Source of the DNA: Prochlorococcus sp. AG-388-A04 | GTDB taxonomy: Bacteria > Cyanobacteriota > Cyanobacteriia > PCC-6307 > Cyanobiaceae | Reading direction: 5' to 3' | NCBI GenBank assembly: GCA_003279935.1 | Contig: QCGL01000003.1 | Location: 1-64,000 of the forward strand | Length of the DNA stretch: 64,000 nt | In this document: positions 1 to 64,000 of the stretch, one piece after another | Numbering within the stretch: the stretch's first letter is position 1 | How the letters are laid out: every line of letters begins with the position of its first letter | Position numbers and translations under genes: made by a program | Notes under the pieces: model-generated | Seen by the model: only the letters and a program-made list of their open reading frames with translations | What the model was told of the DNA's origin: nothing | The model's database searches: none

Positions 1-647
1 ACCAAGGTGATGGCCTACCTAAAACTAATAAAGACGATTTACTTTTAATAATGGGTGGACCAATGGGAGTCAAAGATATTGGGAGCTCAAAATATCCATG
101 GCTAAAAAAAGAAAGCGATTTTATAAAGTCAGAATTAAAAAAAAAGACAAGTATTATAGGAGTTTGCTTAGGAGCTCAGTTATTAGCAAACGCAGCAGGA
201 GGAGATGTCGAAATTTTAAAACAAGGATCTCCTCCTAAACCTTTACCAGAAATTGGATGGTCTCAAGTTTTTTTTAATCAATCAAATAATGACTTAAAGA
301 AATTTTGTGGAACTCCTTTTCATGTCCTGCATTGGCATGGCGATAGAATTTTATTACCAAAAAATGCCGAACTAATAGCAAGTAGTATTCGTTGTAAAGA
401 GCAATTTTTTAAGATTGGGGATTTAGCTTACGGTTTACAATTCCATGTCGAGTTAAATAAGGAAATGACCGAAAGATGGATAAATGAGGATAAATTATTT
501 ATAACCAAAGGATTAGGTCCAAAGGGTCAGTCAATTCTAAGGGAGGAGGATAAACAGTATGGAGAAAAAACAATCTTAAAAAGAAAGGAATTTATAAATA
601 AACTTTTTAATTTACTAAGCAAACAAAAAAGCCCCGTAACTTCATGA
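1..647 (+). CDS. Class I glutamine amidotransferase, 5' end outside window
   Basis: This is a glutaminase-type amidotransferase of the GMP-synthase-like class, which releases ammonia from glutamine for an unknown acceptor. The reading frame is open from base 3 into the ORF-track start at 51, so the true start lies left of the window and the listed Met is internal. The nucleophile elbow GVCLGAQL carries the Cys, and GLQFHVE carries the His-x-Glu pair of the triad. HWHGD in between is typical of the GuaA-like subgroup. The gene stands alone before a short non-coding gap. Its specific substrate cannot be told from the sequence. Confidence 0.85.
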   Translation, partial: QGDGLPKTNKDDLLLIMGGPMGVKDIGSSKYPWLKKESDFIKSELKKKTSIIGVCLGAQLLANAAGGDVEILKQGSPPKPLPEIGWSQVFFNQSNNDLKKFCGTPFHVLHWHGDRILLPKNAELIASSIRCKEQFFKIGDLAYGLQFHVELNKEMTERWINEDKLFITKGLGPKGQSILREEDKQYGEKTILKRKEFINKLFNLLSKQKSPVTS

Positions 648-681
648 GAAACAGAGCTTTTAATATTTATTTAGGTTGTTT

Positions 682-804
682 TTATATAAATCTATTAATA
701 ATAAAACCTTTCTTCTTTATTAAAGAATAAGAGACCAATGAACAGGTTGTAGATACTGATTTCACGGTCTCTTTTGTAACCGTAATTTTCGGTAGATACG
801 ACAA
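682..804 (-). CDS. Possible 40-residue peptide with perfect Shine-Dalgarno
   Basis: A TTG-started frame (MSYLPKITVT...) of 40 codons follows AAAGGAGGTGA at ideal spacing, one of the strongest ribosome-binding sites in the window. The peptide is Ser/Thr/Lys rich with no recognisable domain. A hairpin with AGAGACC/GGTCTCT arms lies inside the frame, so the locus could instead be a structured RNA. The call rests on the Shine-Dalgarno sequence and on the frame staying open between two larger genes. Confidence 0.35.
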   Translation of the reverse strand: MSYLPKITVTKETVKSVSTTCSLVSYSLIKKKGFIINRFI

Positions 805-938
805 TGAATCACCTCCTTTACTAATATTTTCTTTAACATAACCAAGATGATTAAATAAAGAAACTATATATATTAAAATTTAAAGCTTTTTTAACAAATC
901 ATTTTTTATAAGCCAGAGTTCAAGTAAATAAGTTAAAT

Positions 939-1604
939 CTACCAAGGCAAAATCTCTCCATTAGTATGCCAAAATGTCCCAGTATTATTTTTATTAAGAG
1001 AGTCGATACGTTTTAACAGTCCATTTGCGGATTCTTCTGTAGATATACCATTTTTTGTAAATCCAGTCATACGAGTACTTACTAAGCCTGGATGCAAAAT
1101 AGCAACATAAACATCTTCTTTTAACAAATCTCTTGAAAGTGATTTCGCTGCCATGGATAAAGCCACTTTAGACATCCTATAACCATAGGAACTACCGGAT
1201 GAATTATCACCAATGGATCCCATTCTGCTCGTGATGAAACCAATCTTTGAATTCTTTTTTAAAAGACCTTTCAGTGCTCTAGTCATAGAAAGAGGACTTA
1301 AAGCATTTACTACAAATTGACGAATAATACTTTCATGATCAAAATTATCAATCGAATTAAATTCATAAATACCTGCATTATGAATTAAACAATCTAATTC
1401 TACCCCTGATAATGCTTGCCTTAAATTGTTGATTGAATCCTCTGAAGAAATATCGATATCTTCTTCAATTCTTACACCTAAGTTTTTTAAATCTGAAGAA
1501 GCCTCTCTACAGGTAGCTATTACCTCATCTCCTCTTTCGATAATTTGTTTACATAATTCCAATCCAATCCCTCTATTTGAGCCAGTTATGAGGTAAGTAG
1601 ACAT
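939..1604 (-). CDS. Short-chain dehydrogenase/reductase, CsgA/C-factor-like
   Basis: A classical NAD(P)-dependent SDR of about 221 residues. The N-terminal dinucleotide-binding motif TGSNRGIG is followed by the NAG motif (HNAGIY) and the catalytic YGYRMSK (YxxxK), with a conserved Ser in the SRMGS segment upstream. The C-terminal HPGLVSTRM is the usual PG motif. The proximal ATG (MSTYLITG) is preferred to the TTG six codons upstream because it places the glycine motif at the normal position. It resembles the C-factor/sniffer-type subfamily; the substrate is unknown. It is divergent from the small gene at 1709. Confidence 0.85.
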   Translation of the reverse strand: MSTYLITGSNRGIGLELCKQIIERGDEVIATCREASSDLKNLGVRIEEDIDISSEDSINNLRQALSGVELDCLIHNAGIYEFNSIDNFDHESIIRQFVVNALSPLSMTRALKGLLKKNSKIGFITSRMGSIGDNSSGSSYGYRMSKVALSMAAKSLSRDLLKEDVYVAILHPGLVSTRMTGFTKNGISTEESANGLLKRIDSLNKNNTGTFWHTNGEILPW

Positions 1605-1708
1605 ATTTTTAGATAATTTCAAATATTATAATTTCTGAAGCAATAAAATTAAAAATTAATTACTAATTCTTTTAGTGTAAAGGAAAGGATTTTAGTTATA
1701 ATTCAAAA

Positions 1709-1972
1709 ATGTCAGAAAGCAAAAGTCCATTAGACAGAATTTATAGATTAATAGCATCGCATGCTTGGATGACTGAGAACGAAGCAAAAGTATTATTAGT
1801 AATGATGTATGCATCAGGAACTAAGTCTTTAGGATTGGAGGGTAAAGGTTTAAACCAATTTATGGAAAGGTCATTAGAAAAAATGTGTTCCGATAATAAA
1901 GAAAATTTACAAGAATATCTTTTAAAAATTAAAGATAAATTTCCCAACAATGAATTACTTTCAGAAGATTAA
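1709..1972 (+). CDS. Conserved picocyanobacterial hypothetical protein
   Basis: An 87-residue soluble, mostly helical protein beginning MSESKSPLDRIYRLI, with no signal peptide or membrane segment. I do not recognise a named domain. It ends 3 bases before the next small membrane-protein gene, which suggests co-transcription. It is divergent from the SDR with about 105 bases between, enough for two promoters. Confidence 0.7.
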   Translation: MSESKSPLDRIYRLIASHAWMTENEAKVLLVMMYASGTKSLGLEGKGLNQFMERSLEKMCSDNKENLQEYLLKIKDKFPNNELLSED

Positions 1973-1975
1973 TTC

Positions 1976-2179
1976 ATGGAGATCTTAAATCAAGAATTTA
2001 CTCAAGAAATAATTAGACTTACCTGGAGAAATCCTGTTTTTATGGCTTTCGCTATAGCATTGATATGGCTAATCCCACAATTAATAATTAGAAGAATTTT
2101 GTCAGAAAATTATAAGAAAAAGAAATTAGAAAAACAAAAAGACAAGATTCGGAAGCTATACCCTAAAGCTCTTAAATAA
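1976..2179 (+). CDS. Small single-pass membrane protein
   Basis: A 67-residue protein with one clear hydrophobic segment (VFMAFAIALIWLIPQLII, about residues 19 to 36) followed by a highly basic tail rich in Lys and Arg, so the C-terminus should face the cytoplasm. It starts 3 bases after the previous stop, which suggests translational coupling. Function is unknown. Confidence 0.6.
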   Translation: MEILNQEFTQEIIRLTWRNPVFMAFAIALIWLIPQLIIRRILSENYKKKKLEKQKDKIRKLYPKALK

Positions 2180-2228
2180 AAAATTTAAGCTTCATAGTAA
2201 ATTTATAATTAGTTTGAGAGATTTTTTT

Positions 2229-2432
2229 ATGAATTATAAAATTGTAAGAATTGATGGAAAAGAAGATGATGTCACATCCCAAATTTTTTCTAACTTTGCA
2301 GATGCTTATGATTTATTAGATGAAATATATGGAGATATATGTTGTTCGGATGCTGATTATGGAGATATAATTTATTACGATATTGTAGAAGATAAGAAAA
2401 TAGAAAAAAACATACATGAAAAAGGAATTTGA
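2229..2432 (+). CDS. Small acidic hypothetical protein
   Basis: A 67-residue acidic protein (MNYKIVRIDGKEDDV...) with repeated Asp/Tyr clusters around DICCSDADYGDIIYYD. The ATG at 2229 is chosen over the upstream TTG at 2214 because GAGAG lies at ribosome-binding distance. Its last 17 bases overlap the next gene in another frame, so the two are probably coupled. No domain is recognised. Confidence 0.6.
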   Translation: MNYKIVRIDGKEDDVTSQIFSNFADAYDLLDEIYGDICCSDADYGDIIYYDIVEDKKIEKNIHEKGI

Positions 2433-2634
2433 AAATTGGGAACCTACTCATGAACAAAATATTGGAATAGTTTCAAGTGTTTATGAATTTATTAAAGAGG
2501 AACTTTCTGAGCTTCAAGAAATAACGGAATGTCCTGATTCTTTTATTTATGATTTCATTGCAAGAATCCAACATGAGTGGCATCCAGAATCATGTCACTC
2601 ATTGGCTAGGAATCACAAAAAGAATGAGAAATGA
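2416..2634 (+). CDS. Small acidic hypothetical protein
   Basis: A 72-residue acidic, helical protein (MKKEFENWEPTHEQN...) with a His/Cys-containing C-terminus (HEWHPESCHSLARNH) that could bind a metal, although this is only suggestive. It overlaps the preceding gene by 17 bases. Function is unknown. Confidence 0.6.
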   Translation: MKKEFENWEPTHEQNIGIVSSVYEFIKEELSELQEITECPDSFIYDFIARIQHEWHPESCHSLARNHKKNEK

Positions 2635-2734
2635 GAAAATAACTTATTAACAATTCACAAGATTAAAAAATAATACAATTATTTTACTCATTGATTTATT
2701 TTTAATATTATTCAAAATTAAATCTTTTTAAAAA

Positions 2735-2821
2735 ATGATTATTCGAATATTGGGTATAGTTTTGATTCTTGGAACTATTGCATACTATGGTTTAGTTTTA
2801 ACAGGCAATAGCACTTTATAA
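2735..2821 (+). CDS. 28-residue single-pass membrane microprotein
   Basis: An ATG frame below the ORF-track cutoff encodes MIIRILGIVLILGTIAYYG..., essentially one transmembrane helix with a short polar end. I compared it with the small photosynthetic subunits PetG, PetL, PetN, PsbM and PsbX from memory and it matches none of them clearly. It may be an uncharacterised photosynthetic or membrane microprotein. It ends 28 bases before the tryptophan-rich gene. Confidence 0.4.
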   Translation: MIIRILGIVLILGTIAYYGLVLTGNSTL

Positions 2822-2849
2822 ACTTCTTTTTTTATAAGAAAATTAACAG

Positions 2850-3056
2850 ATGAAATGGCCTCCCACAAATTGCTGGACAGCACCAAAAACAATCGAAGGA
2901 AATCGTCATTATCAAGTAAAGGCCTATGGAGGTAAAAATGACCAAAGATGGGTAGATCTATTCCCAACAAAAAACAAAAAAGATATTAAAAGGATTTCTT
3001 GGTTAACTCTAAAATCAAAATGGACTAGCGGTTGGTTGAGGCTTCCAAAAGATTGA
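2850..3056 (+). CDS. Tryptophan-rich conserved protein, TIGR02450-like
   Basis: A 68-residue protein with Trp at evenly spread positions (KWPPTNCWTAP, QRWVDLF, SWLTLKSKW, SGWLRLP). This pattern and the NCWTAP start match the small Trp-rich family known as TIGR02450, found in cyanobacteria and marine bacteria and without assigned function. No membrane segment is seen. Confidence 0.7.
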   Translation: MKWPPTNCWTAPKTIEGNRHYQVKAYGGKNDQRWVDLFPTKNKKDIKRISWLTLKSKWTSGWLRLPKD

Positions 3057-3250
3057 TAAATTTAAATTATGCCAAAAGACCCTAGGATAAATTTTAATGA
3101 TATTTTCAACTTAAAATTTTTTGATTTAAATCGTTAGTTAAATAATTAAAAAAATAGTTTATGAATAATTATCATTAACTAATTTTTGTAAAAATTCATA
3201 CTTTTATAAAAAACTCTTTCTTTTACTATCCACTAAGAAACAAATTTAAA

Positions 3251-3412
3251 ATGAAGCAAGAGCAAAATAAGAAATGGCCTAATAAAAAAATAATCCGCTC
3301 AGCAAAATTTGAAGCTAAAGAGCAATTTACTAAATCAGCATTAGAAAATTTAAAAACTGAAAAAGATAGAATTGTTAATTCATTAAAAGAATCTGGTGAA
3401 ATAGATTATTAA
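3251..3412 (+). CDS. Small basic helical protein
   Basis: A 53-residue frame (MKQEQNKKWPNKKIIRSAKFEAKEQF...) rich in Lys and Glu with strong helical or coiled-coil propensity. It is flanked by about 190 and 80 bases of non-coding DNA. The coding look (amino-acid balance, clean ATG and TAA) supports a real gene. Function is unknown. Confidence 0.45.
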   Translation: MKQEQNKKWPNKKIIRSAKFEAKEQFTKSALENLKTEKDRIVNSLKESGEIDY

Positions 3413-3494
3413 ACTTTCCAATTTTCGTAAATTTAATAAAAGACTACAGAATAAATAATTATTAACTATTATGGTTTTTTAACTATCATAAATA

Positions 3495-3614
3495 ATGGAT
3501 AAAATTTCTTTAGCTAATGCACATCTACCTCAACTGATAGGTTTAGTATTAATGTCAATTGGCTACACTTTTGGAAACAAGTTTTACCTACCTCAAGTAA
3601 ACAAAAATAATTAA
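3495..3614 (+). CDS. 39-residue membrane microprotein
   Basis: MDKISLANAHLPQLIGLVLMSIGYTFGNKFYLPQ: a short polar start, one hydrophobic segment and a polar end. It lies just upstream of the hli pair. Many Hli clusters carry such companions, but a functional link is inference. Confidence 0.4.
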   Translation: MDKISLANAHLPQLIGLVLMSIGYTFGNKFYLPQVNKNN

Positions 3615-3785
3615 CAAATAAATATAGTTTAGAGAAAAAATTTTTTTGAGTTCATGAATCTAATGTTTATATCTACACTTATGTAACAGTAATGTAATAA
3701 AATAACTAGAAAGAAATATATTTCACCTTTTTTATTACAATACGTAAATTTTATGTTACATTATTTAATAATTATTACCTTCAAA

Positions 3786-3920
3786 ATGTCGAAAATTAAA
3801 TCAGTTGAAAAAGAAAAAATTGTTGCTGAAAAACTTAATGGGAGATTTGCGATGATTGGTTTTATAGCGGCGGTTGGAGCTTATTTAACAACTGGTCAAA
3901 TTATACCTGGATTCGTTTAA
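3786..3920 (+). CDS. hli: High-light-inducible protein (Hli), multicopy type
   Basis: A 44-residue single-helix chlorophyll-binding protein of the Lhc superfamily, inserted in thylakoid membranes, where such proteins protect photosystems and carry chlorophyll during stress and repair. The signature AEKLNGRFAMIGF holds the Glu and Asn/Arg ligand set (ExxNxR). The tail TTGQIIPGFV is nearly identical to that of the hli gene at 11629, so the two are recent paralogues or transfers. It sits 4 bases before a second hli gene. A TGTTACAT element about 20 bases upstream mirrors ATGTAACA farther upstream and may be a regulatory site. Confidence 0.9.
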   Translation: MSKIKSVEKEKIVAEKLNGRFAMIGFIAAVGAYLTTGQIIPGFV

Positions 3921-3924
3921 TCTA

Positions 3925-4179
3925 ATGAGTCCACTAACTGGTTTTATAATTGTCGTTATAGCAATAACATTGCAATTTACGCTTTACACCATAAAGAGAT
4001 TACAAGAGCCTTTAGAACCTAATTTATTTGATACTCAAAAGTCCCCCAAAATGCATAACAGAGAAAAAAGTTATTGGAAAAATGCCGAAATAACCAATGG
4101 AAGGTTAGCCATGATTGGCTTATTGGCCTTAGTTGTAAATTATGGTTTTTTTGGATGGATAATACCTGGTTTTATTTAA
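3925..4179 (+). CDS. hli: High-light-inducible protein with N-terminal extension
   Basis: An 84-residue Hli protein. The C-terminal half contains NAEITNGRLAMIGLLALV, the single-helix chlorophyll-binding motif with Glu, Asn and Arg. The N-terminal half adds a separate hydrophobic segment (TGFIIVVIAITLQFTLY), so this protein probably has two membrane segments. It is 4 bases downstream of the short hli gene and surely in its operon. Both end with the same IPGF tail. Confidence 0.88.
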   Translation: MSPLTGFIIVVIAITLQFTLYTIKRLQEPLEPNLFDTQKSPKMHNREKSYWKNAEITNGRLAMIGLLALVVNYGFFGWIIPGFI

Positions 4180-4471
4180 ATAGTTAAGATTGCAAATATT
4201 GTTTAAAAAAAGCATAAAACTTATCAAGTATTCTAATATATTCCTCAAACATTAAAAATTAATTTTTTAACTTTAATTCCAATAATAGAAATTTAAAATA
4301 GTGATTCAAAATTAATCTGATTAACTGTTCATAATTTACCTAAGTTGTATATTGATAATTTAAAAACTTAATTTATTCAAATCCATTAGCAAGTTCTTCT
4401 TAACATACTAAAAGATTTGGAAGAATTCACTTGCAATCAATAAACTATTTGGGATAAAAGAATTAACAAGG

Positions 4472-4690
4472 TTAATCACAATAAACTAAACAATGATGTT
4501 TAGTAGGATGATTTGAACATTCCTTATCCCAATAACTTTTAATCAAATCTTCTGAATTTTTTTCAGTATTTTTTCTTAGGTACTCAGGAATATAAGTATA
4601 TGAAGCTAATTCTTCGTTAGCGTTATTAAAGTAGTTGTGGAAGTCATTAAAGTACTTTGGTAGAACTGTGAAAGGCGTTTGAATCTTCAT
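4472..4690 (-). CDS. Small Cys/His-tailed protein with an island paralogue
   Basis: A 72-residue soluble protein beginning MKIQTPFTVLPKYF and ending with a cysteine/histidine cluster (KECSNHPTKHHCLVYC). The 46-residue frame at 12497 shares the opening xVPYTIIPNYF and a YW...C tail, so this is a small paralogous family inside the island. The start has AGGAG at good spacing. It is the last of three minus-strand genes that probably form one transcript. Confidence 0.55.
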   Translation of the reverse strand: MKIQTPFTVLPKYFNDFHNYFNNANEELASYTYIPEYLRKNTEKNSEDLIKSYWDKECSNHPTKHHCLVYCD

Positions 4691-4703
4691 GTTTTTCTCC
4701 TAA

Positions 4704-4886
4704 TTAGTAATGAAAATAGGGAATTTCTTCTGATGTCATTGGAACAAAAGAACAAATCCCAAATTGCATGCATTCCATTTGGTCATCAGTTAAAGATCTT
4801 GAGTTTGACTCAAGAATAGTAAAAATATTTAGAAAAGAATTGACTGCATTTTGGAGCATGTGTTTATATGGATTCCCGCAAGACAT
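4704..4886 (-). CDS. Small Cys-containing hypothetical protein
   Basis: A 60-residue protein (MSCGNPYKHMLQNAVNSF...) with Cys at residue 3 and two more in MECMQFGIC. It is preceded by AAGGAGGTT, close to a perfect Shine-Dalgarno, and lies 13 bases upstream of the next minus-strand gene. No family is recognised. Confidence 0.5.
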   Translation of the reverse strand: MSCGNPYKHMLQNAVNSFLNIFTILESNSRSLTDDQMECMQFGICSFVPMTSEEIPYFHY

Positions 4887-4923
4887 GATTAACCTCCTTT
4901 TTAAGAAATGTTTTAAACCCTAG

Positions 4924-5085
4924 TTATTCAGGAATGCAATAGGGGTCACTTTTTGATTTATTGCAAAAAATAGTTTTGCGTAAATAGGCTTTTTCATATT
5001 GTTCATAAATATTTTGAGTCATAAAAACTCCAAAATAAATAACTAATACACTCAATATGATTAGCTCTAATCCCAAGTTGGTCAT
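4924..5085 (-). CDS. 53-residue single-pass membrane protein
   Basis: A frame below the ORF-track cutoff: MTNLGLELIILSVLVIYFGVF is an N-terminal membrane segment, followed by a polar tail with two Cys (FCNKSKSDPYC). A strong AAGGAGGTT precedes the ATG, as for the next gene downstream. It is probably the first gene of the three-gene minus-strand cluster 5085 to 4472. Confidence 0.5.
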   Translation of the reverse strand: MTNLGLELIILSVLVIYFGVFMTQNIYEQYEKAYLRKTIFCNKSKSDPYCIPE

Positions 5086-5552
5086 TTGATAACCTCCTTT
5101 GATTTGAGTATTTTCTAATACGTATTACTTATAAAAATCAAGCGTAAGAATACCTAAAATAATTATTAAACGTTATCTGTTAAAACTTTAGAATAAAAAA
5201 ATAAAAAGTTTGTTCATACTAAGTTTTAAATAAATCAGCATATTTGCGCATATACAAAAAAATTTATTCGTACTAACTTTAAATTATTCAAACGGAGGGA
5301 TTAGAAATGATCGATAGTCCACCAGAGAAGTTCATTAGATTGGCTTAAGCAGCCAGTTGTTTACTATTACAAATAACTAAGTTAAGAGGTTGATTACTAA
5401 ATTCAGTAGTCAATCTTTTTTTCTTTTTTAATGGAGGCTAAATAATAAAAACATCATTATATCTTTAAAAAAATGGTACAGATATGAGTACTGCTGTTGC
5501 TAATATTTGGCTTAAATGAAAAATTTCCTAATTTAATCCATAATATTTTTAA
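5086..5552 (+). other. Gene-poor stretch with a possible short transcript
   Basis: The left part should hold the promoter of the minus-strand cluster. On the plus strand a 13-codon frame (MIDSPPEKFIRLA at 5307) follows GGAGGG and is itself followed by a hairpin terminator at 5390. This looks like a short terminated transcript, either a leader peptide or a small RNA. An 11-codon ATG frame at 5484 is too short to judge. Confidence 0.3.
5390..5423 (+). terminator. Rho-independent terminator
   Basis: The arms TTGATTACT and AGTAGTCAA pair with one G-U, separated by a short loop, and are followed directly by TCTTTTTTTCTTTTTT. This ends whatever is transcribed from about 5300. Confidence 0.6.
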
Positions 5553-5759
5553 ATGTTTAAAACTATTTTTAGATTAATTTTATTAATTTTAATGGTTGGA
5601 TTTATTACTATCAGTCCAAGAACAAGATTCATAGTTGGAGTATCTCTAAAACAAATATCTTCATTTCTTTTATGGACAGTTAAATATGAAGACAGAGATA
5701 AATGGATTATGGATAAACCCAGTTGGCTTCCAACTCAAATCTTAACCCCCTCTAAATAA
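5553..5759 (+). CDS. Small membrane protein
   Basis: A 68-residue protein with a hydrophobic N-terminal segment (FRLILLILMVGFITI) and a second weak one (QISSFLLWTV), ending in a polar DKWIMDKPSWLPTQ tail. No domain is recognised. It resembles other island microproteins in length and composition. Confidence 0.5.
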   Translation: MFKTIFRLILLILMVGFITISPRTRFIVGVSLKQISSFLLWTVKYEDRDKWIMDKPSWLPTQILTPSK

Positions 5760-5867
5760 GTAATTTCTTCTAAATCTGTAAAGCAAATCCAAATAAAAGA
5801 TTAAATTTCTGAGGTTTCTTATAAAAACCATTTTATAAATATATCCGTATTAAGAATTGAAGGAACT

Positions 5868-6041
5868 ATGGAAAATAGAAAAGGCATGAAAGTAGAGCCA
5901 TTGAATTTCTTTTCAAACGATATGAAGGTAGCTAAAGATCAACTAGCTCATAATCATTTAAAGTTAACTTATCAAAGGGATTCAGTTACAGATCTAGAAC
6001 AAAAACATAAAGAATGGGCCCAAGAAGATACAGCAAGTTAA
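5868..6041 (+). CDS. 57-residue soluble hypothetical protein
   Basis: The frame MENRKGMKVEPLNFFSNDMK... starts right after AAGGAAC and ends with a polar helical tail (EQKHKEWAQEDTAS). Amino-acid use is balanced, as in real genes. No family is recognised. Confidence 0.5.
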   Translation: MENRKGMKVEPLNFFSNDMKVAKDQLAHNHLKLTYQRDSVTDLEQKHKEWAQEDTAS

Positions 6042-6145
6042 TACTTAAACGATTAGTATGTTAGACGATAGATATTTAAAATGATTAAAACTAAATATAT
6101 TATTGATAGTCTGTCTAAAATAATTAGATAACAGTTACATTTCTA

Positions 6146-6535
6146 ATGACTGATAAAGAAAAAATTATTTCATTGTTAGATGAGCTCGCATCCCCAGAAA
6201 AGATGGGTTCTTTTTTTATGAACAATGCAACTCCCGATTTTTTATTTATCAGACCAAGTGGTAATCCTATAAGTGCAAAAGGATTTGAAGAAATGATGAA
6301 CTCTGGGGATGTAGTACAAGAAAAAGCAGAAATAACAAAAATACACCGATTCGAATTTCTAAGTGATAATGTCGCAATGTGCATTTTCACTCTTGGTTCA
6401 AAATTCATTTATAAAGGGATTCCTAATGATGATTTGCCAATAGTTACTTCTATTTTCAAAAAAGTGGGTGATGTTTGGAAAATTCATTGGATGCAGAGAT
6501 CCACAGGAGATTCGAATTTATCTTTATGGGTCTAG
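6146..6535 (+). CDS. SnoaL-like/NTF2-fold protein
   Basis: A 129-residue protein with the layout of the DUF4440/SnoaL-like family: an N-terminal helix (KIISLLDELASPEKM), a GFEEMM segment, and C-terminal strands ending VGDVWKIHWMQRS, where these proteins carry a conserved Trp. Such cone-shaped dimers act as small hydrolases, isomerases or binding modules; the ligand here is unknown. Its end overlaps the next microprotein by 10 bases. Confidence 0.65.
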   Translation: MTDKEKIISLLDELASPEKMGSFFMNNATPDFLFIRPSGNPISAKGFEEMMNSGDVVQEKAEITKIHRFEFLSDNVAMCIFTLGSKFIYKGIPNDDLPIVTSIFKKVGDVWKIHWMQRSTGDSNLSLWV

Positions 6536-6615
6536 CAAAGCTAATAGCTTTATTAATGGTCCTGCTACTATTAGGAAGTTCTTTTATAGGTTTAGTTATT
6601 TACTTTATTAAATGA
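6526..6615 (+). CDS. 29-residue membrane microprotein
   Basis: MGLAKLIALLMVLLLLGSSFIGLVIYFIK is a single membrane helix. It overlaps the SnoaL-like gene by 10 bases and its TGA shares bases with the ATG of the next gene (ATGA). This two-sided overlap strongly suggests translational coupling and argues that the frame is real even though it is tiny. Confidence 0.5.
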   Translation: MGLAKLIALLMVLLLLGSSFIGLVIYFIK

Positions 6616-6815
6616 ATTCACCTACGAATTGGGAATTTTTTAAACAAGATCAAGATAAAATTATATGGGTACATATCTGTACTGAAGACTTGGATGGAAT
6701 TGCAATATCAATAAACAACTGGTGGAAAAGAAGATATCCAGATTACAAGATAAGAGTCGTTTCTAAAAATGAATTTGAACAAATAAAAAATGCCACCGAA
6801 TTACAGCAACAATAA
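6612..6815 (+). CDS. Small soluble hypothetical protein
   Basis: A 67-residue protein with a Trp-rich N-terminal half (NWEFF, IIWVH, NNWWKRRYPDY) and a polar tail. It is the third gene of the 6146 to 6815 overlapping set. No family is recognised. Confidence 0.6.
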   Translation: MNSPTNWEFFKQDQDKIIWVHICTEDLDGIAISINNWWKRRYPDYKIRVVSKNEFEQIKNATELQQQ

Positions 6816-6888
6816 AATTAATTTTTGGTAAATTTTGATGTTGAATCTTTTATTTAAAGGGCTATATTGATTCTAGAAATAATGAAAA

Positions 6889-7044
6889 ATGAACTCAGCA
6901 CTTACAAAAGTCTCGAATCTAAAAGTTAACAAAGCTTCTAAAATAGTCCTTACTCTTGCATCATCAATCTTTTTCTTATATGCATTAGGTCAAGCACCGA
7001 TTTTTAAAAATATTCTTGCAGGTGCCTTTTCTTGTTCTGGCTAA
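6889..7044 (+). CDS. 51-residue membrane microprotein
   Basis: The frame MNSALTKVSNLKVNKASK... has a basic start and one hydrophobic segment (IVLTLASSIFFLYALGQAP). It ends in FSCSG, and a hairpin terminator follows about 60 bases later. An overlapping ATG at 6882 in another frame closes after 15 codons and is less likely. Confidence 0.45.
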   Translation: MNSALTKVSNLKVNKASKIVLTLASSIFFLYALGQAPIFKNILAGAFSCSG

Positions 7045-7101
7045 AAACAATTCTGAATTTTTGGGAAAATAAAAATTCCAACATAAATAATGATTCAGAG
7101 G

Positions 7102-7136
7102 TGCTCCCAAACAGGAGCAATTAGCTCCCTTCTTTT
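7102..7136 (+). terminator. Terminator with competing hairpins
   Basis: TGCTCC-caaaca-GGAGCA and GGAGC-aatta-GCTCC share the middle GGAGC arm, so only one can form at a time. The second is followed by CTTCTTTTT and is the terminator form. The layout resembles an attenuator, although no effector is evident. Confidence 0.55.
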
Positions 7137-7316
7137 TGGAAACTATTTCCAGATATATAAGTAAATACAATAAAAGATTTTATTTAAAAATTATTAACTA
7201 TAAATAATTTCATGTCTCAAAATCCCTTTTATCTTGTGTGGAATAAAGGTTGATACTCTCTCTTTCATCTTGAAGGAGGAACTCCTAAAATTGACGCGAG
7301 TTGATTTGGTATTGCC

Positions 7317-7415
7317 ATGTCGAACGATATTAAGAAGGGAGAATCACCGTCGCAGACTGCAGATAGATTAATTTTAAAAGAGTACAGAAATAGAAAATCT
7401 AGAAATTATTCTTAG
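7317..7415 (+). CDS. 32-residue basic peptide
   Basis: MSNDIKKGESPSQTADRLILKEYRNRKSRNYS. A strong AAGGAGGA lies about 40 bases upstream in front of a competing TTG frame (26 codons, Arg-rich) that overlaps in another register, so which frame is translated is uncertain. The Lys/Arg/Asn-rich ATG frame looks more like other small proteins of the genus. Confidence 0.35.
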   Translation: MSNDIKKGESPSQTADRLILKEYRNRKSRNYS

Positions 7416-7596
7416 ACACGTTCAATTAAATTCAGAAATGATTGTAACTAATTATGCAGTCTTAATAATCTCCTCCTATTTTTAAACTATTTTTTTCAAC
7501 TAAGTAAAAAGTCCTAAATTTTCATTCTTGTACGATTGATCACTTTTCAGTTATTCAATTAATTTGCATTATGGGTTTAGTGGCAAATTGAATATT

Positions 7597-7740
7597 ATGA
7601 CCCAATCTAAGATAAGCACTCCATACGCTCAAAGACTAGCAGAAAAATTTAGAGAATCCCAGGCATACTTAAGAGCTAATGGATTTAGTAGATCAACTAA
7701 AACTCTTTATCAAGATATAGAAACCACAAACGATAAATAA
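7597..7740 (+). CDS. 47-residue basic hypothetical protein
   Basis: The frame MTQSKISTPYAQRLAEKFRESQAYLR... is a soluble, helical, basic peptide with normal codon use. No family is recognised. Confidence 0.45.
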   Translation: MTQSKISTPYAQRLAEKFRESQAYLRANGFSRSTKTLYQDIETTNDK

Positions 7741-7953
7741 TGCAATACCTCATAACTTACCGCAAATAAAATATGGCAATTATTATTGTTTAACTACAAT
7801 TACGTATATTTTGATTGGAAGTTCTTTTGGTTGTCTTTTTATATTATTTATTCCTTATTTTAATTCAAATTTAAGAGGCACAAATAATAAAAACTATAAA
7901 TTTAGTCAGAAATTTAAAATCAAACGCTAATTACTTTCACCGTTTATTAAATA

Positions 7954-8085
7954 ATGAAACCTAAAGAACAGAAAGGAAAAGCTATCGATGAAATCGTAAA
8001 AATAATACAGAAATTTCAATACAATAATGAACTGAGTGAGAAATACAAAAGAGAAATATTAGACCAAGATAAAATATATGATTGA
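7954..8085 (+). CDS. 43-residue charged helical peptide
   Basis: The frame MKPKEQKGKAIDEIVKIIQKFQYNNEL... has heptad-like hydrophobic spacing. It is followed by the palindrome AGAGTTTTAAAACTCT and TTTTA about 20 bases later, a weak terminator. Confidence 0.4.
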   Translation: MKPKEQKGKAIDEIVKIIQKFQYNNELSEKYKREILDQDKIYD

Positions 8086-8123
8086 CAATGGGTCTACATT
8101 AAATAGAGTTTTAAAACTCTTTT

Positions 8124-8207
8124 ATGACTATTAATACATTTCTATTACTGTTATTAGTTATTGCTAACTACACAAACCTATTTTTAAATATCAAAACTAG
8201 AAGATAA
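8124..8207 (+). CDS. 27-residue membrane microprotein
   Basis: MTINTFLLLLLVIANYTNLFLNIKTRR has one membrane helix and a positively charged end. It is followed immediately by a strong bidirectional terminator, which supports a transcript ending here. Confidence 0.35.
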   Translation: MTINTFLLLLLVIANYTNLFLNIKTRR

Positions 8208-8212
8208 AAAAA

Positions 8213-8239
8213 AAAAGACCTTAGTAATAAAGGTCTTTT
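8213..8239. terminator. Bidirectional terminator
   Basis: AAAAGACCTT-agtaata-AAGGTCTTTT has A-tracts on one side and T-tracts on the other, so it can end transcription in both directions. On the plus strand it follows the microprotein at 8124. Confidence 0.7.
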
Positions 8240-8510
8240 AATGTTTTACTTAATCAAGTGTTTCCTTGTTTCCACTGATTCAGTAAAATTTCTCCTACAC
8301 ACATTTGTAATATATACCAATTATTTCTTTTTTGTGGATGAGGATGAGTATTGTTACTTATATAAGCTATTTACAACTCTTATTTCTCAACTAAAACAAA
8401 AACTCACTAATGTTTCGAATCTGATCATTTAGTGATCAGAAATAAGTGTGTGGGAAGTTCATATTTCGCTAATACACTGAAAAATTTAAAGCAGGAGTAT
8501 TTACAACTTT

Positions 8511-8807
8511 TTATATTTTTTCAATTGGTGCCATAGTTAATCCTTTCCTGACGAGTTGCTGATAATAAAGTTCTGCCTGCTCAAAAGGTCCTCGCCATAC
8601 TTCTGTCAACCCTTCCCTATCAACTTCTAGTGCAAGTAACCATGCTTTTTTTTCACTTATTCCTGCGATAATTCTTACGAGACAATTTGCTACATGTTCA
8701 AACGTATTAAAATTATCATCAAGAAATATTATCCTTGCTTCTGGATATTTTCTTCTTGTTGTCTTTGGATCTATAACTGTTGTAGTTAAATTATTTAAAA
8801 TTCTCAT
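8511..8807 (-). CDS. clpS: ClpS-like adaptor of the Clp protease
   Basis: A 98-residue ClpS-family adaptor, which in known members docks on the ClpC/ClpA N-domain and delivers N-degron substrates. The core starts at about residue 21 (YPEARIIFLDDNFNTFEHVANCL), containing the DD-N-F/T-x-x-x-V pattern that shapes the N-degron pocket, followed by the helix AWLLALEVDREG. Its C-terminus AELYYQQLVRKGLTMAPIEK is typical. Picocyanobacteria carry two ClpS versions; which one this is cannot be settled here. It sits among accessory microproteins and is transcribed alone. Confidence 0.85.
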   Translation of the reverse strand: MRILNNLTTTVIDPKTTRRKYPEARIIFLDDNFNTFEHVANCLVRIIAGISEKKAWLLALEVDREGLTEVWRGPFEQAELYYQQLVRKGLTMAPIEKI

Positions 8808-8955
8808 ATAAAAATATTAGTAGGAATATGGTTGTTATTGCGAGGTTATTTTCTATTCTTATAAACTCAATATTAAAACTTCGAATAATTAAAGTTATTA
8901 CCCATGGTCAAACTGTGAATAGTTGCTACGTTTGAAATAAGAGATGGAGTTTATT

Positions 8956-9102
8956 ATGTTTACAAATTATCTGCCTAGTGAGATGGTCACCGTTTTGGAG
9001 GTAACAACGATGTTTTCATTTTTAGTTGGAACAATATTAGTTATGTTATTTACATCAGATCAGGCTAATAAAAAGAATCTTTATTTAAAGAAAGCTAAAT
9101 AA
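8956..9102 (+). CDS. 48-residue membrane microprotein
   Basis: The frame MFTNYLPSEMVTVLEVTTMF... has one hydrophobic segment (FSFLVGTILVMLFTS) and a basic tail (NKKNLYLKKAK), so the C-terminus should be cytoplasmic. An internal GGAG ahead of a second Met at residue 19 offers an alternative shorter start. Confidence 0.4.
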   Translation: MFTNYLPSEMVTVLEVTTMFSFLVGTILVMLFTSDQANKKNLYLKKAK

Positions 9103-9132
9103 CCATAAATAACTAGAGATGAGGCAAATATA

Positions 9133-9255
9133 TTAACTAATAGAAGTTGATTGAGCCCTAGCTTCAAATTTCTTTTTAATGAAATTAAAAAGAAAAATAA
9201 GGACTGGAATATGGGCTAGACCACCAATAATTACTTTAGTTTCTGAATAAGGCAT
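9133..9255 (-). CDS. 40-residue membrane microprotein
   Basis: The frame MPYSETKVIIGGLAHIPVLIFLFNFIKKKF... has one membrane helix followed by a basic stop-transfer sequence. No family is recognised. It is convergent with the microprotein at 8956. Confidence 0.35.
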   Translation of the reverse strand: MPYSETKVIIGGLAHIPVLIFLFNFIKKKFEARAQSTSIS

Positions 9256-9427
9256 TTAGTAAGTAATAAGATTTAAAGATATTTAAGCATAAATTATATT
9301 TAACAATGAGTATTGTTAAGCAGCTTCAGTCGCAAAAATAGTTTCTTTTGAAAAGACAAAAAGAGGGAAAAGAAGACAAAAACTTATTAGAAAACTTAAA
9401 TCTAATAAAGACAAAAAGACGGTTAAT

Positions 9428-9754
9428 ATGTCAAAAGCTCTCTATGAAGCAATAAAAGATATTCCACTTATTATGTATGGTTCAGATGATCCATTTTGGG
9501 CTAACAGATATAAAGAGAATGATGATTCTTGGGGTTCACACCACTGCTCTGAATATAAAAATAAATATGGTTTACCATCTTATGATCTAAGAAGATTTGG
9601 AATTGCAGCATTATTAAATGAAGGAGTTTCTCCTTACAGGGTTTGTTGAGATGTAGTCAGACATAAAATTCCAGAGATGTCAGAAGTAACAATGATTTAT
9701 AACAGACCAACAACTGATGATCTTATTGAAGCAATGGAAGAGATTGTAAAGTAG
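9428..9754 (+). pseudogene. Tyrosine recombinase (integrase) C-terminal remnant
   Basis: The ORF-track protein ends at a TGA (9647), but the same frame continues for 34 codons. Read through, it gives YDLRRFGIAALLNEG, then RHK, then MIYNRP, matching in order the box II (HxLR), the H/K and the nucleophilic Tyr of phage-type tyrosine recombinases. The N-terminal core-binding domain and first catalytic Arg are missing; the frame upstream to 9320 is open but has no start codon. It is therefore a decayed integrase, probably what once moved genes into this island. Translational readthrough is possible but less likely. Confidence 0.7.
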
Positions 9755-9860
9755 ATTCTTTCACACTCATCAAAAGTAAATATCTTATTGACAGGCTTTC
9801 TAAAATTGAAAAGAAAAAGTCACTTTTAAATTATTTTTTGAGAAAAAAGAAATACAATTT

Positions 9861-9878
9861 TTAAACAGTCGACTCTAA
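9861..9878. repeat. Dispersed island repeat, copy A
   Basis: TTAAACAGTCGACTCTAA lies just upstream of pyrE and matches the core AACAGTCGA of the copies at 12105, 12467 and 39901. Confidence 0.5.
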
Positions 9879-9940
9879 GGGGGACTTTATTTTGAGATTG
9901 TTGGTAAATTATCAAAAGCAACTAAACAATTAATTATTTG

Positions 9941-10480
9941 ATGGAAATTCATAGAAAGACATTACTAAATCTTCTAAAAGAAAGAGCATACAAGAAAGGT
10001 AAATTTACCTTATCTTCTGGTAAAGAATCAGAGCATTACATTAACTGTAAACCTGTTAGTTTATCCTGTGAGGGAAACGCACTTATATCCCATTTGATGA
10101 TAGAACATGTAGAAGATAAATCTGCAGCAGTTGGTGGACTTACACTAGGTGCTGATCCTTTAGTTTGTGGTATCGCACAGAAAGCATATTACTCAAATAA
10201 ACATATTGATGCTTTGATAGTAAGAAAGAATCCGAAAGGATATGGAACAAAAGAAGTTATTGAAGGTAACAAGCCACCTAAAGGATCTATCGTTACAGTA
10301 TTAGAAGATGTAACTACAACAGGTAGTAGTGCCATCAAAGCAGTAAATGTTTTGCGTGATGCAGGTTACATTGTGAATCGTGTTGTTGCAATCGTTGATA
10401 GAATAGAGGATCACATTATATGGGAAAATAACAAGATAGAATTTATTTCTCTATACAAATTAGAGGATATTATTGAATGA
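9941..10480 (+). CDS. pyrE: Orotate phosphoribosyltransferase
   Basis: Transfers ribose-5-phosphate from PRPP to orotate to give OMP in pyrimidine synthesis. It is a 179-residue type I phosphoribosyltransferase: the PRPP loop is VLEDVTTTGSSAIKA, and the N-terminal KGKFTLSSGKESEHYIN is the usual orotate-binding start. The ATG at 9941 is chosen over TTG at 9938. It sits alone among island genes, flanked by two copies of the AACAGTCGA-type repeat and next to an integrase remnant. pyrE is a common auxiliary gene of cyanophages, so transfer is plausible. Whether this is the sole genomic copy cannot be known from the window. Confidence 0.9.
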   Translation: MEIHRKTLLNLLKERAYKKGKFTLSSGKESEHYINCKPVSLSCEGNALISHLMIEHVEDKSAAVGGLTLGADPLVCGIAQKAYYSNKHIDALIVRKNPKGYGTKEVIEGNKPPKGSIVTVLEDVTTTGSSAIKAVNVLRDAGYIVNRVVAIVDRIEDHIIWENNKIEFISLYKLEDIIE

Positions 10481-10507
10481 ATTGTTGGCAATTTACACCT
10501 CTAATAA

Positions 10508-10527
10508 TTATTGACGGTCGATCCTAA
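10508..10527. repeat. Dispersed island repeat, copy B
   Basis: TTATTGACGGTCGATCCTAA is a diverged copy of the 20-bp repeat, placed between pyrE and the DUF3303 gene. Confidence 0.45.
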
Positions 10528-10630
10528 TTAAAGGAGTAAATTTTTATTTTTTTAAGATATGAATTTCAAAAAATAACAAAGTAATTGGTGAAAAATTATA
10601 TTAATTTGTTTTCATCAGTAATAATTATTT

Positions 10631-10942
10631 ATGACTACTTATCAGGTTTTTTGGGCTTTCCCTAATCAGGAAGCTAGCGTTAAATGTACTCCAGCTTTCG
10701 TTCAATATTTAACGGAGGGTAAGCAGGGTGACAAGTTTGAAGGGTTTGAAATTAAATATAGAGTCTTAGATCCACAAAACGGAACAGGAAATTTTATTGT
10801 GGAGGCTGAAAGTCCACAAAAGATTTGGGAACATACTGCTCCATGGATTAAAGGATTTGGAGTGAAAGTTGAAATAAGAGTAATGATGACTGATGAAGAA
10901 TTTCTTGAGACCGCTAAAAAATTAGAACTTGATAAAGTTTAG
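10631..10942 (+). CDS. DUF3303 domain protein
   Basis: A 103-residue cytoplasmic protein. The pattern GTGNFIVEAESPQKIWEHTAPWIKGFGVKVEI, with glycine-rich turn, VEA-S and Trp-containing helix, matches DUF3303, a small ferredoxin-like family common in cyanobacteria with no assigned function. A broken second member lies at 12151 after the same repeat element. A terminator follows 30 bases after the stop. Confidence 0.75.
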   Translation: MTTYQVFWAFPNQEASVKCTPAFVQYLTEGKQGDKFEGFEIKYRVLDPQNGTGNFIVEAESPQKIWEHTAPWIKGFGVKVEIRVMMTDEEFLETAKKLELDKV

Positions 10943-10972
10943 ACTTATAGAAATCAAAAGTTGATTAAAATT

Positions 10973-10996
10973 GAAGGAATTACATCCTTCTTTTTT
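10973..10996 (+). terminator. Rho-independent terminator abutting the next start codon
   Basis: GAAGGA-attaca-TCCTTC-TTTTTT ends transcription after the DUF3303 gene. The T-tract touches the ATG of the DUF3764 gene at 10997, which is unusual. Confidence 0.65.
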
Positions 10997-11302
10997 ATGT
11001 CTTGTTCAGTTACCTCTGTGTTTACTTTTAAAATTGAAAGCACTTTCGATGAATGGGCTGCAATATTTGATAGTGCAGAAGCAGATAAAAGGCATTCAGA
11101 ATTTTATATTAAGCCACTTTTTAGAGGAGTAAGCAAGGAAGACCCAAAAAAAATAATTGTTATTCATCAAGCTCCAGAAGGAAATGTTCAAAAGTTTGTG
11201 GAAGCAAATGGAGACTGGATGGCAACTCATAGAGTTGACTTATCAACAATGGAGGAATCATCTTGGACTGCTTCATTAACAAAGGAAAGTTGTTGTGATT
11301 AA
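10997..11302 (+). CDS. DUF3764 family protein
   Basis: A 101-residue cytoplasmic protein beginning MSCSVTSVFTFKIESTFDEW, with the FDEWAAIFDSAEADKRH and FRGVSKEDPKKIIVIHQAPE blocks that mark DUF3764. The ORF track starts at an upstream TTG, but that would translate through the terminator stem, so the ATG at 10997 is preferred. No Shine-Dalgarno is visible, because the leader is the T-tract. Function is unknown; the fold looks like a dimeric alpha/beta barrel (antibiotic biosynthesis monooxygenase-like). Confidence 0.7.
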   Translation: MSCSVTSVFTFKIESTFDEWAAIFDSAEADKRHSEFYIKPLFRGVSKEDPKKIIVIHQAPEGNVQKFVEANGDWMATHRVDLSTMEESSWTASLTKESCCD

Positions 11303-11309
11303 AATATTT

Positions 11310-11465
11310 ATGCAAATAATCCATCAAGCTAAAGAACGTGTTTGCCTCTCCTTACTAAATCAAGTAAGTGCTTGTGAAAGACTTCTCGAAGCAGCTGAAC
11401 AAAAAGAAAACAAGATTAGAACTAAAGATCTATTTCTCAAACAACCAGCCCAAATTCGGCAGTAA
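11310..11465 (+). CDS. 51-residue helical peptide
   Basis: The frame MQIIHQAKERVCLSLLNQVSACERLLEAAEQKENK... has strong amphipathic helices and two Cys. It is 7 bases downstream of the DUF3764 gene, so probably co-transcribed. Confidence 0.5.
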   Translation: MQIIHQAKERVCLSLLNQVSACERLLEAAEQKENKIRTKDLFLKQPAQIRQ

Positions 11466-11505
11466 TTAAAACAAAAACACACTCATCATTCTTATCAATC
11501 TTCAT

Positions 11506-11542
11506 AAATATATACAGTTCTGGTACATAACTGTATATATTT
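11506..11542. repeat. Perfect 14-bp inverted repeat
   Basis: AAATATATACAGTT and AACTGTATATATTT flank a 9-base loop (CTGGTACAT). Without a clear U-tract it is a poor terminator. It lies about 90 bases upstream of the hli gene and could be an operator or an RNA hairpin. Confidence 0.6.
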
Positions 11543-11628
11543 ATCCGTAATTCCTCTTATAGTCACCTTTGTCTTTACATTTATTCATACTAGTGTTATA
11601 TTTCTTAATATAAGTTCCAACTAAATTC

Positions 11629-11784
11629 ATGAGCTCAAACAAAGTAAAAATCCTTGAAACAAAAAAAGTTGAGAAGGAAAAGGTTATAGCTGAGAAGCTT
11701 AACGGCAGATTTGCAATGATGGGCTTTATTGCTCTTGTTGGCGCTTATCTAACAACAGGTCAAATTATTCCTGGCATGGTGTAA
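11629..11784 (+). CDS. hli: High-light-inducible protein (Hli), multicopy type
   Basis: A 51-residue single-helix chlorophyll-binding protein with AEKLNGRFAMMGFIALVGAYLTTGQIIPG. It differs from the hli product at 3786 by only a few residues over the conserved 37. This type is multicopy in high-light Prochlorococcus and also occurs in cyanophages. Its TAA overlaps the ATG of the following gene by one base, so the two products are coupled. Confidence 0.9.
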   Translation: MSSNKVKILETKKVEKEKVIAEKLNGRFAMMGFIALVGAYLTTGQIIPGMV

Positions 11785-11966
11785 TGCTTGAGGCAGGAAT
11801 TAACACTTGGATTAACACTATACTTTTTCCTTTTATGCCAGTCATAACAGTATTTATCGTTAGTGCATTAATGTTGAGTGATTTGCCATGGAATGATGAT
11901 GACGATGATGATGATGGCGGTGGTTTAATCTCCCCTGTATATAACTACGTTCCCCAAGGGGCTTAG
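11784..11966 (+). CDS. Asp-run membrane protein coupled to hli
   Basis: A 60-residue protein: one membrane segment (ILFPFMPVITVFIVSALML), then a run of seven Asp followed by Gly-Gly-Gly and a proline-containing tail (ISPVYNYVPQGA). The acidic run could bind cations or a positively charged stromal/lumenal partner; this is inference. Translation is coupled to the upstream hli gene through a TAATG overlap. Confidence 0.65.
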   Translation: MLEAGINTWINTILFPFMPVITVFIVSALMLSDLPWNDDDDDDDGGGLISPVYNYVPQGA

Positions 11967-11981
11967 AGGATATATATCAAA

Positions 11982-12095
11982 ATGATTTTCATCTCATCTT
12001 TATTAAACTCAGTCCCTTCAAGTTCTAGAGACCTTTTAGAGTTTGGTTTCTTCCTAACTATGGGTATTACAGCTGGAAAAGTAGGACTCTTATGA
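11982..12095 (+). CDS. 37-residue small membrane protein of hli cluster
   Basis: MIFISSLLNSVPSSSRDLLEFGFFLTMGITAGKVGLL has a short start and one hydrophobic segment. It lies 15 bases after the Asp-run gene and is presumably the third gene of this hli transcript. Confidence 0.5.
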   Translation: MIFISSLLNSVPSSSRDLLEFGFFLTMGITAGKVGLL

Positions 12096-12104
12096 AAACA
12101 TATC

Positions 12105-12124
12105 TTATTAACAGTCGATCTAAA
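12105..12124. repeat. Dispersed island repeat, copy C
   Basis: TTATTAACAGTCGATCTAAA, identical over 20 bases with the copy at 12467. It precedes the broken DUF3303 gene, as copy B precedes the intact one. Confidence 0.7.
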
Positions 12125-12150
12125 ATAAGGGGCAACTAATTTTTTAATTT

Positions 12151-12432
12151 ATGTTGTTTCTAATTTCTTATATATTTACTGATGCAAATGCCCAAGAGAA
12201 GGGAGCAAAAATGCTAAAGGAATGGTACGACAAAGGAGGTCCACAAAATAGACCAGAGGGTTATGACGTTAAATCTTGGATTTTCCTACCTCAACATGGC
12301 AATGGTTAATCTTTTGTAGATGCTGATTCTCTAGAGACTATTTGGAAACAGTGGAGTCCTTGGAAAGAATTATTGGAATTTACTATTGAACCTTGTGCAG
12401 ATTTAGATCAAACAGTAGCTTTATATAGTTAA
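12151..12432 (+). pseudogene. DUF3303 gene with in-frame stop
   Basis: The frame from ATG 12151 reads 52 codons to a TAA at 12307 and then stays open in the same frame for 40 codons to 12432. The two parts together have the DUF3303 layout: GAKMLKEWYDKGGP near the start, and VDADSLETIWKQWSPWKELLEF after the stop, where the intact copy at 10631 has VEAESPQKIW. The stop lies at the glycine-rich turn (HGNG-stop-SFV). A single nonsense mutation in an otherwise preserved reading frame suggests recent decay. Confidence 0.7.
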
Positions 12433-12466
12433 TGAAACGCTTACTACTTGAACCGCTAAAAGATAT

Positions 12467-12486
12467 TTATTAACAGTCGATCTAAA
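12467..12486. repeat. Dispersed island repeat, copy D
   Basis: TTATTAACAGTCGATCTAAA, the exact second copy, just after the DUF3303 pseudogene, so the pseudogene is bracketed by two identical direct repeats 362 bases apart. Confidence 0.7.
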
Positions 12487-12496
12487 GTTTCAGCAA

Positions 12497-12637
12497 TTAA
12501 ATTTCGCAGCCGCGATATGAAGAGTTCTCTTCACACTTCAGTTTCCAATAAATTACTTTAATATTTGCTCCGTTATCTATATCGTTAATAGTCTTAAAGT
12601 AATTTGGAATAATTGTATAAGGAACTCTTTTATTCAT
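12497..12637 (-). CDS. 46-residue paralogue of the 4472 protein
   Basis: The frame MNKRVPYTIIPNYFKTINDI... ends YWKLKCEENSSYRGCEI. The start (VPYTIIPNYF versus TPFTVLPKYF) and the YW..xC tail match the protein at 4472 to 4690, but the middle is shorter. A GGTGG Shine-Dalgarno precedes the ATG. Confidence 0.5.
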   Translation of the reverse strand: MNKRVPYTIIPNYFKTINDIDNGANIKVIYWKLKCEENSSYRGCEI

Positions 12638-12689
12638 GATTTCCACCTACTTACTACACCTATGTTCTAACTACTAACGCATATCATTT

Positions 12690-12827
12690 ATGAGTATCAA
12701 CATGTACGGTTTAAGGAAGAATAAAGTACGGGAAAAGGATAAACCCCATACCTCCCTTCAAAATCTCTCATATAGTAGATTTGCAGACTTGAAATCCACA
12801 GAACAAAAGACATCGCTCTTAACATAA
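12690..12827 (+). CDS. 45-residue basic hypothetical peptide
   Basis: The frame MSINMYGLRKNKVREKDKPHTSLQNLSYSRF... is soluble, basic and without a membrane segment. It lies 19 bases before the next small gene on the same strand. Confidence 0.35.
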   Translation: MSINMYGLRKNKVREKDKPHTSLQNLSYSRFADLKSTEQKTSLLT

Positions 12828-12846
12828 AAATAAATACAAATCTCTA

Positions 12847-13020
12847 ATGAAATCTCTGCTTACAAGTAAAAGATCTAAAGCAATACTAGGTATTGGAGTA
12901 TTAGCTATTGGTATTGGTGCAATATCTAAAAAGGTTATCAGTTATCCAGCAGGAGGATGTATGAAAGGAGGCACAGAAATGACTTTCAATTTAGACAAAT
13001 ATATTCTCAATAAGCCCTAG
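12847..13020 (+). CDS. 57-residue protein with hydrophobic N-terminal segment
   Basis: The frame MKSLLTSKRSKAILGIGVLAIGIGAISKK... has a basic start and a Gly/Ile-rich membrane helix. The polar tail is glycine-rich (PAGGCMKGGTEMTF). A signal anchor is likely. Confidence 0.45.
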   Translation: MKSLLTSKRSKAILGIGVLAIGIGAISKKVISYPAGGCMKGGTEMTFNLDKYILNKP

Positions 13021-13229
13021 CTAAGGTTAACCCTCGATGAGAGTATATATATGCCCTCACCAAACTATACCTATAAATAGATTACATAGCTGGTATTGCA
13101 GAGAAAGCACTGGTAAGGCACACCCTGGCTATTTGATCTTGGAAAAGCCATAAGACTATTTTAAAAAAGATTCAGATAAAGCTCAAATATTTTAAATTCG
13201 CGCGTCTCGCGATCTGTAGATCTATATAT

Positions 13230-13382
13230 TCAAGCCTTTCTTGTCCCTCCATAACAATATTTCTCTTGATTAGAAATAATGTTCCAACAGTCTTTGCAAG
13301 AAAATATCCAAGTTTTATATTTAATTGATTTAACTCTGTAATGGACTTTGTCTAATTTATTACATACATCACATTGCTTCAT
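13230..13382 (-). CDS. 50-residue zinc-ribbon-like protein
   Basis: MKQCDVCNKLDKVHYRV...IFSCKDCWNII: two CxxC pairs 26 residues apart form a treble-clef or zinc-ribbon module, with a basic C-terminus. Such tiny zinc proteins often bind nucleic acid or act with a partner. It is the gene nearest to the 13-bp tandem repeat, whose first unit begins 15 bases upstream of its start codon, so the repeat lies in its promoter or leader region. Confidence 0.55.
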   Translation of the reverse strand: MKQCDVCNKLDKVHYRVKSIKYKTWIFSCKDCWNIISNQEKYCYGGTRKA

Positions 13383-13396
13383 TTCAGAGTATTAAG

Positions 13397-13474
13397 TTGG
13401 TTAGGCAGGTTGGTTAGGCAGGTTGGTTAGGCAGGTTGGTTAGGCACTTTGGTAAGGCATGCTGATAAGGCACA
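13397..13474. repeat. 13-bp tandem repeat, six units
   Basis: Units TTGGTTAGGCAGG (three exact), TTGGTTAGGCACT, TTGGTAAGGCATG and CTGATAAGGCACA follow head to tail. The period of 13 is not a multiple of three, and no frame uses it. A separate unit, CTGGTAAGGCACA, occurs at 13110. Confidence 0.85.
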
Positions 13475-13539
13475 CCTAATAAAGAAAATAAAATACCTCC
13501 TAAAAACCGTTGCAATAACTAATTTTTAAGAGGTACACC

Positions 13540-13712
13540 GAATCCCCGCCAGTTCTCTGATGCATCGACCTGGAAAAGCCAGAAGAGGAGTCAAAGTGGG
13601 CTTTCGTTTCCAATTACAGGATTGGTTTACGTCCACATCACGACAGTCTCCTCAAGTCGAAAAAGAGTCAGATCAGAGCACATAAAGAAGAACTTGACCA
13701 AAGATCCAGTAA
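13540..13712 (-). ncRNA. ssaA: 6S RNA candidate beside purK
   Basis: This GC-richer non-coding block folds as one long rod. CTCTGAT/ATCAGAG close it, an internal bubble follows, then GAGGAG/CTCCTC, CCAC/GTGG and the terminal hairpin ATTGG/CCAAT. A rod with a large central bubble is the architecture of 6S RNA, which mimics an open promoter and binds RNA polymerase. In cyanobacteria the 6S gene is known to lie next to purK, as here. The minus strand is preferred because a small CTGG-ctttt-CCAG hairpin then falls in the 3' side of the bubble and a TAATAT -10-like box precedes it. Ends and strand are approximate. Confidence 0.6.
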
Positions 13713-13732
13713 ACAAATATTAACTTATTTCT

Positions 13733-14923
13733 TTAGTCATTTGGAGATGGCCAAATCTCTCTTACCTTATTTAATATTTCTTTTGACTTTTCAACTCTTT
13801 TCGACTGATTATCTTCGTTAATTAAAAACGTTACGTGAGCCATTTTCCTTCCAACACTTTCTTTAGATTTGCCATACCAATGGAGGTTAGAACCCCTAAT
13901 TTGAGATAACAATTCTAATCTTTTTTTTATGGACAAAGGAAATTTTTTACTTAAACCTAGTAAATTTATCATTAAGGATCCTTGGGAATTCATTTTTATT
14001 TCTGGAGGCCTAATGCCTGAAGATATACAAACATATTGATCGAACTGGCTTGAAGAACAAGCTTCAATAGAAAAGTGTGCGGAATTATGAGTTCTAGGAG
14101 CTATTTCATTAATTAATAATCCTTTATCACCATAAAAGAATTCAATTCCCATTACTCCTACATAATTAAGTTCATTTACTATTGATGAGAAAATATTTTT
14201 CGCAAAAGTTTTCAAATCATAATCAATTTCAGCTGGAGACAAAACCCAATCACAAATATTATTTTTTTGAAATGTCTCGACAACTGGAAAGAATCTTATT
14301 GTTCCATCAAAATCTCTTGATCCTACTAAAGCAAACTCATTTTTATAATCAACCCATTCTTCAATAATCCACTCGAATGAACTAGTTTCATTAAAAAAAG
14401 AATTAAGATCTTCTCTGGTATTAATTTTTCTATTTCCTTTACCGTCATATCCTCCTTTATAAGATTTAATCATAAGAGGAAAATTCCAATGCTCAATTTC
14501 TTCATCATCAAGACTTTTAAATTCCTCTATTGTTTTCCATCTTGGTGATGGAAGGTTCAATCTTTCTATTAATATTTTTTGGGATATTCTATCAACCAAA
14601 GGTTGAATTGATTCAAGGCTTGGTACAAAGATATTTTTAGAATCAAATAAATTCAATTTTTCAATTTTAATCCATTCATTTTCAAAAATAATTTTTTCGC
14701 ACTCTTTAATTAAATCCTTATTACCTTTTACCTTTAAGGGATCAGCTTCAATTACATAATCTGCTTTTGAACCTGCTGGATCATTGGAAGATTTAGTTTG
14801 AACGCATACTTTTATTCCTCTATTGTTTGCAGCCTCAGCAAGCATTAAAGCTAATTGACCACCTCCAATTATTCCTATTGAATAATTTTTCTTTATATTT
14901 TCATTATTTTTTTTTAGATTCAT
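13733..14923 (-). CDS. purK: N5-carboxyaminoimidazole ribonucleotide synthase
   Basis: An ATP-grasp enzyme that carboxylates AIR with bicarbonate to N5-CAIR in purine synthesis. The N-terminal IGIIGGGQLALMLAEAA is the pre-ATP-grasp motif. The central PLMIKSYKGGYDGKGN is the ATP-binding loop, and MGIEFFYGDKGLLINEIAPRTHNSAHFS carries the metal-binding Glu and the PurK signature. It has 396 residues, as expected. It is divergent from aroB and directly upstream of the 6S RNA block. Confidence 0.97.
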   Translation of the reverse strand: MNLKKNNENIKKNYSIGIIGGGQLALMLAEAANNRGIKVCVQTKSSNDPAGSKADYVIEADPLKVKGNKDLIKECEKIIFENEWIKIEKLNLFDSKNIFVPSLESIQPLVDRISQKILIERLNLPSPRWKTIEEFKSLDDEEIEHWNFPLMIKSYKGGYDGKGNRKINTREDLNSFFNETSSFEWIIEEWVDYKNEFALVGSRDFDGTIRFFPVVETFQKNNICDWVLSPAEIDYDLKTFAKNIFSSIVNELNYVGVMGIEFFYGDKGLLINEIAPRTHNSAHFSIEACSSSQFDQYVCISSGIRPPEIKMNSQGSLMINLLGLSKKFPLSIKKRLELLSQIRGSNLHWYGKSKESVGRKMAHVTFLINEDNQSKRVEKSKEILNKVREIWPSPND

Positions 14924-15064
14924 ATGATGATCTTATTATGATTTTTAATTCTTAACAACTGATTATTTTAATCTATATTTTAATCTAAATTTTAAGTCAA
15001 GATAAGGTTAGAATAAATAAAATCAATTTTAAAATTTATAAAAAACTCTTCTAAAACATTTATT

Positions 15065-16156
15065 GTGGATAAGAACAAAATACTAGTTCCTCTTAGTAAT
15101 AATTCATACGAAGTTATTATAAAACAAGGATTAATTAATAGCATTGGAGAAGAACTAACCCAAATTGGTATTAATAATAATAGAAAAATTCTTATAGTTT
15201 CTAATAAAGAAATCTCAACATTATTTGGGAGCAAACTTCTTAATAATTTAAAAAAGTATAACTTTAATGCTGAAATATTCAATATAAAAGCTGGAGAATC
15301 TCATAAGAACTTGGCAAGTTTAAGTGAGATATTTAATGCTGCTTTTGAGGTTGGTTTAGATAGGAATTCCTTGATGATTGCACTCGGGGGCGGAATTGTA
15401 GGGGATGTCACTGGTTTTGCCGCCGCTACATGGTTAAGAGGTATTGAATATATTCAAATCCCTACAACATTATTATCTATGGTTGATTCATCTGTAGGTG
15501 GTAAAACAGCCGTTAATCATCCTAAAGGAAAAAATCTAATAGGAGCTTTTTATCAGCCAAAAGCTGTTTTAATTGACCCTGAGACTCTAATAACTTTACC
15601 AACGAGGGAATTCAAGGCAGGTATGGCGGAAGTAATCAAATATGGCGTCATAAAAGATAAATCACTTTTCGAATACTTAGAAAATGAAAAGAATAGAGAT
15701 AAAATCCTTAATCTCAAGAACGAATCATTAATAAAAATAATCAATAAATCAATTAAAACCAAGGCTCGTATAGTTTCTGAAGACGAGAAAGAAAAGGGAA
15801 TTCGAGCAATATTAAATTATGGTCATTCCTTTGGCCACGTAATAGAAAATTTGTGTGGATATGGAGAGTATCTACATGGCGAAGCAATATCAATTGGAAT
15901 GAAAATTGCAGGAGATATTGCGACTGAAAAGAATTTGTGGTCAAAAGAGCATTCTTTAAGGCAAGATCATCTTATTGAAAGCTATGGCCTCCCAACACAA
16001 ACACCCAAAATTAAAAAAAATCAAGTAATTAAAATACTTATGGGTGATAAAAAAGTACGTAATGGGAAAATGAGATTTATATTACCCATAGAGCTTGGAG
16101 AAGTTGATATATTTAATGATATAAATGAGACGCAATTCCTAAAATATTTTGATTAG
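15065..16156 (+). CDS. aroB: 3-dehydroquinate synthase
   Basis: Converts DAHP to 3-dehydroquinate in the shikimate pathway, using NAD and a divalent metal. [21 protein letters not shown] is the NAD-binding glycine motif, followed by [19 protein letters not shown]. The metal ligands are Glu in [10 protein letters not shown] and His in NYGHSFGH and [10 protein letters not shown]. It has 363 residues with a GTG start. It ends convergently with the MidA-type gene, overlapping by 4 bases. Confidence 0.97.
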
Positions 16157-17343
16157 CGAATACAGATTGAATTTATTTTAAATTTCTTATTATTAAATTT
16201 GCCAAAAACAAACCATTTAAAATCTCCTAAACAGATTGGGTCAACTAATCTCAACAAGGCTTCTCTTCTAGAAAGAGCTTTTGAGATATCATCCTTTAGT
16301 TCATTCTGAATTTCAAAAAGTCGTTCAGCTAAACCAAGTGACAATAATGCCTCTCCTTGTTTGACTATTCCAATAGTTTCAAAACCTAAAGTTTCCGAAT
16401 CATAAATTAAACTTTCAATACAAACATGAGACGTTAAATCACAATCCCCGGGAGACTCAAAAATATTTTCAACAATTTTTTGGTTTTTATAGGAAATTAA
16501 TGTCCCATTACTATTACCCAATGAATAATATCTTTTGGCTTCTTTGGCATAGTCAATTATTAATAAAATTCCATTATTGATTTTTGCATAAATAGCCATT
16601 AACCATTTTTTATTATCTATGTGCCATTCGGTAGTCCATCCTTCTGGAGCATATTTAGGGGGAATATTAATATTTAAGTTTTCCTGAGCAGAGGCAATAC
16701 TTTTTTCTAATTCTTTTGTAATTGAAATTGCTTCAAAGAACAATCTTCCTGATTTCTTATCTATAGAGACTCCTTGCCGTCGCATTTTGCCTTTTAAATT
16801 TATTATTCTTTCTACTGGCAAGGCATCGAGTACCTCATTAGCTAACACAACCCCATTTAAACTTTTATCTTCCAAGTCCTCTAAACTTTTCCATAATATA
16901 TCAAAACCCAGTTTTAAATATGTTTCTAATTTCTTTTGCTGTTTTTTTATCATTCCTTTATTTGGCTCAATAATGATAAAACAAACATTTTTTAATAGTT
17001 TTTTATCGTTAATAAAGAAATACTCAAGTAAACCACTCATAAGACTGCCGTCTCCTGCACCAAACTCAATCACTGATAACTTATCATCACAAATTGTTTT
17101 GCTTTTTACCTGTATCAACCATTCGTAAATTTGTTTAGATAACAAAAACGCGAAGTCATCTGACATTGAAGGCGAAGTAACAAAATCACCCTTAGGGCCT
17201 AAATTAGCTTTACCACTTCCGTAGTATCCATTATTTAGGTCATTCAAAACGAAGTCCATATAGTCATAAAAACTTATAGTTCCTCCCTTTTTTATTATTT
17301 TTTTTATTAACCATTCTTGATTATTCGCGGGTAGACTTTTCAT
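16153..17343 (-). CDS. MidA/NDUFAF7-type SAM-dependent methyltransferase
   Basis: A 396-residue class I methyltransferase of the former DUF185 family. Its eukaryotic relative methylates an arginine of the NADH dehydrogenase 49-kDa subunit, so an NDH-1 target is a fair guess here. The SAM motif is [12 protein letters not shown], preceded by [22 protein letters not shown] and followed by [15 protein letters not shown], which are hallmark family blocks. It starts only 8 bases from the divergent Psb32-like gene. Confidence 0.85.
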
Positions 17344-17351
17344 CGGCGAAA

Positions 17352-18173
17352 ATGTATAAAGACAAAAAAACTTTTATGCATTCAAAGATTAACTATTTCT
17401 TAGTAATATTTCTATCTATAGTAATTTTAATTTTCAATGAACCTTCTTTTGCTATTAATAATCCAAATCTTTTACCTGAAGAAAAAACACCAGTTATTGA
17501 TTTAGCTAAGACATTAAGCCCAAATCAGAAAAAATCTTTAGAGGAAAAACTTAATAACTTAGAAAAGGAAAGTGGTTGGAAGATTAAATATTTATCTCAA
17601 TTCGAAAGTGTCCCTGGAATTGCTATTAAAGATTATTGGGATTTAGATGAAACAAGTTTATTAATAATTGCAGATCCTAGAGGAGGTAATTTATTAAATT
17701 TTAATGTTGGTGAAGCATATTTTGCTTTCATGCCAAGATTATTTTGGGTGGAACTTCAAACTAGGTTCGGAAATCAATATTATGTAAAAGATCATGGAGA
17801 AGATGGAGCAGTATTAGATGCAATTAATTCAGTAAAAATTTGTCTTGACAGAGGAGGGTGCCAGGTCGTTCCTGGATTACCGAAAGAACAATATATATGG
17901 ACTTTGTGTACTTCTATCTTGGGAGGATTAGTGGCAGGATTTGCTGCCGCCCCAAGAAAAGAGGGCCAAATCATATCAATTGGATTTTTAGCTCTTCTTT
18001 CTCCTTTATGGGGAATGCTATTTGGAATTTTTGGTTTAGCACCAATAATTTCCAGAACAAGCGAAATAATACCGTTATTCAAAAATGGACTTGCCTTTTC
18101 TGCCGCAGCAATTGCAGGATACCTTTTATCACAAACCGTATTCTCTAGATATGAGAAACCGAATAAAAGTTGA
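17352..18173 (+). CDS. psb32: TPM-domain protein, Psb32-like
   Basis: A 273-residue protein related to Psb32/TLP18.3, which protects and helps repair photosystem II. A signal-anchor segment (YFLVIFLSIVILIF) ends in FAINNP, suggesting export to the lumen. The TPM domain covers about residues 45 to 165 (VIDLAKTLSPNQKKSLEEKLNNLEKESGWKI and LLIIADPRGG). Two or three hydrophobic segments in the C-terminal third anchor it. A second Met (MHSKINYF, 17376) is an alternative start that would leave more room for the divergent promoters. Confidence 0.8.
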   Translation: MYKDKKTFMHSKINYFLVIFLSIVILIFNEPSFAINNPNLLPEEKTPVIDLAKTLSPNQKKSLEEKLNNLEKESGWKIKYLSQFESVPGIAIKDYWDLDETSLLIIADPRGGNLLNFNVGEAYFAFMPRLFWVELQTRFGNQYYVKDHGEDGAVLDAINSVKICLDRGGCQVVPGLPKEQYIWTLCTSILGGLVAGFAAAPRKEGQIISIGFLALLSPLWGMLFGIFGLAPIISRTSEIIPLFKNGLAFSAAAIAGYLLSQTVFSRYEKPNKS

Positions 18174-18183
18174 AAATTTCTAA

Positions 18184-19035
18184 CTAAAAATCTCCATTTC
18201 TGAAAAGTATTTTTTCTTCAGATAACTCCCCTGACTCTGAATACCATCTTTGAGAAATATGTGAAATTTCACTATCTACAAACTCAACCCATGAAAAGTT
18301 TACTAATAATTCGCCCTCTATATTTTTTTTATATCTCGGAACTATTGCAGAATTCAAATAAGCTGTACCTTCTTTATCAATTTTGAACATATTTCTCAAA
18401 CCTTGATTCCTTTTTAGACGATTATGCATATGTCCAAAAATGACAAGGTCAATTTTTCTTTTTTTTTGTATTTCTGAAATTGCAACAGCTAAATCCCTAT
18501 CTCCCCAGTCACAAGAAGGCTCTTTCCAATCTTTCCCACAAATACTTTTAGAGTCTGATCCCAAGCCTGAAGGACCTGCATGTGACATAAAAACAAGAGG
18601 TAATTCGCTACTATTTTTTTCTGAACATTTAAGCATTTTATTAACTGACTCTTGTTCGCTTATGGGTCCATAAACAGCTTTAACCTCATTTGAAAGATAA
18701 TAACCACCTCCTGAACTACAGGGCCTAGCACTTAAAATATTTAATTGATTATTAAATATTTTCAAATCCCAAGCACAATATTTTTCTTGCAAAATCCGAA
18801 TCTGTTTTAAAAGAGTCTCTCCTGTTGAGTCTTTACCTCGATCATGATTTCCCAATATCACAAAAGTAGGGATTTTTATTAAATTAATCTTCTTTATTAT
18901 TTTGATATTACCATCAGAAATATCTCCAATAAATAGAACAATATCTGGTTTTATAAGCGATAAAATCCTAATATCCGCTTCAGACCACTGACCGTGACAG
19001 TCACCAACAATAGCAATTTTTAAATTTGTCAGAAT
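18184..19035 (-). CDS. Calcineurin-like metallophosphoesterase, start unclear
   Basis: The ORF-track entry (from 18861) lacks the N-terminus. Upstream the same frame encodes LKIAIVGDCHGQW and VLFIGDIS, the GDxH and GD metal motifs, before ILGNHDRG (GNHD). FMSHAGPSG and IFGHMHNR complete the five-motif set, so the enzyme is intact only with the extension. No ATG, GTG or TTG exists there; CTG (19032) or ATT would be needed. Alternatively, dropping one A from an A6 run at 19035 to 19040 would join it to an ATG at 19054. Substrate is unknown. Confidence 0.75.
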   Translation of the reverse strand: MLTNLKIAIVGDCHGQWSEADIRILSLIKPDIVLFIGDISDGNIKIIKKINLIKIPTFVILGNHDRGKDSTGETLLKQIRILQEKYCAWDLKIFNNQLNILSARPCSSGGGYYLSNEVKAVYGPISEQESVNKMLKCSEKNSSELPLVFMSHAGPSGLGSDSKSICGKDWKEPSCDWGDRDLAVAISEIQKKRKIDLVIFGHMHNRLKRNQGLRNMFKIDKEGTAYLNSAIVPRYKKNIEGELLVNFSWVEFVDSEISHISQRWYSESGELSEEKILFRNGDF

Positions 19036-19135
19036 TTTTTCTATTTAAAGGCATATAATCTATTAAGAGACATTGTAAATCCTGACCAGTATAACTTCTA
19101 CTGCAAAACAGAAATCTATTCAAAACGAAAAAGAT

Positions 19136-20050
19136 TTGATTTCTGAAATTAAGGAGCTTTGCTTAAAAGCTAATGCGATAATTCTTGCTCATTATTATCA
19201 AGCGCCAGAAATTCAAGATATCGCTGATTTTATTGGAGATTCATTAGACCTCTCTAAGAAAGCTGCAAATAATGACGCAGACATAATAATTTTTTGTGGT
19301 GTCCATTTCATGGCAGAAACAGCAAAAATACTTAGCCCAAACAAAACAGTTTTATTACCTGATATTGATGCAGGTTGTTCTTTGGCTGATGATTGTCCTG
19401 CAGAAGAGTTCCAAAAATTTAGAGAAGAAAATCCAGATCATTATGTTGTAAGTTATATAAACTGTACTGCAGAAGTAAAAGCTCAAAGTGATTTAATTTG
19501 TACTAGTAGCAATGCTGTTTCATTAGTAGAAAAAATTCCTAAAGATAAAAAAATTATATTTGCACCAGATAAAAATCTTGGTCGATGGGTTCAAAAGAAC
19601 TCAGGGAGAAAACTTAAACTTTGGCCAGGCAGCTGTGTAGTTCATGAAACATTTAGTGAAGAGGCTTTATTAAAATTAAAATACAAACATCCCGATGCAA
19701 AAGTAATAGCCCATCCTGAGTGCAGCCAAAATTTATTAGTACTTTCAGATTTTATTGGTTCAACCAGTAAGTTATTAGATTTCGTTAGTAATGATAATTC
19801 TGATACTTATATGGTTTTAACGGAACCTGGAATAATACATCAAATGAAAAAGAAAGAACCTAATAAAAGTTTTATTGAAGTGCCAGATATTGATGGGTGT
19901 AAATGTAATGAGTGTCCATATATGAAATTGAATACATTAGAAAAGATTTTAGATTGTTTAAAAAACAATTATCCTTCAATTGAATTAGACCCTAAAATAA
20001 TAAAAAAAGCTTACAAACCTATAAAAAGAATGCTGGATATGAGCATCTAA
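19136..20050 (+). CDS. nadA: Quinolinate synthase
   Basis: Condenses iminoaspartate with dihydroxyacetone phosphate to quinolinate in NAD synthesis, using a [4Fe-4S] cluster. Expected blocks are LAHYYQAPEIQDIADFIGDSL, CGVHFMAETAKIL, the ligand Cys in YINCTAEVKA, PGSCVVHE, HPECSQN and the C-terminal CKCNECPYM. The listed TTG start gives 304 residues. The frame is open for 18 further codons to a CTG at 19082 (TSITSTAKQ), giving about the usual family length. It overlaps the convergent protease gene by 4 bases. Confidence 0.95.
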   Translation: MISEIKELCLKANAIILAHYYQAPEIQDIADFIGDSLDLSKKAANNDADIIIFCGVHFMAETAKILSPNKTVLLPDIDAGCSLADDCPAEEFQKFREENPDHYVVSYINCTAEVKAQSDLICTSSNAVSLVEKIPKDKKIIFAPDKNLGRWVQKNSGRKLKLWPGSCVVHETFSEEALLKLKYKHPDAKVIAHPECSQNLLVLSDFIGSTSKLLDFVSNDNSDTYMVLTEPGIIHQMKKKEPNKSFIEVPDIDGCKCNECPYMKLNTLEKILDCLKNNYPSIELDPKIIKKAYKPIKRMLDMSI

Positions 20051-21381
20051 TTTAACGAATAAACAATATTATTATCATTATTTTTAAAAGCAGCTAATAA
20101 ATTTGCGGAATCAGGTTCAAACTGACTTACTAATTTAGTTCTTTTAATTATTTTAAGAAGTTCTTTCTCACCTGCTCTATATTGTCTATCTCTTTTAGTA
20201 CCAATTTCTCTTTGAAGAATTGGATTAGAATTCATCTTGACTTCTATGTCTGGAGTAATTCCAAACTTATTAATATCTGTTCCATTAGGAGTTAAGTACT
20301 TAGCAACTGTAACTGTTAAACCTGAACCATCCACCAAAGTTCGCATAGACTGAACAAGGCCTTTGCCGAAAGTTTTCTTACCTACTAATTTACCTCTATT
20401 ATTGTCTCTTATTGCACCGGAAACTATTTCACTTGCGCTCGCCGAACCTTCATTAACAAGTACAATTAAAGGTTTTTTTGTTAAAGCCTTACCATTACCT
20501 CTTTTTGTTTCTCTCAAACCATCTTTAGATAAAGTACTTACAATTATGCCTTTATCAATAAATTGACGAGAAATATCAATACTAGATTCTAATAATCCTC
20601 CGGGATTACTTCTTAAATCAAGAACATATCCAGAAACTTTTTTTATTTCCAGATCTTTTAATGTATCTTTCATCTCTCTTGATGCATTAGCATTAAACTG
20701 TTTTATCCTCACATAACCGATTAATAATCCATCTTTAGTTTTATTTATTTTGCTTGTCACTGATTTTATTTCTATCCTTTCTCTTAATAAAGACTTATAA
20801 AAAGAATTCCCATTTCTTAGGATTTCAAGTTTAACTTTTGTACCTCTTCTGCCCCTTATTAATTTAACTGCATCCTCAATATTCAAACCTTTAGTAGATA
20901 CATTATCGATTGATAAAATCTTATCTCTAGCTTTAATTCCAGCCTCATAAGCAGGAGTTCCTTCTATAGGGGAAATAATTATTAGAGAATCAGACTCTTT
21001 ATCTTTAACAATTTGTATTCCGACTCCAGTTAATTCTCCTGAAGTATCTATTCTCATTTGATTAAATTCTTTAGGGTCTAGAAATCTTGTATACGGGTCA
21101 TCTAAATTTGAAAGCATATCTCTAATAGCATCATAAGCTTCATTATTATCTGAATATTTTTTTGCTAAAAATTCCTTTCTTAAATTAATCCAATTAGATC
21201 TCTCAAATTTTCCACTTGAATCAAGGAAGTCTCTATATACAATTTGCCAAACGTGATCAATAACTTCTTTGTAGTTATTTTCTAAAATTGTCGCATTTGA
21301 ATGATTACTCACCAATACCCCGGAAAAAGTAGTCACTATTAAAAAGACAAGTTTTTTTTTAAATAATTCTTTTATCTTCAA
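20047..21381 (-). CDS. ctp: C-terminal processing protease (S41 family)
   Basis: A 444-residue tail-specific protease of the CtpA/B/C group; CtpA matures the D1 protein of photosystem II, but which paralogue this is cannot be said. It has a signal peptide (LVFLIVTTFSGVLVSNHSNA), LDDPYTRFLDP, and a PDZ domain around residues 105 to 185 (GVGIQIV...SPIEGTPAYEAGI). The catalytic Ser lies in EGSASASEIVSGA and the Lys in GKKTFGKGLVQ. It acts in the lumen or periplasm. Confidence 0.92.
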   Translation of the reverse strand: MKIKELFKKKLVFLIVTTFSGVLVSNHSNATILENNYKEVIDHVWQIVYRDFLDSSGKFERSNWINLRKEFLAKKYSDNNEAYDAIRDMLSNLDDPYTRFLDPKEFNQMRIDTSGELTGVGIQIVKDKESDSLIIISPIEGTPAYEAGIKARDKILSIDNVSTKGLNIEDAVKLIRGRRGTKVKLEILRNGNSFYKSLLRERIEIKSVTSKINKTKDGLLIGYVRIKQFNANASREMKDTLKDLEIKKVSGYVLDLRSNPGGLLESSIDISRQFIDKGIIVSTLSKDGLRETKRGNGKALTKKPLIVLVNEGSASASEIVSGAIRDNNRGKLVGKKTFGKGLVQSMRTLVDGSGLTVTVAKYLTPNGTDINKFGITPDIEVKMNSNPILQREIGTKRDRQYRAGEKELLKIIKRTKLVSQFEPDSANLLAAFKNNDNNIVYSLN

Positions 21382-21437
21382 AGGTCAGTACTATGCATTA
21401 AATTTTCTATTAATTGAATTATAAATTAAAAATAAGT

Positions 21438-22655
21438 TTAGGGATCAATCCATTTCCCATCATCTTTAATGAGCCGAATTAGAGCATCAACCCCTTCATC
21501 CTCAGGTACTCTTTTTATCTCCTCTTTTCTTCTGTAAAGAGCAATTGTACCTTTACCTTTACCTACATAACCGTAATCAGCATCTGCCATTTCTCCTGGA
21601 CCATTTACTATACAACCCATTATTGCTATGTCTAAACCAGTTAAATGGGAAGTAGCATTCCTCACTTTATCTACAACCTCCTCTAAATTAAAAAGCGTTC
21701 TACCACAGCTAGGGCAGCTTATATATTCAACCATTGTTTTTCGCAATCCTAAAGATTGCAAAATTGAATAGCATACTGGAATTTCCTTTTCAGGAGCTTC
21801 AGTTAGAGAAACTCTGATGGTATCTCCAAGACCTTCGGCAAGAAGTGTTCCAATACCTGCGGTACTTTTAATTCTTCCATAATCACCATCTCCTGCTTCA
21901 GTAACACCCAAATGCAAAGGGTAATTATATCCTTCTGCATCTAATCTATCCGCAATCATCCTATATGCAGCCAACATCACCGGTGCTCTTGAGGCTTTCA
22001 TTGAAATTATAATGTTATGAAAATCAAGCTCATCGCAGATTTTGACAAATTCCATTGCAGATTCTGTCATCCCTAAAGGTGTATCTCCATAAGTAAAAAG
22101 CATTCTCTCGGATAAAGATCCATGGTTAACTCCAATTCTTAAAGCTTTATTCTCCGACTTTAAAACTTCTACAAGTGGAGTAAATCTTTTAAGAATTGTT
22201 TTTTTTATAGTCTCAAATTCAGCGTTAGTATATTCAGTCCTTGTAGGATCTGATTTCTCAAAAACAAATAATCCTGGATTAATTCTTACTTTATCAACAT
22301 GTTTTGCAACCTCCATTGCAATTTTCATTCCATTGTGATGAACATCTGCAACTAATGGGGTATTTATATTGTTTTTAATTAATTCTTTTTTAATATCTCC
22401 AACAGCCTTTGCATGAGCTAAAGAAGGGACAGTTAGTCTTACTATTTCGCATCCAACTTCATGAAGTCTTTTAATTGCTAAATAAGAATTTTCGACATCC
22501 ATGGTATCTTCATTTATCATTGATTGAACTCTTACTGGATAATCGCTACCAATTGCGATATCCCCAACCATTACTGTTCTAGTTGTCCTTCTCTCAATAT
22601 GAGTTGAATATCTCCTTGAGAGACTATTCACCTCTTTTGATTGAGTAAGTGACAT
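21438..22655 (-). CDS. ispG: 4-hydroxy-3-methylbut-2-enyl diphosphate synthase
   Basis: The [4Fe-4S] enzyme converting MEcPP to HMBPP in the MEP isoprenoid pathway, using ferredoxin in cyanobacteria. The start [22 protein letters not shown] is characteristic. C-terminal Cys ligands lie in [18 protein letters not shown] and [23 protein letters not shown]. It has 405 residues, the usual cyanobacterial length. It is upstream of ctp on the same strand with a 56-base gap. Confidence 0.97.
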
Positions 22656-22688
22656 TAATTTCTAGAAATTCAAAAAGACTTACTCAAA

Positions 22689-23192
22689 TTATAAAGCATA
22701 TAGTTTACTACTAACATTCTTAAGATCTTTTAAAGTTAGATCATACGGTTTTTCAACCTCTTTTGAAGAGAATCTCAACAAATAAGATGGGTGAAAAATA
22801 GTAATAATTTCTCTCCCATCTTTCTTAAACCATTTCCCTCTTATCTTAGAAATTGGATTCTTTATTTCCAAAATAGTTCTCATAGCAGTCGAACCAGTTA
22901 AAATAATAAATTTCGGATCTACTAGTTTAATTTGTTGAATTAACCATGGTTTATGAATATTTATTTCTTTATTAGTTGGTTTTCTATTGTTTGGAGGACG
23001 ACATTTAATTACATTGCAAAAATATACATCCTTTTGTAAGTCAATTCCTGCTTCTATTAATAGTTCATCCAACAGTTTTCCTGATTTGCCAACATAAGGT
23101 TCTCCCTCTAAGTCTTCTTGAGCCCCAGGGGCTTCACCAATTATTAATAAATTTGCAAATACATTACCTCTGCTAATGACTAATCTTTTCAA
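22689..23192 (-). CDS. Family-4-type uracil-DNA glycosylase lacking Fe-S ligands
   Basis: A 167-residue UDG-superfamily protein (COG1573). Motif A is IGEAPGAQEDLEGEPYVGKSG and motif B is FHPSYLLR, both as in family 4, and CNVIKCRPPNNRKP is the usual central block. Normal family-4 enzymes have an N-terminal CxxC and a further Cys after KCRPP; here the N-terminal pair is absent (TTG start, a stop shortly upstream) and the later site is His (NIHKPWL). It therefore probably folds without the cluster. Likely role: uracil removal from DNA. Confidence 0.8.
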   Translation of the reverse strand: MKRLVISRGNVFANLLIIGEAPGAQEDLEGEPYVGKSGKLLDELLIEAGIDLQKDVYFCNVIKCRPPNNRKPTNKEINIHKPWLIQQIKLVDPKFIILTGSTAMRTILEIKNPISKIRGKWFKKDGREIITIFHPSYLLRFSSKEVEKPYDLTLKDLKNVSSKLYAL

Positions 23193-23422
23193 AGCAAATT
23201 TAAGTTCAAAGTTTATAAATAATATTAAAACTAAAAACTATTAAAAAAAAATATGAACTATATAATTCGTCACTACCCATTTTAATTTCTAAGAAAAGAC
23301 AATACGAAAATAAATTAAATTAAGAAAACGACCCAAATTAAACCAATCTGTGATACTTTTACTTATTCTTAACCTATTAATAAAAAATTTTTAAAAGTTA
23401 TATTTAAAGAACTTTGGATCAA

Positions 23423-24604
23423 ATGAGTGAAGTAAATTTATCAAAAAGAGCACTCTCTATTGAGCCTTCACTTACTCTACAGATAAGTGCTAAAGCTAAT
23501 CAACTCTCAAAAGAAGGAAAAGACATCTGTAATTTAAGTGCTGGAGAACCAGATTTTGATGCTCCTAATGAAATACTAAAGGCAACAAGTGAGGCTATAT
23601 TTGATGGATATACAAAATATGGTCCTGCTTCAGGAGATTTAGAACTTAGAAAAGCTATTGTTGAAAAACTTCAAACTCAAAACAATTTAAATGTTGAATT
23701 TGAAAATGTAATGGTAACAAATGGAGCCAAACAGGCGATTTATAATCTTTTCCAGGTTTTATTGAATGATGGTGACGAAGTAATTATACCTGCTCCTTAT
23801 TGGTTAAGTTATCCTCAGATGGTTAGATTGGCAGGAGGGAAGCCTATCTTCTTAAATTCTTCTGCTAAAGATGGATTCAAAATAAATATACAAGATTTAA
23901 AATCTAAGATATCTTCAAAGACGAGATTTATAATTATAAATTCTCCCAACAATCCAACTGGGAGAGTGATGCCAAAAGAAGAGTTGTTAAAAATTGCAGA
24001 AGTAGTAAGAGAAAATAAAAATATTAATATTCTTTCAGATGAGATTTACGAATTAATTCTTAAAAAAGAATTTAAACATTTAAGTTTAGCTTCACTAGCA
24101 AATGACCTAAAAGAAAGAATTTTTATAATTAATGGTTTTGCAAAGGGTTGGGCAATGACTGGGTGGAGAGTTGGTTATTTAGTAGGACAAAAAGATGTTA
24201 TTAGAGCATCATCAGCCTTACAAAGTCAAAGCACAAGTAATGTATGTTCTTTCGCTCAAAGAGGTGCTTTAGAGGCTTTAAAAGTAAACCGAGAATTCTT
24301 CTTAGAAATCAATAGCCATTATGATCTAAGAAGAGAAGTCCTTTATGAAGGTCTAAAAAATATCGAAGGACTATTTATATATCCACCTAATGGAGCTTTT
24401 TATGCATTTCCTAGATTACCTAATAATTCCATTACTTCTGTAGAATTTTGCAAGAGAATTCTTAATGATTATGGTTTAGTGGTGGTGCCTGGAAAACCTT
24501 TTGGGGATGATCAATGTATTAGAATATCTTGTGCCTCATCAAAAGAAAAAATTCTTGATGGCTTATCAAGATTAGAGAGAGGAATTTTAAATTATTACTT
24601 TTAA
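23423..24604 (+). CDS. aspC: Aspartate aminotransferase (class I PLP)
   Basis: A fold-type I PLP enzyme transferring amino groups between aspartate/glutamate and oxoacids. LSAGEPDFDAP is the N-terminal signature, INSPNNPTGRVMP carries the Asn contacting PLP, and DEIYELI follows. The Schiff-base Lys lies in NGFAKGWAMTGWRVGYL, and RISCASS contains the carboxylate-binding Arg. It has 393 residues from the ATG at 23423, preferred over the TTG three codons upstream. Prephenate aminotransferase activity is possible in this subgroup. Confidence 0.92.
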   Translation: MSEVNLSKRALSIEPSLTLQISAKANQLSKEGKDICNLSAGEPDFDAPNEILKATSEAIFDGYTKYGPASGDLELRKAIVEKLQTQNNLNVEFENVMVTNGAKQAIYNLFQVLLNDGDEVIIPAPYWLSYPQMVRLAGGKPIFLNSSAKDGFKINIQDLKSKISSKTRFIIINSPNNPTGRVMPKEELLKIAEVVRENKNINILSDEIYELILKKEFKHLSLASLANDLKERIFIINGFAKGWAMTGWRVGYLVGQKDVIRASSALQSQSTSNVCSFAQRGALEALKVNREFFLEINSHYDLRREVLYEGLKNIEGLFIYPPNGAFYAFPRLPNNSITSVEFCKRILNDYGLVVVPGKPFGDDQCIRISCASSKEKILDGLSRLERGILNYYF

Positions 24605-24618
24605 ATTATTATTTTTAA

Positions 24619-25524
24619 ATGATTAAGCTTTTAATCAATATCAAAAAGATTATAGTAACTTCTACTCTTTTTTTTGCAACTCTCTCTTCACCCTTGAATG
24701 CAAATCCAAAAGTTTTAAAGATCGGAGCAATTCCTGATCAAAATCAAGAGGTGTTAGACAAAAGATTTAATTTATTTTCAAAAGAATTAGCCAAGACTCT
24801 AGATGTAAAGGTAAAGTATATTCCCGTTATTAATTATGTTGCTGCGGTTACTGGATTTAGAACAAATGATTTAGATTTAGTATGGTTTGGTGGTTTAACC
24901 GGAGTTCAGGCAAGATTACAAACCCCTAATGCAATTGTGATTGCGCAACGAGATATTGATAAAGAATTTAAAAGCGTTTTTATTGTGAATAAGAAATTAA
25001 AACTTGATTCAATTTCCAATAAAAATGGACTTAAAAAGCTCAAGAATCTAAGATTTACTTTTGGTTCTGAAAATTCTACGTCTGGAAGATTAATGCCAGA
25101 ATATTTCCTTAATGATGCTGGAATAAAAATAAAAAACTTTAAAGGAAAAAGAGCAGGGTTTAGCGGTAGTCATGATGCAACTATCGCTTTAGTTAATAGT
25201 GGAGCCTTTGATGCAGGAGCTTTAAATAAACAAGTGTGGGAAAACAATCTTAAAAATAATCCTAAAAGAACAAATAATGTAAATCTTTTTTGGATAACTC
25301 CTAGTTATGTTGACTATCATTGGGTTGCTCAAGGAAATCTTGATAAAACATTTCGAGAAGGTTTTACTAAAGAACTTAAATCTACAATTCTTAATTTAGA
25401 TATTAAAAAGACAGAACATAAAAATATATTAGATATGTTCAACGCAAAAAAATTTATAGAAGCAGAATCTAGTGACTATAAAAATATCGAGTTAATCGCG
25501 AGAAAATTAAAAAAAATCAGATGA
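24619..25524 (+). CDS. phnD: Phosphonate/phosphite ABC transporter binding protein
   Basis: A periplasmic solute-binding protein of the PhnD family, 301 residues, with a signal peptide (TSTLFFATLSSPLNANP). Conserved blocks are LKIGAIPDQNQE, NYVAAVTGFRTNDLDLVWFGGLTGVQAR, FGSENSTSGRLMPEYFL and the GSHDATIALVNSGAFDAGAL loop that binds phosphonate-type anions. It overlaps phnC by 4 bases (ATGA). Prochlorococcus PhnD proteins are known to bind phosphite or methylphosphonate; the ligand is not certain here. Confidence 0.92.
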   Translation: MIKLLINIKKIIVTSTLFFATLSSPLNANPKVLKIGAIPDQNQEVLDKRFNLFSKELAKTLDVKVKYIPVINYVAAVTGFRTNDLDLVWFGGLTGVQARLQTPNAIVIAQRDIDKEFKSVFIVNKKLKLDSISNKNGLKKLKNLRFTFGSENSTSGRLMPEYFLNDAGIKIKNFKGKRAGFSGSHDATIALVNSGAFDAGALNKQVWENNLKNNPKRTNNVNLFWITPSYVDYHWVAQGNLDKTFREGFTKELKSTILNLDIKKTEHKNILDMFNAKKFIEAESSDYKNIELIARKLKKIR

Positions 25525-26258
25525 TTAATCCTCTTCTCGAATTAAAAGAGGTAAGCTATAAAAATAAAAATAATTTCACCTTAAACAAGGTAAGTTTACA
25601 AGTTAAATCGGGTGAAAAAATTGCCTTATTAGGTAAAAGTGGCGCGGGTAAAACTACTCTTATATCTATTCTTAACGGAACACTTAAGCCTAACAAAGGT
25701 AGCGTCAAATTATTTAATACCGAATTTGATAAATTAAACTTATATCAAAAGAGTAAGATCTCAACTATCTGGCAAGATTTAAGATTAATAGAAGATCTAT
25801 CAGCAGAACAAAATGTCAATTGTGGACTTCTTGGAAAACAAAGTTTCCTATTTGCTTTTAAAAATTTACTAAATATAAGTTCTTTTAATAAAGCTCATCA
25901 ATATATGCAAGTTTGTAATCTTAATAAATCTATTTTTTCCATAAATATTAAAAAAATATCTGGAGGCCAAAAACAAAGAGTTGCTATTGCAAGATCATTA
26001 ATTCAAGAGTCAGATATACTACTTGCTGATGAGCCTTTTAATAATTTAGATCCAAAACTAACTTCTAATATTAAAAATCTATTATTAATTACTAAAAATA
26101 AAAATAAAATAAAAATTCCTAAAACTACTTTAATTTCTTTACATAGATTAGATTTATTAGATGGTTTTAATAGAATCATTGGAATGAAAAATGGTGAAAT
26201 ATTATTTGATTTAGAGAAAACTAAATTAAAAAAATATCATTTAAACAAGATTTATTAG
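25521..26258 (+). CDS. phnC: Phosphonate/phosphite ABC transporter ATPase
   Basis: The ATP-binding subunit, 245 residues. Walker A is GKSGAGKTTL, the ABC signature KISGGQKQRVAIAR, and Walker B ILLADEPFNNLDP with the H-loop His in SLHRLD. The LRLIEDLSAEQNVNCG region is typical of PhnC. It lies between phnD and phnE, separated from phnE by 4 bases. Confidence 0.93.
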   Translation: MINPLLELKEVSYKNKNNFTLNKVSLQVKSGEKIALLGKSGAGKTTLISILNGTLKPNKGSVKLFNTEFDKLNLYQKSKISTIWQDLRLIEDLSAEQNVNCGLLGKQSFLFAFKNLLNISSFNKAHQYMQVCNLNKSIFSINIKKISGGQKQRVAIARSLIQESDILLADEPFNNLDPKLTSNIKNLLLITKNKNKIKIPKTTLISLHRLDLLDGFNRIIGMKNGEILFDLEKTKLKKYHLNKIY

Positions 26259-26262
26259 GTAA

Positions 26263-27765
26263 TTGAATAAATTAAAATTAAATTCTTCTTCAATAACTTT
26301 TCTACCAATACTAGTCTGTATACCTATAGCCTATGAATTATTTTTTAATTTTCATATTGGAGGAATTGAATTATTTAAAGAATTTATTATTTCTGCCTTA
26401 AATCCAAAAATTAATCATGAAATCATTTTCATATTAGTAAAAAGATTAAATGAAACTATTTTTATTGCATTTTTTAGTTGGCTAATAAGTATTATATTTG
26501 GGGTTATTTTTGGAATATTATCTTCAGAAATTTTTTATAAAATATTAAATTTACCTTTATTTTTAAAGAGATTTTTAAATTTATTTTTAACTTTTATTAG
26601 ATCGATTCATGAAATAATTTGGGGACTTATATTAATGCAAATATATGGTATAAATTTTTCAATTGGGATAATAGCTATTTGCATTCCTTATGTTGCTATA
26701 AATGCAAAAGTTTTTAGTGAGCAAATAGAAAATATTAATCTTAAAACTATTGAATCAATTAAACAAATTAATGGTATTAAATCTTCCACTTTAATAACAT
26801 TAGTTTGGTCTCCAGTAATAGAAACCTTTAAAAATTTTGGGTTATACCGTTTTGAATGTGCCATAAGAAGTTCAGCAGTTTTAGGATTGTTTGGAGTTGG
26901 AGGGATAGGCACAAGTATATTTTTATCCTTTCAAACTTTGAATTTCCGAGAGCTATGGACTTATCTTTGGGGTTTAGCTTTTTTAATTATTATCTCAAAA
27001 GAAGTATTAAAAAAATTCAACCTCTCTAACACCTCTAAGAAATTTTTAACCTCTTTTGTAATAGCTTTATTTTCTATTAGTTTATTTTCTTTATCTTTCT
27101 TTATTTATTTTATATTTAATAAAAATGCAATACCTTTTAATTCAATCAACAATCTTTTGATATCAAACTTTAATTTTATTTCATACGATTTTTTAAAGCT
27201 ATTATTAGAAACAATATTTTTATGTCTTTTATCTACTGGAATAGCGATAAGTTTTCCTCCCATTTTTATATTGATTTTAAATAATAAAATAGGAATTAAA
27301 ATTATCAGAATAATCTCATTTTTATTTCGTTTAATACCACCGCCTGTATTAATTCTAATACTCTTAATGTTTAATAATCCTTCAATATCTTTAGCAGCAA
27401 TAACATTAGGATTACATAACGCAGCTATAACAAGCAAATTGCTTTTGGCGAATTTAGATAACCAAGATAATAAACAATATATTGCGATGAAATCATTAGG
27501 AGTTGGGAAGAGGTCTAGTTGGCTTTTCGGATTATTTGTTAAACAAGCAAATAGTTACCTAGCATATTGTGCTTATAGATCCGACATTATAATTAGAGAA
27601 ACAGCCATTCTTGGAGTAATTGGTAGTATTGGTTTAGGTTGGAAACTTCAAGAATCATTGAGTTCATTTGCATGGGAAGAAGTCATAGAGATTTTGTTAG
27701 CTTATAGCTCAATTGCAATAATTGGAGAATTAATAAATGGTAAAATCAAAAGTAATCTAACTTGA
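26263..27765 (+). CDS. phnE: Phosphonate/phosphite ABC transporter permease, double-domain
   Basis: A 500-residue inner-membrane permease with two fused PhnE-like halves; single-domain PhnE is about 260 residues. Each half ends in a matching block: SSAVLGLFGVGGIGTSIFL near residue 205 and ETAILGVIGSIGLGWKLQES near residue 448. Each also carries an EAA-type coupling loop that docks PhnC. So one polypeptide can form the whole channel. A TTG start is used, 4 bases after phnC. Confidence 0.9.
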   Translation: MNKLKLNSSSITFLPILVCIPIAYELFFNFHIGGIELFKEFIISALNPKINHEIIFILVKRLNETIFIAFFSWLISIIFGVIFGILSSEIFYKILNLPLFLKRFLNLFLTFIRSIHEIIWGLILMQIYGINFSIGIIAICIPYVAINAKVFSEQIENINLKTIESIKQINGIKSSTLITLVWSPVIETFKNFGLYRFECAIRSSAVLGLFGVGGIGTSIFLSFQTLNFRELWTYLWGLAFLIIISKEVLKKFNLSNTSKKFLTSFVIALFSISLFSLSFFIYFIFNKNAIPFNSINNLLISNFNFISYDFLKLLLETIFLCLLSTGIAISFPPIFILILNNKIGIKIIRIISFLFRLIPPPVLILILLMFNNPSISLAAITLGLHNAAITSKLLLANLDNQDNKQYIAMKSLGVGKRSSWLFGLFVKQANSYLAYCAYRSDIIIRETAILGVIGSIGLGWKLQESLSSFAWEEVIEILLAYSSIAIIGELINGKIKSNLT

Positions 27766-27815
27766 TTAGTAATAAAAATCTTCTCAAATCAAGTGAAATA
27801 ATTTAAAGGAAATTA

Positions 27816-28460
27816 GTGCCTGTTTTACCAAAACAATTGGTTGTAATTGGAGATAGTTCAGTATATGGGTGGGGGGATACTGAAGGAGGAGGATGGTGTG
27901 AAAGACTAAGAAAAGATTGGTCTAAATTTAATGACTTTCCAATTATCTATCCACTAGGGGTAAGAGGAGATGGAATTGAAAAGGTTTCTTTACGTTGGGA
28001 AAAAGAATGGTCATCAAGAGGAGAAACAAGAAGAAATAAACCCAAAGCTATCCTCTTAAATGTGGGTCTTAATGATACTCCAACAATTGGACAAAAAAAT
28101 GGGCGCCACCAATTAGAGATAAATGGATTCGAGTATGGATTAGAAAGATTAATTTTTGAAATGAAGTCCCAAACTCAAGTTTTTGTAATTGGTCTAACCC
28201 CAGTTGATGAAAATAAAATGCCATTTGCTGGATGTTTATGGTATTCAAATGATTTCTGTCATTCATATGAAAGAAGAATGGAGGAAGTCTGTATAAATCA
28301 AAATGTCCCTTTTCTGCCAACTTTCAGAGAAATGTACTCAGATAATAGAAGTAAGAATTGGATTGCAGAGGATGGTATACACTTAAATGCGCATGGACAT
28401 CTTTGGATTTATCAACGTCTTAAAAGTTGGGATATTCTTAATAAATGGAAGGAATCCTAA
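27816..28460 (+). CDS. SGNH/GDSL-family hydrolase
   Basis: A 214-residue esterase/lipase-type protein. Block I is VIGDSSVYGWGD with the catalytic Ser, block III LLNVGLNDTP holds the oxyanion Asn, and block V EDGIHLNAHGH holds the Asp-x-x-His pair. No signal peptide, so it is cytoplasmic. GTG start after AAAGGAAA. Substrate is unknown. The same strand as phnE, 50 bases downstream, but no functional link is evident. Confidence 0.85.
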   Translation: MPVLPKQLVVIGDSSVYGWGDTEGGGWCERLRKDWSKFNDFPIIYPLGVRGDGIEKVSLRWEKEWSSRGETRRNKPKAILLNVGLNDTPTIGQKNGRHQLEINGFEYGLERLIFEMKSQTQVFVIGLTPVDENKMPFAGCLWYSNDFCHSYERRMEEVCINQNVPFLPTFREMYSDNRSKNWIAEDGIHLNAHGHLWIYQRLKSWDILNKWKES

Positions 28461-28477
28461 TTTTGATAAAAGGTAAT

Positions 28478-29221
28478 TTAATTAGAAATTTTGAGATAAA
28501 AAATTAGAACAAAAATAGCAATTGTAGAAGAAATACTTGTTTGGATAGAATTTACTAATTCATTACTTAAATTATATTTATCTTGAAATTTAGCTCCTAT
28601 AAAACTTTCAAAAATTGTTGCTAAAAAACCAGAAATTGCAACTATCAAAAATTGATATTTTGTTGAGATAATATTTAAAATAAACATTATTAATGACATA
28701 AATATTGCACCTAGGGCACTTGCCGCTGTACCTTCTACACTAATTCCTCCTTCCGTTCCTCTTACAACTTTTCTAAACGAAGTAATTAGATATGTATTCC
28801 TACCAAATCTTTTTCCTATTTCACTACCAAAAGTATCTGCCAACTTTGCGGCAAAACTTGCAGCAAAACCAATTTTGTAAAAGACTAAATTAGTAAAATT
28901 TAATTTAACCATTATTGCAAAAAACAATCCTGTTGCAGCCGAACCCCAAACATTTTCAGGACCTCTTTTACCACCTCTTTTTTCAGCTATCCCTTTTTCG
29001 TTTTTAAATTTATAACCAATTTTTGTCACAAGAGATCCAAGGAATAAATATATTACAACAGAGCTCCAACCTTGCCATGACAAACATCCCCATAAAATCG
29101 ACCCTAATACCCCAGCACTTATCCACCCACCTTTTGTCATCAATGGGACTCTAAAAAACAAAGAAATTAGAATAAAATTAATTAAAAAACCAAGGAAAAA
29201 ATCACTAGAAAGTAAATTCAT
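28478..29221 (-). CDS. DUF92/TIGR00297 membrane protein, VTE6-like
   Basis: A 247-residue integral membrane protein with about six hydrophobic segments. KRGPENVWGSAATGL, KLADTFGSEIGKRFG and GTEGGISVEGTAASALG are the family signatures. The plant member VTE6 and its cyanobacterial relative phosphorylate phytyl phosphate to phytyl diphosphate, recycling phytol from chlorophyll into tocopherol or phylloquinone. That activity is a reasonable inference here. It is convergent with the SGNH gene. Confidence 0.8.
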   Translation of the reverse strand: MNLLSSDFFLGFLINFILISLFFRVPLMTKGGWISAGVLGSILWGCLSWQGWSSVVIYLFLGSLVTKIGYKFKNEKGIAEKRGGKRGPENVWGSAATGLFFAIMVKLNFTNLVFYKIGFAASFAAKLADTFGSEIGKRFGRNTYLITSFRKVVRGTEGGISVEGTAASALGAIFMSLIMFILNIISTKYQFLIVAISGFLATIFESFIGAKFQDKYNLSNELVNSIQTSISSTIAIFVLIFYLKISN

Positions 29222-29225
29222 TTTT

Positions 29226-29999
29226 TTAAAGAATTAATTTAAGATCATTACGCCATTGACTAAGAATTGAAGTTGCATTAACAGTAGCTGTTGAAGTTCT
29301 TAAAATGGTTTCTGAAAGTTTTACAAACGCAATTTTATTTTTAATAAAAAATTCAATTTCACCTTTGGCCCAGCCTCCTTCCGGTCCAATTACATTCCAT
29401 AGAACTCCTCCCTTTTTATCTAGAACACTTTGCTTTTTTCTTAACCAATGATTTAAGTTATCAGAGCTATCATCTCTTGTAACAGATACTGAAATAATAT
29501 CTTTATTTTCTATAGAATTTATCCAGTCGAATAAATTAATATCGCTCAAAATAGATGGTCTCCATAATCTTTCACATTGTTCAACAGCTTCATTAACAAT
29601 TAAATCCCATCTTATAAGTTTATTTGAGAAGTTGGTATACTTCTTAACTTGTCTATCTGAATACAAAGGTTGTATAAAATCAATTCCTATTTCAGTACAC
29701 ATTTTTAGAATATCTTCAAAACCATTTTTAGGAATAACAACAGCTATTCCTAATAAAATTTTTTCTTTTTCTTTAAATAAATAAGGATTATTAATATTGT
29801 TTATCTTTATAAAATTATCCTCTAAGTTTATAGCTTTCCATAATGAACCTTGGCCATTAGTGATAAATATTTCTTTACCAATTTTTATTCGCATTACTTT
29901 GTTTATATAGCGCGCTTCATTATTTGTAAGTTTTACATTATTGTTCTTATTATTAATTATTCTTTCATTCTGTATAAATAATCTTGTTAAATCATCCAT
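29226..29999 (-). CDS. rsmE: 16S rRNA m3U1498 methyltransferase
   Basis: A SPOUT-class methyltransferase acting on the small-subunit decoding region. The N-terminal PUA-like part (INKVMRIKIGKEIFITNGQGSLWKA) precedes the knotted domain. Diagnostic blocks are VIPKNGFEDILKMCTEIGI, the SDRQVKKY region, NVIGPEGGWAKGEIEF and KLSETILRTSTATVNATSIL, the last forming the SAM-binding trefoil knot. It has 257 residues and lies 4 bases from the DUF92 gene. Confidence 0.93.
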   Translation of the reverse strand: MDDLTRLFIQNERIINNKNNNVKLTNNEARYINKVMRIKIGKEIFITNGQGSLWKAINLEDNFIKINNINNPYLFKEKEKILLGIAVVIPKNGFEDILKMCTEIGIDFIQPLYSDRQVKKYTNFSNKLIRWDLIVNEAVEQCERLWRPSILSDINLFDWINSIENKDIISVSVTRDDSSDNLNHWLRKKQSVLDKKGGVLWNVIGPEGGWAKGEIEFFIKNKIAFVKLSETILRTSTATVNATSILSQWRNDLKLIL

Positions 30000-30008
30000 A
30001 TATAAAAT

Positions 30009-30452
30009 TCAATTTTTAAAAACCAAATCTTCATGTTCCTCAATCGACCAATCACTATTTTCTCCCCCAATTATTAATTCATCAATTTTGACATAATTAT
30101 TAGATATCTCATTTAACGCATTTATTAAAATATCAATAGAAAGTGAATCTGAAGTTCCAAAATCAACCCAACTTCTTGACCACAAATTTTGATATTCCAT
30201 AACACCTAAATTATGCATCAAGGCAGGAAGGGCAGATTCTTTTTGCTCATTATCGTATGACATCCAACTTAAATCAGAACCCTCTTCATGAGTTTGTAAA
30301 TTTTCAGAATTAAAACCACCTAACCTTCCTAAAACATACCAACTATCAAAAACCCCATCTAAGTAGTTTTTTTCTGCTTCAGTAGGTATTTCAAAGAATT
30401 TTATCCAAATCCAACAATTAAAAGGATCAACTTCCCTAAATGCAATATTCAT
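30009..30452 (-). CDS. DUF3531 family protein
   Basis: A 147-residue acidic soluble protein conserved in cyanobacteria and plastids. MNIAFREVDPFNCWIWIKF, WYVLGRLGGFN and the Trp-rich LWSRSWVDFGTSDSLSIDILINALNE blocks match DUF3531. Function is unknown. It is 9 bases upstream of rsmE on the same strand. Confidence 0.8.
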   Translation of the reverse strand: MNIAFREVDPFNCWIWIKFFEIPTEAEKNYLDGVFDSWYVLGRLGGFNSENLQTHEEGSDLSWMSYDNEQKESALPALMHNLGVMEYQNLWSRSWVDFGTSDSLSIDILINALNEISNNYVKIDELIIGGENSDWSIEEHEDLVFKN

Positions 30453-30537
30453 TTTTACTGTTATTTTTTTTTAGATCTATAGTTATTATAAGTTGATAAT
30501 TCAAAGTTTAAATTTTATACCTACAACTAAATTAATA

Positions 30538-31185
30538 ATGCTTTATTTAAAAGATATTACTTATCAACCTCAAACTGGAAATAAAAAAATATTAGAAGAT
30601 ATTAGTTTCACTCTTCATGAAAATGAAATTATAATGATTTGCGGTAGAAGTGGTTCAGGCAAAACTACTCTATTGGAAATAATAAGTGGATTAATTACTC
30701 CTCAGAAAGGAAAGATTACTTGGAAAAATAAAAATATCACTGCTAGGCAAAGAAGATGGATAAGTGGAGTAGTATTCCAATTCCCAGAAAGATACTTTTT
30801 AGGAACAACTATTGGGAAAGAATTAAAAATTGGTTATAAATCATTGAGAGAAAAAAATATAGAGCAAGTTTTAAAAAAAGTTGGGCTATCAGATATAAAT
30901 CTTACTCAACCTCCTGAGAAATTAAGTGGTGGTCAACAGAGAAGATTAGCTGTAGCAGTTCAACTAATGAGAAATCCCACTATTCTTTTACTTGACGAAC
31001 CAACTGCTGGGCTTGATTGGTCAATGAAAAATGATGTTAAGAATTTAGTTCTTGATCTTAAAAATAAAAATACAATAATTATTGTTACTCATGAACCCTC
31101 ATTATTTGAGGGGATACCCTCTAAAATATTATTCCTTGAACAAGGAAAGATTAAAGAATTAACGAAAGAAAATTATGGGGGATAA
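30538..31185 (+). CDS. ABC-type ATPase, CbiO-like
   Basis: A 215-residue stand-alone ATPase. Walker A is [11 protein letters not shown]-loop [10 protein letters not shown], signature [15 protein letters not shown], Walker [14 protein letters not shown] and H-loop VTHEP. The FPE in the Q-loop region is typical of ECF/CbiO ATPases. No transmembrane partner lies next to it. ATG 30538 is chosen over the TTG at 30493. Its last 11 bases overlap hslO. Confidence 0.8.
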
Positions 31186-32077
31186 AATTGTACGCGCAAC
31201 TGCGGCTAATGGCGGAATAAGGTTAGTTGCTGTATTAACAACAGATGCATCAATGGAAGCGAAAGAAAGACATGAATTGTCCTATCTAAGTACCTCTATC
31301 CTGGGAAGAGCTTTCAGCGCCTCTCTTCTATTAGCAAGTTCGATGAAAGTAATGCATGGGCGAGTCACTTTAAGAGTAAGATCTGATGGCCCTTTAAAGG
31401 GATTACTTGTGGATGCTGGAAGAGATGGGAAAGTTAGAGGTTATGTAGGAAATCCTAATTTGGAATTAGATCTAGTCAAAACCAAGTCAAATCAATATTC
31501 TTTTGATTTCACCAAAGCATTAGGGACAGGCTATTTAAATGTTATTCGGGATAATGGTTTTGGAGAACCTTTTACCAGCACTGTTGAGTTAGTTAATGGA
31601 AATATTGCTGAAGATTTAGCATCTTATTTATATCATTCTGAGCAGACTCCTTCTGCTGTATTTATTGGGGAAAAGATTCAAAATAAAAATATTATTTGTA
31701 GCGGGGGATTGTTAGCTCAAGTTTTACCAAAAAAAGAAACTGATCCCTTATTAGTTTCGCTGCTTGAAGAAAGATGTAAAGAAATTAATTCTTTTAGTGA
31801 AGAGTTATTTAAATCAAAAGATAATCTTCTTTCACTTATAAAAAATATATTTCCAGATATTGATGATAAATCAATTTCCGAGAAAGCTAGAACTCAAGAA
31901 ATTAGATTTGAATGTAGGTGCTCTAGACAGAGAAGTTTAAATGCAATGAAAATGCTTGATAAAAAAGAGTTAGAAGATATTTTAATTAAAGAAGGAAAAG
32001 CTGAATTAGTTTGCGAATTTTGCAAGAATAAATATTTAATAAATTCTGAAGAGATTAAAGAGATGATTAAAAATTAA
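31175..32077 (+). CDS. hslO: Redox-regulated chaperone Hsp33
   Basis: A 300-residue holdase activated by oxidation, cytoplasmic. The C-terminal zinc switch is present as CRC (FECRCSRQR) and CEFC 32 residues later, four Cys in CxC...CxxC. N-terminal blocks are [15 protein letters not shown] and [15 protein letters not shown]. It overlaps the upstream ATPase by 11 bases and ends one base before the convergent CPP1-like gene. Confidence 0.93.
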
Positions 32078-32078
32078 T

Positions 32079-32753
32079 TTAGAGGAAAATCACTCCTATC
32101 CACAAAATTATCATTGCTGGTAAACTTTGAATTTTTTGAATTGATAGAGAGTTATTAGATATTTCCTGGATAAATGAGTTAGTTTCAAATAAACCTCCAA
32201 ATATTAAGCCTATTGAAAGAAATGTCACACTCCATCCAAGAGAACTAATAAACTTTTTACCTGATTTAATTTGAATGTAAGTAAGGATTAAAGTTGAAAT
32301 AGAAAGCAAAAGTCTGTTGTAAGAATCAGGACTAATTAAAAGTATTATCAAAAATAATAATCCAACAGATAATTTGATTGAAAGATTATCAAAAGATGGA
32401 GGGTTTATTTTGGGAAGGCTATATTCGTTTGAGTTGTTACCATTATTATTTAAATTTTTTATTTTTGATAAAAGCGGGAAATCATTATTAATGAGTTTAT
32501 TAATTTGTTTCTCTTTCTTAGACGCATTTTGAGCTTCGAAACTAACATTCCCTGACTGCCTTGCTTTTAAACTACCCATTAACAATTGATCAAAAGATGA
32601 TTCTATTTTTGCCTTAAGTAGTAGATCTTCACCAGCCTCCTTAACTTTAAGATCTCTTGCTTTTTGTATATCTTCAAAATCGGCACCCTTGTCGACACCT
32701 AATATTTCATAGGGAGTTTTATCGGGATTATTTTTGCTTTTATTTGAATCCAA
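32079..32753 (-). CDS. CPP1-like J-domain-related membrane protein
   Basis: A 224-residue protein of the DUF3353/CPP1 family. TPYEILGVDKGADFEDIQKARD is a J-like domain without the HPD motif, and the C-terminal half has about four membrane segments. The plant homologue CPP1 stabilises protochlorophyllide oxidoreductase, so a chaperone role for chlorophyll synthesis is a reasonable inference. Confidence 0.75.
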   Translation of the reverse strand: MDSNKSKNNPDKTPYEILGVDKGADFEDIQKARDLKVKEAGEDLLLKAKIESSFDQLLMGSLKARQSGNVSFEAQNASKKEKQINKLINNDFPLLSKIKNLNNNGNNSNEYSLPKINPPSFDNLSIKLSVGLLFLIILLISPDSYNRLLLSISTLILTYIQIKSGKKFISSLGWSVTFLSIGLIFGGLFETNSFIQEISNNSLSIQKIQSLPAMIILWIGVIFL

Positions 32754-32806
32754 TTGTTTTTTTTACAATATCTATAGATTAACCAATTTTATTATCCAAT
32801 AGGACT

Positions 32807-34444
32807 TTATAAAATAATTGGTTCCACTCCACTAACAACAGGTGCTACTTTTTTTAAATCTAAATTCTCATTTTCTTCAATAAATTGATTAAGATTCCAC
32901 TGATTTTTAAAAAGAATCACTGGCCTATTCCAGCAATCCTTCACTACTTTGCAATTAAAGATCCTTCCTAATTCATCAATAGCTGACCATCCATCTGAAA
33001 CCCATCGTGCCAATTTGTAGGGCATTGATTCAAGATTGGCATCTACACCATATTCATTTTTTAATCTATGAATAACTACTTCCAACTGTAATTGTCCAAC
33101 AGCTGCAAGGATAGGGTCTCTTTTGCTCTCATCAAAGTCATAAAGTATTTGAACAGCACCTTCTTCACGAAGTTCATTTACTCCCTTCCTAAAGTTTTTA
33201 AATGCCGAAGGGTTTGGATTTCTTAGCCAACTAAATATTTCAGGACTAAAGGAGGGTATACCCTCATATTCAAGATGAGTTCCTGTATATAGAGTATCTC
33301 CTATAGAAAACATTCCAGGATTATTAAGTCCAATTACATCTCCAGGATACGCATCATCAACTACTTCTCTGTCTTGACCAAATATTTTTTGAGGTCGAGA
33401 TAATCTAATAGTTCTTCCTGTTCTTGAGTGTTTGACTGACATATCCTTTTCAAATTTTCCACTACAAACTCTTATAAAAGCAACTCTATCTCTATGCTTT
33501 GGATCCATATTTGCCTGCAACTTAAATACGAAACCGCTAAATTCATCACTTGCAGGCTCAATGTCTCCCTTATTACTATTTCTTGAAGTTGGTTTTTGAG
33601 CCATTTTTAAAAAACTATCTAAAAAGGGTCTTACTCCAAAATTTGTCATCGCCGAGCCAAAGAAAACAGGCGTAAGTGAACCATTAAAAATTTCTTCTTT
33701 TTCTAATTTCGAACCTGCCTCATCAAGGACCTCGAGCTCTTCAAGAGAGATATCAAGTAATTCTTTCTCTACATATTTTGAAAGTTCTTTATCATCTAAA
33801 CTCATTCTTTTCTCATTTGACTGTTTCCCTCTAACAGCTTTATCAAATAAAATAACTTCTCTTGTGAATCTATCAATAACTCCTCTAAATTCCTCACCTA
33901 TACCAATCGGCCAATTAACGGGCAAAGTATTTAAACCAAGCTCTGATTCTATTTCATCAAGCAAAGAAAAAGGTTCTCTGCCTGGTCTATCCATCTTGTT
34001 AATAAAAGTAAAAATAGGTATTTTTCTCATTCTGCATACCTCAAATAATTTTCTTGTTTGAGGTTCTAATCCTTTAGCGGCATCTTCAAGCATTACTGCA
34101 TTATCTGCGGCAGCTAAAGTTCTATATGTATCTTCAGAAAAATCTTTATGACCAGGAGTATCCAAAAGATTTATTACTGATCTTTCATATTTAAACTGCA
34201 AAACAGTTGAAGTAATTGAAATCCCTCTTTGCTTTTCAAGTTCCATCCAATCAGAAGTTGCTTTCCTTTGATTACCTCTTGCTTTTACTGCCCCTGCTTG
34301 TTGTATAGCGCCTCCATACAAAAGAAGTTTTTCAGTGAGAGTTGTTTTACCAGCATCAGGATGTGAAATAATCGCAAAGTTTCTTCTTTTATTTACTGCC
34401 TCTAAAATATTTTTATTATTTAATTTTTTAGTACTTGAACTCAT
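32807..34444 (-). CDS. prfC: Peptide chain release factor 3
   Basis: A translational GTPase that removes RF1/RF2 from ribosomes after termination. Switch and G motifs: [21 protein letters not shown] (G1), RGISITSTV (G2), [16 protein letters not shown] (G3), [11 protein letters not shown] (G4). [17 protein letters not shown] is the RF3 domain III signature. It has 545 residues, slightly longer than in E. coli. Upstream of CPP1 on the same strand. Confidence 0.95.
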
Positions 34445-34473
34445 TAAATTCTATTTTAACAATTCCACTATTT

Positions 34474-35169
34474 CTAAACCTTACCATAAATGACTAAATA
34501 TTGATCACCATCTTCGAACACTTCTAAAGAGGATAATTTATTCTCAAAAATAAACTCTTTTAATTCTTTTAAAGTATAAGAAGCCTTTAATGATGCGTAA
34601 TAATCATTAGTCAAGATTTCATTATATTTTTCCCCACATTTTTCTTTTAAATATAAGGCAGATTGTTCATCAATCGGTCTTTTCAGATCTTTATGAAAAT
34701 TTATGGTCAAATCACTTGATAATCTCTTTATGCAATTAAAAAAATCATCCAGATAAGTAATATGGTGAATTAAACTATTGCTAACTAATAAACTTATATT
34801 TTTTTCGAAAGAAATATCACTTGATTTAAGGCTTTTTATATCTGCACAAATATAACTCAAATTTTTAAATCGACTCCTACTTAATGAATTCTTTTTATTT
34901 AGCTCAGCTATTCGAATCATCTCTTTGGAGCCGTCAATACCAATAACAGTTGCATTAGGCCATTTAATTGATAACTTTTCAGAAATATTTCCAGGTCCGC
35001 ATCCTAAATCAATAATCAATTCTTTTTTACTCAAATGAATATTATTTTTAATCAAGTAATGATTTATTTGACTAATAAGATTATTCTCTCCCTCTGAAAA
35101 GTCAGCTTTAGCATAAGAATCAACTTGGTCTTCTCTTTCCATTAATTCAGGTTCAACAGTTCTTTCCAT
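34474..35169 (-). CDS. SAM-dependent methyltransferase, class I
   Basis: A 231-residue Rossmann methyltransferase: LIIDLGCGPGNISEKL is motif I, VIGIDGSKEMIRIAE motif II, and SNSLIHHITYLDDFF motif IV/V. No substrate domain is recognised. It is 29 bases upstream of prfC on the same strand and divergent from nrdJ; methylation of a release factor (as PrmC does) is not supported by any specific motif. Confidence 0.8.
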   Translation of the reverse strand: MERTVEPELMEREDQVDSYAKADFSEGENNLISQINHYLIKNNIHLSKKELIIDLGCGPGNISEKLSIKWPNATVIGIDGSKEMIRIAELNKKNSLSRSRFKNLSYICADIKSLKSSDISFEKNISLLVSNSLIHHITYLDDFFNCIKRLSSDLTINFHKDLKRPIDEQSALYLKEKCGEKYNEILTNDYYASLKASYTLKELKEFIFENKLSSLEVFEDGDQYLVIYGKV

Positions 35170-35220
35170 AAACTTCCGTGAACAAAGATTTCATAATAAA
35201 CATATTTTTACACAAACCGT

Positions 35221-35297
35221 TAAATAGTGGTAAGAATAGTTGCAGACGCCACAGGTAGAGTTATTCTTCCTTTACGGGTAAATTTACATACTTTTTT
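35221..35297 (+). promoter_or_regulatory. Structured 5' leader of nrdJ
   Basis: AAGAATA and TATTCTT, extended by GG/CC, form a stem around a 23-base loop containing GCAGACGCCACAGG. A small TTTAC-GG-GTAAA hairpin follows, about 20 bases from the nrdJ start. Conserved leader RNAs upstream of nrdJ have been described in marine bacteria, and a B12-dependent enzyme would be a logical riboswitch target. The sequence does not show a full cobalamin box, so the ligand is unknown. Confidence 0.45.
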
Positions 35298-35300
35298 ATC

Positions 35301-37634
35301 GTGACTATTGCACCAAATAAAGCTTCCTCCGAAAGCAATTCTAATAATCTTAGAAAAGATGACTTCCCCAAAACTGCTCCTGCTGCTTATCCTGTCTTCT
35401 TTAGGTCATATAGCAGAAAGACAGTTTCCGGTAAAAGAGAGAATTGGAGTGAAGTTGGAGAAAGAAATTTATCTGGATTAAAAGAATTAGGAAAACTCTC
35501 TGATCAAGAATTGATGTTAATGAGAGAAATGCAAAGAAACCAAAAAGCTCAACCATCTGGAAGATGGTTATGGATCGGAGGGACTCCATGGATTAATAAA
35601 AACCAGAATTTTTCAGGGGCATATAATTGTACTTCGACAAATTTAATTGATTGGGAAGCTTTTGCCTTAATGATGGATTTAGCAATGATGGGTTGCGGCA
35701 CAGGAGCAATAATAGAGCCCCATTTTATAAATAAGCTTCCATTAGTTAAAAATAAAATAACTATTAAATCAGTTAGCGAGGTGGGAATAACTCCTAAAGA
35801 TCAAAGGCAGGAAAAATCTTCTTTAGAAATCAGGGGCAAAGATATATTTATAAAAGTTGGGGACAGCAGAAGAGGCTGGGTCGATAGTTATAAATATCTT
35901 CTTGAAGCATCAAGCAATGAAAGTCTTGAGAAAGAAGTTAATGTTCATATTAACTTAGAAGATATTAGGCCAGCAGGAGAATCATTAAAAGGTTTTGGAG
36001 GCATGGCGAATCCTATTAAATTAAAAGATCTATACTCTCGAGTTGCTTCTCTATTAGGAAAAGCGATTGGTAGAAAGCTAAATACAGTTGAATGTTGCTT
36101 ACTTATTGACGAAGCAGCTGTAACAATAGTCGCAGGTAATATAAGAAGAAGCGCTGGTATGAGGCAGTTTGCATCTGATGATAAAGAAGCAGCATCAGCT
36201 AAAGAGAATCTATGGAGTCAAGACGAAGACGGTAATTGGAAAATCGATCCGGAAAAGGATGCTCTAAGAATGGCAAATCATACAAGGGTTTATCATACAA
36301 AGCCCTCTTATCAAACAATTCTGGATGCTGTAACCAAGCAATTCCATTCAGGTGAAGGAGCAATTCAATTTGCCCCAGAAGCAATCGCAAGATCAAATGC
36401 AGATATTTTGAACGGAGAAGATCTCAAAAATGAATTTATAGAAATATATTCAGAACAAGGTAAAGAGGAAGCTAGAAACTGGATTAATCTTAATTACGGA
36501 CCTTTTTCTGAAGAAGAACTAGATCATAGAATGAGTAGATATGGACTTAATCCTTGCGGAGAAATATTAGGCAATGATTTTCATTGTAACTTGGCGGAAG
36601 TTCACCTAAATCAGATTGATCCAGAAAATATTGAAGAACAAAAAAAAGCCTTTAAAGCTGCAGCTCTCTCAGTTGCATGCTTACTAAATCATGAATTTGA
36701 AGTTGAGAGATATAGAAAAAGTAGAGAGTATGATCCTATTGTGGGAGTTAGTTTTACAGGATTATTTGATTTCTGCGTACATGCCTTTGGAACCCCTTGG
36801 TTAAAATGGTGGGAAGCTGGAAGGCCTGATAACGAAGAAGGTAGGAATTTTAAAAAGCAAGAAGCTAAATTTTTAGACTTATGGAGAAAAACTGTAAAAG
36901 AAACTGTCTGGGAATATTGCGACAAACATAATCTCAGAAGACCTAATAGATGCACAACAGTTCAACCTGCTGGGACCAAAAGTCTTTTAACAGGGGCAGC
37001 TCCTGGATGGCATCCACCTAAAGCACAAAGGTTTTTAAGAAGAATAACTTTCAGAAAGAACGACCCTATTGCTTTAGCTTGTATGGATTATGGTTACTCT
37101 GTTGTTCCATCTCAATCGGATAAAGACGAAAAAGGATGCCTGCTAGATAATCCATTTGACCCAAGATGTACTGAATGGCTAGTTGAAATACCAACAGAGG
37201 TGAGTTGGGCCAATATAGAAGGAGCAGATCAAATAGATATAAATAACTTCTCTGCCCTTGCACAATTCGATTTTTATATGCAAGTTCAAAAGTTTTATAC
37301 AGAACATAATACTTCTGCAACAGTTGAATTCAGAGAAAGTGAGATTGAAGACTTAGCAAAAGCAATACATAGTGCAATCGAAAATAATGAGGGGTATATT
37401 TCCGCAGCATTATTAGCTCGATTCAGTGCAAATGCTACATTCCCAAGATTACCTTTTGAACCTATAAGCAAGGAAGAATATTTATCTTTACAGGAAAAAG
37501 TAACTGAAAGGAAAGTAAATAATGATTTCTTTGATGCACTTAATAAATATGATATTGGAGAGCTCTCCGAAGCAGGCCCAGCTGGTTGTGATTCAGATAA
37601 GTGTTTACTTCCGTTAGCTAAACCAGAAAAATAA
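35301..37634 (+). CDS. nrdJ: Adenosylcobalamin-dependent ribonucleotide reductase
   Basis: A monomeric class II ribonucleoside-triphosphate reductase making dNTPs with B12 instead of a diiron centre. It has 777 residues like the Lactobacillus enzyme. Active-site Cys are in GAYNCTSTN, NPCGEILG and FHCNLAEVH. The C-terminal redox pair is CX4C in GPAGCDSDKCLL. VAGNIRRSAGMR and PAGTKSLLTGAAPGWHPP are further signatures. Start is GTG. It replaces the iron-dependent class I enzyme in iron-poor water, which fits the inferred host. Confidence 0.96.
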   Translation: MTIAPNKASSESNSNNLRKDDFPKTAPAAYPVFFRSYSRKTVSGKRENWSEVGERNLSGLKELGKLSDQELMLMREMQRNQKAQPSGRWLWIGGTPWINKNQNFSGAYNCTSTNLIDWEAFALMMDLAMMGCGTGAIIEPHFINKLPLVKNKITIKSVSEVGITPKDQRQEKSSLEIRGKDIFIKVGDSRRGWVDSYKYLLEASSNESLEKEVNVHINLEDIRPAGESLKGFGGMANPIKLKDLYSRVASLLGKAIGRKLNTVECCLLIDEAAVTIVAGNIRRSAGMRQFASDDKEAASAKENLWSQDEDGNWKIDPEKDALRMANHTRVYHTKPSYQTILDAVTKQFHSGEGAIQFAPEAIARSNADILNGEDLKNEFIEIYSEQGKEEARNWINLNYGPFSEEELDHRMSRYGLNPCGEILGNDFHCNLAEVHLNQIDPENIEEQKKAFKAAALSVACLLNHEFEVERYRKSREYDPIVGVSFTGLFDFCVHAFGTPWLKWWEAGRPDNEEGRNFKKQEAKFLDLWRKTVKETVWEYCDKHNLRRPNRCTTVQPAGTKSLLTGAAPGWHPPKAQRFLRRITFRKNDPIALACMDYGYSVVPSQSDKDEKGCLLDNPFDPRCTEWLVEIPTEVSWANIEGADQIDINNFSALAQFDFYMQVQKFYTEHNTSATVEFRESEIEDLAKAIHSAIENNEGYISAALLARFSANATFPRLPFEPISKEEYLSLQEKVTERKVNNDFFDALNKYDIGELSEAGPAGCDSDKCLLPLAKPEK

Positions 37635-37721
37635 ATATTAAATTATTTGTAAATTAGATAAATTTTTGTTTTTAAAAATTGATTTTAAAGCTACATCTTA
37701 AATAGGTATATAAATTTGACA

Positions 37722-37979
37722 ATGACATTAAGCTTAAATATTGGTAAATTTTTTAATGATTCATCTACTCATGCTTTAGTTGATGAGCTTAGGAAAAGAA
37801 ACACAGAAGAATCAATATTAGAATTTGAAAAGAAATTTAACTCCACAAATGAAAAAAATCTACATATTTACATATGCAGATTTCTAAAAAACAGATCTAT
37901 ATCACGAGCTTTGGCATCTAAGTGGCTAATTACAATGATTAACAACAAAGAGTCAAAAATTAATTTAATGAAAAATTAG
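37722..37979 (+). CDS. Small conserved hypothetical protein
   Basis: An 85-residue helical basic protein (MTLSLNIGKFFNDSSTHALVDELRKRN...), no membrane segment and no domain recognised. ATG 37722 follows a TTG two codons upstream. Convergent with the membrane protein at 37984, 4 bases away. Confidence 0.6.
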   Translation: MTLSLNIGKFFNDSSTHALVDELRKRNTEESILEFEKKFNSTNEKNLHIYICRFLKNRSISRALASKWLITMINNKESKINLMKN

Positions 37980-37983
37980 AAAA

Positions 37984-38184
37984 TTATGTTAAAGCAGAAA
38001 GCCTCCAAAGAGCTATCCCAAAAATTGAAACACCCATTATTAACGTAAAAGCCAAGGCATTAACCACTTGAACCTTCTCAGTCATAACATTCGCAAATGG
38101 AAGTAACTGCGCATACAAGGGTTTTTCTTCAACTACTGCAGCTTTTTTACTAGGAGATTTTTTGTTTCTTGAGAACATAAACAA
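37984..38184 (-). CDS. Small single-pass membrane protein
   Basis: A 66-residue protein with a basic start (FSRNKKSPSKKAAV) and one C-terminal membrane helix (VNALAFTLIMGVSIFGIALW). The layout suggests a cytoplasmic N-terminus and a tail anchor, as in small photosystem or NDH assembly proteins, but no family is recognised. Confidence 0.6.
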   Translation of the reverse strand: MFMFSRNKKSPSKKAAVVEEKPLYAQLLPFANVMTEKVQVVNALAFTLIMGVSIFGIALWRLSALT

Positions 38185-38394
38185 CTTTATAATCCTCTGA
38201 ATTTTACATTTAAAAAGTAAATTTATTAAAGATAAATAGATTAATTGAACAAAATGTAACCTGCCTAAATCATTAAATTAGTCTAAAAAAAGTTTTCATC
38301 CCCCTTAAAAGATAAATTTTCTTTGATTTAGCCGTATAAATGTCATTTAAAGCCTTCACAAAAAGTTTCCTATATGTTAATATCAATTTGTAGC

Positions 38395-38486
38395 AACCGC
38401 TACCAAAACGTTCAACTTGCGTTTAGCAAGCCGCAAATCGACTTAAGCCATGGAACGGGGACTTAAGCGACACCGGAGCTTAAAAA
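38395..38486 (+). promoter_or_regulatory. Putative glutamine riboswitch, downstream-peptide type
   Basis: CGTTCA opens the element and GGAACG closes it, the P1 pairing of the glnA/downstream-peptide RNAs. CTTGC-gttta-GCAAG follows directly inside, and two CTTAAG blocks can pair as the expected pseudoknot. A GTAGC-aacc-GCTAC hairpin precedes it. Most telling, it leads a short ORF of the DUF4278 type that is known to follow downstream-peptide RNAs in marine picocyanobacteria. The core differs from the consensus as I remember it, so the call is moderate. It would tie the peptide to nitrogen status. Confidence 0.6.
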
Positions 38487-38588
38487 ATGACTCTAATTTA
38501 CAGAGGACAAAAGTACGTCCAAAACAAAGAGGTTGCAAAGAAGCAACATAACGAACTAACTTACAGAGGAAAAGCTTACAAAAGCTAG
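38487..38588 (+). CDS. DUF4278 short peptide
   Basis: The 33-residue peptide MTLIYRGQKYVQNK...ELTYRGKAYKS contains the YRG-x-x-Y element twice, the DUF4278 hallmark. Such peptides are the products of the downstream-peptide riboswitch and their role is not known; related longer cyanobacterial proteins include glutamine-synthetase-inactivating factors under the same riboswitch class. A strong terminator follows 20 bases later, giving a compact transcription unit. Confidence 0.75.
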   Translation: MTLIYRGQKYVQNKEVAKKQHNELTYRGKAYKS

Positions 38589-38606
38589 TTCATCTATCCA
38601 ATAAAT

Positions 38607-38632
38607 AAAAAGCCACTAATAGTGGCTTTTTA
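38607..38632 (+). terminator. Rho-independent terminator
   Basis: AAAAAGCCACT-aat-AGTGGCTTTTT, a strong symmetrical stem with T-tract right after the DUF4278 peptide. Confidence 0.85.
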
Positions 38633-39015
38633 TTTGTCAAATATTAAATAAAGAACATAAGGGGCCATATTATGAAATTAATATTTGACAGTACTTAGGA
38701 ATTATGGAACTTTGACAAATATAAGACTAAATTGTTCAATATATAAAACTTTTTTCTATGGGTACGGAGGTGTCCGCATTCATCAATAATTGGCAAGTTA
38801 ATGGAAGGTACTATTTTAGGAAGTTTCTTAATGCATTTACGCTTCGTTTTAAATAAAAAGCAATTAAAATGACAAAGCAAAAGTAGTTAATCCAAATTAT
38901 TAAATAGGACCAAAAATATATTTCTAACACTTTTTACAATAATGTAATGATTCAAGAAAAATATACTTAATTAATAAATAATTGATTAATGTTTATTATA
39001 AAGATGATTGGTTAA
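38633..39015. other. Gene-poor stretch
   Basis: About 380 bases without a convincing gene. A 61-residue minus-strand frame (38695 to 38880) has cysteine/lysine-rich, irregular composition and no ribosome-binding site. The right end should hold the promoter of the methyltransferase at 39016. Confidence 0.4.
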
Positions 39016-39753
39016 ATGAGAGTTGAGAATTCCGAAGTTAAATTTATTGAATGGACCACTAGTAGAAAAAAAAATTCTTATGACTCTCTTTTAACTGTTG
39101 GAGCTATTAACTCCTTATTAAATAAAGATAAGAAAATAGGTTTAGATATTGGAGGGGGAATAGGTACATTTTCTTTACATATATCTTTAAAAACAGATTC
39201 TCATATTGATGTTGTTGATCCAAGTTTATTAGCTAAAAAAAATTTTTTAGTTCATAATAAATTAAATCTAATAAGTGAAGATTTTAGAGAATTTAACAAA
39301 GATAAAAAATATGATTTTATTTTTCTTAATTTCGTACTTCATCATATTTTAGGAGATGACCTTGGGACAACAAAACGTGCCCAAATGGATTTTATTGAGA
39401 AAACTATTTCTTACTTAAACGATGATGGAATTTTGATTGTAGAGGAGCTCTACTATAACGGTATGTTTGGATCAGATATTACTGGGCAAATAATTTATCA
39501 ATTAACGAAATTAAAGTGTATAGAAAAATTCACACGTTTTCTAGGAGCAAATACAGCAGGAGAAGGTGTTAGATTTCGAAGTAACAAATCATGGAATAAA
39601 CTTTTTCAAAACTTAGGTCTTATAAAAATTGCAGAGGCTGCAGATCCAAATTGGGGGAAAAAATTTTCTTTGCATAAGATTTTATTACTATTAATAGGAA
39701 GTAATAGGTTTCAATCAATAAGTATTTTTAAAAAGTCTGGTTCAAAATTCTAG
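39016..39753 (+). CDS. SAM-dependent methyltransferase, class I
   Basis: A 245-residue protein. IGLDIGGGIGTFSLHIS is the SAM-binding motif I, HIDVVDPSLLAK motif II, and YDFIFLNFVLHHIL motif IV. The C-terminal third (about residues 150 to 240) is variable and probably binds the substrate. It is unlinked to recognisable pathway genes and lies in an accessory region, so transfer is possible. Confidence 0.75.
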   Translation: MRVENSEVKFIEWTTSRKKNSYDSLLTVGAINSLLNKDKKIGLDIGGGIGTFSLHISLKTDSHIDVVDPSLLAKKNFLVHNKLNLISEDFREFNKDKKYDFIFLNFVLHHILGDDLGTTKRAQMDFIEKTISYLNDDGILIVEELYYNGMFGSDITGQIIYQLTKLKCIEKFTRFLGANTAGEGVRFRSNKSWNKLFQNLGLIKIAEAADPNWGKKFSLHKILLLLIGSNRFQSISIFKKSGSKF

Positions 39754-39837
39754 GTAAATTTAAGTCTACTCATCAGAATATGTAATCAGTTTTCCTTGAG
39801 TAATTTCAATGAAAATCAATAATTTTCTAGACGTTAT

Positions 39838-39900
39838 TTAGTAAGGCATTAGTAACTTAAAGTGACATAATATTCTAAGAACTAACTCCTTACTAACTTT
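39838..39900 (+). terminator. Long stem followed by T-tract
   Basis: TTAGTAAGG and CCTTACTAA are perfect 9-bp arms separated by 41 bases and followed by CTTTTT. The wide loop is unusual for a simple terminator, so this may be the end of a structured RNA. Confidence 0.4.
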
Positions 39901-39916
39901 TTAAACAGTCGATATG
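39901..39916. repeat. Dispersed island repeat, copy E
   Basis: TTAAACAGTCGATATG shares AACAGTCGAT with the copies at 9861 and 12105, about 27 kb away, again upstream of a small accessory gene. Confidence 0.4.
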
Positions 39917-39987
39917 CAATTGTTCTCAAGAAAAAAATTATTAAATACTTTTCTCAGAAATTAAACTAATATGATTTAATAGCATTT

Positions 39988-40152
39988 ATGGATTTAATAG
40001 CCATGTCAGAGCAGAAACCTTTATTTAAAGCCCCTTATGATATTAAAGATGTAAGTGCTCTTTTCGCTATAGTTGCCTTTGTTTTAATTATTGCTGCCAT
40101 AGTTGGTAATAATTTATTTGGGATATTTCAACAAAATGTTAATTTTGGCTAA
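39988..40152 (+). CDS. 54-residue single-pass membrane protein
   Basis: MDLIAMSEQKPLFKAPYDIKD is a polar start, followed by one membrane helix (VSALFAIVAFVLIIAAIVG) and a short tail. A second Met (MSEQ) is an alternative start. No family is recognised. Confidence 0.5.
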   Translation: MDLIAMSEQKPLFKAPYDIKDVSALFAIVAFVLIIAAIVGNNLFGIFQQNVNFG

Positions 40153-40385
40153 TTCATTTTGATAATAATAAGTAATCCAATATCTTCTTCATTGAAAAAA
40201 CAAGAACCTATTCTTTAGTTCCTTCATAAAGATAAATATCGAGTATTACTCTCTATTTTCCTTTTTTGTTAATTGTATAGATTTATTAATAGAACTTAGT
40301 CATACCAACAGATCTAGTATTTTTACTCATTGATCCCAATAAATTCCTCTAATAATATGAACAGAATTTATAAAAGGTTTATTTT

Positions 40386-40490
40386 ATGAGTATTCAAACA
40401 AGTCAAAATGATAAGAGACAGTCAAAAAGTAATTCAGAATGGCTAGATGAAATGATTAGTATCATAGATAGAATGAAAAATAAACTATAG
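40386..40490 (+). CDS. 34-residue soluble peptide
   Basis: The frame MSIQTSQNDKRQSKSNSEWLDEMISIIDRMK... has a helical C-terminal half. Tiny, polar, clean start and stop; no family. Confidence 0.35.
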   Translation: MSIQTSQNDKRQSKSNSEWLDEMISIIDRMKNKL

Positions 40491-40502
40491 GTCGCAATTA
40501 TA

Positions 40503-40649
40503 ATGGGATTCCCACATTGCCCTATTTGTGTGGCTCTAGCATTTTTCACCTTTTGTGTAGTGGTCACTCGAAGCTACATGTTCTTTTTTCTTTATAACGA
40601 GTCATTAAAAAGCAGATCTTATCTTTTACCTATTTGGATACAAACTTAA
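40503..40649 (+). CDS. 48-residue Cys-containing membrane microprotein
   Basis: MGFPHCPICVALAFFTFCVVVTRSYMFFF starts with a CxxC pair (HCPIC) inside or beside a membrane helix. It lies 12 bases after the preceding 34-residue frame, so the two may be co-transcribed. Confidence 0.35.
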   Translation: MGFPHCPICVALAFFTFCVVVTRSYMFFFLYNESLKSRSYLLPIWIQT

Positions 40650-40787
40650 ATTGTTTCTCAATCCGTGCTTAATCATAATTGGTTGATTAAGATTTTCTGT
40701 TCATTTTGAGCTATAAAAAAGCTAATAGATTATCTCAAAACGTTTAAATACAAAAATATAACTAATAAAGAATTATGAAATAAAACT

Positions 40788-41537
40788 TTAATCCTTGATA
40801 GCTATCTGCCAGTAAGGATAATTTAAACTTGATTTTTCTCTAATTAATTGTAATTTTCTAGAATTTATTTTTACAACTATTCCGTCAGTTGGATAGTCAG
40901 TAAATAATTTTTTATCTAACCATTGTTTCCTAAAGACTTGGACTTGGCTTGTGTAATTACAGCTTTTAATGTCTGGGGTGTTGAAGCCAAGTCTTTTAAG
41001 AGATTGAACGGTTTCGTATTGATTAAGCTTTCCATTAATAATTTGGAAACCGCAAAAGCTGATACCTTCTGGAGACCCTCCTGCAGCTCGGATGAAGCCT
41101 GATGCAATTCTTTGGGAAAAGTTGGGAGATCTATTTGGAGTGAAAAGTTCGCCTCTAATTTGCATAATTCCTGAAACAGGAAGTTTGAAGGGTATGTCTT
41201 GAATTTCAGCAATTTTGTTTGTGACATCTATACCTTTTCTAGTAATGGACTTTTCTAAGTTGCCATCTCTGTATTGCAAAGCAATAGCAATGCCATCAAT
41301 CTTAGGTTCTATTAACAATCGAGTGTCCGGTAGCAATCCTTCTAAAAATTCATCAATAGAATTCTTTTTTAATGAAGGTAATGGGAGAGATTTTTTATTA
41401 GTGAAGTAATCACAATCAGGATCTATTCTTAAAAGATTTTTTTCTAACTGATCAAATTGTTTATCTGTAATTAAAGCATTGCCTATTCTGTAATTGTGGT
41501 CGTACCATTCGAGTCTCTCTTCTAGATATGTTGTCAT
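40788..41537 (-). CDS. DNA ligase-like adenylation domain protein (NAD type)
   Basis: A 249-residue protein covering only the N-terminal part of NAD-dependent DNA ligase. A short domain-Ia-like start (YDHNYRIGNALITDKQFDQLEKNLL) is followed by the nucleotidyltransferase core: EPKIDGIA is motif I with the adenylated Lys (KxDG), MQIRGELFTP motif III, DGIVVKIN motif IV, and YWQIAIKD motif V at the very end. OB-fold, zinc finger, helix-hairpin-helix and BRCT domains are absent; full LigA has about 670 residues. It could adenylate itself but needs a partner to seal DNA. Confidence 0.8.
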   Translation of the reverse strand: MTTYLEERLEWYDHNYRIGNALITDKQFDQLEKNLLRIDPDCDYFTNKKSLPLPSLKKNSIDEFLEGLLPDTRLLIEPKIDGIAIALQYRDGNLEKSITRKGIDVTNKIAEIQDIPFKLPVSGIMQIRGELFTPNRSPNFSQRIASGFIRAAGGSPEGISFCGFQIINGKLNQYETVQSLKRLGFNTPDIKSCNYTSQVQVFRKQWLDKKLFTDYPTDGIVVKINSRKLQLIREKSSLNYPYWQIAIKD

Positions 41538-41702
41538 AATTTATTAGCTCCATTAATACCATATATTTCATGAAAACTAGATTGATATCTAGTTATATCA
41601 AGAGATTTCGTATAAAATTAAAAATGTGTTTCAAAAAAATTTTTTTTTAAAATTTACTTTCTTTTGCTATAATTATAGAGTAAAATTTGATATTTTTCGC
41701 CT

Positions 41703-41792
<90 letters not shown>

Positions 41793-41869
41793 TATTAATA
41801 GACAAGCAAATCTAACTTGTGTTTTTGCCAAACCAAAAGCACTTTTTTATTGGAATATAGGATTTTTGA

Positions 41870-42592
41870 TTAGTCGTATGTTTTTGAAGAGTTTTCGAGT
41901 AATTCATTCAATTCTAAGAGTTCTTCTTTGGTAAATTCGCGATATTCTCCTGTTGATACATCTAACTTAATATTCATAATTCTTACACGCTTTAATGATT
42001 TTACTCTGAATCCTAAAGACTCACACATTCTCCTAATCTGGCGGTTAAGTCCTTGAGTGAGGATAATCTTGAATTTTTTTGGCCCCAATTGTTTCACGAA
42101 ACAATTCTTAGTAATGGTATCTAATATTTCAACACCATTACTCATGCTTTGAATAAAGTTTCTGTTAATTGGCCGATTAACGCTTACGATGTATTCTTTT
42201 TCATGATTATTCCTTGCTCTGAGTATTTTATTTACGATATCTCCATCATTAGTTAAGAAAATTAATCCTTCACTTGGCTTATCCAATCTTCCAATTGGAA
42301 AAATTCTTGTAGGATATTTAATGAAATCTATGATATTGTCGGATTCTACTGTTTTATCGGTTGTGCAAACAATTCCAACAGGTTTATTAAAGATTAAGTA
42401 TATTTTTTCTTGTTTCTTTGATTTTTCTATTCTTTGACCTTCAACTTCTACTTGATCTCCTTCCTCTACCTTGGTACCCATTTCTGGAACTTCACCATTA
42501 ATGGTTACTTTTCCTTCTTCAATTAGACTATCTGCTACTCTTCTAGAGCAGTAACCAACTTCACTTAAAAATTTATTTATTCTAGTAGCCAT
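41870..42592 (-). CDS. rluF: 23S rRNA pseudouridine synthase, RluF-like
   Basis: A 240-residue RsuA/RluB/E/F-family enzyme. The S4 RNA-binding domain (INKFLSEVGYCSRRVADSLIEEGKVTINGE) is at residues 5 to 60. The catalytic Asp is in PIGRLDKPSEGLIFLTNDGD. The C-terminal LTQGLNRQIRRMCESLGFRV is the RluF-like version of motif III. RluF modifies U2604; RluB-type specificity cannot be excluded. Adjacent to tRNA-Ser, convergent. Confidence 0.88.
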   Translation of the reverse strand: MATRINKFLSEVGYCSRRVADSLIEEGKVTINGEVPEMGTKVEEGDQVEVEGQRIEKSKKQEKIYLIFNKPVGIVCTTDKTVESDNIIDFIKYPTRIFPIGRLDKPSEGLIFLTNDGDIVNKILRARNNHEKEYIVSVNRPINRNFIQSMSNGVEILDTITKNCFVKQLGPKKFKIILTQGLNRQIRRMCESLGFRVKSLKRVRIMNIKLDVSTGEYREFTKEELLELNELLENSSKTYD

Positions 42593-42897
42593 TTAATCAA
42601 AGTTACCTTTTAATTATTTGAAATTTAGTTATTTTCTCGAAAAAAAATTATTGACTTTATTTTAACCAATTGATTTAGTAAGCATAGTTAAATTTGAACT
42701 TTGAAGGGATCGTGTTGTGACTGTTGCTATTGATCTACTACTGACTTTTTAAATTCTAATTATCTTTCGAGTCTGTGGATGACTGACCAAGTTACTGATT
42801 TATATTTAGATAATAGAACTAATTATTTTTGAACTTAAGGTTTTATTGATTAACTCTTAGCGCGCCTTTCTTCATCAGAACATTAATAAATCATTTT
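42593..42897. other. Intergenic stretch without a clear gene
   Basis: About 300 bases. It contains an 11-codon GTG frame near 42717 and a 17-codon ATG frame near 42778, both too short to support. The left end should hold the promoter of rluF. Confidence 0.4.
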
Positions 42898-43188
42898 TCA
42901 TAAAAGATGTCTACACATATACCAAAAATGTTCTATGTCGATAGTGGTCGTTTTGAACTTATCTGTTAATATTTTTCTTGATGATGACCTTTGCATTACG
43001 ACTTTTATTGATGGATGCTTCATAGAATATACAGGTTTAAAGCCTGCTTTTTTTGCTTCGCTATGAAGATCTCTCTTTTGATAGGAATCCATTCCACAGA
43101 ATAATATAGAGGGTTTATTATTTAATCCTTCTTCTGATTTCAACATTCTATATTTTAAAACTTTTGCAATCTTTTCTAATTCCCACAT
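42898..43188 (-). CDS. Hypothetical protein, faintly BRCT-like
   Basis: A 96-residue basic protein. PSILFCGMDSYQKRDLHSEAKKAGFKPVYSMKHPSIKVVMQ, a downstream Lys and a late Trp (DIEHFWYMC) follow the order of BRCT landmarks (F-G, helix, G, variable loop, W). This is a weak pattern match. The N-terminal 25 residues form a helix. It lies about 1.4 kb from the ligase fragment, which itself lacks BRCT. Confidence 0.5.
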   Translation of the reverse strand: MWELEKIAKVLKYRMLKSEEGLNNKPSILFCGMDSYQKRDLHSEAKKAGFKPVYSMKHPSIKVVMQRSSSRKILTDKFKTTTIDIEHFWYMCRHLL

Positions 43189-43217
43189 TATTATTTATTC
43201 AAAAAAATAATCAATCA

Positions 43218-43421
43218 TTACTTATAGTATTTAATGACACTAAATACGCCAACAATAAGGATAAAAATTGCAACACCATAAAACACGAAAGGAATAATCG
43301 GATATTTATATAAAGTATTTCTAACTTTCTGCTTGACCTTATCTTTATTAAATTCAGGTAAAACAAATTCTTTTTCTCTTGGGGGTAAACCCAAATCTTT
43401 CCTCCTTTTAGCTTCTCCCAT
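43218..43421 (-). CDS. DUF2839 membrane protein
   Basis: The product starts MGEAKRRKDLGLPPREKEF, the DUF2839 hallmark, followed by one membrane helix (YPIIPFVFYGVAIFILIVGVF). The ORF track starts 11 codons earlier; the MGEAKRR Met is conserved as the true start. 67 residues. Widely conserved in cyanobacteria, function unknown. Confidence 0.8.
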   Translation of the reverse strand: MGEAKRRKDLGLPPREKEFVLPEFNKDKVKQKVRNTLYKYPIIPFVFYGVAIFILIVGVFSVIKYYK

Positions 43422-43525
43422 ATTAAAAATAAGACTATTGAAATGGTAATCCAATACAGATCTTATTTGGTTTAAAATGCACCGTTTATTTTTGTTTTTG
43501 TTAAAGTTAATTTTTGGTATTAGCT

Positions 43526-43726
43526 ATGGAAAAAGGATTTGCAACAAAAACTTCAAGTACCAATAAAACAAAAAAAATAATTTCTTCAAAAGAGCCCAAA
43601 GGTAGACTCATACCTTGGTCTCCTTGGCCACCCGCAAACTTCCAAACTCGCTATCCTGCTTTTCCACTGGTTCTCACATTATTAATTATCTTAGTTGGGC
43701 AGTGGTATATTTCTCTTTTGAGATAA
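43526..43726 (+). CDS. Small Pro/Trp-rich membrane protein
   Basis: A 66-residue protein with a basic Ser/Thr/Lys start, a proline/tryptophan stretch (RLIPWSPWPPANFQTRYP) and one C-terminal membrane helix (LVLTLLIILVGQWYISLL). ATG 43526 (MEKGFATK) is preferred over the upstream TTG. No family recognised. Confidence 0.6.
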   Translation: MEKGFATKTSSTNKTKKIISSKEPKGRLIPWSPWPPANFQTRYPAFPLVLTLLIILVGQWYISLLR

Positions 43727-43782
43727 TTTAAACCTTCATATTAAATTTAAATTTAAATTTAGTTGAGGATATTTAAATAAAT

Positions 43783-44379
43783 TTGTTTTTCTTACTATTA
43801 TTTTCTGCTCATTTACAAGCAGTAGTTGTTCCAATAATTTTGGGAATTAAATCAATTAATAAATTTAAAAATATAAAAAACCATATTCTTATTCCCTTTG
43901 GTTTTGTTTTTTTAGGTTTCGCCTCAATGTTTGAGATGATTGACCATACAAAAACAAATTGGATTTATATAGATCATTCTTCTCTCTTTAATTGGTTATT
44001 TTATACTTTTCTTTCATTAGGCTTAACAAGTTTAACCATATCAGTTATTAAAAATAAATTTGCTATTAGAACAAATATCTTCCTATGTCTTTGCTCAATA
44101 GTTTCCTATTTATTAATAGCTAAAACGATGGCTCTCGTATTACAAGTAATTATTAGTATATTTCTGATCATAAATTGGCAACGAATATTTAAAGATTGGA
44201 TCTTCATTGCTTACCCAATCTTTGGCATTATTTTTACCACTTTCTTTGGAACAAATCTATCAATAACTGGGGATCAAATTTGGCATGTTTTTATTGGCCC
44301 ATCAGGGACAATTAGTGTAATTACTTTTTATTTAGTATTAAAGAGATCAAAAAATAACTTTCCTGAGATTTTGAAATGA
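43783..44379 (+). CDS. Multi-pass membrane protein
   Basis: A 198-residue protein with about seven hydrophobic segments. Histidines and a Met near segment edges (FSAHLQAVVVP, MFEMIDH, QIWHVF) recall di-heme or metal membrane proteins, but this is suggestive only. It overlaps the next secreted-protein gene by 4 bases (ATGA), so the two may work together. Confidence 0.6.
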   Translation: MFFLLLFSAHLQAVVVPIILGIKSINKFKNIKNHILIPFGFVFLGFASMFEMIDHTKTNWIYIDHSSLFNWLFYTFLSLGLTSLTISVIKNKFAIRTNIFLCLCSIVSYLLIAKTMALVLQVIISIFLIINWQRIFKDWIFIAYPIFGIIFTTFFGTNLSITGDQIWHVFIGPSGTISVITFYLVLKRSKNNFPEILK

Positions 44380-44705
44380 GCAGAATTATCATGATCTCTT
44401 TTTTACTTTTATTAACTTTTATCGTTTCACCAAATCAAACACTAGCTGAAACACCTCTTGATGTTTATATGAATGATTTTTACTCTAAATCAAACGAAGC
44501 CAGCAAAATTCTCAAAGAAATAGAAACTACTCTCAAAGAGGGTTCTAGAAAAAATGTATGTTCTAGACAGAGAGAAGCTGCAAGGTTAGGATTACTAGCA
44601 AATAAATCCTTAATTAAAGCATTTGAATTAGGGGGAACTGAACCACCGATGGAAGCTATACAATCTAGTCAAAAAAGATGGGAATCTATTTTCAATGAAT
44701 GTTAA
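44376..44705 (+). CDS. Small secreted helical protein
   Basis: A 109-residue protein with a signal peptide (IIMISFLLLLTFIVSPNQTLA, cleavage near ALA-E inferred). The mature part is about 85 residues, helical, with Cys in KNVCSRQRE and at the very C-terminus (FNEC), able to form one disulfide. Translation is coupled to the upstream membrane protein. Confidence 0.6.
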   Translation: MSRIIMISFLLLLTFIVSPNQTLAETPLDVYMNDFYSKSNEASKILKEIETTLKEGSRKNVCSRQREAARLGLLANKSLIKAFELGGTEPPMEAIQSSQKRWESIFNEC

Positions 44706-44740
44706 AAAAAATGCAAGTAAATAAAAACTTATGAAGTTCT

Positions 44741-45175
44741 TTAAATTTGCATTCTTACAGATTTGCTAATAAACGGTATTTCAGGTTCAACGCCATTAAT
44801 ACACTGAAAGATAGAAAAAATGAAAATAGATAGTGTAAATATAAATACTATTGAACCAAATTCAACTAAAGGCAAAATACGCAATAGATAACTAATTATG
44901 ATCAAGGCGATATCAAGTAGTAATGCTTGGCAAGCGTTATATCTTATGAAATAAGGGACATTTTGATTTCTTACAACTCCTGCAAACAATATTATAAAAA
45001 ATAATAAACCCCCAAAAGGTAAGGATCTTTCAATTATCGCAACAGGGAATGTAAGCAATAAAAGTACTTTTAAAAAAGAAAATTTATATAATAAATAATA
45101 CCCAAAAGGTAATGAAGCCTTTAATGGCAAAGTATAAAAAATAACTGAAGTTGCTCGTTGAATAATTTGATTCAA
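44741..45175 (-). CDS. Tic20-like membrane protein
   Basis: A 144-residue protein with four membrane segments. YFIRYNACQALLLDIAL (FxxxNxxQAxLLDI) is the Tic20/Ycf60 signature, and VPLIERSLPFGGLLFF-like sequence precedes it. In plastids Tic20 is part of the inner-envelope import channel; the cyanobacterial role is unknown. Confidence 0.8.
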   Translation of the reverse strand: MNQIIQRATSVIFYTLPLKASLPFGYYLLYKFSFLKVLLLLTFPVAIIERSLPFGGLLFFIILFAGVVRNQNVPYFIRYNACQALLLDIALIIISYLLRILPLVEFGSIVFIFTLSIFIFSIFQCINGVEPEIPFISKSVRMQI

Positions 45176-45265
45176 TTAAAACCTACTCTTTAATATGTAA
45201 TTTAACGTATTTTCATAAAAACCAACTTTACTAAATATCATTGTATATAAATAATTAAACTTGAA

Positions 45266-45655
45266 ATGAGAATCTTACACACCATGTTGAGAGTTGGTGA
45301 TTTAGATAAGTCTATTGATTTTTATGTAAATAGATTAGGGATGAATCTTATAAGAAGGAAAGATTATCCTCATGGACAATTTACTTTAGCTTTTGTTGGC
45401 TATGGTTCTGAAAAAGATAATGCAGTAATTGAGTTAACTCATAATTGGAGTAAGAAATCAGAAGACTACGAGCTTGGAAATAAGTATGGACATATAGCTA
45501 TTGGTGTAAAAGATATATATGACATTTGCCAGGGGTTAGAAGATAAAGGATGTAATGTTACGACTAAACCAAAAACGATGAAAAACAGCACCACTGTTCT
45601 AGCATTTGTTGAGGATCCTGATGGATATAAGATTGAACTTATTGAAAGAGATTAG
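45266..45655 (+). CDS. gloA: Lactoylglutathione lyase (glyoxalase I)
   Basis: Isomerises the methylglyoxal-glutathione hemithioacetal to lactoylglutathione. A 129-residue VOC-fold protein: MRILHTMLRVGDLDKSIDFYVNRLGM is the N-terminal metal motif (His), VIELTHNW carries Glu, GHIAIGV carries His, and DPDGYKIELIER carries Glu. Nickel-type length. The small gene at 45658 follows after 2 bases. Confidence 0.93.
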   Translation: MRILHTMLRVGDLDKSIDFYVNRLGMNLIRRKDYPHGQFTLAFVGYGSEKDNAVIELTHNWSKKSEDYELGNKYGHIAIGVKDIYDICQGLEDKGCNVTTKPKTMKNSTTVLAFVEDPDGYKIELIERD

Positions 45656-45657
45656 TT

Positions 45658-45810
45658 ATGGCAATTTCGGAATTAAATGAAGATACACAGGATCAAATAT
45701 GTGATCTTCTTGAAAATTTGCAGCAAATAGAGAAACTTAAGAATAAAGATATGCGTATTTTGTTAGATAAAATAGTTAGACCTTATGGAGGAAAAGTAGT
45801 AAATAAATAG
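45658..45810 (+). CDS. 50-residue acidic helical peptide
   Basis: The frame MAISELNEDTQDQICDLLENLQQIEKLK... has heptad-like leucines, suggesting a coiled coil. It starts 2 bases after the gloA stop and is below the ORF-track cutoff. No family. Confidence 0.5.
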   Translation: MAISELNEDTQDQICDLLENLQQIEKLKNKDMRILLDKIVRPYGGKVVNK

Positions 45811-45840
45811 GTTAGTTTCTAATTATTTTGCTATAAATTA

Positions 45841-45970
45841 ATTGAGGCCAAACCTCAATGAGTTGAATATATGTTCAACTCCAAGACATAGATTGATTAC
45901 GTATAGTAGTGTATTCAATTTAATAACCCTTCTGGTAGTGGGAATTTCTGGAAGGGTTTCTTGTTTTTAC
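45841..45970 (+). ncRNA. Three-hairpin RNA candidate
   Basis: Three stems follow one another in a non-coding gap: ATTGAGG-ccaaa-CCTCAAT, then directly GAGTTGAA-tatatg-TTCAACTC, then AACCCTTC...GAAGGGTT followed by TTCTTGTTTTT. The last is terminator-like. The set could be a small regulatory RNA or the 3' end of the gloA transcript. Confidence 0.45.
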
Positions 45971-46000
45971 TTCGCCGTGTCAATACAAAATTAAGTATTA

Positions 46001-46378
46001 ATGGATAAAGCTATAACTTGGCTAATAAGAGGGTCTATTCTTATTGTTATTGGAGGATGACTTCTTGCATATTTAAACTTAGAGAAAAACCCATCCTTAA
46101 TTTTTTCAAAACATACTATTGAGGATTTGAAATATAAAGAATTAGATAAGAAACGTGCAAACGCGGAATTTGCTGCAAAAAGAGATTCTATAGACTATGA
46201 CAAATTTGGAAGTACAATTTTTTGTAATTCCTCAATGAATAGTTGGATTGAATCAGTAAATTATTCCAAGCAAATGGATTTATATATTTTTGGAAAATAT
46301 GCGGATTTATCAGAATGGGATAATGCAATCAAAGATTATGAAAACGAAAGGTCAAGGTGTAAAGACTTTAATCCTTAA
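46001..46378 (+). pseudogene. Membrane-anchored small protein with in-frame TGA
   Basis: The ORF-track gene at 46127 continues upstream in the same frame to ATG 46001, interrupted only by TGA at 46058. The part before the stop (DKAITWLIRGSILIVIGG) and after it (LLAYLNLEK) together form one membrane anchor, and the soluble part follows. So the original was a 125-residue anchored protein whose helix is cut by a stop (GGA or TGG to TGA likely). The downstream Met at 46127 could still yield an 83-residue soluble form. Confidence 0.6.
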
Positions 46379-46565
46379 AGTTATTTTATCTTCTTAGAAT
46401 TTTGTGTCGTCTCAAAGGTCTAAGGTCTTAATCACACATGAAAACAGTTGTCGTATTTCAACAAATTCATCATACCGATACAAATAATTGAGTCTTTATA
46501 TTCTACATAGAATGTATAGACAATCTAAATAGATTGAACTAGTATTAGATTACAGCTAATAATTT

Positions 46566-47063
46566 ATGTCCAAGAATTGGTCTTACATTAGAGATAAATG
46601 GCTTAAGAGCACAACTATTGCGGAGGATGACGCAAAGTGGGCTTTAGAAGCTTTAATTAATACGGAAGAAGATTTATTTGAAATAGAGAGAAAATTTAAA
46701 AATAATCAAGATGCATTAGGACAATTTAGAAATTTAAAGAAAAAAGTTAAAGAAACAATATCCTCAAAAGAAATAAGCCTCGATGACATTGCTTTAAATA
46801 CTTCTAATTCAAACAAGGTTCAAATTTCCGTCCCTTCAAATCTCAATTATCTTCTAAAAGTTTGGGCAGCTGCAGAAGGCCGCGATCTATCAAGTGTTGC
46901 ATTTCAGTGCTTAGAAACTGGTCTTAGAGAAATGAAGAGCAAAGGATCAATTCCATCGATAGCAATAAATAGATATGATTCTGCTTGTCAGAAAAGAATT
47001 GCCTTAGCAGAAGTGAATAATTTATTGGAAAAATATGAACTTTCTCAAAACGAACAAAAATAA
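46566..47063 (+). CDS. Putative RHH-type DNA-binding protein
   Basis: A 165-residue protein. The central part KVQISVPSNLNYLLKVWAAAEGRDLSSVAFQCLETGLREMKSKG (about residues 88 to 131) has the strand-helix-helix pattern of ribbon-helix-helix regulators (VxISVP, AxxEGRxLSSVA, GLRE). The N-terminal 85 residues are charged and helical. The C-terminus overlaps no gene but lies 1 base before the next one, so the pair is one transcript. Role unknown; regulator of its partner is one option. Confidence 0.55.
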   Translation: MSKNWSYIRDKWLKSTTIAEDDAKWALEALINTEEDLFEIERKFKNNQDALGQFRNLKKKVKETISSKEISLDDIALNTSNSNKVQISVPSNLNYLLKVWAAAEGRDLSSVAFQCLETGLREMKSKGSIPSIAINRYDSACQKRIALAEVNNLLEKYELSQNEQK

Positions 47064-47064
47064 A

Positions 47065-47451
47065 ATGGTATTAAAAAAATTAAATAAAGAATATCGGAAA
47101 TTTATTTCATCATCTTTAAATTCAAAACCTCAAAAATCTAAATATGGAATAGTTTATACTCTTTATTCTGATAGGTTTAATTTAATAGAAGTAGGCTTTG
47201 CTGAAAATGATAAAATCCTGAAAAATAAGCTATTGCAGAGTGAATTGATTTTATTAGATAAAAAGAAAGGTAAAAAACAAGACCTTAATTTATTAATAAA
47301 AACTTTAAATGAATTGGACATAAATTTTTCTAGTAAATTAAATTTCAGGTACTCAAATATTTTAATAAGACATTTATTTACTTTAGGTTGGCCCGTAGGG
47401 CGATCAATCCATAAACAGCGAAGAATCAAAAAAGAACTTTCATTTGCTTAA
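47065..47451 (+). CDS. Hypothetical basic protein, GIY-YIG-like start
   Basis: A 128-residue very basic protein. KYGIVYTLYSDRFNLIEVGFAEN resembles the Y-I-Y...KVG core of GIY-YIG/T5orf172 proteins, with Glu in place of the usual Lys, and RRIKKELSF ends it. The ORF track starts 10 codons early inside the previous gene; ATG 47065 fits better. It follows the RHH-like gene by 1 base. Confidence 0.5.
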   Translation: MVLKKLNKEYRKFISSSLNSKPQKSKYGIVYTLYSDRFNLIEVGFAENDKILKNKLLQSELILLDKKKGKKQDLNLLIKTLNELDINFSSKLNFRYSNILIRHLFTLGWPVGRSIHKQRRIKKELSFA

Positions 47452-47453
47452 AT

Positions 47454-47927
47454 TTAAATATAATCACATTCCAAAGTTTCCCTAGTTTCTCTATTAGTAA
47501 AAGGATTTGTTCCTGAGGCATCTTTACAAAATTCCCTCACAACTTCTCTTGGTAGGTAGACATTTGTGAAATCAGCACCTTGAATTTTTACATTTTCAAA
47601 TTGAGTACTATAAGCAAAAGAATCCTCTAAATTAGTATTTGTTAAATCAGTTCCATCTAACACTGCTGAGTCTAGAGTAACTTCTCTCAAATTAGAATTA
47701 CTAAAGTTAGTATCCTTTAATTTTGCTCCATATAAGCTTGCATTTTGAAGATCACAATCTGACAAATTTGCATCCTGTAAATCTGTCAAATAGAAAGTTG
47801 CACCTTGTAAATCAGATCCCGAAAAATCAGTCCCTAGCAATGATTGTTTGCCATAATCTAAGGCTGCAAAACAACTCGATGGAAAGATTAAACTAATCGA
47901 ACAAATCATAATTATTATAAATCTCAT
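47454..47927 (-). CDS. Secreted pentapeptide-repeat protein
   Basis: A 157-residue protein with a signal peptide (IIIMICSISLIFPSSCFA) and about 80 residues of pentapeptide repeats (A/N-L/F-x-x-x, e.g. FSGSDLQGATFYLTDLQDANL). The repeats make a right-handed beta-helix. It is probably in the thylakoid lumen, like plant TL17-type proteins. The C-terminal REFCKDASGTNPFTNRETRETLEC is outside the helix with two Cys. Confidence 0.8.
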   Translation of the reverse strand: MRFIIIMICSISLIFPSSCFAALDYGKQSLLGTDFSGSDLQGATFYLTDLQDANLSDCDLQNASLYGAKLKDTNFSNSNLREVTLDSAVLDGTDLTNTNLEDSFAYSTQFENVKIQGADFTNVYLPREVVREFCKDASGTNPFTNRETRETLECDYI

Positions 47928-48035
47928 TTAAATCTAAAAATGTTTAAGTAAAGTCTAACTTCTTAAGTTGAAAACAAGAAATCTATTTTTAACTGAATGC
48001 TATATTTGTTGATATGAAAAATATACAAGTAGATT

Positions 48036-49682
48036 TTGGATATAAATCCTTTTGATGTGATCTTAGTTGGTTCAGGAGCTACTGGTGGAGTAGCTGCACT
48101 TACTTTAGCCGAACAAGGATTAAGGGTTCTAGTAATAGAAGCGGGACCTCAAATTAAAAGAAATGAGGCTAGTAGTAATGAGCCAAAAGATACCTTAAAC
48201 AGATTATCAGGAATAGTTTCAAAGAAACACGCTAATCAAAGTCAACATCCTGGTTATTGGAAAAACAACCCTAATTTATATTCAAATGAATTAAATCATC
48301 CTTATAGCCAATCAAAAGATAAGCCATTCCTTTGGACTCAGGGAAAGCAATATGGAGGGAGATCATTAACTTGGGGTGGTATTACCTTGAGATTTTCTCC
48401 AGATGATTTTCATCCATCAAAAAAAGATGGATACGGTCCAGATTGGCCGATTTCCTACGATGAATTATCACCTCATTATGATTTTATTGAGAAATTTTGT
48501 GGAATTTATGGACAAAAAGATAATATTAAAGAAGTTCCAAATGGTAAATATATTGGTGAAATACCTCTTACAAATAACGAAAGTATTTTTGGAAATCAAG
48601 TTAAATCAAAATTAAACTATCCATTTATTCAATCTAGAGGATTTGACCGTAATTCCTCAGTAAAAGAAGACCAATGGCCGAGATCGTCAAGTGTCGGGAC
48701 CACCTTTAAAAAAGCATTAAGCACAGGAAATGTTCAAATACTTTTTAATCACTTAGTGGATTCATTCGAAACAGACAAAGTAAGTGAGCTCGCTTCAAAA
48801 ATAATTATTGTAAATCTAGAAAATGGCCAAAGAATAACATTAAATTGCGAGTTAATTATCCTATGTGCATCTACAGTATCAACACTAAGGATTTTACTTA
48901 ATTCTGAGACGCAATCAAATTCATCAGGTTTTAAAGATACCTCTGGTAGGTTAGGAAAATATTTGATGGATCATATTTCTATCTGTAGATTTTTTTCAAT
49001 TCCTAATACGATTCAGACAAAAAATAAAACCAATTATGATTCTCATCCTGAACTCTCGGGCGCAGGGAGCTTTTTCATACCTTTCGGGTCAAACCTACCT
49101 AAACCAGAAAGTATTAACTTTTTAAGGGGTTATGGAATTTGGGGCGCAATAGATAGGCTTGGAATCCCTAAGTTTTTACAAAAAGATTTAAATTCTTCTA
49201 CAGGTTTTCTAATCGCCCATGGTGAGGTCCTACCAAGAAAAGAAAATTCAGTATCCCTCTCTAAGACAACAGATAGGTGGGGGATTCCAATCCCTCATAT
49301 TGAATTCGAATGGAGTGAAAACGAAATCAACATGGCAAAACATATGGAAAGTACGATAAGAGATTCAATAGAAGCTGCGGATGGAAAGATTAGAAGAATT
49401 GATGAGCTTATAAAAATCCCATATGTAGGATTATTTACAGAAAAGTCTATTGCACTTTCAGGAAATCCCCCGCCACCAGGATATTATATTCATGAAGTAG
49501 GAGGAGCAGCTATGGGATTTAGCGAGGAAGAGAGTGTCGTCAATAAATCAAATCAACTATGGAGATGCAAAAATGTCCTTGTACTAGATGGTGCATGTTG
49601 GCCAACTTCTTCATGGCAAAGCCCTACCCTAACGATGATGGCAATAACCAGAAGAGCTTGTTTAAATATTAAAAAGATTTAG
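48036..49682 (+). CDS. GMC-family FAD oxidoreductase
   Basis: A 548-residue glucose-methanol-choline oxidoreductase. VILVGSGATGGVAALTLAEQGLRVLVIEAG is the FAD-binding fold, RSLTWGGITLRFSPDDF a family block, and the C-terminal HEVGGAAMG and SPTLTMMAITRRA hold the active-site region. No signal peptide. The substrate is unknown; sugar or alcohol oxidation is typical. TTG start. It overlaps the convergent DUF2811 gene by 14 bases. Confidence 0.85.
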   Translation: MDINPFDVILVGSGATGGVAALTLAEQGLRVLVIEAGPQIKRNEASSNEPKDTLNRLSGIVSKKHANQSQHPGYWKNNPNLYSNELNHPYSQSKDKPFLWTQGKQYGGRSLTWGGITLRFSPDDFHPSKKDGYGPDWPISYDELSPHYDFIEKFCGIYGQKDNIKEVPNGKYIGEIPLTNNESIFGNQVKSKLNYPFIQSRGFDRNSSVKEDQWPRSSSVGTTFKKALSTGNVQILFNHLVDSFETDKVSELASKIIIVNLENGQRITLNCELIILCASTVSTLRILLNSETQSNSSGFKDTSGRLGKYLMDHISICRFFSIPNTIQTKNKTNYDSHPELSGAGSFFIPFGSNLPKPESINFLRGYGIWGAIDRLGIPKFLQKDLNSSTGFLIAHGEVLPRKENSVSLSKTTDRWGIPIPHIEFEWSENEINMAKHMESTIRDSIEAADGKIRRIDELIKIPYVGLFTEKSIALSGNPPPPGYYIHEVGGAAMGFSEEESVVNKSNQLWRCKNVLVLDGACWPTSSWQSPTLTMMAITRRACLNIKKI

Positions 49683-49941
49683 AAGGTGTAAAAAGTTGAT
49701 TTATATAAATCTCTGAAACTGAACTATCAGTACATCCATTTTGGACAAGAAAAGTGGCTAATGCAGAATTTATAAGTTTGTATTGATCCCAAGTAGGATT
49801 ATGCAAAACAAAATCTTTCATAGTTTCGTAAAGAGTTTCTGAAAGCTCAGTTTCTAAAGAGACTTTTGACGGGAAAGAATTATCAAATTTAACTTCAATG
49901 TTATTCTCTTGATTTATTTGATTCATAAGTACAAACTTCAT
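49669..49941 (-). CDS. DUF2811 family protein
   Basis: A 90-residue soluble protein. VSLETELSETLYETMKDFVLHNPTWDQYKLINSALATFLVQNG matches DUF2811, a cyanobacterial family of unknown function. A second Met (MNQINQEN) five codons in is an alternative start. Convergent with and overlapping the GMC gene by 14 bases. Confidence 0.75.
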   Translation of the reverse strand: MKFVLMNQINQENNIEVKFDNSFPSKVSLETELSETLYETMKDFVLHNPTWDQYKLINSALATFLVQNGCTDSSVSEIYINQLFTPSKSF

Positions 49942-50098
49942 GTTCAGATATAATTATCTATTTTTTCAAAAAAGTCAAAAATATATTTCTATCAGTTCTA
50001 CTCTATTCTCAAGTGAGACTCATGTTATAAATCAGATTTAACAAAAACGGGGTTTCAAAGGGTTAAATTGAAAAAAGCTTTAAGAAAAGTCAATAATA

Positions 50099-50242
50099 AT
50101 GTTGAAGTGCTGTTATTTTCGAGATGAGGCTTTATACCTAATCCCATGTGGATATGGACGTGGAAAACTTATTATTAACTGTGGAAAATATAGCCCAAAA
50201 TACATTTCTAAATATCCATTAGGAATACTTATATATGACTAG
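50099..50242 (+). CDS. Possible 47-residue Cys/Gly-rich peptide
   Basis: The ATG frame MLKCCYFRDEALYLIPCGYGRGKLIINCGKYSPK... carries four Cys and is Gly/Tyr-rich. It is the only structure in about 330 bases between DUF2811 and cbiX. Composition is unlike random AT-rich DNA. No Shine-Dalgarno is obvious. Confidence 0.3.
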   Translation: MLKCCYFRDEALYLIPCGYGRGKLIINCGKYSPKYISKYPLGILIYD

Positions 50243-50277
50243 TCTATTGAGACCAAAGTAAGAAAGAGACGGTTGAT

Positions 50278-51417
50278 TCAGCCATTTTCAACTGAATTTC
50301 TTAAGATTTGATTATCACTAGGCAAGCGTAGCGTAACAGGGCCCAAGGGATGTTTTGAATTTGGGTAAACACTATGATGATGGTGGTTATCTTCATGTTT
50401 ATGATGATGTTCATCATTATTTTTTTCTACTAAAAGTACTGGCTGATTATCAACATTAGTCAAGTTTTGGCTATTCGTTTCGCATGCCCCATTACATTCA
50501 GAATCACACAAATCACAACTGAGTCCTAAGCCCTCAACATGATCATGATGACTTTCTTGTACTAATCCAACTTCTTTTTCAAAACCAAATAAGTTCGATC
50601 TATATTTGCACAGGGAACAATTCATAAAATTATTGCTCTCGTCATTAAAAATTTCTTCAATCCTCTCTACAAATGTTTGAACAACATATTTATGAGATGA
50701 AAGATATTTTGCCTCATGGAATTCAACATGTGGATTATCAAGTGCTACTAAATCGCTTTGCCTTTTTATTCTTGTTACAAGAACACCTGAAAAAAGAAAG
50801 TAAGGAAAAATAATTATATTTTTATAACCAAGTCTTACAACATTTCGTAACCCTGGTTCTACTAATGGAAATGTTACTCCAGAGAATACAGTTTCTCCCC
50901 ATCCCAAACCTACACCTTCAACAACCATTCTTGTAATTTTAGATACGTTAGAATTCGCATCAGGATCAGAAGAGCCTCTTCCAACTAATACTAATAATGA
51001 TTCTTCAGGAATTAGAGAATTATTTTTTTGAAATACTTCTTTAACTCTCTCACAGGCTGCACTAACCATTAAATTATTAATTCCTAATTCTCTTCCATAA
51101 ATTATTTCTATATCTGTTTTCTTTGCATAATTCATAAGCAAACTTGGTATATCATTTTTCACATGCCCTGCAGCAAAAAGCATAGCTGGTATAGCTATTA
51201 CTTTTTTTATAGAACTATTTCTTAATTTATCCAAAGCATCAGTAAGAGATGGTTTTGCAAATTCCAAAAAACCAAACTCAACTAATATCGATGGATATTT
51301 TTTTTGTATAAGCCTAGTTAATTCCTGGAATTCTGTAATAGCTAATTTATTTCTACTCCCATGTCCACAAATGAGAATGCCAATTTGCTTATTTAAGTTC
51401 GAATCAAAAGTATCCAA
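50278..51417 (-). CDS. cbiX: Sirohydrochlorin cobaltochelatase, long CbiX type
   Basis: Inserts cobalt (or iron) into sirohydrochlorin for cobalamin or siroheme. Two CbiX halves: QIGILICGHGSRNK starts the first and LLVLVGRGSSDPDANSN the second. After them come NCSLCKYR (CxxC), further Cys in SCDLCDSECNGACE and a His-rich run (DEHHHKHEDNHHHH), as in CbiX-long enzymes that carry an Fe-S centre and a metal-storing tail. The ORF track overlaps the divergent gene; the internal TTG at 51417 is the more sensible start. Confidence 0.85.
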   Translation of the reverse strand: MDTFDSNLNKQIGILICGHGSRNKLAITEFQELTRLIQKKYPSILVEFGFLEFAKPSLTDALDKLRNSSIKKVIAIPAMLFAAGHVKNDIPSLLMNYAKKTDIEIIYGRELGINNLMVSAACERVKEVFQKNNSLIPEESLLVLVGRGSSDPDANSNVSKITRMVVEGVGLGWGETVFSGVTFPLVEPGLRNVVRLGYKNIIIFPYFLFSGVLVTRIKRQSDLVALDNPHVEFHEAKYLSSHKYVVQTFVERIEEIFNDESNNFMNCSLCKYRSNLFGFEKEVGLVQESHHDHVEGLGLSCDLCDSECNGACETNSQNLTNVDNQPVLLVEKNNDEHHHKHEDNHHHHSVYPNSKHPLGPVTLRLPSDNQILRNSVENG

Positions 51418-51464
51418 TTGTAAGCAATAACTAATAACATAATAGTAAAGAAGAATATTTAGTA

Positions 51465-52745
51465 GTGAAAAAAAATAATCATTTACTTGAAGTCCCAAAT
51501 ATTAATTCCAGTGATGCACAAGTTAAAAACCTAATTTATAAAATTGACGATGATATATTTAATAGCCATTACAAATCATCCCAAAAATCAGAATATCTTT
51601 GTGTTTGCAGCGGGGGTACTACATCAAACTGCGCTAGAAATGGTTTAATTACTCTTGATTTAAGAAAAGAATATAACCAAATTCATCTTGAGGAAGAAAA
51701 GAATTTAATAAAAATTGGAGGTGGGGTGATTATGAAGGATCTTATGAATTATTTAGAAAAACATAATAGGACCTTCCCTACAGGCCTCTCAAAACTTCCC
51801 GGAGCAGGTTATATATTAACCGGAGGAATAAGTCCGATGAGTCGAAGATATGGATTAGCTATTGATAATATTGAGTCTATAAAAGGATACTTAGGAAATG
51901 GAAATTTTATATCATTAGAACAAAATAGTCTGGATTCCGCCCAAAAACTATTATGGGAAGGACTTAAAGGTGCTGCTCCTTTTCTCGCAATAATTACTGA
52001 AATTGGTCTTAAAACATTCGAATCTCACCCTATTCAAATTATTGAAGGTTTCGTAGATGATAATGAACTCTCAAATATTATTAATTTGGCTGAGGGATTC
52101 CCAGAGAATTTAAGCCTACAATGGATTTATGCCGAAGATATATATATTTATATCTTCGCGGAGATAAAAAATGATTCAGATAACAAAATTACCAAAAACT
52201 ATTTAAAAAAACTTAAAAAATTTAATTCTCTCAAAATAAAAAGTTATGAAAACTTTAATCAGATAAACTTTTTTCCAAAAGAATTAGATCTATTTGAATT
52301 AAATAAGAATAACCATTCAGAAGTAATAAGCCTTCTTGGAGGAGATTTAAAAGATAATATTCAAATTTTTGTTAAATGTATGAAAGAAATAATTAGGGAC
52401 AAACCAAATAAATCTTGTTATGTTGCCTCACAACAGCTTGGAGGAAAGACAAAAGAATTAGACCATAAATCAAGTTTCTTTATTCATCGGGCAAGCACTT
52501 GGAAACCTTGGATCTATGCAGCATGGAAAAAAGGTGATCTTAAAGAAAAGGAAATTGTTTTGAAGTGGATGAATGAATCGTGGAAGAAATTAAAAATATT
52601 TTTTCCAAAAATACATCTAGCTCAGATACATAATCATTTAAATTCTCACGAAGAAGAAGTCTATTTATCTTTTGGAGAAAGACTTGGTGAATTAAAAACT
52701 TTAAAGAATATTTGTGATCCAGAAAGTATTTTGCCTCCTCTATAA
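51465..52745 (+). CDS. FAD-binding oxidase, GlcD/GlcE-like
   Basis: A 426-residue protein with the PCMH-type FAD domain: CVCSGGTTSNCARNGLITLDL, IKIGGGVIMKDLMNYLEKHNRTFPTGLSKLPGAGYILTGGISPMSRRYG. The C-terminal half is family-variable, ending HNHLNSHEEEVYLSFGERLGELK. GTG start. Substrate unknown; glycolate-type hydroxy acids are one possibility. Confidence 0.75.
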   Translation: MKKNNHLLEVPNINSSDAQVKNLIYKIDDDIFNSHYKSSQKSEYLCVCSGGTTSNCARNGLITLDLRKEYNQIHLEEEKNLIKIGGGVIMKDLMNYLEKHNRTFPTGLSKLPGAGYILTGGISPMSRRYGLAIDNIESIKGYLGNGNFISLEQNSLDSAQKLLWEGLKGAAPFLAIITEIGLKTFESHPIQIIEGFVDDNELSNIINLAEGFPENLSLQWIYAEDIYIYIFAEIKNDSDNKITKNYLKKLKKFNSLKIKSYENFNQINFFPKELDLFELNKNNHSEVISLLGGDLKDNIQIFVKCMKEIIRDKPNKSCYVASQQLGGKTKELDHKSSFFIHRASTWKPWIYAAWKKGDLKEKEIVLKWMNESWKKLKIFFPKIHLAQIHNHLNSHEEEVYLSFGERLGELKTLKNICDPESILPPL

Positions 52746-52777
52746 GGTAACTTTTTAAGTATAAGAAGTAATTAAAA

Positions 52778-54346
52778 ATGTCAAATTTCACCAAATATTT
52801 ATCTAAAAATTGGTTAGATGATCCAAAATCTAATATTCTTTCGGGATTAGTAGTAGCTTTTGCAATGATTCCTGAAGCGATTGCTTTTTCAGGAATTGCT
52901 GGGGTTGATCCTAAAGTTGGACTTTATGGCGCATTCTGCTTATCTATAACAATTGCGATTCTTGGTGGCAGAAGGGGTATGATTACTTCAGCGACAGGAT
53001 CAACAGCTCTTTTAATGACTGGGGTTGTTGCTATTGGAGAAGCTCAGGCCCCTGGAACAAATCTTGGTCTTTCATATCTAATAGCAGCAGGATTATTAAC
53101 AGGTGTTTTTCAAATACTCTGGGGATATCTAAGGCTGGCTTATCAAATGAGGTTTGTACCTACAGGTGTATTAAGTGGATTTGTAAATGCTCTTGCTTTA
53201 TTGATATTTCAAGCTCAATTCCTTCAACTAGGAATTGGCATTAATGAAGGGAAACTATTAGAAAATGAACTTTCAAAATATCCGACAAATAGTCAAATAC
53301 CTACCGTTTGGATTCTTGTAATTTTAGGATTAATTGTTATTTACGGATTTCCCAAAATAACAAAAGTAATTCCTTCTCAATTAGTAGCAATTGTTTTGCT
53401 TACTCTAATAAGTGTATTTTTTAAATTAGAAATCCCTACTGTAAGTGATTTAGGGACATTACCGAATGGATTCCCTAGTCTCTCATTACCTTTTGGTGAA
53501 TTAGCGAATGGGAAAGTACCATTCAACCTTTCCACTTTGGGTGTTATATTACCAACATCCTTAGCGATATCGCTGGTTGGTTTAATGGAAACATTCTTAA
53601 CTCAAGATATATTAGATGATGCCACAGATACGAGTTCCAACAAAAATAAAGAAGCAAGGGGACAAGGTATAGCTAATATAATTTCCTCTTTGTTTGGAGG
53701 CATGGCAGGCTGTGCGTTAGTAGGGCAATCAGTTATGAATAACGAGAATGGAGGTAAATCTAGGTTATCAACCTTAATTTCAGGATTATCATTATTATTG
53801 ATGATCATCCTTTTAAAGACATGGATTGGGGCCATACCCATGGCCGCTTTAGTAGCAATAATGATCACAATTGCAGTAAGCACTGCTGATTTAACTGGTT
53901 TGAAGAATATTAGAAAGATACCAAAAAGTGATACTGCAGTAATGCTTATGACTTTTGCGGTTACGATGCTTACAAAACCACATAATCTTGCCCTAGGTGT
54001 TATTGCAGGAGTTGGTTTAGCTGCAATACTTTTTAGCAGGAAAGTTGCAAAAGTAATCACGGTTTCAAGAGTTAAAGGTAAAAACCAAATAACTTACAAA
54101 GTTGAAGGTCAATTATTTTTTGTCAGTAAAATATATTTCCTACAAGGATTCGATATTCATGAGCATCCAAAAGATATTTTAATTGACATGTCTTTAGCTC
54201 ATATTTGGGATCAGAGCGGGGTTGTTGCTTTAGATCAAATTATTAGAAAATTCAAAAATAGCGGTTCAAAAGTTGAAATTATCGGTTTAAATAAAGAAAG
54301 CTTGAATTTATTTGAAAGACTAGGAGGTCTTGAAACCTCTCACTAA
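52778..54346 (+). CDS. SulP-family anion transporter with STAS domain
   Basis: A 522-residue inner-membrane transporter with about 10 to 12 segments. ILSGLVVAFAMIPEAIAFSGIAGVDPKVGLYGAF and ITSATGSTALLM are SulP signatures, and the C-terminal STAS domain starts near residue 440 (DIHEHPKDILIDMSLAHIWDQSGVVALDQI). Substrate could be sulfate or bicarbonate (BicA-like). The neighbouring metA-metY genes, which consume sulfide, would favour sulfate only weakly. Convergent with metA. Confidence 0.85.
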   Translation: MSNFTKYLSKNWLDDPKSNILSGLVVAFAMIPEAIAFSGIAGVDPKVGLYGAFCLSITIAILGGRRGMITSATGSTALLMTGVVAIGEAQAPGTNLGLSYLIAAGLLTGVFQILWGYLRLAYQMRFVPTGVLSGFVNALALLIFQAQFLQLGIGINEGKLLENELSKYPTNSQIPTVWILVILGLIVIYGFPKITKVIPSQLVAIVLLTLISVFFKLEIPTVSDLGTLPNGFPSLSLPFGELANGKVPFNLSTLGVILPTSLAISLVGLMETFLTQDILDDATDTSSNKNKEARGQGIANIISSLFGGMAGCALVGQSVMNNENGGKSRLSTLISGLSLLLMIILLKTWIGAIPMAALVAIMITIAVSTADLTGLKNIRKIPKSDTAVMLMTFAVTMLTKPHNLALGVIAGVGLAAILFSRKVAKVITVSRVKGKNQITYKVEGQLFFVSKIYFLQGFDIHEHPKDILIDMSLAHIWDQSGVVALDQIIRKFKNSGSKVEIIGLNKESLNLFERLGGLETSH

Positions 54347-54352
54347 TTAAAT

Positions 54353-55243
54353 TCAACTGAGACTAACTTGCTGATAACAAAACCATAGCCATTGCTGGAA
54401 AAGGAGATTCCGATGAGATCTCCAAGATGTATTTGAAGAATTAATATCAAAATTCTCAGGAGGAGGTACATCTCCCTTTTCTTTATCTCTGTTAATTTCG
54501 CTAATTATTCTATGCACTGTATATTCAGGATGACCTAAGTGCATGAGTTGTTTTTGATCTTTGGTTTCAAATATTGTGTAACCAACATCCTTGCCATATG
54601 CAAGCAAATTCAATTTCCCTTCTTTTTGAGCTTCTTCCATTTCAAGATCAGGTAACCCTGCAAATCTACTTTGAGGACAAATAAACTCATCATCTTGCGT
54701 ACCCATTAAAGGATGACCAGGGGCAAGACTCTTTAATGGAAATACCCCGAATAATTTCTTATCAAATACTGTTTTATTAACACCTGCCAAATAAGCAAGT
54801 GCGAATCCTGCCCAGCACAACCCAAGGGTGCTTGCACATGAATTTCTTGCTTCATTAGTAATATTTACGAATTCATCCCAATATTTAACTTCTTCAAAAG
54901 CCAAATGCTCAACAGGTGCTCCTGTAATAATTACTCCATCTAATGGTTCTGGATCATTTGCCTCCTCCCATGTTGTATAAAGATTATTTAAATGGTTAAG
55001 ATCCCATGTTTTATATGAATGAGTTTTTAACTTTATCCAAACAGGCTCAATTTGAAGAGGGGATAAACCAAGAGGATGTAATAAATTAAATTCATATTGC
55101 TTACCAAGAGGCATGATATTTAAAATACCAATCCTTAATGGTCGTATATCCTGTCTTTCAGCCAAATCCGGTTCAATCCAAGAAATATGATTTTTCTCTA
55201 CATCACTAATCTTGTGATAATTACTAGGTATTATTAAAGCCAA
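54353..55243 (-). CDS. metA: Homoserine O-acetyltransferase (MetA type)
   Basis: Activates homoserine for methionine synthesis. A 296-residue MetA-fold enzyme: IGILNIMPLGKQYEF, VIITGAPVEHLAFEEVKYW, STLGLCWAGFALAYLAG with the catalytic Cys, and GHPEYTVHRI. In known MetA proteins the residue after GAPV/PL is Glu in acetyl-CoA users and Gly in succinyl-CoA users; here it is Glu (GAPVE). So O-acetylhomoserine is predicted, matching the metY gene 14 bases upstream. Confidence 0.92.
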   Translation of the reverse strand: MALIIPSNYHKISDVEKNHISWIEPDLAERQDIRPLRIGILNIMPLGKQYEFNLLHPLGLSPLQIEPVWIKLKTHSYKTWDLNHLNNLYTTWEEANDPEPLDGVIITGAPVEHLAFEEVKYWDEFVNITNEARNSCASTLGLCWAGFALAYLAGVNKTVFDKKLFGVFPLKSLAPGHPLMGTQDDEFICPQSRFAGLPDLEMEEAQKEGKLNLLAYGKDVGYTIFETKDQKQLMHLGHPEYTVHRIISEINRDKEKGDVPPPENFDINSSNTSWRSHRNLLFQQWLWFCYQQVSLS

Positions 55244-55257
55244 AGAATCTCCATTAT

Positions 55258-56613
<1,356 letters not shown>

Positions 56614-56658
56614 TTAACTTAAAAACTTCCTAAAAATAAATATAAAGAAGATAAATCT

Positions 56659-57318
56659 TTATAAATCCTCTTTTAATGATGGATAATTTACCCGCATAAA
56701 TGATTTTAAATCTTCATTTATTTCAGATCTCAAATCTTCTACATTATTACTTTCAACAATAGGGAACGTTTTGTTTGCTTCAGGATCTTTTTCAATAATA
56801 GATTTCCAGCTTTTACTCACATCTTTCTCAGATTTATTAAATATATTAATGAAATCAAAAGGCGTGTTATTATTTTTAGCATCGTATTCTTTAAAAGCTT
56901 TTTCAATAAGTTGTTTTCTATTAACAAACAAATTTTTAGCCTTCAAAGTATCTGGTAAACCCATTACTGGTTGTAGCTCTTTAAGAAGTTTCAACTCCTC
57001 TTCAATCAAAAGAGTCCAAACACTTACTTGTTTTTTGGGCACGTTAGATTCACTAAAAATTTTAATTTCTTCAAGATAGAAATTTAACCATAAATAATAA
57101 GATTTCTCTTCAATAGATTTTTTAACAGATGCTTTTTTATTTTGAATTTTAGGAAGTAACTTCTCTGCTTTTTTCAAAAATTGTCTGTCTTCTCTTTCTA
57201 GATTTATCAATCCCCATCTTTGACTATAGTCCCATAAATCCTCATACCTTGTTAAATCTTCTTGGTTCCAACCAAGAGCTTTGAGTTCAGGAGAGCGATG
57301 TGATAATTCTTTATTCAA
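56659..57318 (-). CDS. Hypothetical helical protein
   Basis: A 219-residue charged, predominantly helical soluble protein beginning with HRSPELKALGWNQEDLTRYEDLWDYSQRWG. Lys/Glu-rich with likely coiled-coil stretches (LLPKIQNKKASVKKSIEEK). No domain is recognised. Probably picocyanobacteria-specific. 72 bases upstream of metY on the same strand. Confidence 0.7.
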   Translation of the reverse strand: MNKELSHRSPELKALGWNQEDLTRYEDLWDYSQRWGLINLEREDRQFLKKAEKLLPKIQNKKASVKKSIEEKSYYLWLNFYLEEIKIFSESNVPKKQVSVWTLLIEEELKLLKELQPVMGLPDTLKAKNLFVNRKQLIEKAFKEYDAKNNNTPFDFINIFNKSEKDVSKSWKSIIEKDPEANKTFPIVESNNVEDLRSEINEDLKSFMRVNYPSLKEDL

Positions 57319-57423
57319 AAAAAAACCTACTTTAACTCAATAATTCTAACTCTCAAATTAGGATAAGTAAATAATATAAAAGAGCAACTCAATTGATTTA
57401 GATAAAAATAGTAAGTTATTGAA

Positions 57424-58950
57424 CTAATTAGTAAAGTATTTATTTATTATATTTATTGCTTTAATGTAATTTGGATTTTTTTTAGAAGATAATTTTTCAT
57501 ATAATTTTTTTTCAAAATTAATTTTATTATTATTTGAAATTAATTTCTCATAAAATAATTTTTTATTATCAAAAATATCCATTCCTTGAAGTTTATGATT
57601 AAGTTCTAAACATAAATTAGGCTTTACAGATTCCTGACAAAAATTAGTTATTGCATCTGAATTAATTAATACTTCATAAATATCTCTTTTTTCTTCAGCT
57701 TTTGCATTAAAGCATAAATAAATTAGATTAATCATCGAGCAATTATTATTTTTAATATTAAATTCCCTATAAATTTTGGGCCAATATATTAGCGATTTCA
57801 AGCCCTCAAGGCCTCCTTGACCTAAGCTAAATTTTTCACACCAATTAATAAATTCACCTACATCATTAGGACATCTCTTAAGTCTTAAAAGCATATCTGA
57901 TAAAACTTGTCCTGCCTGAAAATTCCTTGTTGGATTTCCCTCTATTGGCAACGACATGCTCCCTAAAACATCAGCTTTAACAGCATTTAGTTGAGAAAAA
58001 GTATAATCAGCTGATTCAACATATTTGTTACCAAGATTTTCTTTAGCGATAATAATATCTTCACCATATCCAAGTTCTTTTAATGAAAAATTTACGTTTT
58101 GAAATTTATTTTCTTTTCTAACTTTTAAAGAAACAGTAGCTGCTTGATCCAAGCACTGAGTTAATAAAACAGTATTAATTGTGGGCAACATTCCAGGCTT
58201 TTCTGAATGAAAGTTAGTGACAAACCCTGCGAATATTGAAGAAATATTTTTTATGGACTTAATGTACTGGCATTCAATATTATGAACTCCAGGGGATACT
58301 TGAATATTTGGAGACAATTGATTTAAAATTCTTGCACCAATTAGTGCTGTTAATGAGTCAGGATGACAAAAATTAGCGGTAAAACTATCTTTAGGGTTTC
58401 GTAATGCACCATGACGATGAAAGCCTGTAAAGAAAGCTAAATCAGGATATTGATCACATAAAATATATGGTTTTTCATCTTCTTCATCAAAACAAAAAGA
58501 GCCCACAAGACAAGCAAGAACTACATTCTCACGATTTAAAGATTTTCTTAATTCTATGGCATAACGAATATCATTTTGTATGTGATTACTATTTGAAGCG
58601 AGAATAACGATCTTACATTTTAAAAGAAGATCTTCGAGTGTATTGGTCTTACTTTTGCCCTCAAAAAAGTAATTTCCCATACCTTCTACTTTTTCTATTA
58701 TTTTGTGTTCCATATTGGATAGAACATCTTTAGAAAAAGCACCTAATAAATCTCTTCCAGGTCTTGGAGCTAAAAGAATATTATTTGACTCAGAATGCAT
58801 TGCACAATTATATGCTAATGATGCTGGATATAATCCAACACTATAGAATCCCACTTTGCAGCTTTCAATGTCTTCTAACAATGAATGAAAAGATTCTTTG
58901 TTATTTAACTGCCTAAAAAAACTATTATTCATTTTGTTCTTTTTATCCAT
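57424..58950 (-). CDS. NAD(P)-binding protein, G3P-dehydrogenase-like
   Basis: A 508-residue protein. The N-terminal part looks like a Rossmann dinucleotide domain with an unusual loop (VGFYSVGLYPASLA instead of GxGxxG). VILASNSNHIQNDIRY is the second half-fold. The middle IECQYIKSIKNISSIFAGFV resembles the lysine-bearing helix of NAD-dependent glycerol-3-phosphate dehydrogenase (K-N, A-I-x-x-G). The last 150 residues are extra. It is divergent from the StpA-like phosphatase, so supplying glycerol-3-phosphate for glucosylglycerol is a plausible role. Family assignment is uncertain. Confidence 0.55.
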   Translation of the reverse strand: MDKKNKMNNSFFRQLNNKESFHSLLEDIESCKVGFYSVGLYPASLAYNCAMHSESNNILLAPRPGRDLLGAFSKDVLSNMEHKIIEKVEGMGNYFFEGKSKTNTLEDLLLKCKIVILASNSNHIQNDIRYAIELRKSLNRENVVLACLVGSFCFDEEDEKPYILCDQYPDLAFFTGFHRHGALRNPKDSFTANFCHPDSLTALIGARILNQLSPNIQVSPGVHNIECQYIKSIKNISSIFAGFVTNFHSEKPGMLPTINTVLLTQCLDQAATVSLKVRKENKFQNVNFSLKELGYGEDIIIAKENLGNKYVESADYTFSQLNAVKADVLGSMSLPIEGNPTRNFQAGQVLSDMLLRLKRCPNDVGEFINWCEKFSLGQGGLEGLKSLIYWPKIYREFNIKNNNCSMINLIYLCFNAKAEEKRDIYEVLINSDAITNFCQESVKPNLCLELNHKLQGMDIFDNKKLFYEKLISNNNKINFEKKLYEKLSSKKNPNYIKAINIINKYFTN

Positions 58951-59101
58951 AAATCATCTTAATATTTTCTATAAATAGCATTTTTATACATTAAACCAAT
59001 TTATTGCCATCGCAAATCGTTTTAATATAAATATTGAATTTTATATTTTCAAGTTCAAGCTTTATTATGGATTCAAAAGAGAGGGGATTTTTATAATAGA
59101 A

Positions 59102-60313
59102 ATGGAAAACATTAATTTAGATTTTGAAGAAATAATAATTAATTCTAAAAATATCTTATTTATTCAAGATATTGATGGAGTATGTATTCCATTGGTAAAA
59201 GACCCAATGACTAGAAAACTGGAATCGAAATTCATATTTGCCGTTAAAAATTTAGAAAAAGAATTTTATGTTTTAACGTGCGGAGAACATGAAGGTCCAA
59301 GAGGGGTTAACAGAATAGTTGAAAGGAGCCTAAGAGGTATTGATCAGCCAAAAGAAAAAGGCCTTTATTTAAGAGGTTTAGCTGCATGCGGGGTCGAGTA
59401 TCAAGATAATAATGGGAATATAAGTTTTGAGGGAGTATCAAAAGAAGAGGTCGATTTCTTAGCCAAAGTTCCAGACTTAATGAGGCCTAGCTTTGAACAA
59501 ATAGTAAAGAAAATTTTTCCTAATCTCGGTCAAGAAGAAATAAATTCTCATGCTTCAAAATCAATATGTAAAACAAGGTTCTCTCCAACAATAAACTTCA
59601 ATAGCCTTTTCGATTTAGTAAAAGATGATTCTGAAAAAAGAAAAATTATTCAAAAGAGCTTTGAAGATATGATGAATGAAATTATTTACAAAGCCAAAGG
59701 TCAAGGACTTGAAAACTCATTTTTTCTTCATATATCTCCAAATCTAGGGAGCAAAAATGGAAATGAAATATTAAAACTTTCTAGTAAAAATGATATTGGA
59801 TCAACTGACATACAGTTACTTATTAAAGGTGCAGTCAAAGACTCCGGGGTTCTCTTTTTATTAAATAAATTTATTTATGACTCTACTGGCATAGCTCCAT
59901 TTGGTAAAAACTTTAATTTTAAAGACTCTCCTAAATCGTTAATAGAAAAAGTGAATTTCTGCAAAAAATATATTAAACCCGAAGATATGCCAACAATTAT
60001 TGGGATTGGTGACACAGTTACATCCCAAAAAATTCCAAATAATGGTTACTCAAGAGGTGGAAGTGATCGATCTTTCTTAGAATTTATACAATTACTAGGA
60101 AAAGAGTTTGAGAGTAATAATAAAATAATTTTCGTTGATAGTAGTTCAGGAGAAGTTTATAGACCTTCAACAAAAATATCTGGTCTAGAAGGAATAAGTG
60201 ATGAAGATGACAACTTAAAGTTCGATATGATTTTTCAGAATGGTCCTAAGGAATATTTAAATTGGTTTATTAAATTTGCAAAAAATAGATCAAAATTAAA
60301 AACTAATATTTAA
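59102..60313 (+). CDS. stpA: Glucosylglycerol-phosphate phosphatase, StpA-like
   Basis: A 403-residue HAD-type phosphatase related to StpA, which dephosphorylates glucosylglycerol phosphate to the salt-protective solute. ILFIQDIDGVCIPLVKDPMTRKL is HAD motif I (DIDG). CGEHEGPRGVNRIVERSLRG and GIGDTVTSQKIPNNGYSRGGSDRSFL (motif IV) are family-specific. The partner synthase is not in this window. Glucosylglycerate phosphate is an alternative substrate. Confidence 0.75.
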   Translation: MENINLDFEEIIINSKNILFIQDIDGVCIPLVKDPMTRKLESKFIFAVKNLEKEFYVLTCGEHEGPRGVNRIVERSLRGIDQPKEKGLYLRGLAACGVEYQDNNGNISFEGVSKEEVDFLAKVPDLMRPSFEQIVKKIFPNLGQEEINSHASKSICKTRFSPTINFNSLFDLVKDDSEKRKIIQKSFEDMMNEIIYKAKGQGLENSFFLHISPNLGSKNGNEILKLSSKNDIGSTDIQLLIKGAVKDSGVLFLLNKFIYDSTGIAPFGKNFNFKDSPKSLIEKVNFCKKYIKPEDMPTIIGIGDTVTSQKIPNNGYSRGGSDRSFLEFIQLLGKEFESNNKIIFVDSSSGEVYRPSTKISGLEGISDEDDNLKFDMIFQNGPKEYLNWFIKFAKNRSKLKTNI

Positions 60314-60352
60314 TTAATATTTTCTTACACTGTAATTAAAACTTCCCAAATC

Positions 60353-61285
60353 ATGATAGATAGTTTTCCCTTAATAAAGAAAGAAAATATTGAAACACTC
60401 CAGATAAATATTGGCCTTAAATGTAATCAGGCTTGTAAACATTGCCATGTAAATTCAAGTCCATTACGTACCGAAAAGATGTCTTATGAAATAATTTCAC
60501 TCATTCCAAAAGTAATAGAAAAATATAAAATTAAAACTTTAGATATTACCGGGGGGGCACCAGAAATGCATCCTGAATTTAGAAATTTAATTACTACTTT
60601 AAGTGATAAAAATATTGATATTATTGATAGATGTAATTTAACAATTTTCTTTGAAGATGGATTCGAAGACTTACCCCAGTTTCTTGCTAAGAATAACGTA
60701 ATAGTAACAGCATCACTCCCTTGCTATGAAAAGAATAACGTAGAATTACAAAGGGGTTATGGAGTCTTTGATAAAAGTATTAATGCTTTAAAAATACTTA
60801 ATGATTTAGGATATGGGAAACAAAAAGATGGACTTCAATTAAATCTAGTTTATAATCCCGTAAATCCTATCCTTCCTCCATCACAAGTAATCCTAGAAGA
60901 AGAATATAAAAGAATACTTTTTGAAAAGTACAATATTTCATTTAATAATCTTTATACAATAACCAATATGCCAATTAATAGATACGCAGACTCTCTTAAT
61001 AGAGAAAACAAACTTGATTCATATTACAAATTACTTAAAGAAAATTTTAATAAAAATAATTTAGAAAACCTTATGTGTAAAAAAACGATAAGTGTTAATT
61101 GGCAAGGGCAAATCTATGATTGTGACTTTAATCAGCAAATAAATTTAAAAGGAAATAAAGGACCAAAGACACTTTCTGATCTAATGAGCAAATCATTTAA
61201 ATTTGATTATGGAGTAGCTGTTAAGGAACATTGCTTTGCTTGCACAGCAGGGGCTGGATCAAGCTGTGGAGGAACTTTAACTTAG
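60353..61285 (+). CDS. arsS: Arsenosugar biosynthesis radical SAM protein ArsS
   Basis: A radical SAM enzyme of about 310 residues. CNQACKHCHV (CxxxCxxC) binds the [4Fe-4S]-SAM cluster and LDITGGAPEMHPEF is the GGE-like motif. The C-terminal EHCFACTAGAGSSCGG is the extra Cys motif of ArsS. ArsS links 5'-deoxyadenosine to methylated arsenic, detoxifying arsenate taken up with phosphate. No arsM is adjacent. It is 40 bases after stpA. Confidence 0.88.
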   Translation: MIDSFPLIKKENIETLQINIGLKCNQACKHCHVNSSPLRTEKMSYEIISLIPKVIEKYKIKTLDITGGAPEMHPEFRNLITTLSDKNIDIIDRCNLTIFFEDGFEDLPQFLAKNNVIVTASLPCYEKNNVELQRGYGVFDKSINALKILNDLGYGKQKDGLQLNLVYNPVNPILPPSQVILEEEYKRILFEKYNISFNNLYTITNMPINRYADSLNRENKLDSYYKLLKENFNKNNLENLMCKKTISVNWQGQIYDCDFNQQINLKGNKGPKTLSDLMSKSFKFDYGVAVKEHCFACTAGAGSSCGGTLT

Positions 61286-61291
61286 TTTCTG

Positions 61292-61744
61292 TTAAATACA
61301 ATTAGGACATATAGCTCTAACATTTAAAGAAGATTCAATAAGTGTAAAACCATTAACTTTAGCGGCGACTTTTCCGGCCTTCAATACTTCATCACTTTCA
61401 AATTCTTCAGTTCTTCCACACCTAATACAAATCAAGTGATGATGATCTGCTGTTTCATTACTTAATAACTCATATCGATGACCGCCTTCACTAATCTCCA
61501 ATTCATGTAACAACCCCATCTGAACGAGAAGTCTCAAAGTTCTATATATTGTTGCGAGGGAAACTTTAGAACTAGATTTAATTAATTTTGCATGAACCTC
61601 TTCCGCACTTAAATGATTACCTGCACCAATATTCTCAAATAAATTTAAAACTTTAAGTCTTTGGGGAGTTAATCTCTTACCATCTTTATGTAAGCCATCT
61701 CCTAAAGGAGATGTAATAACTTGATATTGAGAAGAAAAGGACAA
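61292..61744 (-). CDS. Fur-family metalloregulator
   Basis: A 150-residue Fur/Zur/PerR repressor. The winged helix is KRLTPQRLKVLNLFENIGAGNHLSAEEVH and VSLATIYRTLRLL (recognition helix). The dimer domain has the His-rich ADHHHLICIRCGRTEEF and a second CxxC (ICPNC) for structural zinc. Fur versus Zur cannot be settled by eye. TTG start. Convergent with arsS, 6 bases apart. Confidence 0.88.
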   Translation of the reverse strand: MSFSSQYQVITSPLGDGLHKDGKRLTPQRLKVLNLFENIGAGNHLSAEEVHAKLIKSSSKVSLATIYRTLRLLVQMGLLHELEISEGGHRYELLSNETADHHHLICIRCGRTEEFESDEVLKAGKVAAKVNGFTLIESSLNVRAICPNCI

Positions 61745-61894
61745 TTAAAGAACGATACTATTCTCAATAATAACTCTTGATGAGATTAAATCAACTTTTA
61801 ACTAATAAATATTTACTAAAGTTCCTCAAAAAGATTAAATTAAAAAAATATCTATATTTAAGGTATATCTTTAAATATTGTAGAAAAGAAATTA

Positions 61895-62452
61895 ATGACG
61901 TATTCTTCTAAAAGCGAATTACCAATCAAAAACGCTTTACTATTAGTAGATATTCAGGAAAAGATTATATCCCCAATTAATAACAAAGATTCAATAATAA
62001 AAAATATTCAAAAGCTATTAAGCGCTTACCAAATTCTGGATGAGAACATATTTGTCTCAGAACAAAACCCATTAAAACTGGGCAAAACAATCCCAAAGTT
62101 ATTACCCAAAGTAGGTTTTACTAATATTCAAAAAATGGATTTTAGCTTAGCTACTAGTAAAGTTCTTTTTGAGGAACTTCATGATAAAAAAATTAGTAAT
62201 TTGATAATTTGCGGATTTGAAACACACATTTGTATTCAACAAAGTGTCCTAGAATTTTTAAAAAAGGGATATGAAGTACTAATCATATCTGACGCAATGG
62301 GAAGCAGAAATAATTCAGATCACGAAATAGCACTACAAAGAATGCTTCATAAAGGAGCAATTATTACTACAACTGAATCAATAATTTTCGAAATTTGTAA
62401 AACCTCAGATAGAAAAGAATTTAAGGAAATTAGTAATATCATCAAAAGTTAA
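61895..62452 (+). CDS. Isochorismatase-family cysteine hydrolase
   Basis: A 185-residue protein. ALLLVDIQEKI carries the catalytic Asp, LATSKVLFEEL is the Lys region (reduced), and ICGFETHICIQQSVLEFLKKGYEV carries the nucleophilic Cys (THICI). SDAMGSRN is the usual end block. Similar to YcaC-type hydrolases. Substrate unknown. It is divergent from the Fur gene. Confidence 0.85.
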   Translation: MTYSSKSELPIKNALLLVDIQEKIISPINNKDSIIKNIQKLLSAYQILDENIFVSEQNPLKLGKTIPKLLPKVGFTNIQKMDFSLATSKVLFEELHDKKISNLIICGFETHICIQQSVLEFLKKGYEVLIISDAMGSRNNSDHEIALQRMLHKGAIITTTESIIFEICKTSDRKEFKEISNIIKS

Positions 62453-62525
62453 AGGGAATTAAGACTGGTTTATTTTTAGAGATAATTTAAACTTTAAATA
62501 TTAGTTATTTAAGGATTTATTAGAT

Positions 62526-63557
62526 ATGAAATTATTTACGGAAAACTTGTTTTTCGCAATTTCTATATTTTTTATTGGAATAATATTATCAATAATAATA
62601 TCTAAAATTTCAAAGATTATTTTTAAAAGGATTTCTAAAAGAACAAAAACAAATTTTGATGATTTTATTTTTGAAACACTTTCTGGAATTATAAGACCAA
62701 TAGGTTTTCTTCTCTCAGCCTATTTCGCAATTGATTATTTTTTCACTGATGAAATAACTTTTATATCTGTACTATTAAATATTCAAAAATTACTTATATT
62801 AATAATCATCATTAAAGCTTTAAATAAAGTATTAATAAGATCACTAACAGAATCTACAGCAAAAATTGATGACTCTTCGATTAGTTCAATGATCTCATCA
62901 TTAACACCTTTAATTAAGGCTTTTACTTGGACCATAGGATCAATATTTTTCTTACAAAATATAGGAGTACAAATGACCGCAATTTGGGCTTTGCTTAGTG
63001 CAGGTGGTATCGGGGCAGGTTTAGCATTAAAAGATCCAGTGCAAGAATTTTTTGAATACATTACAATTTTACTTGATAAACCTTTTCAAAAAGGCGAATT
63101 TATAAAGTCAGATAGCGTATTAGGAATGGTAGAAAGAGTAGGGGTAAGATCTTCAAGAATAAGAAGTATTAACGGAGAAGTAATAGTTATGAGTAATAGT
63201 GCATTAACTAATGGGATCATTTCAAATTATGCTCAGATGAAGAAAAGGAGACTAGTGCACAAATTAGGAGTTGTTTATGAAACTTCTCCATCCCTGATGA
63301 AAATGATTCCAAAAATAATAAAAAAAATCATTGAAGAAACTAAAGATGCTTCTTTTGATAGATGTCACTTTACAGATTTTGGAGACTTCAGTCTTAATTT
63401 TGAACTAGTTTATTACATCCCAACCAATAATTATTTAGCTGCTATGGAAGCACAACAAAGTATCAACTTAAGAATTATTGAAGAATTTTCTTTAAATAAA
63501 ATAGAATTTGCATTCCCAACTCAAACATTAAATATTGAAAGAAACGAATCCAAATGA
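62526..63557 (+). CDS. MscS-type mechanosensitive channel
   Basis: A 343-residue inner-membrane channel releasing solutes on osmotic down-shock. Four N-terminal hydrophobic segments precede the pore helix WALLSAGGIGAGLALKDPVQEFFEYITILLDKPFQKGEF, the Gly/Ala-packed TM3 of MscS. The soluble beta domain follows (VERVGVRSSRIRSINGEVIVMSNSALTNGIISNY). Its last 30 bases overlap the convergent SDR gene. Confidence 0.9.
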   Translation: MKLFTENLFFAISIFFIGIILSIIISKISKIIFKRISKRTKTNFDDFIFETLSGIIRPIGFLLSAYFAIDYFFTDEITFISVLLNIQKLLILIIIIKALNKVLIRSLTESTAKIDDSSISSMISSLTPLIKAFTWTIGSIFFLQNIGVQMTAIWALLSAGGIGAGLALKDPVQEFFEYITILLDKPFQKGEFIKSDSVLGMVERVGVRSSRIRSINGEVIVMSNSALTNGIISNYAQMKKRRLVHKLGVVYETSPSLMKMIPKIIKKIIEETKDASFDRCHFTDFGDFSLNFELVYYIPTNNYLAAMEAQQSINLRIIEEFSLNKIEFAFPTQTLNIERNESK

Positions 63558-64000
63558 TCGGCATAATTCCTCACTAAAACTCCAAAGTCTTAAAGCAAGT
63601 TCTTTTTTACTAGCTTCCTCACTTACTTCACTTTTAAGTAATTTATGTTTTTTATAAAAGACAAGCTTATTGCTTAAATGTAAGTACTTAATATTATTTA
63701 AATCATTATCAAAAACGATATCAGAAAGCAACTTCCCTGCATTTTCTACATTTTCAGAAATACCTAAAATATTTTTTGCAAGACTTGAAAAAACAATATA
63801 TCCAAAGATATTAAATTTAATACTATATCTAAAAAAGCCCAAATCTTCATTAGGAATTACAAGACCAGGAGCCCAAGAAATAACAGATATTTTACTAGAT
63901 TTAATTTGTAATCTTTTTGAAAGTTCCTTAGCAAACAAAATATTACATAATTTACTATTTTTATAAGCTTTGTCAGAATTAAAATTTTTATAGTTTCCTG
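63528..64000 (-). CDS. POR-like short-chain reductase, 5' end outside window
   Basis: The C-terminal part of a light-dependent protochlorophyllide-oxidoreductase-like SDR. The frame is open to the window edge: DKAYKNSKLCNILFAKELSKR contains the YxxxK catalytic pair in the POR context (Y-K-x-S-K). The end VSEEASKKELALRLWSFSEELC matches the LWELS helix of POR. It may be the POR-like paralogue known in picocyanobacteria rather than the main enzyme. The true start lies right of 64000. Confidence 0.7.
   Translation of the reverse strand, partial: GNYKNFNSDKAYKNSKLCNILFAKELSKRLQIKSSKISVISWAPGLVIPNEDLGFFRYSIKFNIFGYIVFSSLAKNILGISENVENAGKLLSDIVFDNDLNNIKYLHLSNKLVFYKKHKLLKSEVSEEASKKELALRLWSFSEELCRSFGFVSFNI

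Follow-up and report, generated by a model that had tools for sequence, protein, structure and literature searches.

The 64,000-nucleotide stretch of Prochlorococcus sp. AG-388-A04 analyzed here (the window) raises a simple question: what is a tandem array of 13-bp repeats doing between a 6S RNA gene and a small zinc-ribbon gene, and to which of the two does it belong? Six direct repeats occupy about 13395-13473 on the minus strand. TRF reports a 13-bp period at 13396-13459/13473 with 94% matches, and at a lag of 13 the array is identical at 38 of 39 positions, whereas none of 30 Markov shuffles of the 64-kb window exceeds 27. The six-unit tandem array described in an earlier note on this DNA is thus confirmed, as are the lone unit that it placed near 13110 and the position of the array directly before the minus-strand 50-aa CxxC gene, which starts ~13 bp after it. 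Read on the minus strand, the strand of the 6S RNA and of the zinc-ribbon gene, the six units are TGCCTTATCAGCA, TGCCTTACCAAAG, TGCCTAACCAACC (three times) and TGCCTAACCAACT. The four TGCCTAACCA units closest to the zinc-ribbon gene are almost identical, three of the units in the window being identical, and this near-identity points to recent slippage or homogenization. Judging from genome comparison, the 13-bp repeats very likely serve as binding sites and mark one end of a decayed mobile DNA that inserts into the 6S RNA gene; it is highly probable that this DNA is an integrative element with its attachment site in the 3' end of the gene, and that the array forms its left-end arm-type site. 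The left end comprises the following features:

13531-13715, minus strand: 6S RNA gene, the putative integration target (Rfam RF00013, 94.9 bits, positions 1-187 of 187, full-length).
13536-13572, minus strand: 37-bp core of the 6S 3' end (attB/attL core), duplicated at the far end of intact elements.
13495-13534, minus strand: terminator hairpin after 6S (-15 kcal/mol, z -5.98), of the type of the TGCCTWACCA elements and not of the element-free type.
13395-13472, minus strand: 13-bp direct-repeat array of six units, read as left-end (attL) arm-type sites, the first unit 63 bp after the core.
13230-13382, minus strand: gene for the 50-aa CxxC protein, a passenger between the array and the lone unit, found without the array in most genomes.
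13208-13217, minus strand: ACAGATCGCG motif, conserved at the left ends of three unit types.
13127-13149, minus strand: hairpin GGCTTTTCC..GCC, conserved at the left ends of three unit types (sequences read by eye).
13111-13120, minus strand: lone unit in the orientation of the array, also present in most well-preserved left ends.
13052-13062, plus strand: degenerate inverted unit TGCCCTCACCA, exactly 58 bp from the lone unit.
12847-13020, plus strand: 57-aa ORF (MKSLLTSKRSKAILGIGVLAIG...), found beside TGCCTTACCA- and TGTCCTACCA-type left ends (79-88% identity, seven related loci), with no Pfam match.

The position of the array relative to 6S is nearly invariant. Among related Prochlorococcus genomes, the first array unit lies 62-64 bp after the same 37-bp core in all 26 of the 26 6S-linked arrays; genomes that lack an array have a different, element-free sequence downstream of 6S. 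Three types of unit occur at 6S in the genus (TGCCTWACCA, TGTCCTACCA and TGCAGGACCA). In well-preserved left ends, the array is followed by a lone unit of its own type, most commonly 135-138 bp and in some about 200-230 bp past the last array unit, and an inverted unit of the same type lies 58-59 bp beyond the lone unit (11 relatives of three unit types). In the window, the zinc-ribbon gene displaces the lone unit from the array; the degenerate inverted unit, which keeps the spacing of the relatives, and the integrase pseudogene described below had escaped the earlier note. This gene is absent after most arrays, including those of the three intact elements described below. Because most arrays have no zinc-ribbon gene and keep a fixed 62-64 bp from the 6S core, the array is assigned to the 6S RNA locus and not to the zinc-ribbon gene. 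The earlier note had listed 6S RNA as a neighbor; it does adjoin the array, but the link between the two goes beyond mere vicinity and is the key fact of the locus. Its suggestion that the 50-aa zinc protein is the partner of the array is rejected, as gene and array mostly occur apart: a relative of the protein is encoded in 124 of 200 genomes of the genus, whereas arrays are found in only 26 by a three-unit pattern search and in 20 by a two-unit search (the control searches, read backward, return few single matches). At loci elsewhere in genomes of the genus the 50-aa CxxC protein is common, and neither Pfam nor PHROGs assigns it to a family; the window's copy has its start codon where relatives without the gene have TTGAAATAAAG.

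Relatives carry intact elements. Measured from the full 6S to a second 6S 3' core, these span 7.7 kb (G060), 9.9 kb (G163) and 15.3 kb (G025), and inside either end there is an array of the same unit; the right arrays, two units long, stop about 60 bp short of the second core. Such a core is present in G060, G163, G025, G124, G173 and G242 and in other genera. In G060, G122, G025, G033, G124 and G097, the right array adjoins the start of a complete tyrosine recombinase (422-428 aa); the integrase of G163 is broken. The recombinase matches Phage_integrase (Pfam) and integrase (PHROGs) and keeps the catalytic R, H-x-x-R, H and Y in an alignment of eight near-full sequences only, five of them from close relatives. 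Element-free 6S target sites exist in relatives (G004, G082, G150 and others), and the DNA to the right of attR in G163, G173 and G097 matches such sites. Thus, what characterizes a tyrosine-recombinase element is found among the relatives: a complete recombinase, a duplicated target, element-free sites and arm-type repeats on both sides. Tandem and deleted elements exist as well: in G146, two different array types flank one 6S core, and in G173 about 0.3 kb is left between two cores. The cargo of G163 and G025 includes genes for a phosphonate-binding protein and an ABC transporter. Two 6S elements carry almost identical phosphonate ABC transporter genes. Among viral contigs, neither an exact core nor a relative of the integrase was found, and phage records yielded only a 27% match, to phage PaV-LD.

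In the lambda Int system, arm-type sites lie on both sides of the core and the integrase consists of a small N-terminal domain and a catalytic domain. The 6S element likewise has arms on both sides of its core and an integrase with an N-terminal and a catalytic domain, so that the layout would be lambda-like, with the repeats as arm-type sites and the 6S core as the crossover region. It differs from lambda phage in its direct 13-bp repeats (2-6 per side) and nutrient cargo, the arm binding here being presumptive. The N-terminal domain of the recombinase would probably bind the 13-bp repeats and the catalytic domain would probably act on the core within 6S to recombine it; excision and the precise point of crossover we infer. 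The element brings its own copy of the 6S 3' end together with a terminator hairpin, and the 6S in the window is still a full-length Rfam match, so that 6S would be left whole after integration. Regulation of the integrase could be a further role of the right arrays, which lie just upstream of it. The first 69 residues of the integrase are predicted to fold as strand-strand-helix-strand-helix (pLDDT 89), a fold that we take to resemble arm-binding domains; a PDB fold search with this predicted domain gave no significant match, and the full-length model is of low confidence (mean pLDDT 50). The core region also contains an imperfect palindrome, CCAGGTC-GATGCATCAGA-GAACTGG in our own reading, which could hold two core-binding sites.

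The unit changes with the integrase. Integrases of the TGCAGGACCA type are 93-97% identical to one another, whereas the divergent integrase of G097 (62% identity) is accompanied by the arm unit TGCCTTACCA instead of TGCAGGACCA. The right end of G126 has five TGCCTTACCA units, and its integrase start (VSRVFQKTGRYG, read from the DNA) resembles that of G097. Two further integrases are associated with the units GGTCCTACCA and CGTCCCAACCA. Matches to the integrase extend to eight more genera outside Prochlorococcus, nine genera in all. An integrase match together with a located 6S is available for 13 genomes, drawn from related genera and from new genomes. In 10 of them, 6S is followed at a distance of 2.4-39 kb by the integrase, which is encoded on the opposite strand; in G276 and G234 it is not just downstream of 6S, and in G262 the two are on different contigs. 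A copy of the genome's own 6S 3' end, with 1-4 mismatches in 40, lies beside the integrase in G301, G334, G255, G323, G264 and G242. The arrays of G323 are short and weak, and in G431 the right core was not seen in the piece read. Units agree between the two ends of one genome and differ by genus (TTGACTGACA, TGTCAGACCCA, GGTACCCACA, TGGTTCCAAC, GGTCCTACCA and TGCAGGACCA), while the period of 13 and the spacing persist. It is likely that a family of integrative elements specialized for 6S extends across the Prochlorococcus-Synechococcus family, in which the integrase and the 13-bp arms co-evolve, each lineage having its own unit with period and spacing fixed. As the element rebuilds the 3' end and the terminator of a global transcription regulator, its integration could tune 6S RNA. 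A separate idea, based on what we took to be a resemblance of TGGTAAGGCA to a tRNA D-arm, was dropped, since units of other types and genera do not have it.

The element in the window is a remnant of about 4.2 kb that retains a left end, cargo and an integrase pseudogene. To the left of the features given above, it includes:

10994-11302, plus strand: DUF3764 cargo gene, with a 90% identical copy in the 6S element of G163.
10631-10942, plus strand: DUF3303 cargo gene, 99% identical in the G025 element and in the 6S island of G222.
9938-10480, plus strand: pyrE-like phosphoribosyltransferase gene between the array and the integrase remnant, with a 95% identical gene at the same position in G128.
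9317-9751, plus strand: integrase pseudogene, the C-terminal third with two stops (72% identity, E 5.3e-66), oriented as in intact elements.

The catalytic HDLR of the pseudogene reads YDLR. The gene order of G128 (6S, array, pyrE-like gene, integrase remnant, clpS) is that of the window, and on this basis 13475 and about 9300 are the probable limits of the remnant. The window's own genome assembly contains no second 6S core, and the best candidate near the integrase remnant has 20 mismatches in 37, which is the chance level. Neither the right end nor a working integrase is left of the element in the window.

At both ends of the intact elements and from genus to genus, the arrays retain their period, position, orientation and unit identity. 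The earlier note was right in class when it suggested a protein-binding array, its zinc-protein partner apart; in the present reading the integrase would be the protein that binds. Neutral slippage, which it also raised, does not by itself account for these regularities. The number of units, which the note had suggested counting across strains, does range from 2 to 6 among relatives, and three units in the window are identical, as slippage in a spacer could produce; yet the core spacing is near-exact at 26 of 26 loci, the far end has matching arrays, the array's type recurs in the lone and inverted units and the period of 13 survives across genera with different units, leaving this reading barely credible. 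Scarcely more probable is a role in controlling the zinc-ribbon gene, as its operator or as a promoter element. The array ends ~13 bp before the start codon of that gene in the window and in several relatives, but most arrays have no zinc-ribbon gene downstream and most zinc-ribbon genes have no array. The iteron-like site of the earlier note is likewise not supported, because the repeats mark the ends of elements, where they adjoin an integrase and a second copy of the target; no replication initiator was recognized among the listed ORFs of the three intact elements, a minority of which were compared with protein families.

An alternative of a different kind keeps the element and changes the protein: the repeats could be bound by another factor, encoded by the element or the host (an excision factor, a repressor or a replication initiator), with the integrase merely nearby. 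Right arrays lie directly upstream of the integrase start, and a role in regulation or excision could fall to the lone and inverted units inside the left end. This is nevertheless unlikely, as the unit differs from one integrase clade to the next, it is the integrase gene that occupies a constant position next to the array in the intact elements read, and at either end the spacing between array and core is fixed. That the array is an integrase arm site of a 6S element is further supported by the far-end core with its same-unit arrays, the adjoining recombinase, 6S sites free of the element and the window's own remnant; against it stand the missing second core in the window's assembly, some arrays located away from 6S, and the misfit of G276 and G234. 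Compatible with this explanation of the array, although itself somewhat doubtful, is the idea that the pseudogene and the array derive from different elements, the window then holding fragments of at least two 6S insertions. Such a mixed origin may be suspected because the pseudogene resembles the integrase of the TGCAGGACCA type (74%) more than that of the TGCCTTACCA type from G097 (53%); orientation and gene order, in contrast, match those of G128, where the pyrE-like gene and an integrase remnant also lie between 6S and clpS.

Arrays away from 6S occur in a few genomes. In G072:C1 (about 1,284,700), an array stands beside a partial 6S 3' core with 6 mismatches in 37, 613 kb from the true 6S of the same genome. 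Five arrays of the TGCCTTACCA type (G128:C4, G134:C3, G116:C1, G141:C5 and G011:C22) all lie just after the same small protein gene (MGEAKRRK...), and this set looks like one old secondary insertion. An integrase remnant is found 3.5 kb from the array of G128:C4.

Mobile elements of Prochlorococcus have been described at other genes. Tycheposons, as presented in PMC10872708, are elements of 4-200 kb at seven tRNA genes of this genus (Hackl et al., 2023). As far as that account goes, the 6S elements resemble them in genus, in having a tyrosine recombinase and in carrying cargo, including nutrient genes, but are integrated at the 6S RNA gene and not at a tRNA gene. For this reason they are not filed as tycheposons, though they work like such islands. 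A picocyanobacterial tyrosine integrase linked to tRNA-Phe and tRNA-Cys forms a separate subgroup (PMC10187409). It resembles the integrases described here in belonging to variable islands of Prochlorococcus and Synechococcus; compared by description, it is tRNA-associated, whereas no tRNA was found beside the array-linked integrases tested. Typical integration sites include tRNA and tmRNA genes (PMC12884075). Islander/TIGER entry (cited in PMC12884075) is alike in that insertion takes place in the 3' part of a non-coding RNA gene, which is restored; the target here is 6S RNA. In the papers searched, the original tycheposon study (Hackl et al., 2023) not being among them, no account was found in which 6S RNA serves as an integration site or attB.

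Many known integrative elements of non-coding RNA genes use tRNA or tmRNA, and 6S RNA can be added as a recurrent target, in hosts that are some of the ocean's most abundant photosynthetic cells. On the sequence comparisons made here, intact relatives across ocean cyanobacteria very likely move nutrient-uptake and other genes, the phosphonate-uptake genes among them, by docking at 6S. The elements and their remnants have a recognizable DNA signature: the 6S 3' end, about 63 bp, then a period-13 array. Together, the lineages offer a natural set of integrase-repeat pairs for working out how an arm-binding domain reads DNA. Elsewhere in the window, Rfam matches include Yfr11 (5286-5424), Cyano-1 (8237-8304), a Glutamine-II riboswitch (38406-38467) and Yfr13 (45844-45944).

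Follow-up and report, generated by a model that had tools for sequence, protein, structure and literature searches.

A stand-alone NAD+-ligase-type adenylation protein of Prochlorococcus and its coupling to site-specific recombinases in other genomes

We analysed a 64,000-nucleotide stretch of the Prochlorococcus sp. AG-388-A04 assembly (contig QCGL01000003.1, positions 1 to 64,000; hereafter the window), which contains, at positions 40,788–41,537 of the minus strand, a gene for a stand-alone NAD-ligase-type adenylation protein of 249 amino acids. The protein corresponds to the Ia and nucleotidyltransferase (NTase) domains of the NAD+-dependent DNA ligase LigA. In nine other genomes a site-specific recombinase gene lies directly upstream of the NTase gene, and its stop and the NTase start overlap by exactly 4 nt. 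Judging from sequence comparison, we see an even chance that the window protein is a NAD+-type adenylyltransferase accessory of integrative elements, of which this chromosomal copy has been kept under purifying selection.

The open reading frame starts with ATG, and the plus frame across the same interval is riddled with stops. Its product matches the Pfam profile DNA_ligase_aden (PF01653) with an E-value of 3.8e-21 and 76 bits (cut-off 27), and its relatives of solved structure are, almost without exception, NAD-ligase adenylation domains. Adenylation domains of NAD ligases (LigA) are also the top PDB matches of its AlphaFold model (pLDDT 85.5). The sequence-only reading had described a DNA ligase reduced to its adenylation domain, and we arrive at the same description. 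Motif I (KIDG, aa 79–82, positions 41,292–41,303, with K79 as the nucleophile), motif III (RGE, aa 128–130, 41,148–41,156), motif IV (DGIVVK, aa 218–223, 40,869–40,886) and motif V (WQIAIK, aa 243–248, 40,794–40,811) are all present on the minus strand, and the frame stops one residue past motif V. No OB fold (PF03120) follows motif V, and a Pfam search of the 249 residues returned no zinc finger, HhH or BRCT domain. What had been missed is the N-terminus (YDHNYR..ITDKQFDQL; aa 1–66, 41,340–41,537, minus strand). Alignment with cyanobacterial LigA identifies it as a recognisable Ia (NMN-binding) domain, with Y16, D25, F28 and D29 in the window protein, so the protein unit is Ia plus NTase. The same alignment shows that the NTase loops are shorter than in cyanobacterial LigA.

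Two Ia residues are substituted. A column tally shows that the NMN site is altered, with Arg in place of LigA His23 (Arg17 in the window protein) and Phe in place of Tyr35 (E. coli numbering). Because the NMN site is changed in this way, the use of NAD+ is uncertain. Arg equivalents of LigA R200 and R208 are retained in HL-A and in most mobile copies, which leans towards DNA as the acceptor.

We aligned the window protein with 42 relatives from picocyanobacteria and uncultured phages (28–93% identity). All of them end 0–11 residues past the motif V position and all keep the catalytic Lys, which rules out a recent truncation. K79, D81, G82, G129, E130, G219 and V221 are invariant in the 43 sequences, and K223 is present in 41 of them. 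The sequence-only reading had named a loss of key contacts in the structure, or variation of the KxDG Lys among homologues, as what would refute it; neither was found. The protein is a genuine NAD-type NTase that stands alone, and its motif I Lys is conserved.

Nearly every sampled high-light (HL) Prochlorococcus genome has a stand-alone relative of about 250 aa, and such relatives were also found in uncultured phages and among LLI Prochlorococcus. An alignment-based scan of uncultured viral contigs gave 44 matches, 38 of them stand-alone; a scan of viral contigs with the single sequence gave no match. Collections of cultured phages and of plasmids contained distant matches only (<60% identity). 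Outside the picocyanobacterial family no stand-alone NTase was found: in a scan of 194 genomes from the class, the listed matches (only those with E ≤ 1e-25) that lie outside this family are all in full ligases. Pairwise dN/dS between the window gene and its HLII orthologues is 0.07–0.11, with synonymous sites near saturation, and within HLI it is 0.23–0.39, which indicates that the window gene is under purifying selection. C-terminal fragments of further NTase copies were observed at G000:C5:46946-47035 and G014:C1:817667-817762 and point to repeated acquisition and decay.

A search for conserved co-occurrence, which the sequence-only reading had proposed, found the strongest association of the NTase in other strains, outside the view of that reading, and its partners there are site-specific recombinases and tRNA-Ser. 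The 4-nt overlap involves one group of tyrosine recombinases, 29–60% identical, in G033/L055, G025/L057, AG-424-M03/L195 and G140/L245, and a second group in AH-716-K03/L196, AG-355-K03/L136 and AH-321-J17/L202, the last with only a 74-aa C-terminal piece of the recombinase. Large serine recombinases, 47% identical, take the same position in G020/L054 and G136/L249. Several of these integrase-NTase elements carry an HK97-type protease-capsid gene, an AAA_25 or VapE-like primase-helicase gene and HTH_17 as cargo. In G136 the element, about 8.3 kb long, is inserted in gloA. It contains an intact gloA copy of its own, and the final 62 bp of the interrupted gene lie beyond the far end of the element. 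This element, with its capsid and primase genes, serine recombinase and NTase, spans L258:11765-19001 and L249:5016-7700 (G136:C10). That the NTase shares operons with two kinds of recombinase whose chemistries are unrelated tends to favour participation in the recombination cycle, or control of it. The inspected phage copies of the NTase lie 3′ of a minor tail gene and downstream of a primase-helicase gene and mostly of a VRR-NUC nuclease gene, with no integrase beside them. The neighbour of the NTase in phages was considered as a recombination protein but proved to be the minor tail protein.

In the window the NTase gene lies 165 bp from a tRNA-Ser(TGA) gene (41,703–41,792, plus strand) annotated by ARAGORN and Rfam. 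The same tRNA-Ser is followed by a tyrosine recombinase and then by the NTase in L196, L136 and L202. The L136 copy, an HLII copy at tRNA-Ser, groups in the window's clade with a support of 100, which means that the window NTase has its clade and its tRNA site in common with an integrase-linked copy. For the window copy itself, the 4-nt overlap with an upstream recombinase is absent. Since a search of the window found neither a remnant of an integrase (about 38.2–41.9 kb) nor a direct repeat of the tRNA, the mobile origin of this copy rests on the comparison with other strains, from which it looks like an integrase-module copy kept after integrase loss. The cargo behind tRNA-Ser, integrase and NTase in L136 (5776-10669) reads, by eye, as a type I restriction-modification system. 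Downstream of the window NTase, about 1 kb (39,754–40,787) contains no open reading frame of at least 60 aa, which is unusual for a streamlined genome. A Glutamine-II riboswitch lies at 38,406–38,467, and Rfam identified further cyanobacterial RNAs (Yfr11, Yfr13, 6S and Cyano-1) elsewhere in the window.

We propose that the NTase, with Ia but without OB, zinc finger, HhH and BRCT domains, would be part of the integration module that small integrative or satellite elements carry in picocyanobacteria, where it would be encoded in an overlapping operon with a site-specific recombinase. In the window, the integrase and cargo would be gone and the NTase left beside tRNA-Ser as a chromosomal gene. 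K79 would take AMP from NAD+; the retained Ia domain makes NAD+ the probable source of the Lys-AMP. The AMP might then be transferred to the 5′ phosphate of a nucleic acid where excision, integration, gap repair or replication of the element has produced a nick or an end, which a complete ligase, for example Pmar-Lig, would close. However, tyrosine and serine recombinases need no ligase and sealing by LigA requires its OB domain, both of which count against this proposal. In a more general and more tentative form, which we regard as somewhat doubtful, a recombinase of either chemistry and a NAD+-dependent adenylating protein would form a module acting to control or complete the integration or excision of mobile elements, through AMP-marked DNA ends or nicks or through a modified recombinase. 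If this were true, the mobility of such elements would be tied to cellular NAD+.

It is unlikely, though a case can be made, that the protein is instead a domesticated DNA-repair accessory, whose chromosomal copies would adenylate DNA ends or nicks for an ATP ligase with no integrase involved. The near universality of the NTase in HL Prochlorococcus, where most chromosomal copies have no linked integrase, would fit such a role, as would the purifying selection. In two HNLC-type Prochlorococcus genomes the NTase also stands between a SRAP repair gene and a BRCT-like gene in an apparent operon (L200:4269-6043 and L203:3235-5008), and a second NTase paralogue has a fixed position next to a photolyase-type gene (L059:4698-5447, and also L061, L067 and L068). 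In HLII, however, this paralogue lacks the Lys of motif V, the Asp of motif IV and the equivalent of R208 while its gene is still open, and it is probably not an active enzyme there. Nor does a repair role explain why 4-nt overlaps with unrelated recombinases recur.

A regulatory function appears improbable. The NTase would then AMPylate the recombinase or another protein, or place NAD+-responsive control on excision, and its substrate would not be DNA. Such a function would account for operon coupling to a recombinase whatever its chemistry, and it agrees with the missing OB and DNA-clamping domains and with the altered NMN pocket. It is at odds with the retention, in HL-A and most mobile copies, of the Arg residues equivalent to the DNA/AMP contacts of LigA. 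To our knowledge, no protein-AMPylating LigA-type enzyme has been described, which also counts against it.

The sequence-only reading had also raised the need for a partner in trans. If that partner were LigA-like, the NTase would be one part of a split NAD ligase comparable to that of the T5-like phages, which divide their ligase into two genes and for which a heterodimer structure exists (9hu3). This possibility is now largely refuted and very improbable: we found the stand-alone NTase but no obligate OB or BRCT partner. Subunit A of the T5-like enzyme retains the OB domain, whereas the LigA OB domain was detected in none of ten HL genomes (and in 3/3 controls), and BRCT matches in the same ten genomes were absent or below cut-off. 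The partner that had been suggested is a protein of 96 aa encoded in the window at 42,898–43,188 on the minus strand. Its model (pLDDT 88) has BRCT topology, and BRCT domains lead its fold matches, though with weak E-values (0.05 for the best one); it has no match in Pfam, to BRCT profiles or to others. Its homologue follows the NTase gene with a 4-nt overlap in the two SRAP operons (L200 and L203), but the gene is present in only 26/100 genus genomes, and missing from 74%, against nearly all for the NTase. The BRCT-like protein is a facultative neighbour that may assist the NTase in certain strains but is not the partner it requires.

Nearly all bacteria are considered to depend on LigA, and HL Prochlorococcus are among the most abundant phototrophs on Earth. 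A search with PF01653 for a full ligA elsewhere, as the sequence-only reading had advised, found no full-length LigA in the window's own genome or in any of 67 other HL genomes (two samples of 36 each, 5 shared), many of them 99–100% complete. By comparison, matches of LigA strength were found in 84/84 sampled genomes of sister genera in the family and in the sampled genomes of other cyanobacterial families, with frames of about 680–760 aa in nearly all. An ATP ligase of 444–452 aa, of the Pmar-Lig type, is present in 18/18 sampled HL genomes and in the window's genome, and was found in none of 132 genomes of other genera. The copy in the window's genome is an orthologue of Pmar-Lig (6rau; E 2.7e-243); a Pmar-Lig gene of HL Prochlorococcus was located at G000:C2:60835-61395 (L262:4368-5699). 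Because HL genomes carry this ATP ligase instead, LigA seems to have been displaced, which is the simplest reading of their ligase content, and we infer that Pmar-Lig is probably their actual replicative ligase. The window NTase is not a split half of LigA. Nor can it credibly be a decaying remnant of a LigA lost in this lineage: HL Prochlorococcus do lack LigA, but LLI genomes carry LigA and stand-alone copies together, the stand-alone proteins group in the phylogeny with phage genes and apart from cyanobacterial LigA, and their length is fixed and dN/dS well below 1.

These results bear on earlier descriptions of ligases in Prochlorococcus. An ATP ligase in place of LigA in HL genomes is at odds with the remark that Pmar-Lig is additional to a replicative NAD enzyme (PMC6698739), and PMC2663038 cites a MED4 ligA. 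Stand-alone NTases have been counted as DNA ligases although, by architecture, none is a complete ligase: both NATL2A genes listed as "DNA ligase" in PMC6102989 (NATL2A_955315_954713 and 959226_959912) are stand-alone NTase copies.

Among known systems, LigA shares with the NTase PF01653, motifs I, III, IV and V, the Ia domain and the fold. It differs in having the OB, zinc finger, HhH and BRCT domains, longer loops, and the His23 and Tyr35 that the NTase has exchanged for Arg and Phe. Pmar-Lig (6rau; PMC6698739) occurs in the same genomes as the NTase but is an ATP ligase that is complete and has both a DNA-binding and an OB domain. The E. coli LigB family is likewise a reduced NAD ligase, and the NTase has a weak NCBIfam match to it (59.6 bits against a cut-off of 498), but the LigB model has 562 positions and extends past the NTase. 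The T5-like heterodimeric phage NAD ligase (PR1 structure 9hu3) also keeps its adenylation domain apart from the HhH/BRCT half and also occurs in phages. Unlike the NTase, its subunit A has an OB domain and its subunit B is encoded close by; no gene for subunit B (ZBD/HhH/BRCT) was found near the NTase, either in the window or in any of the listed neighbourhoods, and the BRCT search gave the same result. Tycheposons and marine phage satellites resemble the NTase elements in their tRNA-linked integrase, variable cargo, and capsid or primase genes (for tycheposons, PMC10872708), but the available descriptions do not mention an integrase-coupled ligase-type NTase. A literature search, whose range lay outside the primary tycheposon and VEIME papers, likewise found no description of an integrase-coupled ligase adenylation domain. 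The coupling of NTase and recombinase may point to an as yet unexplained adenylating accessory of DNA integrases.
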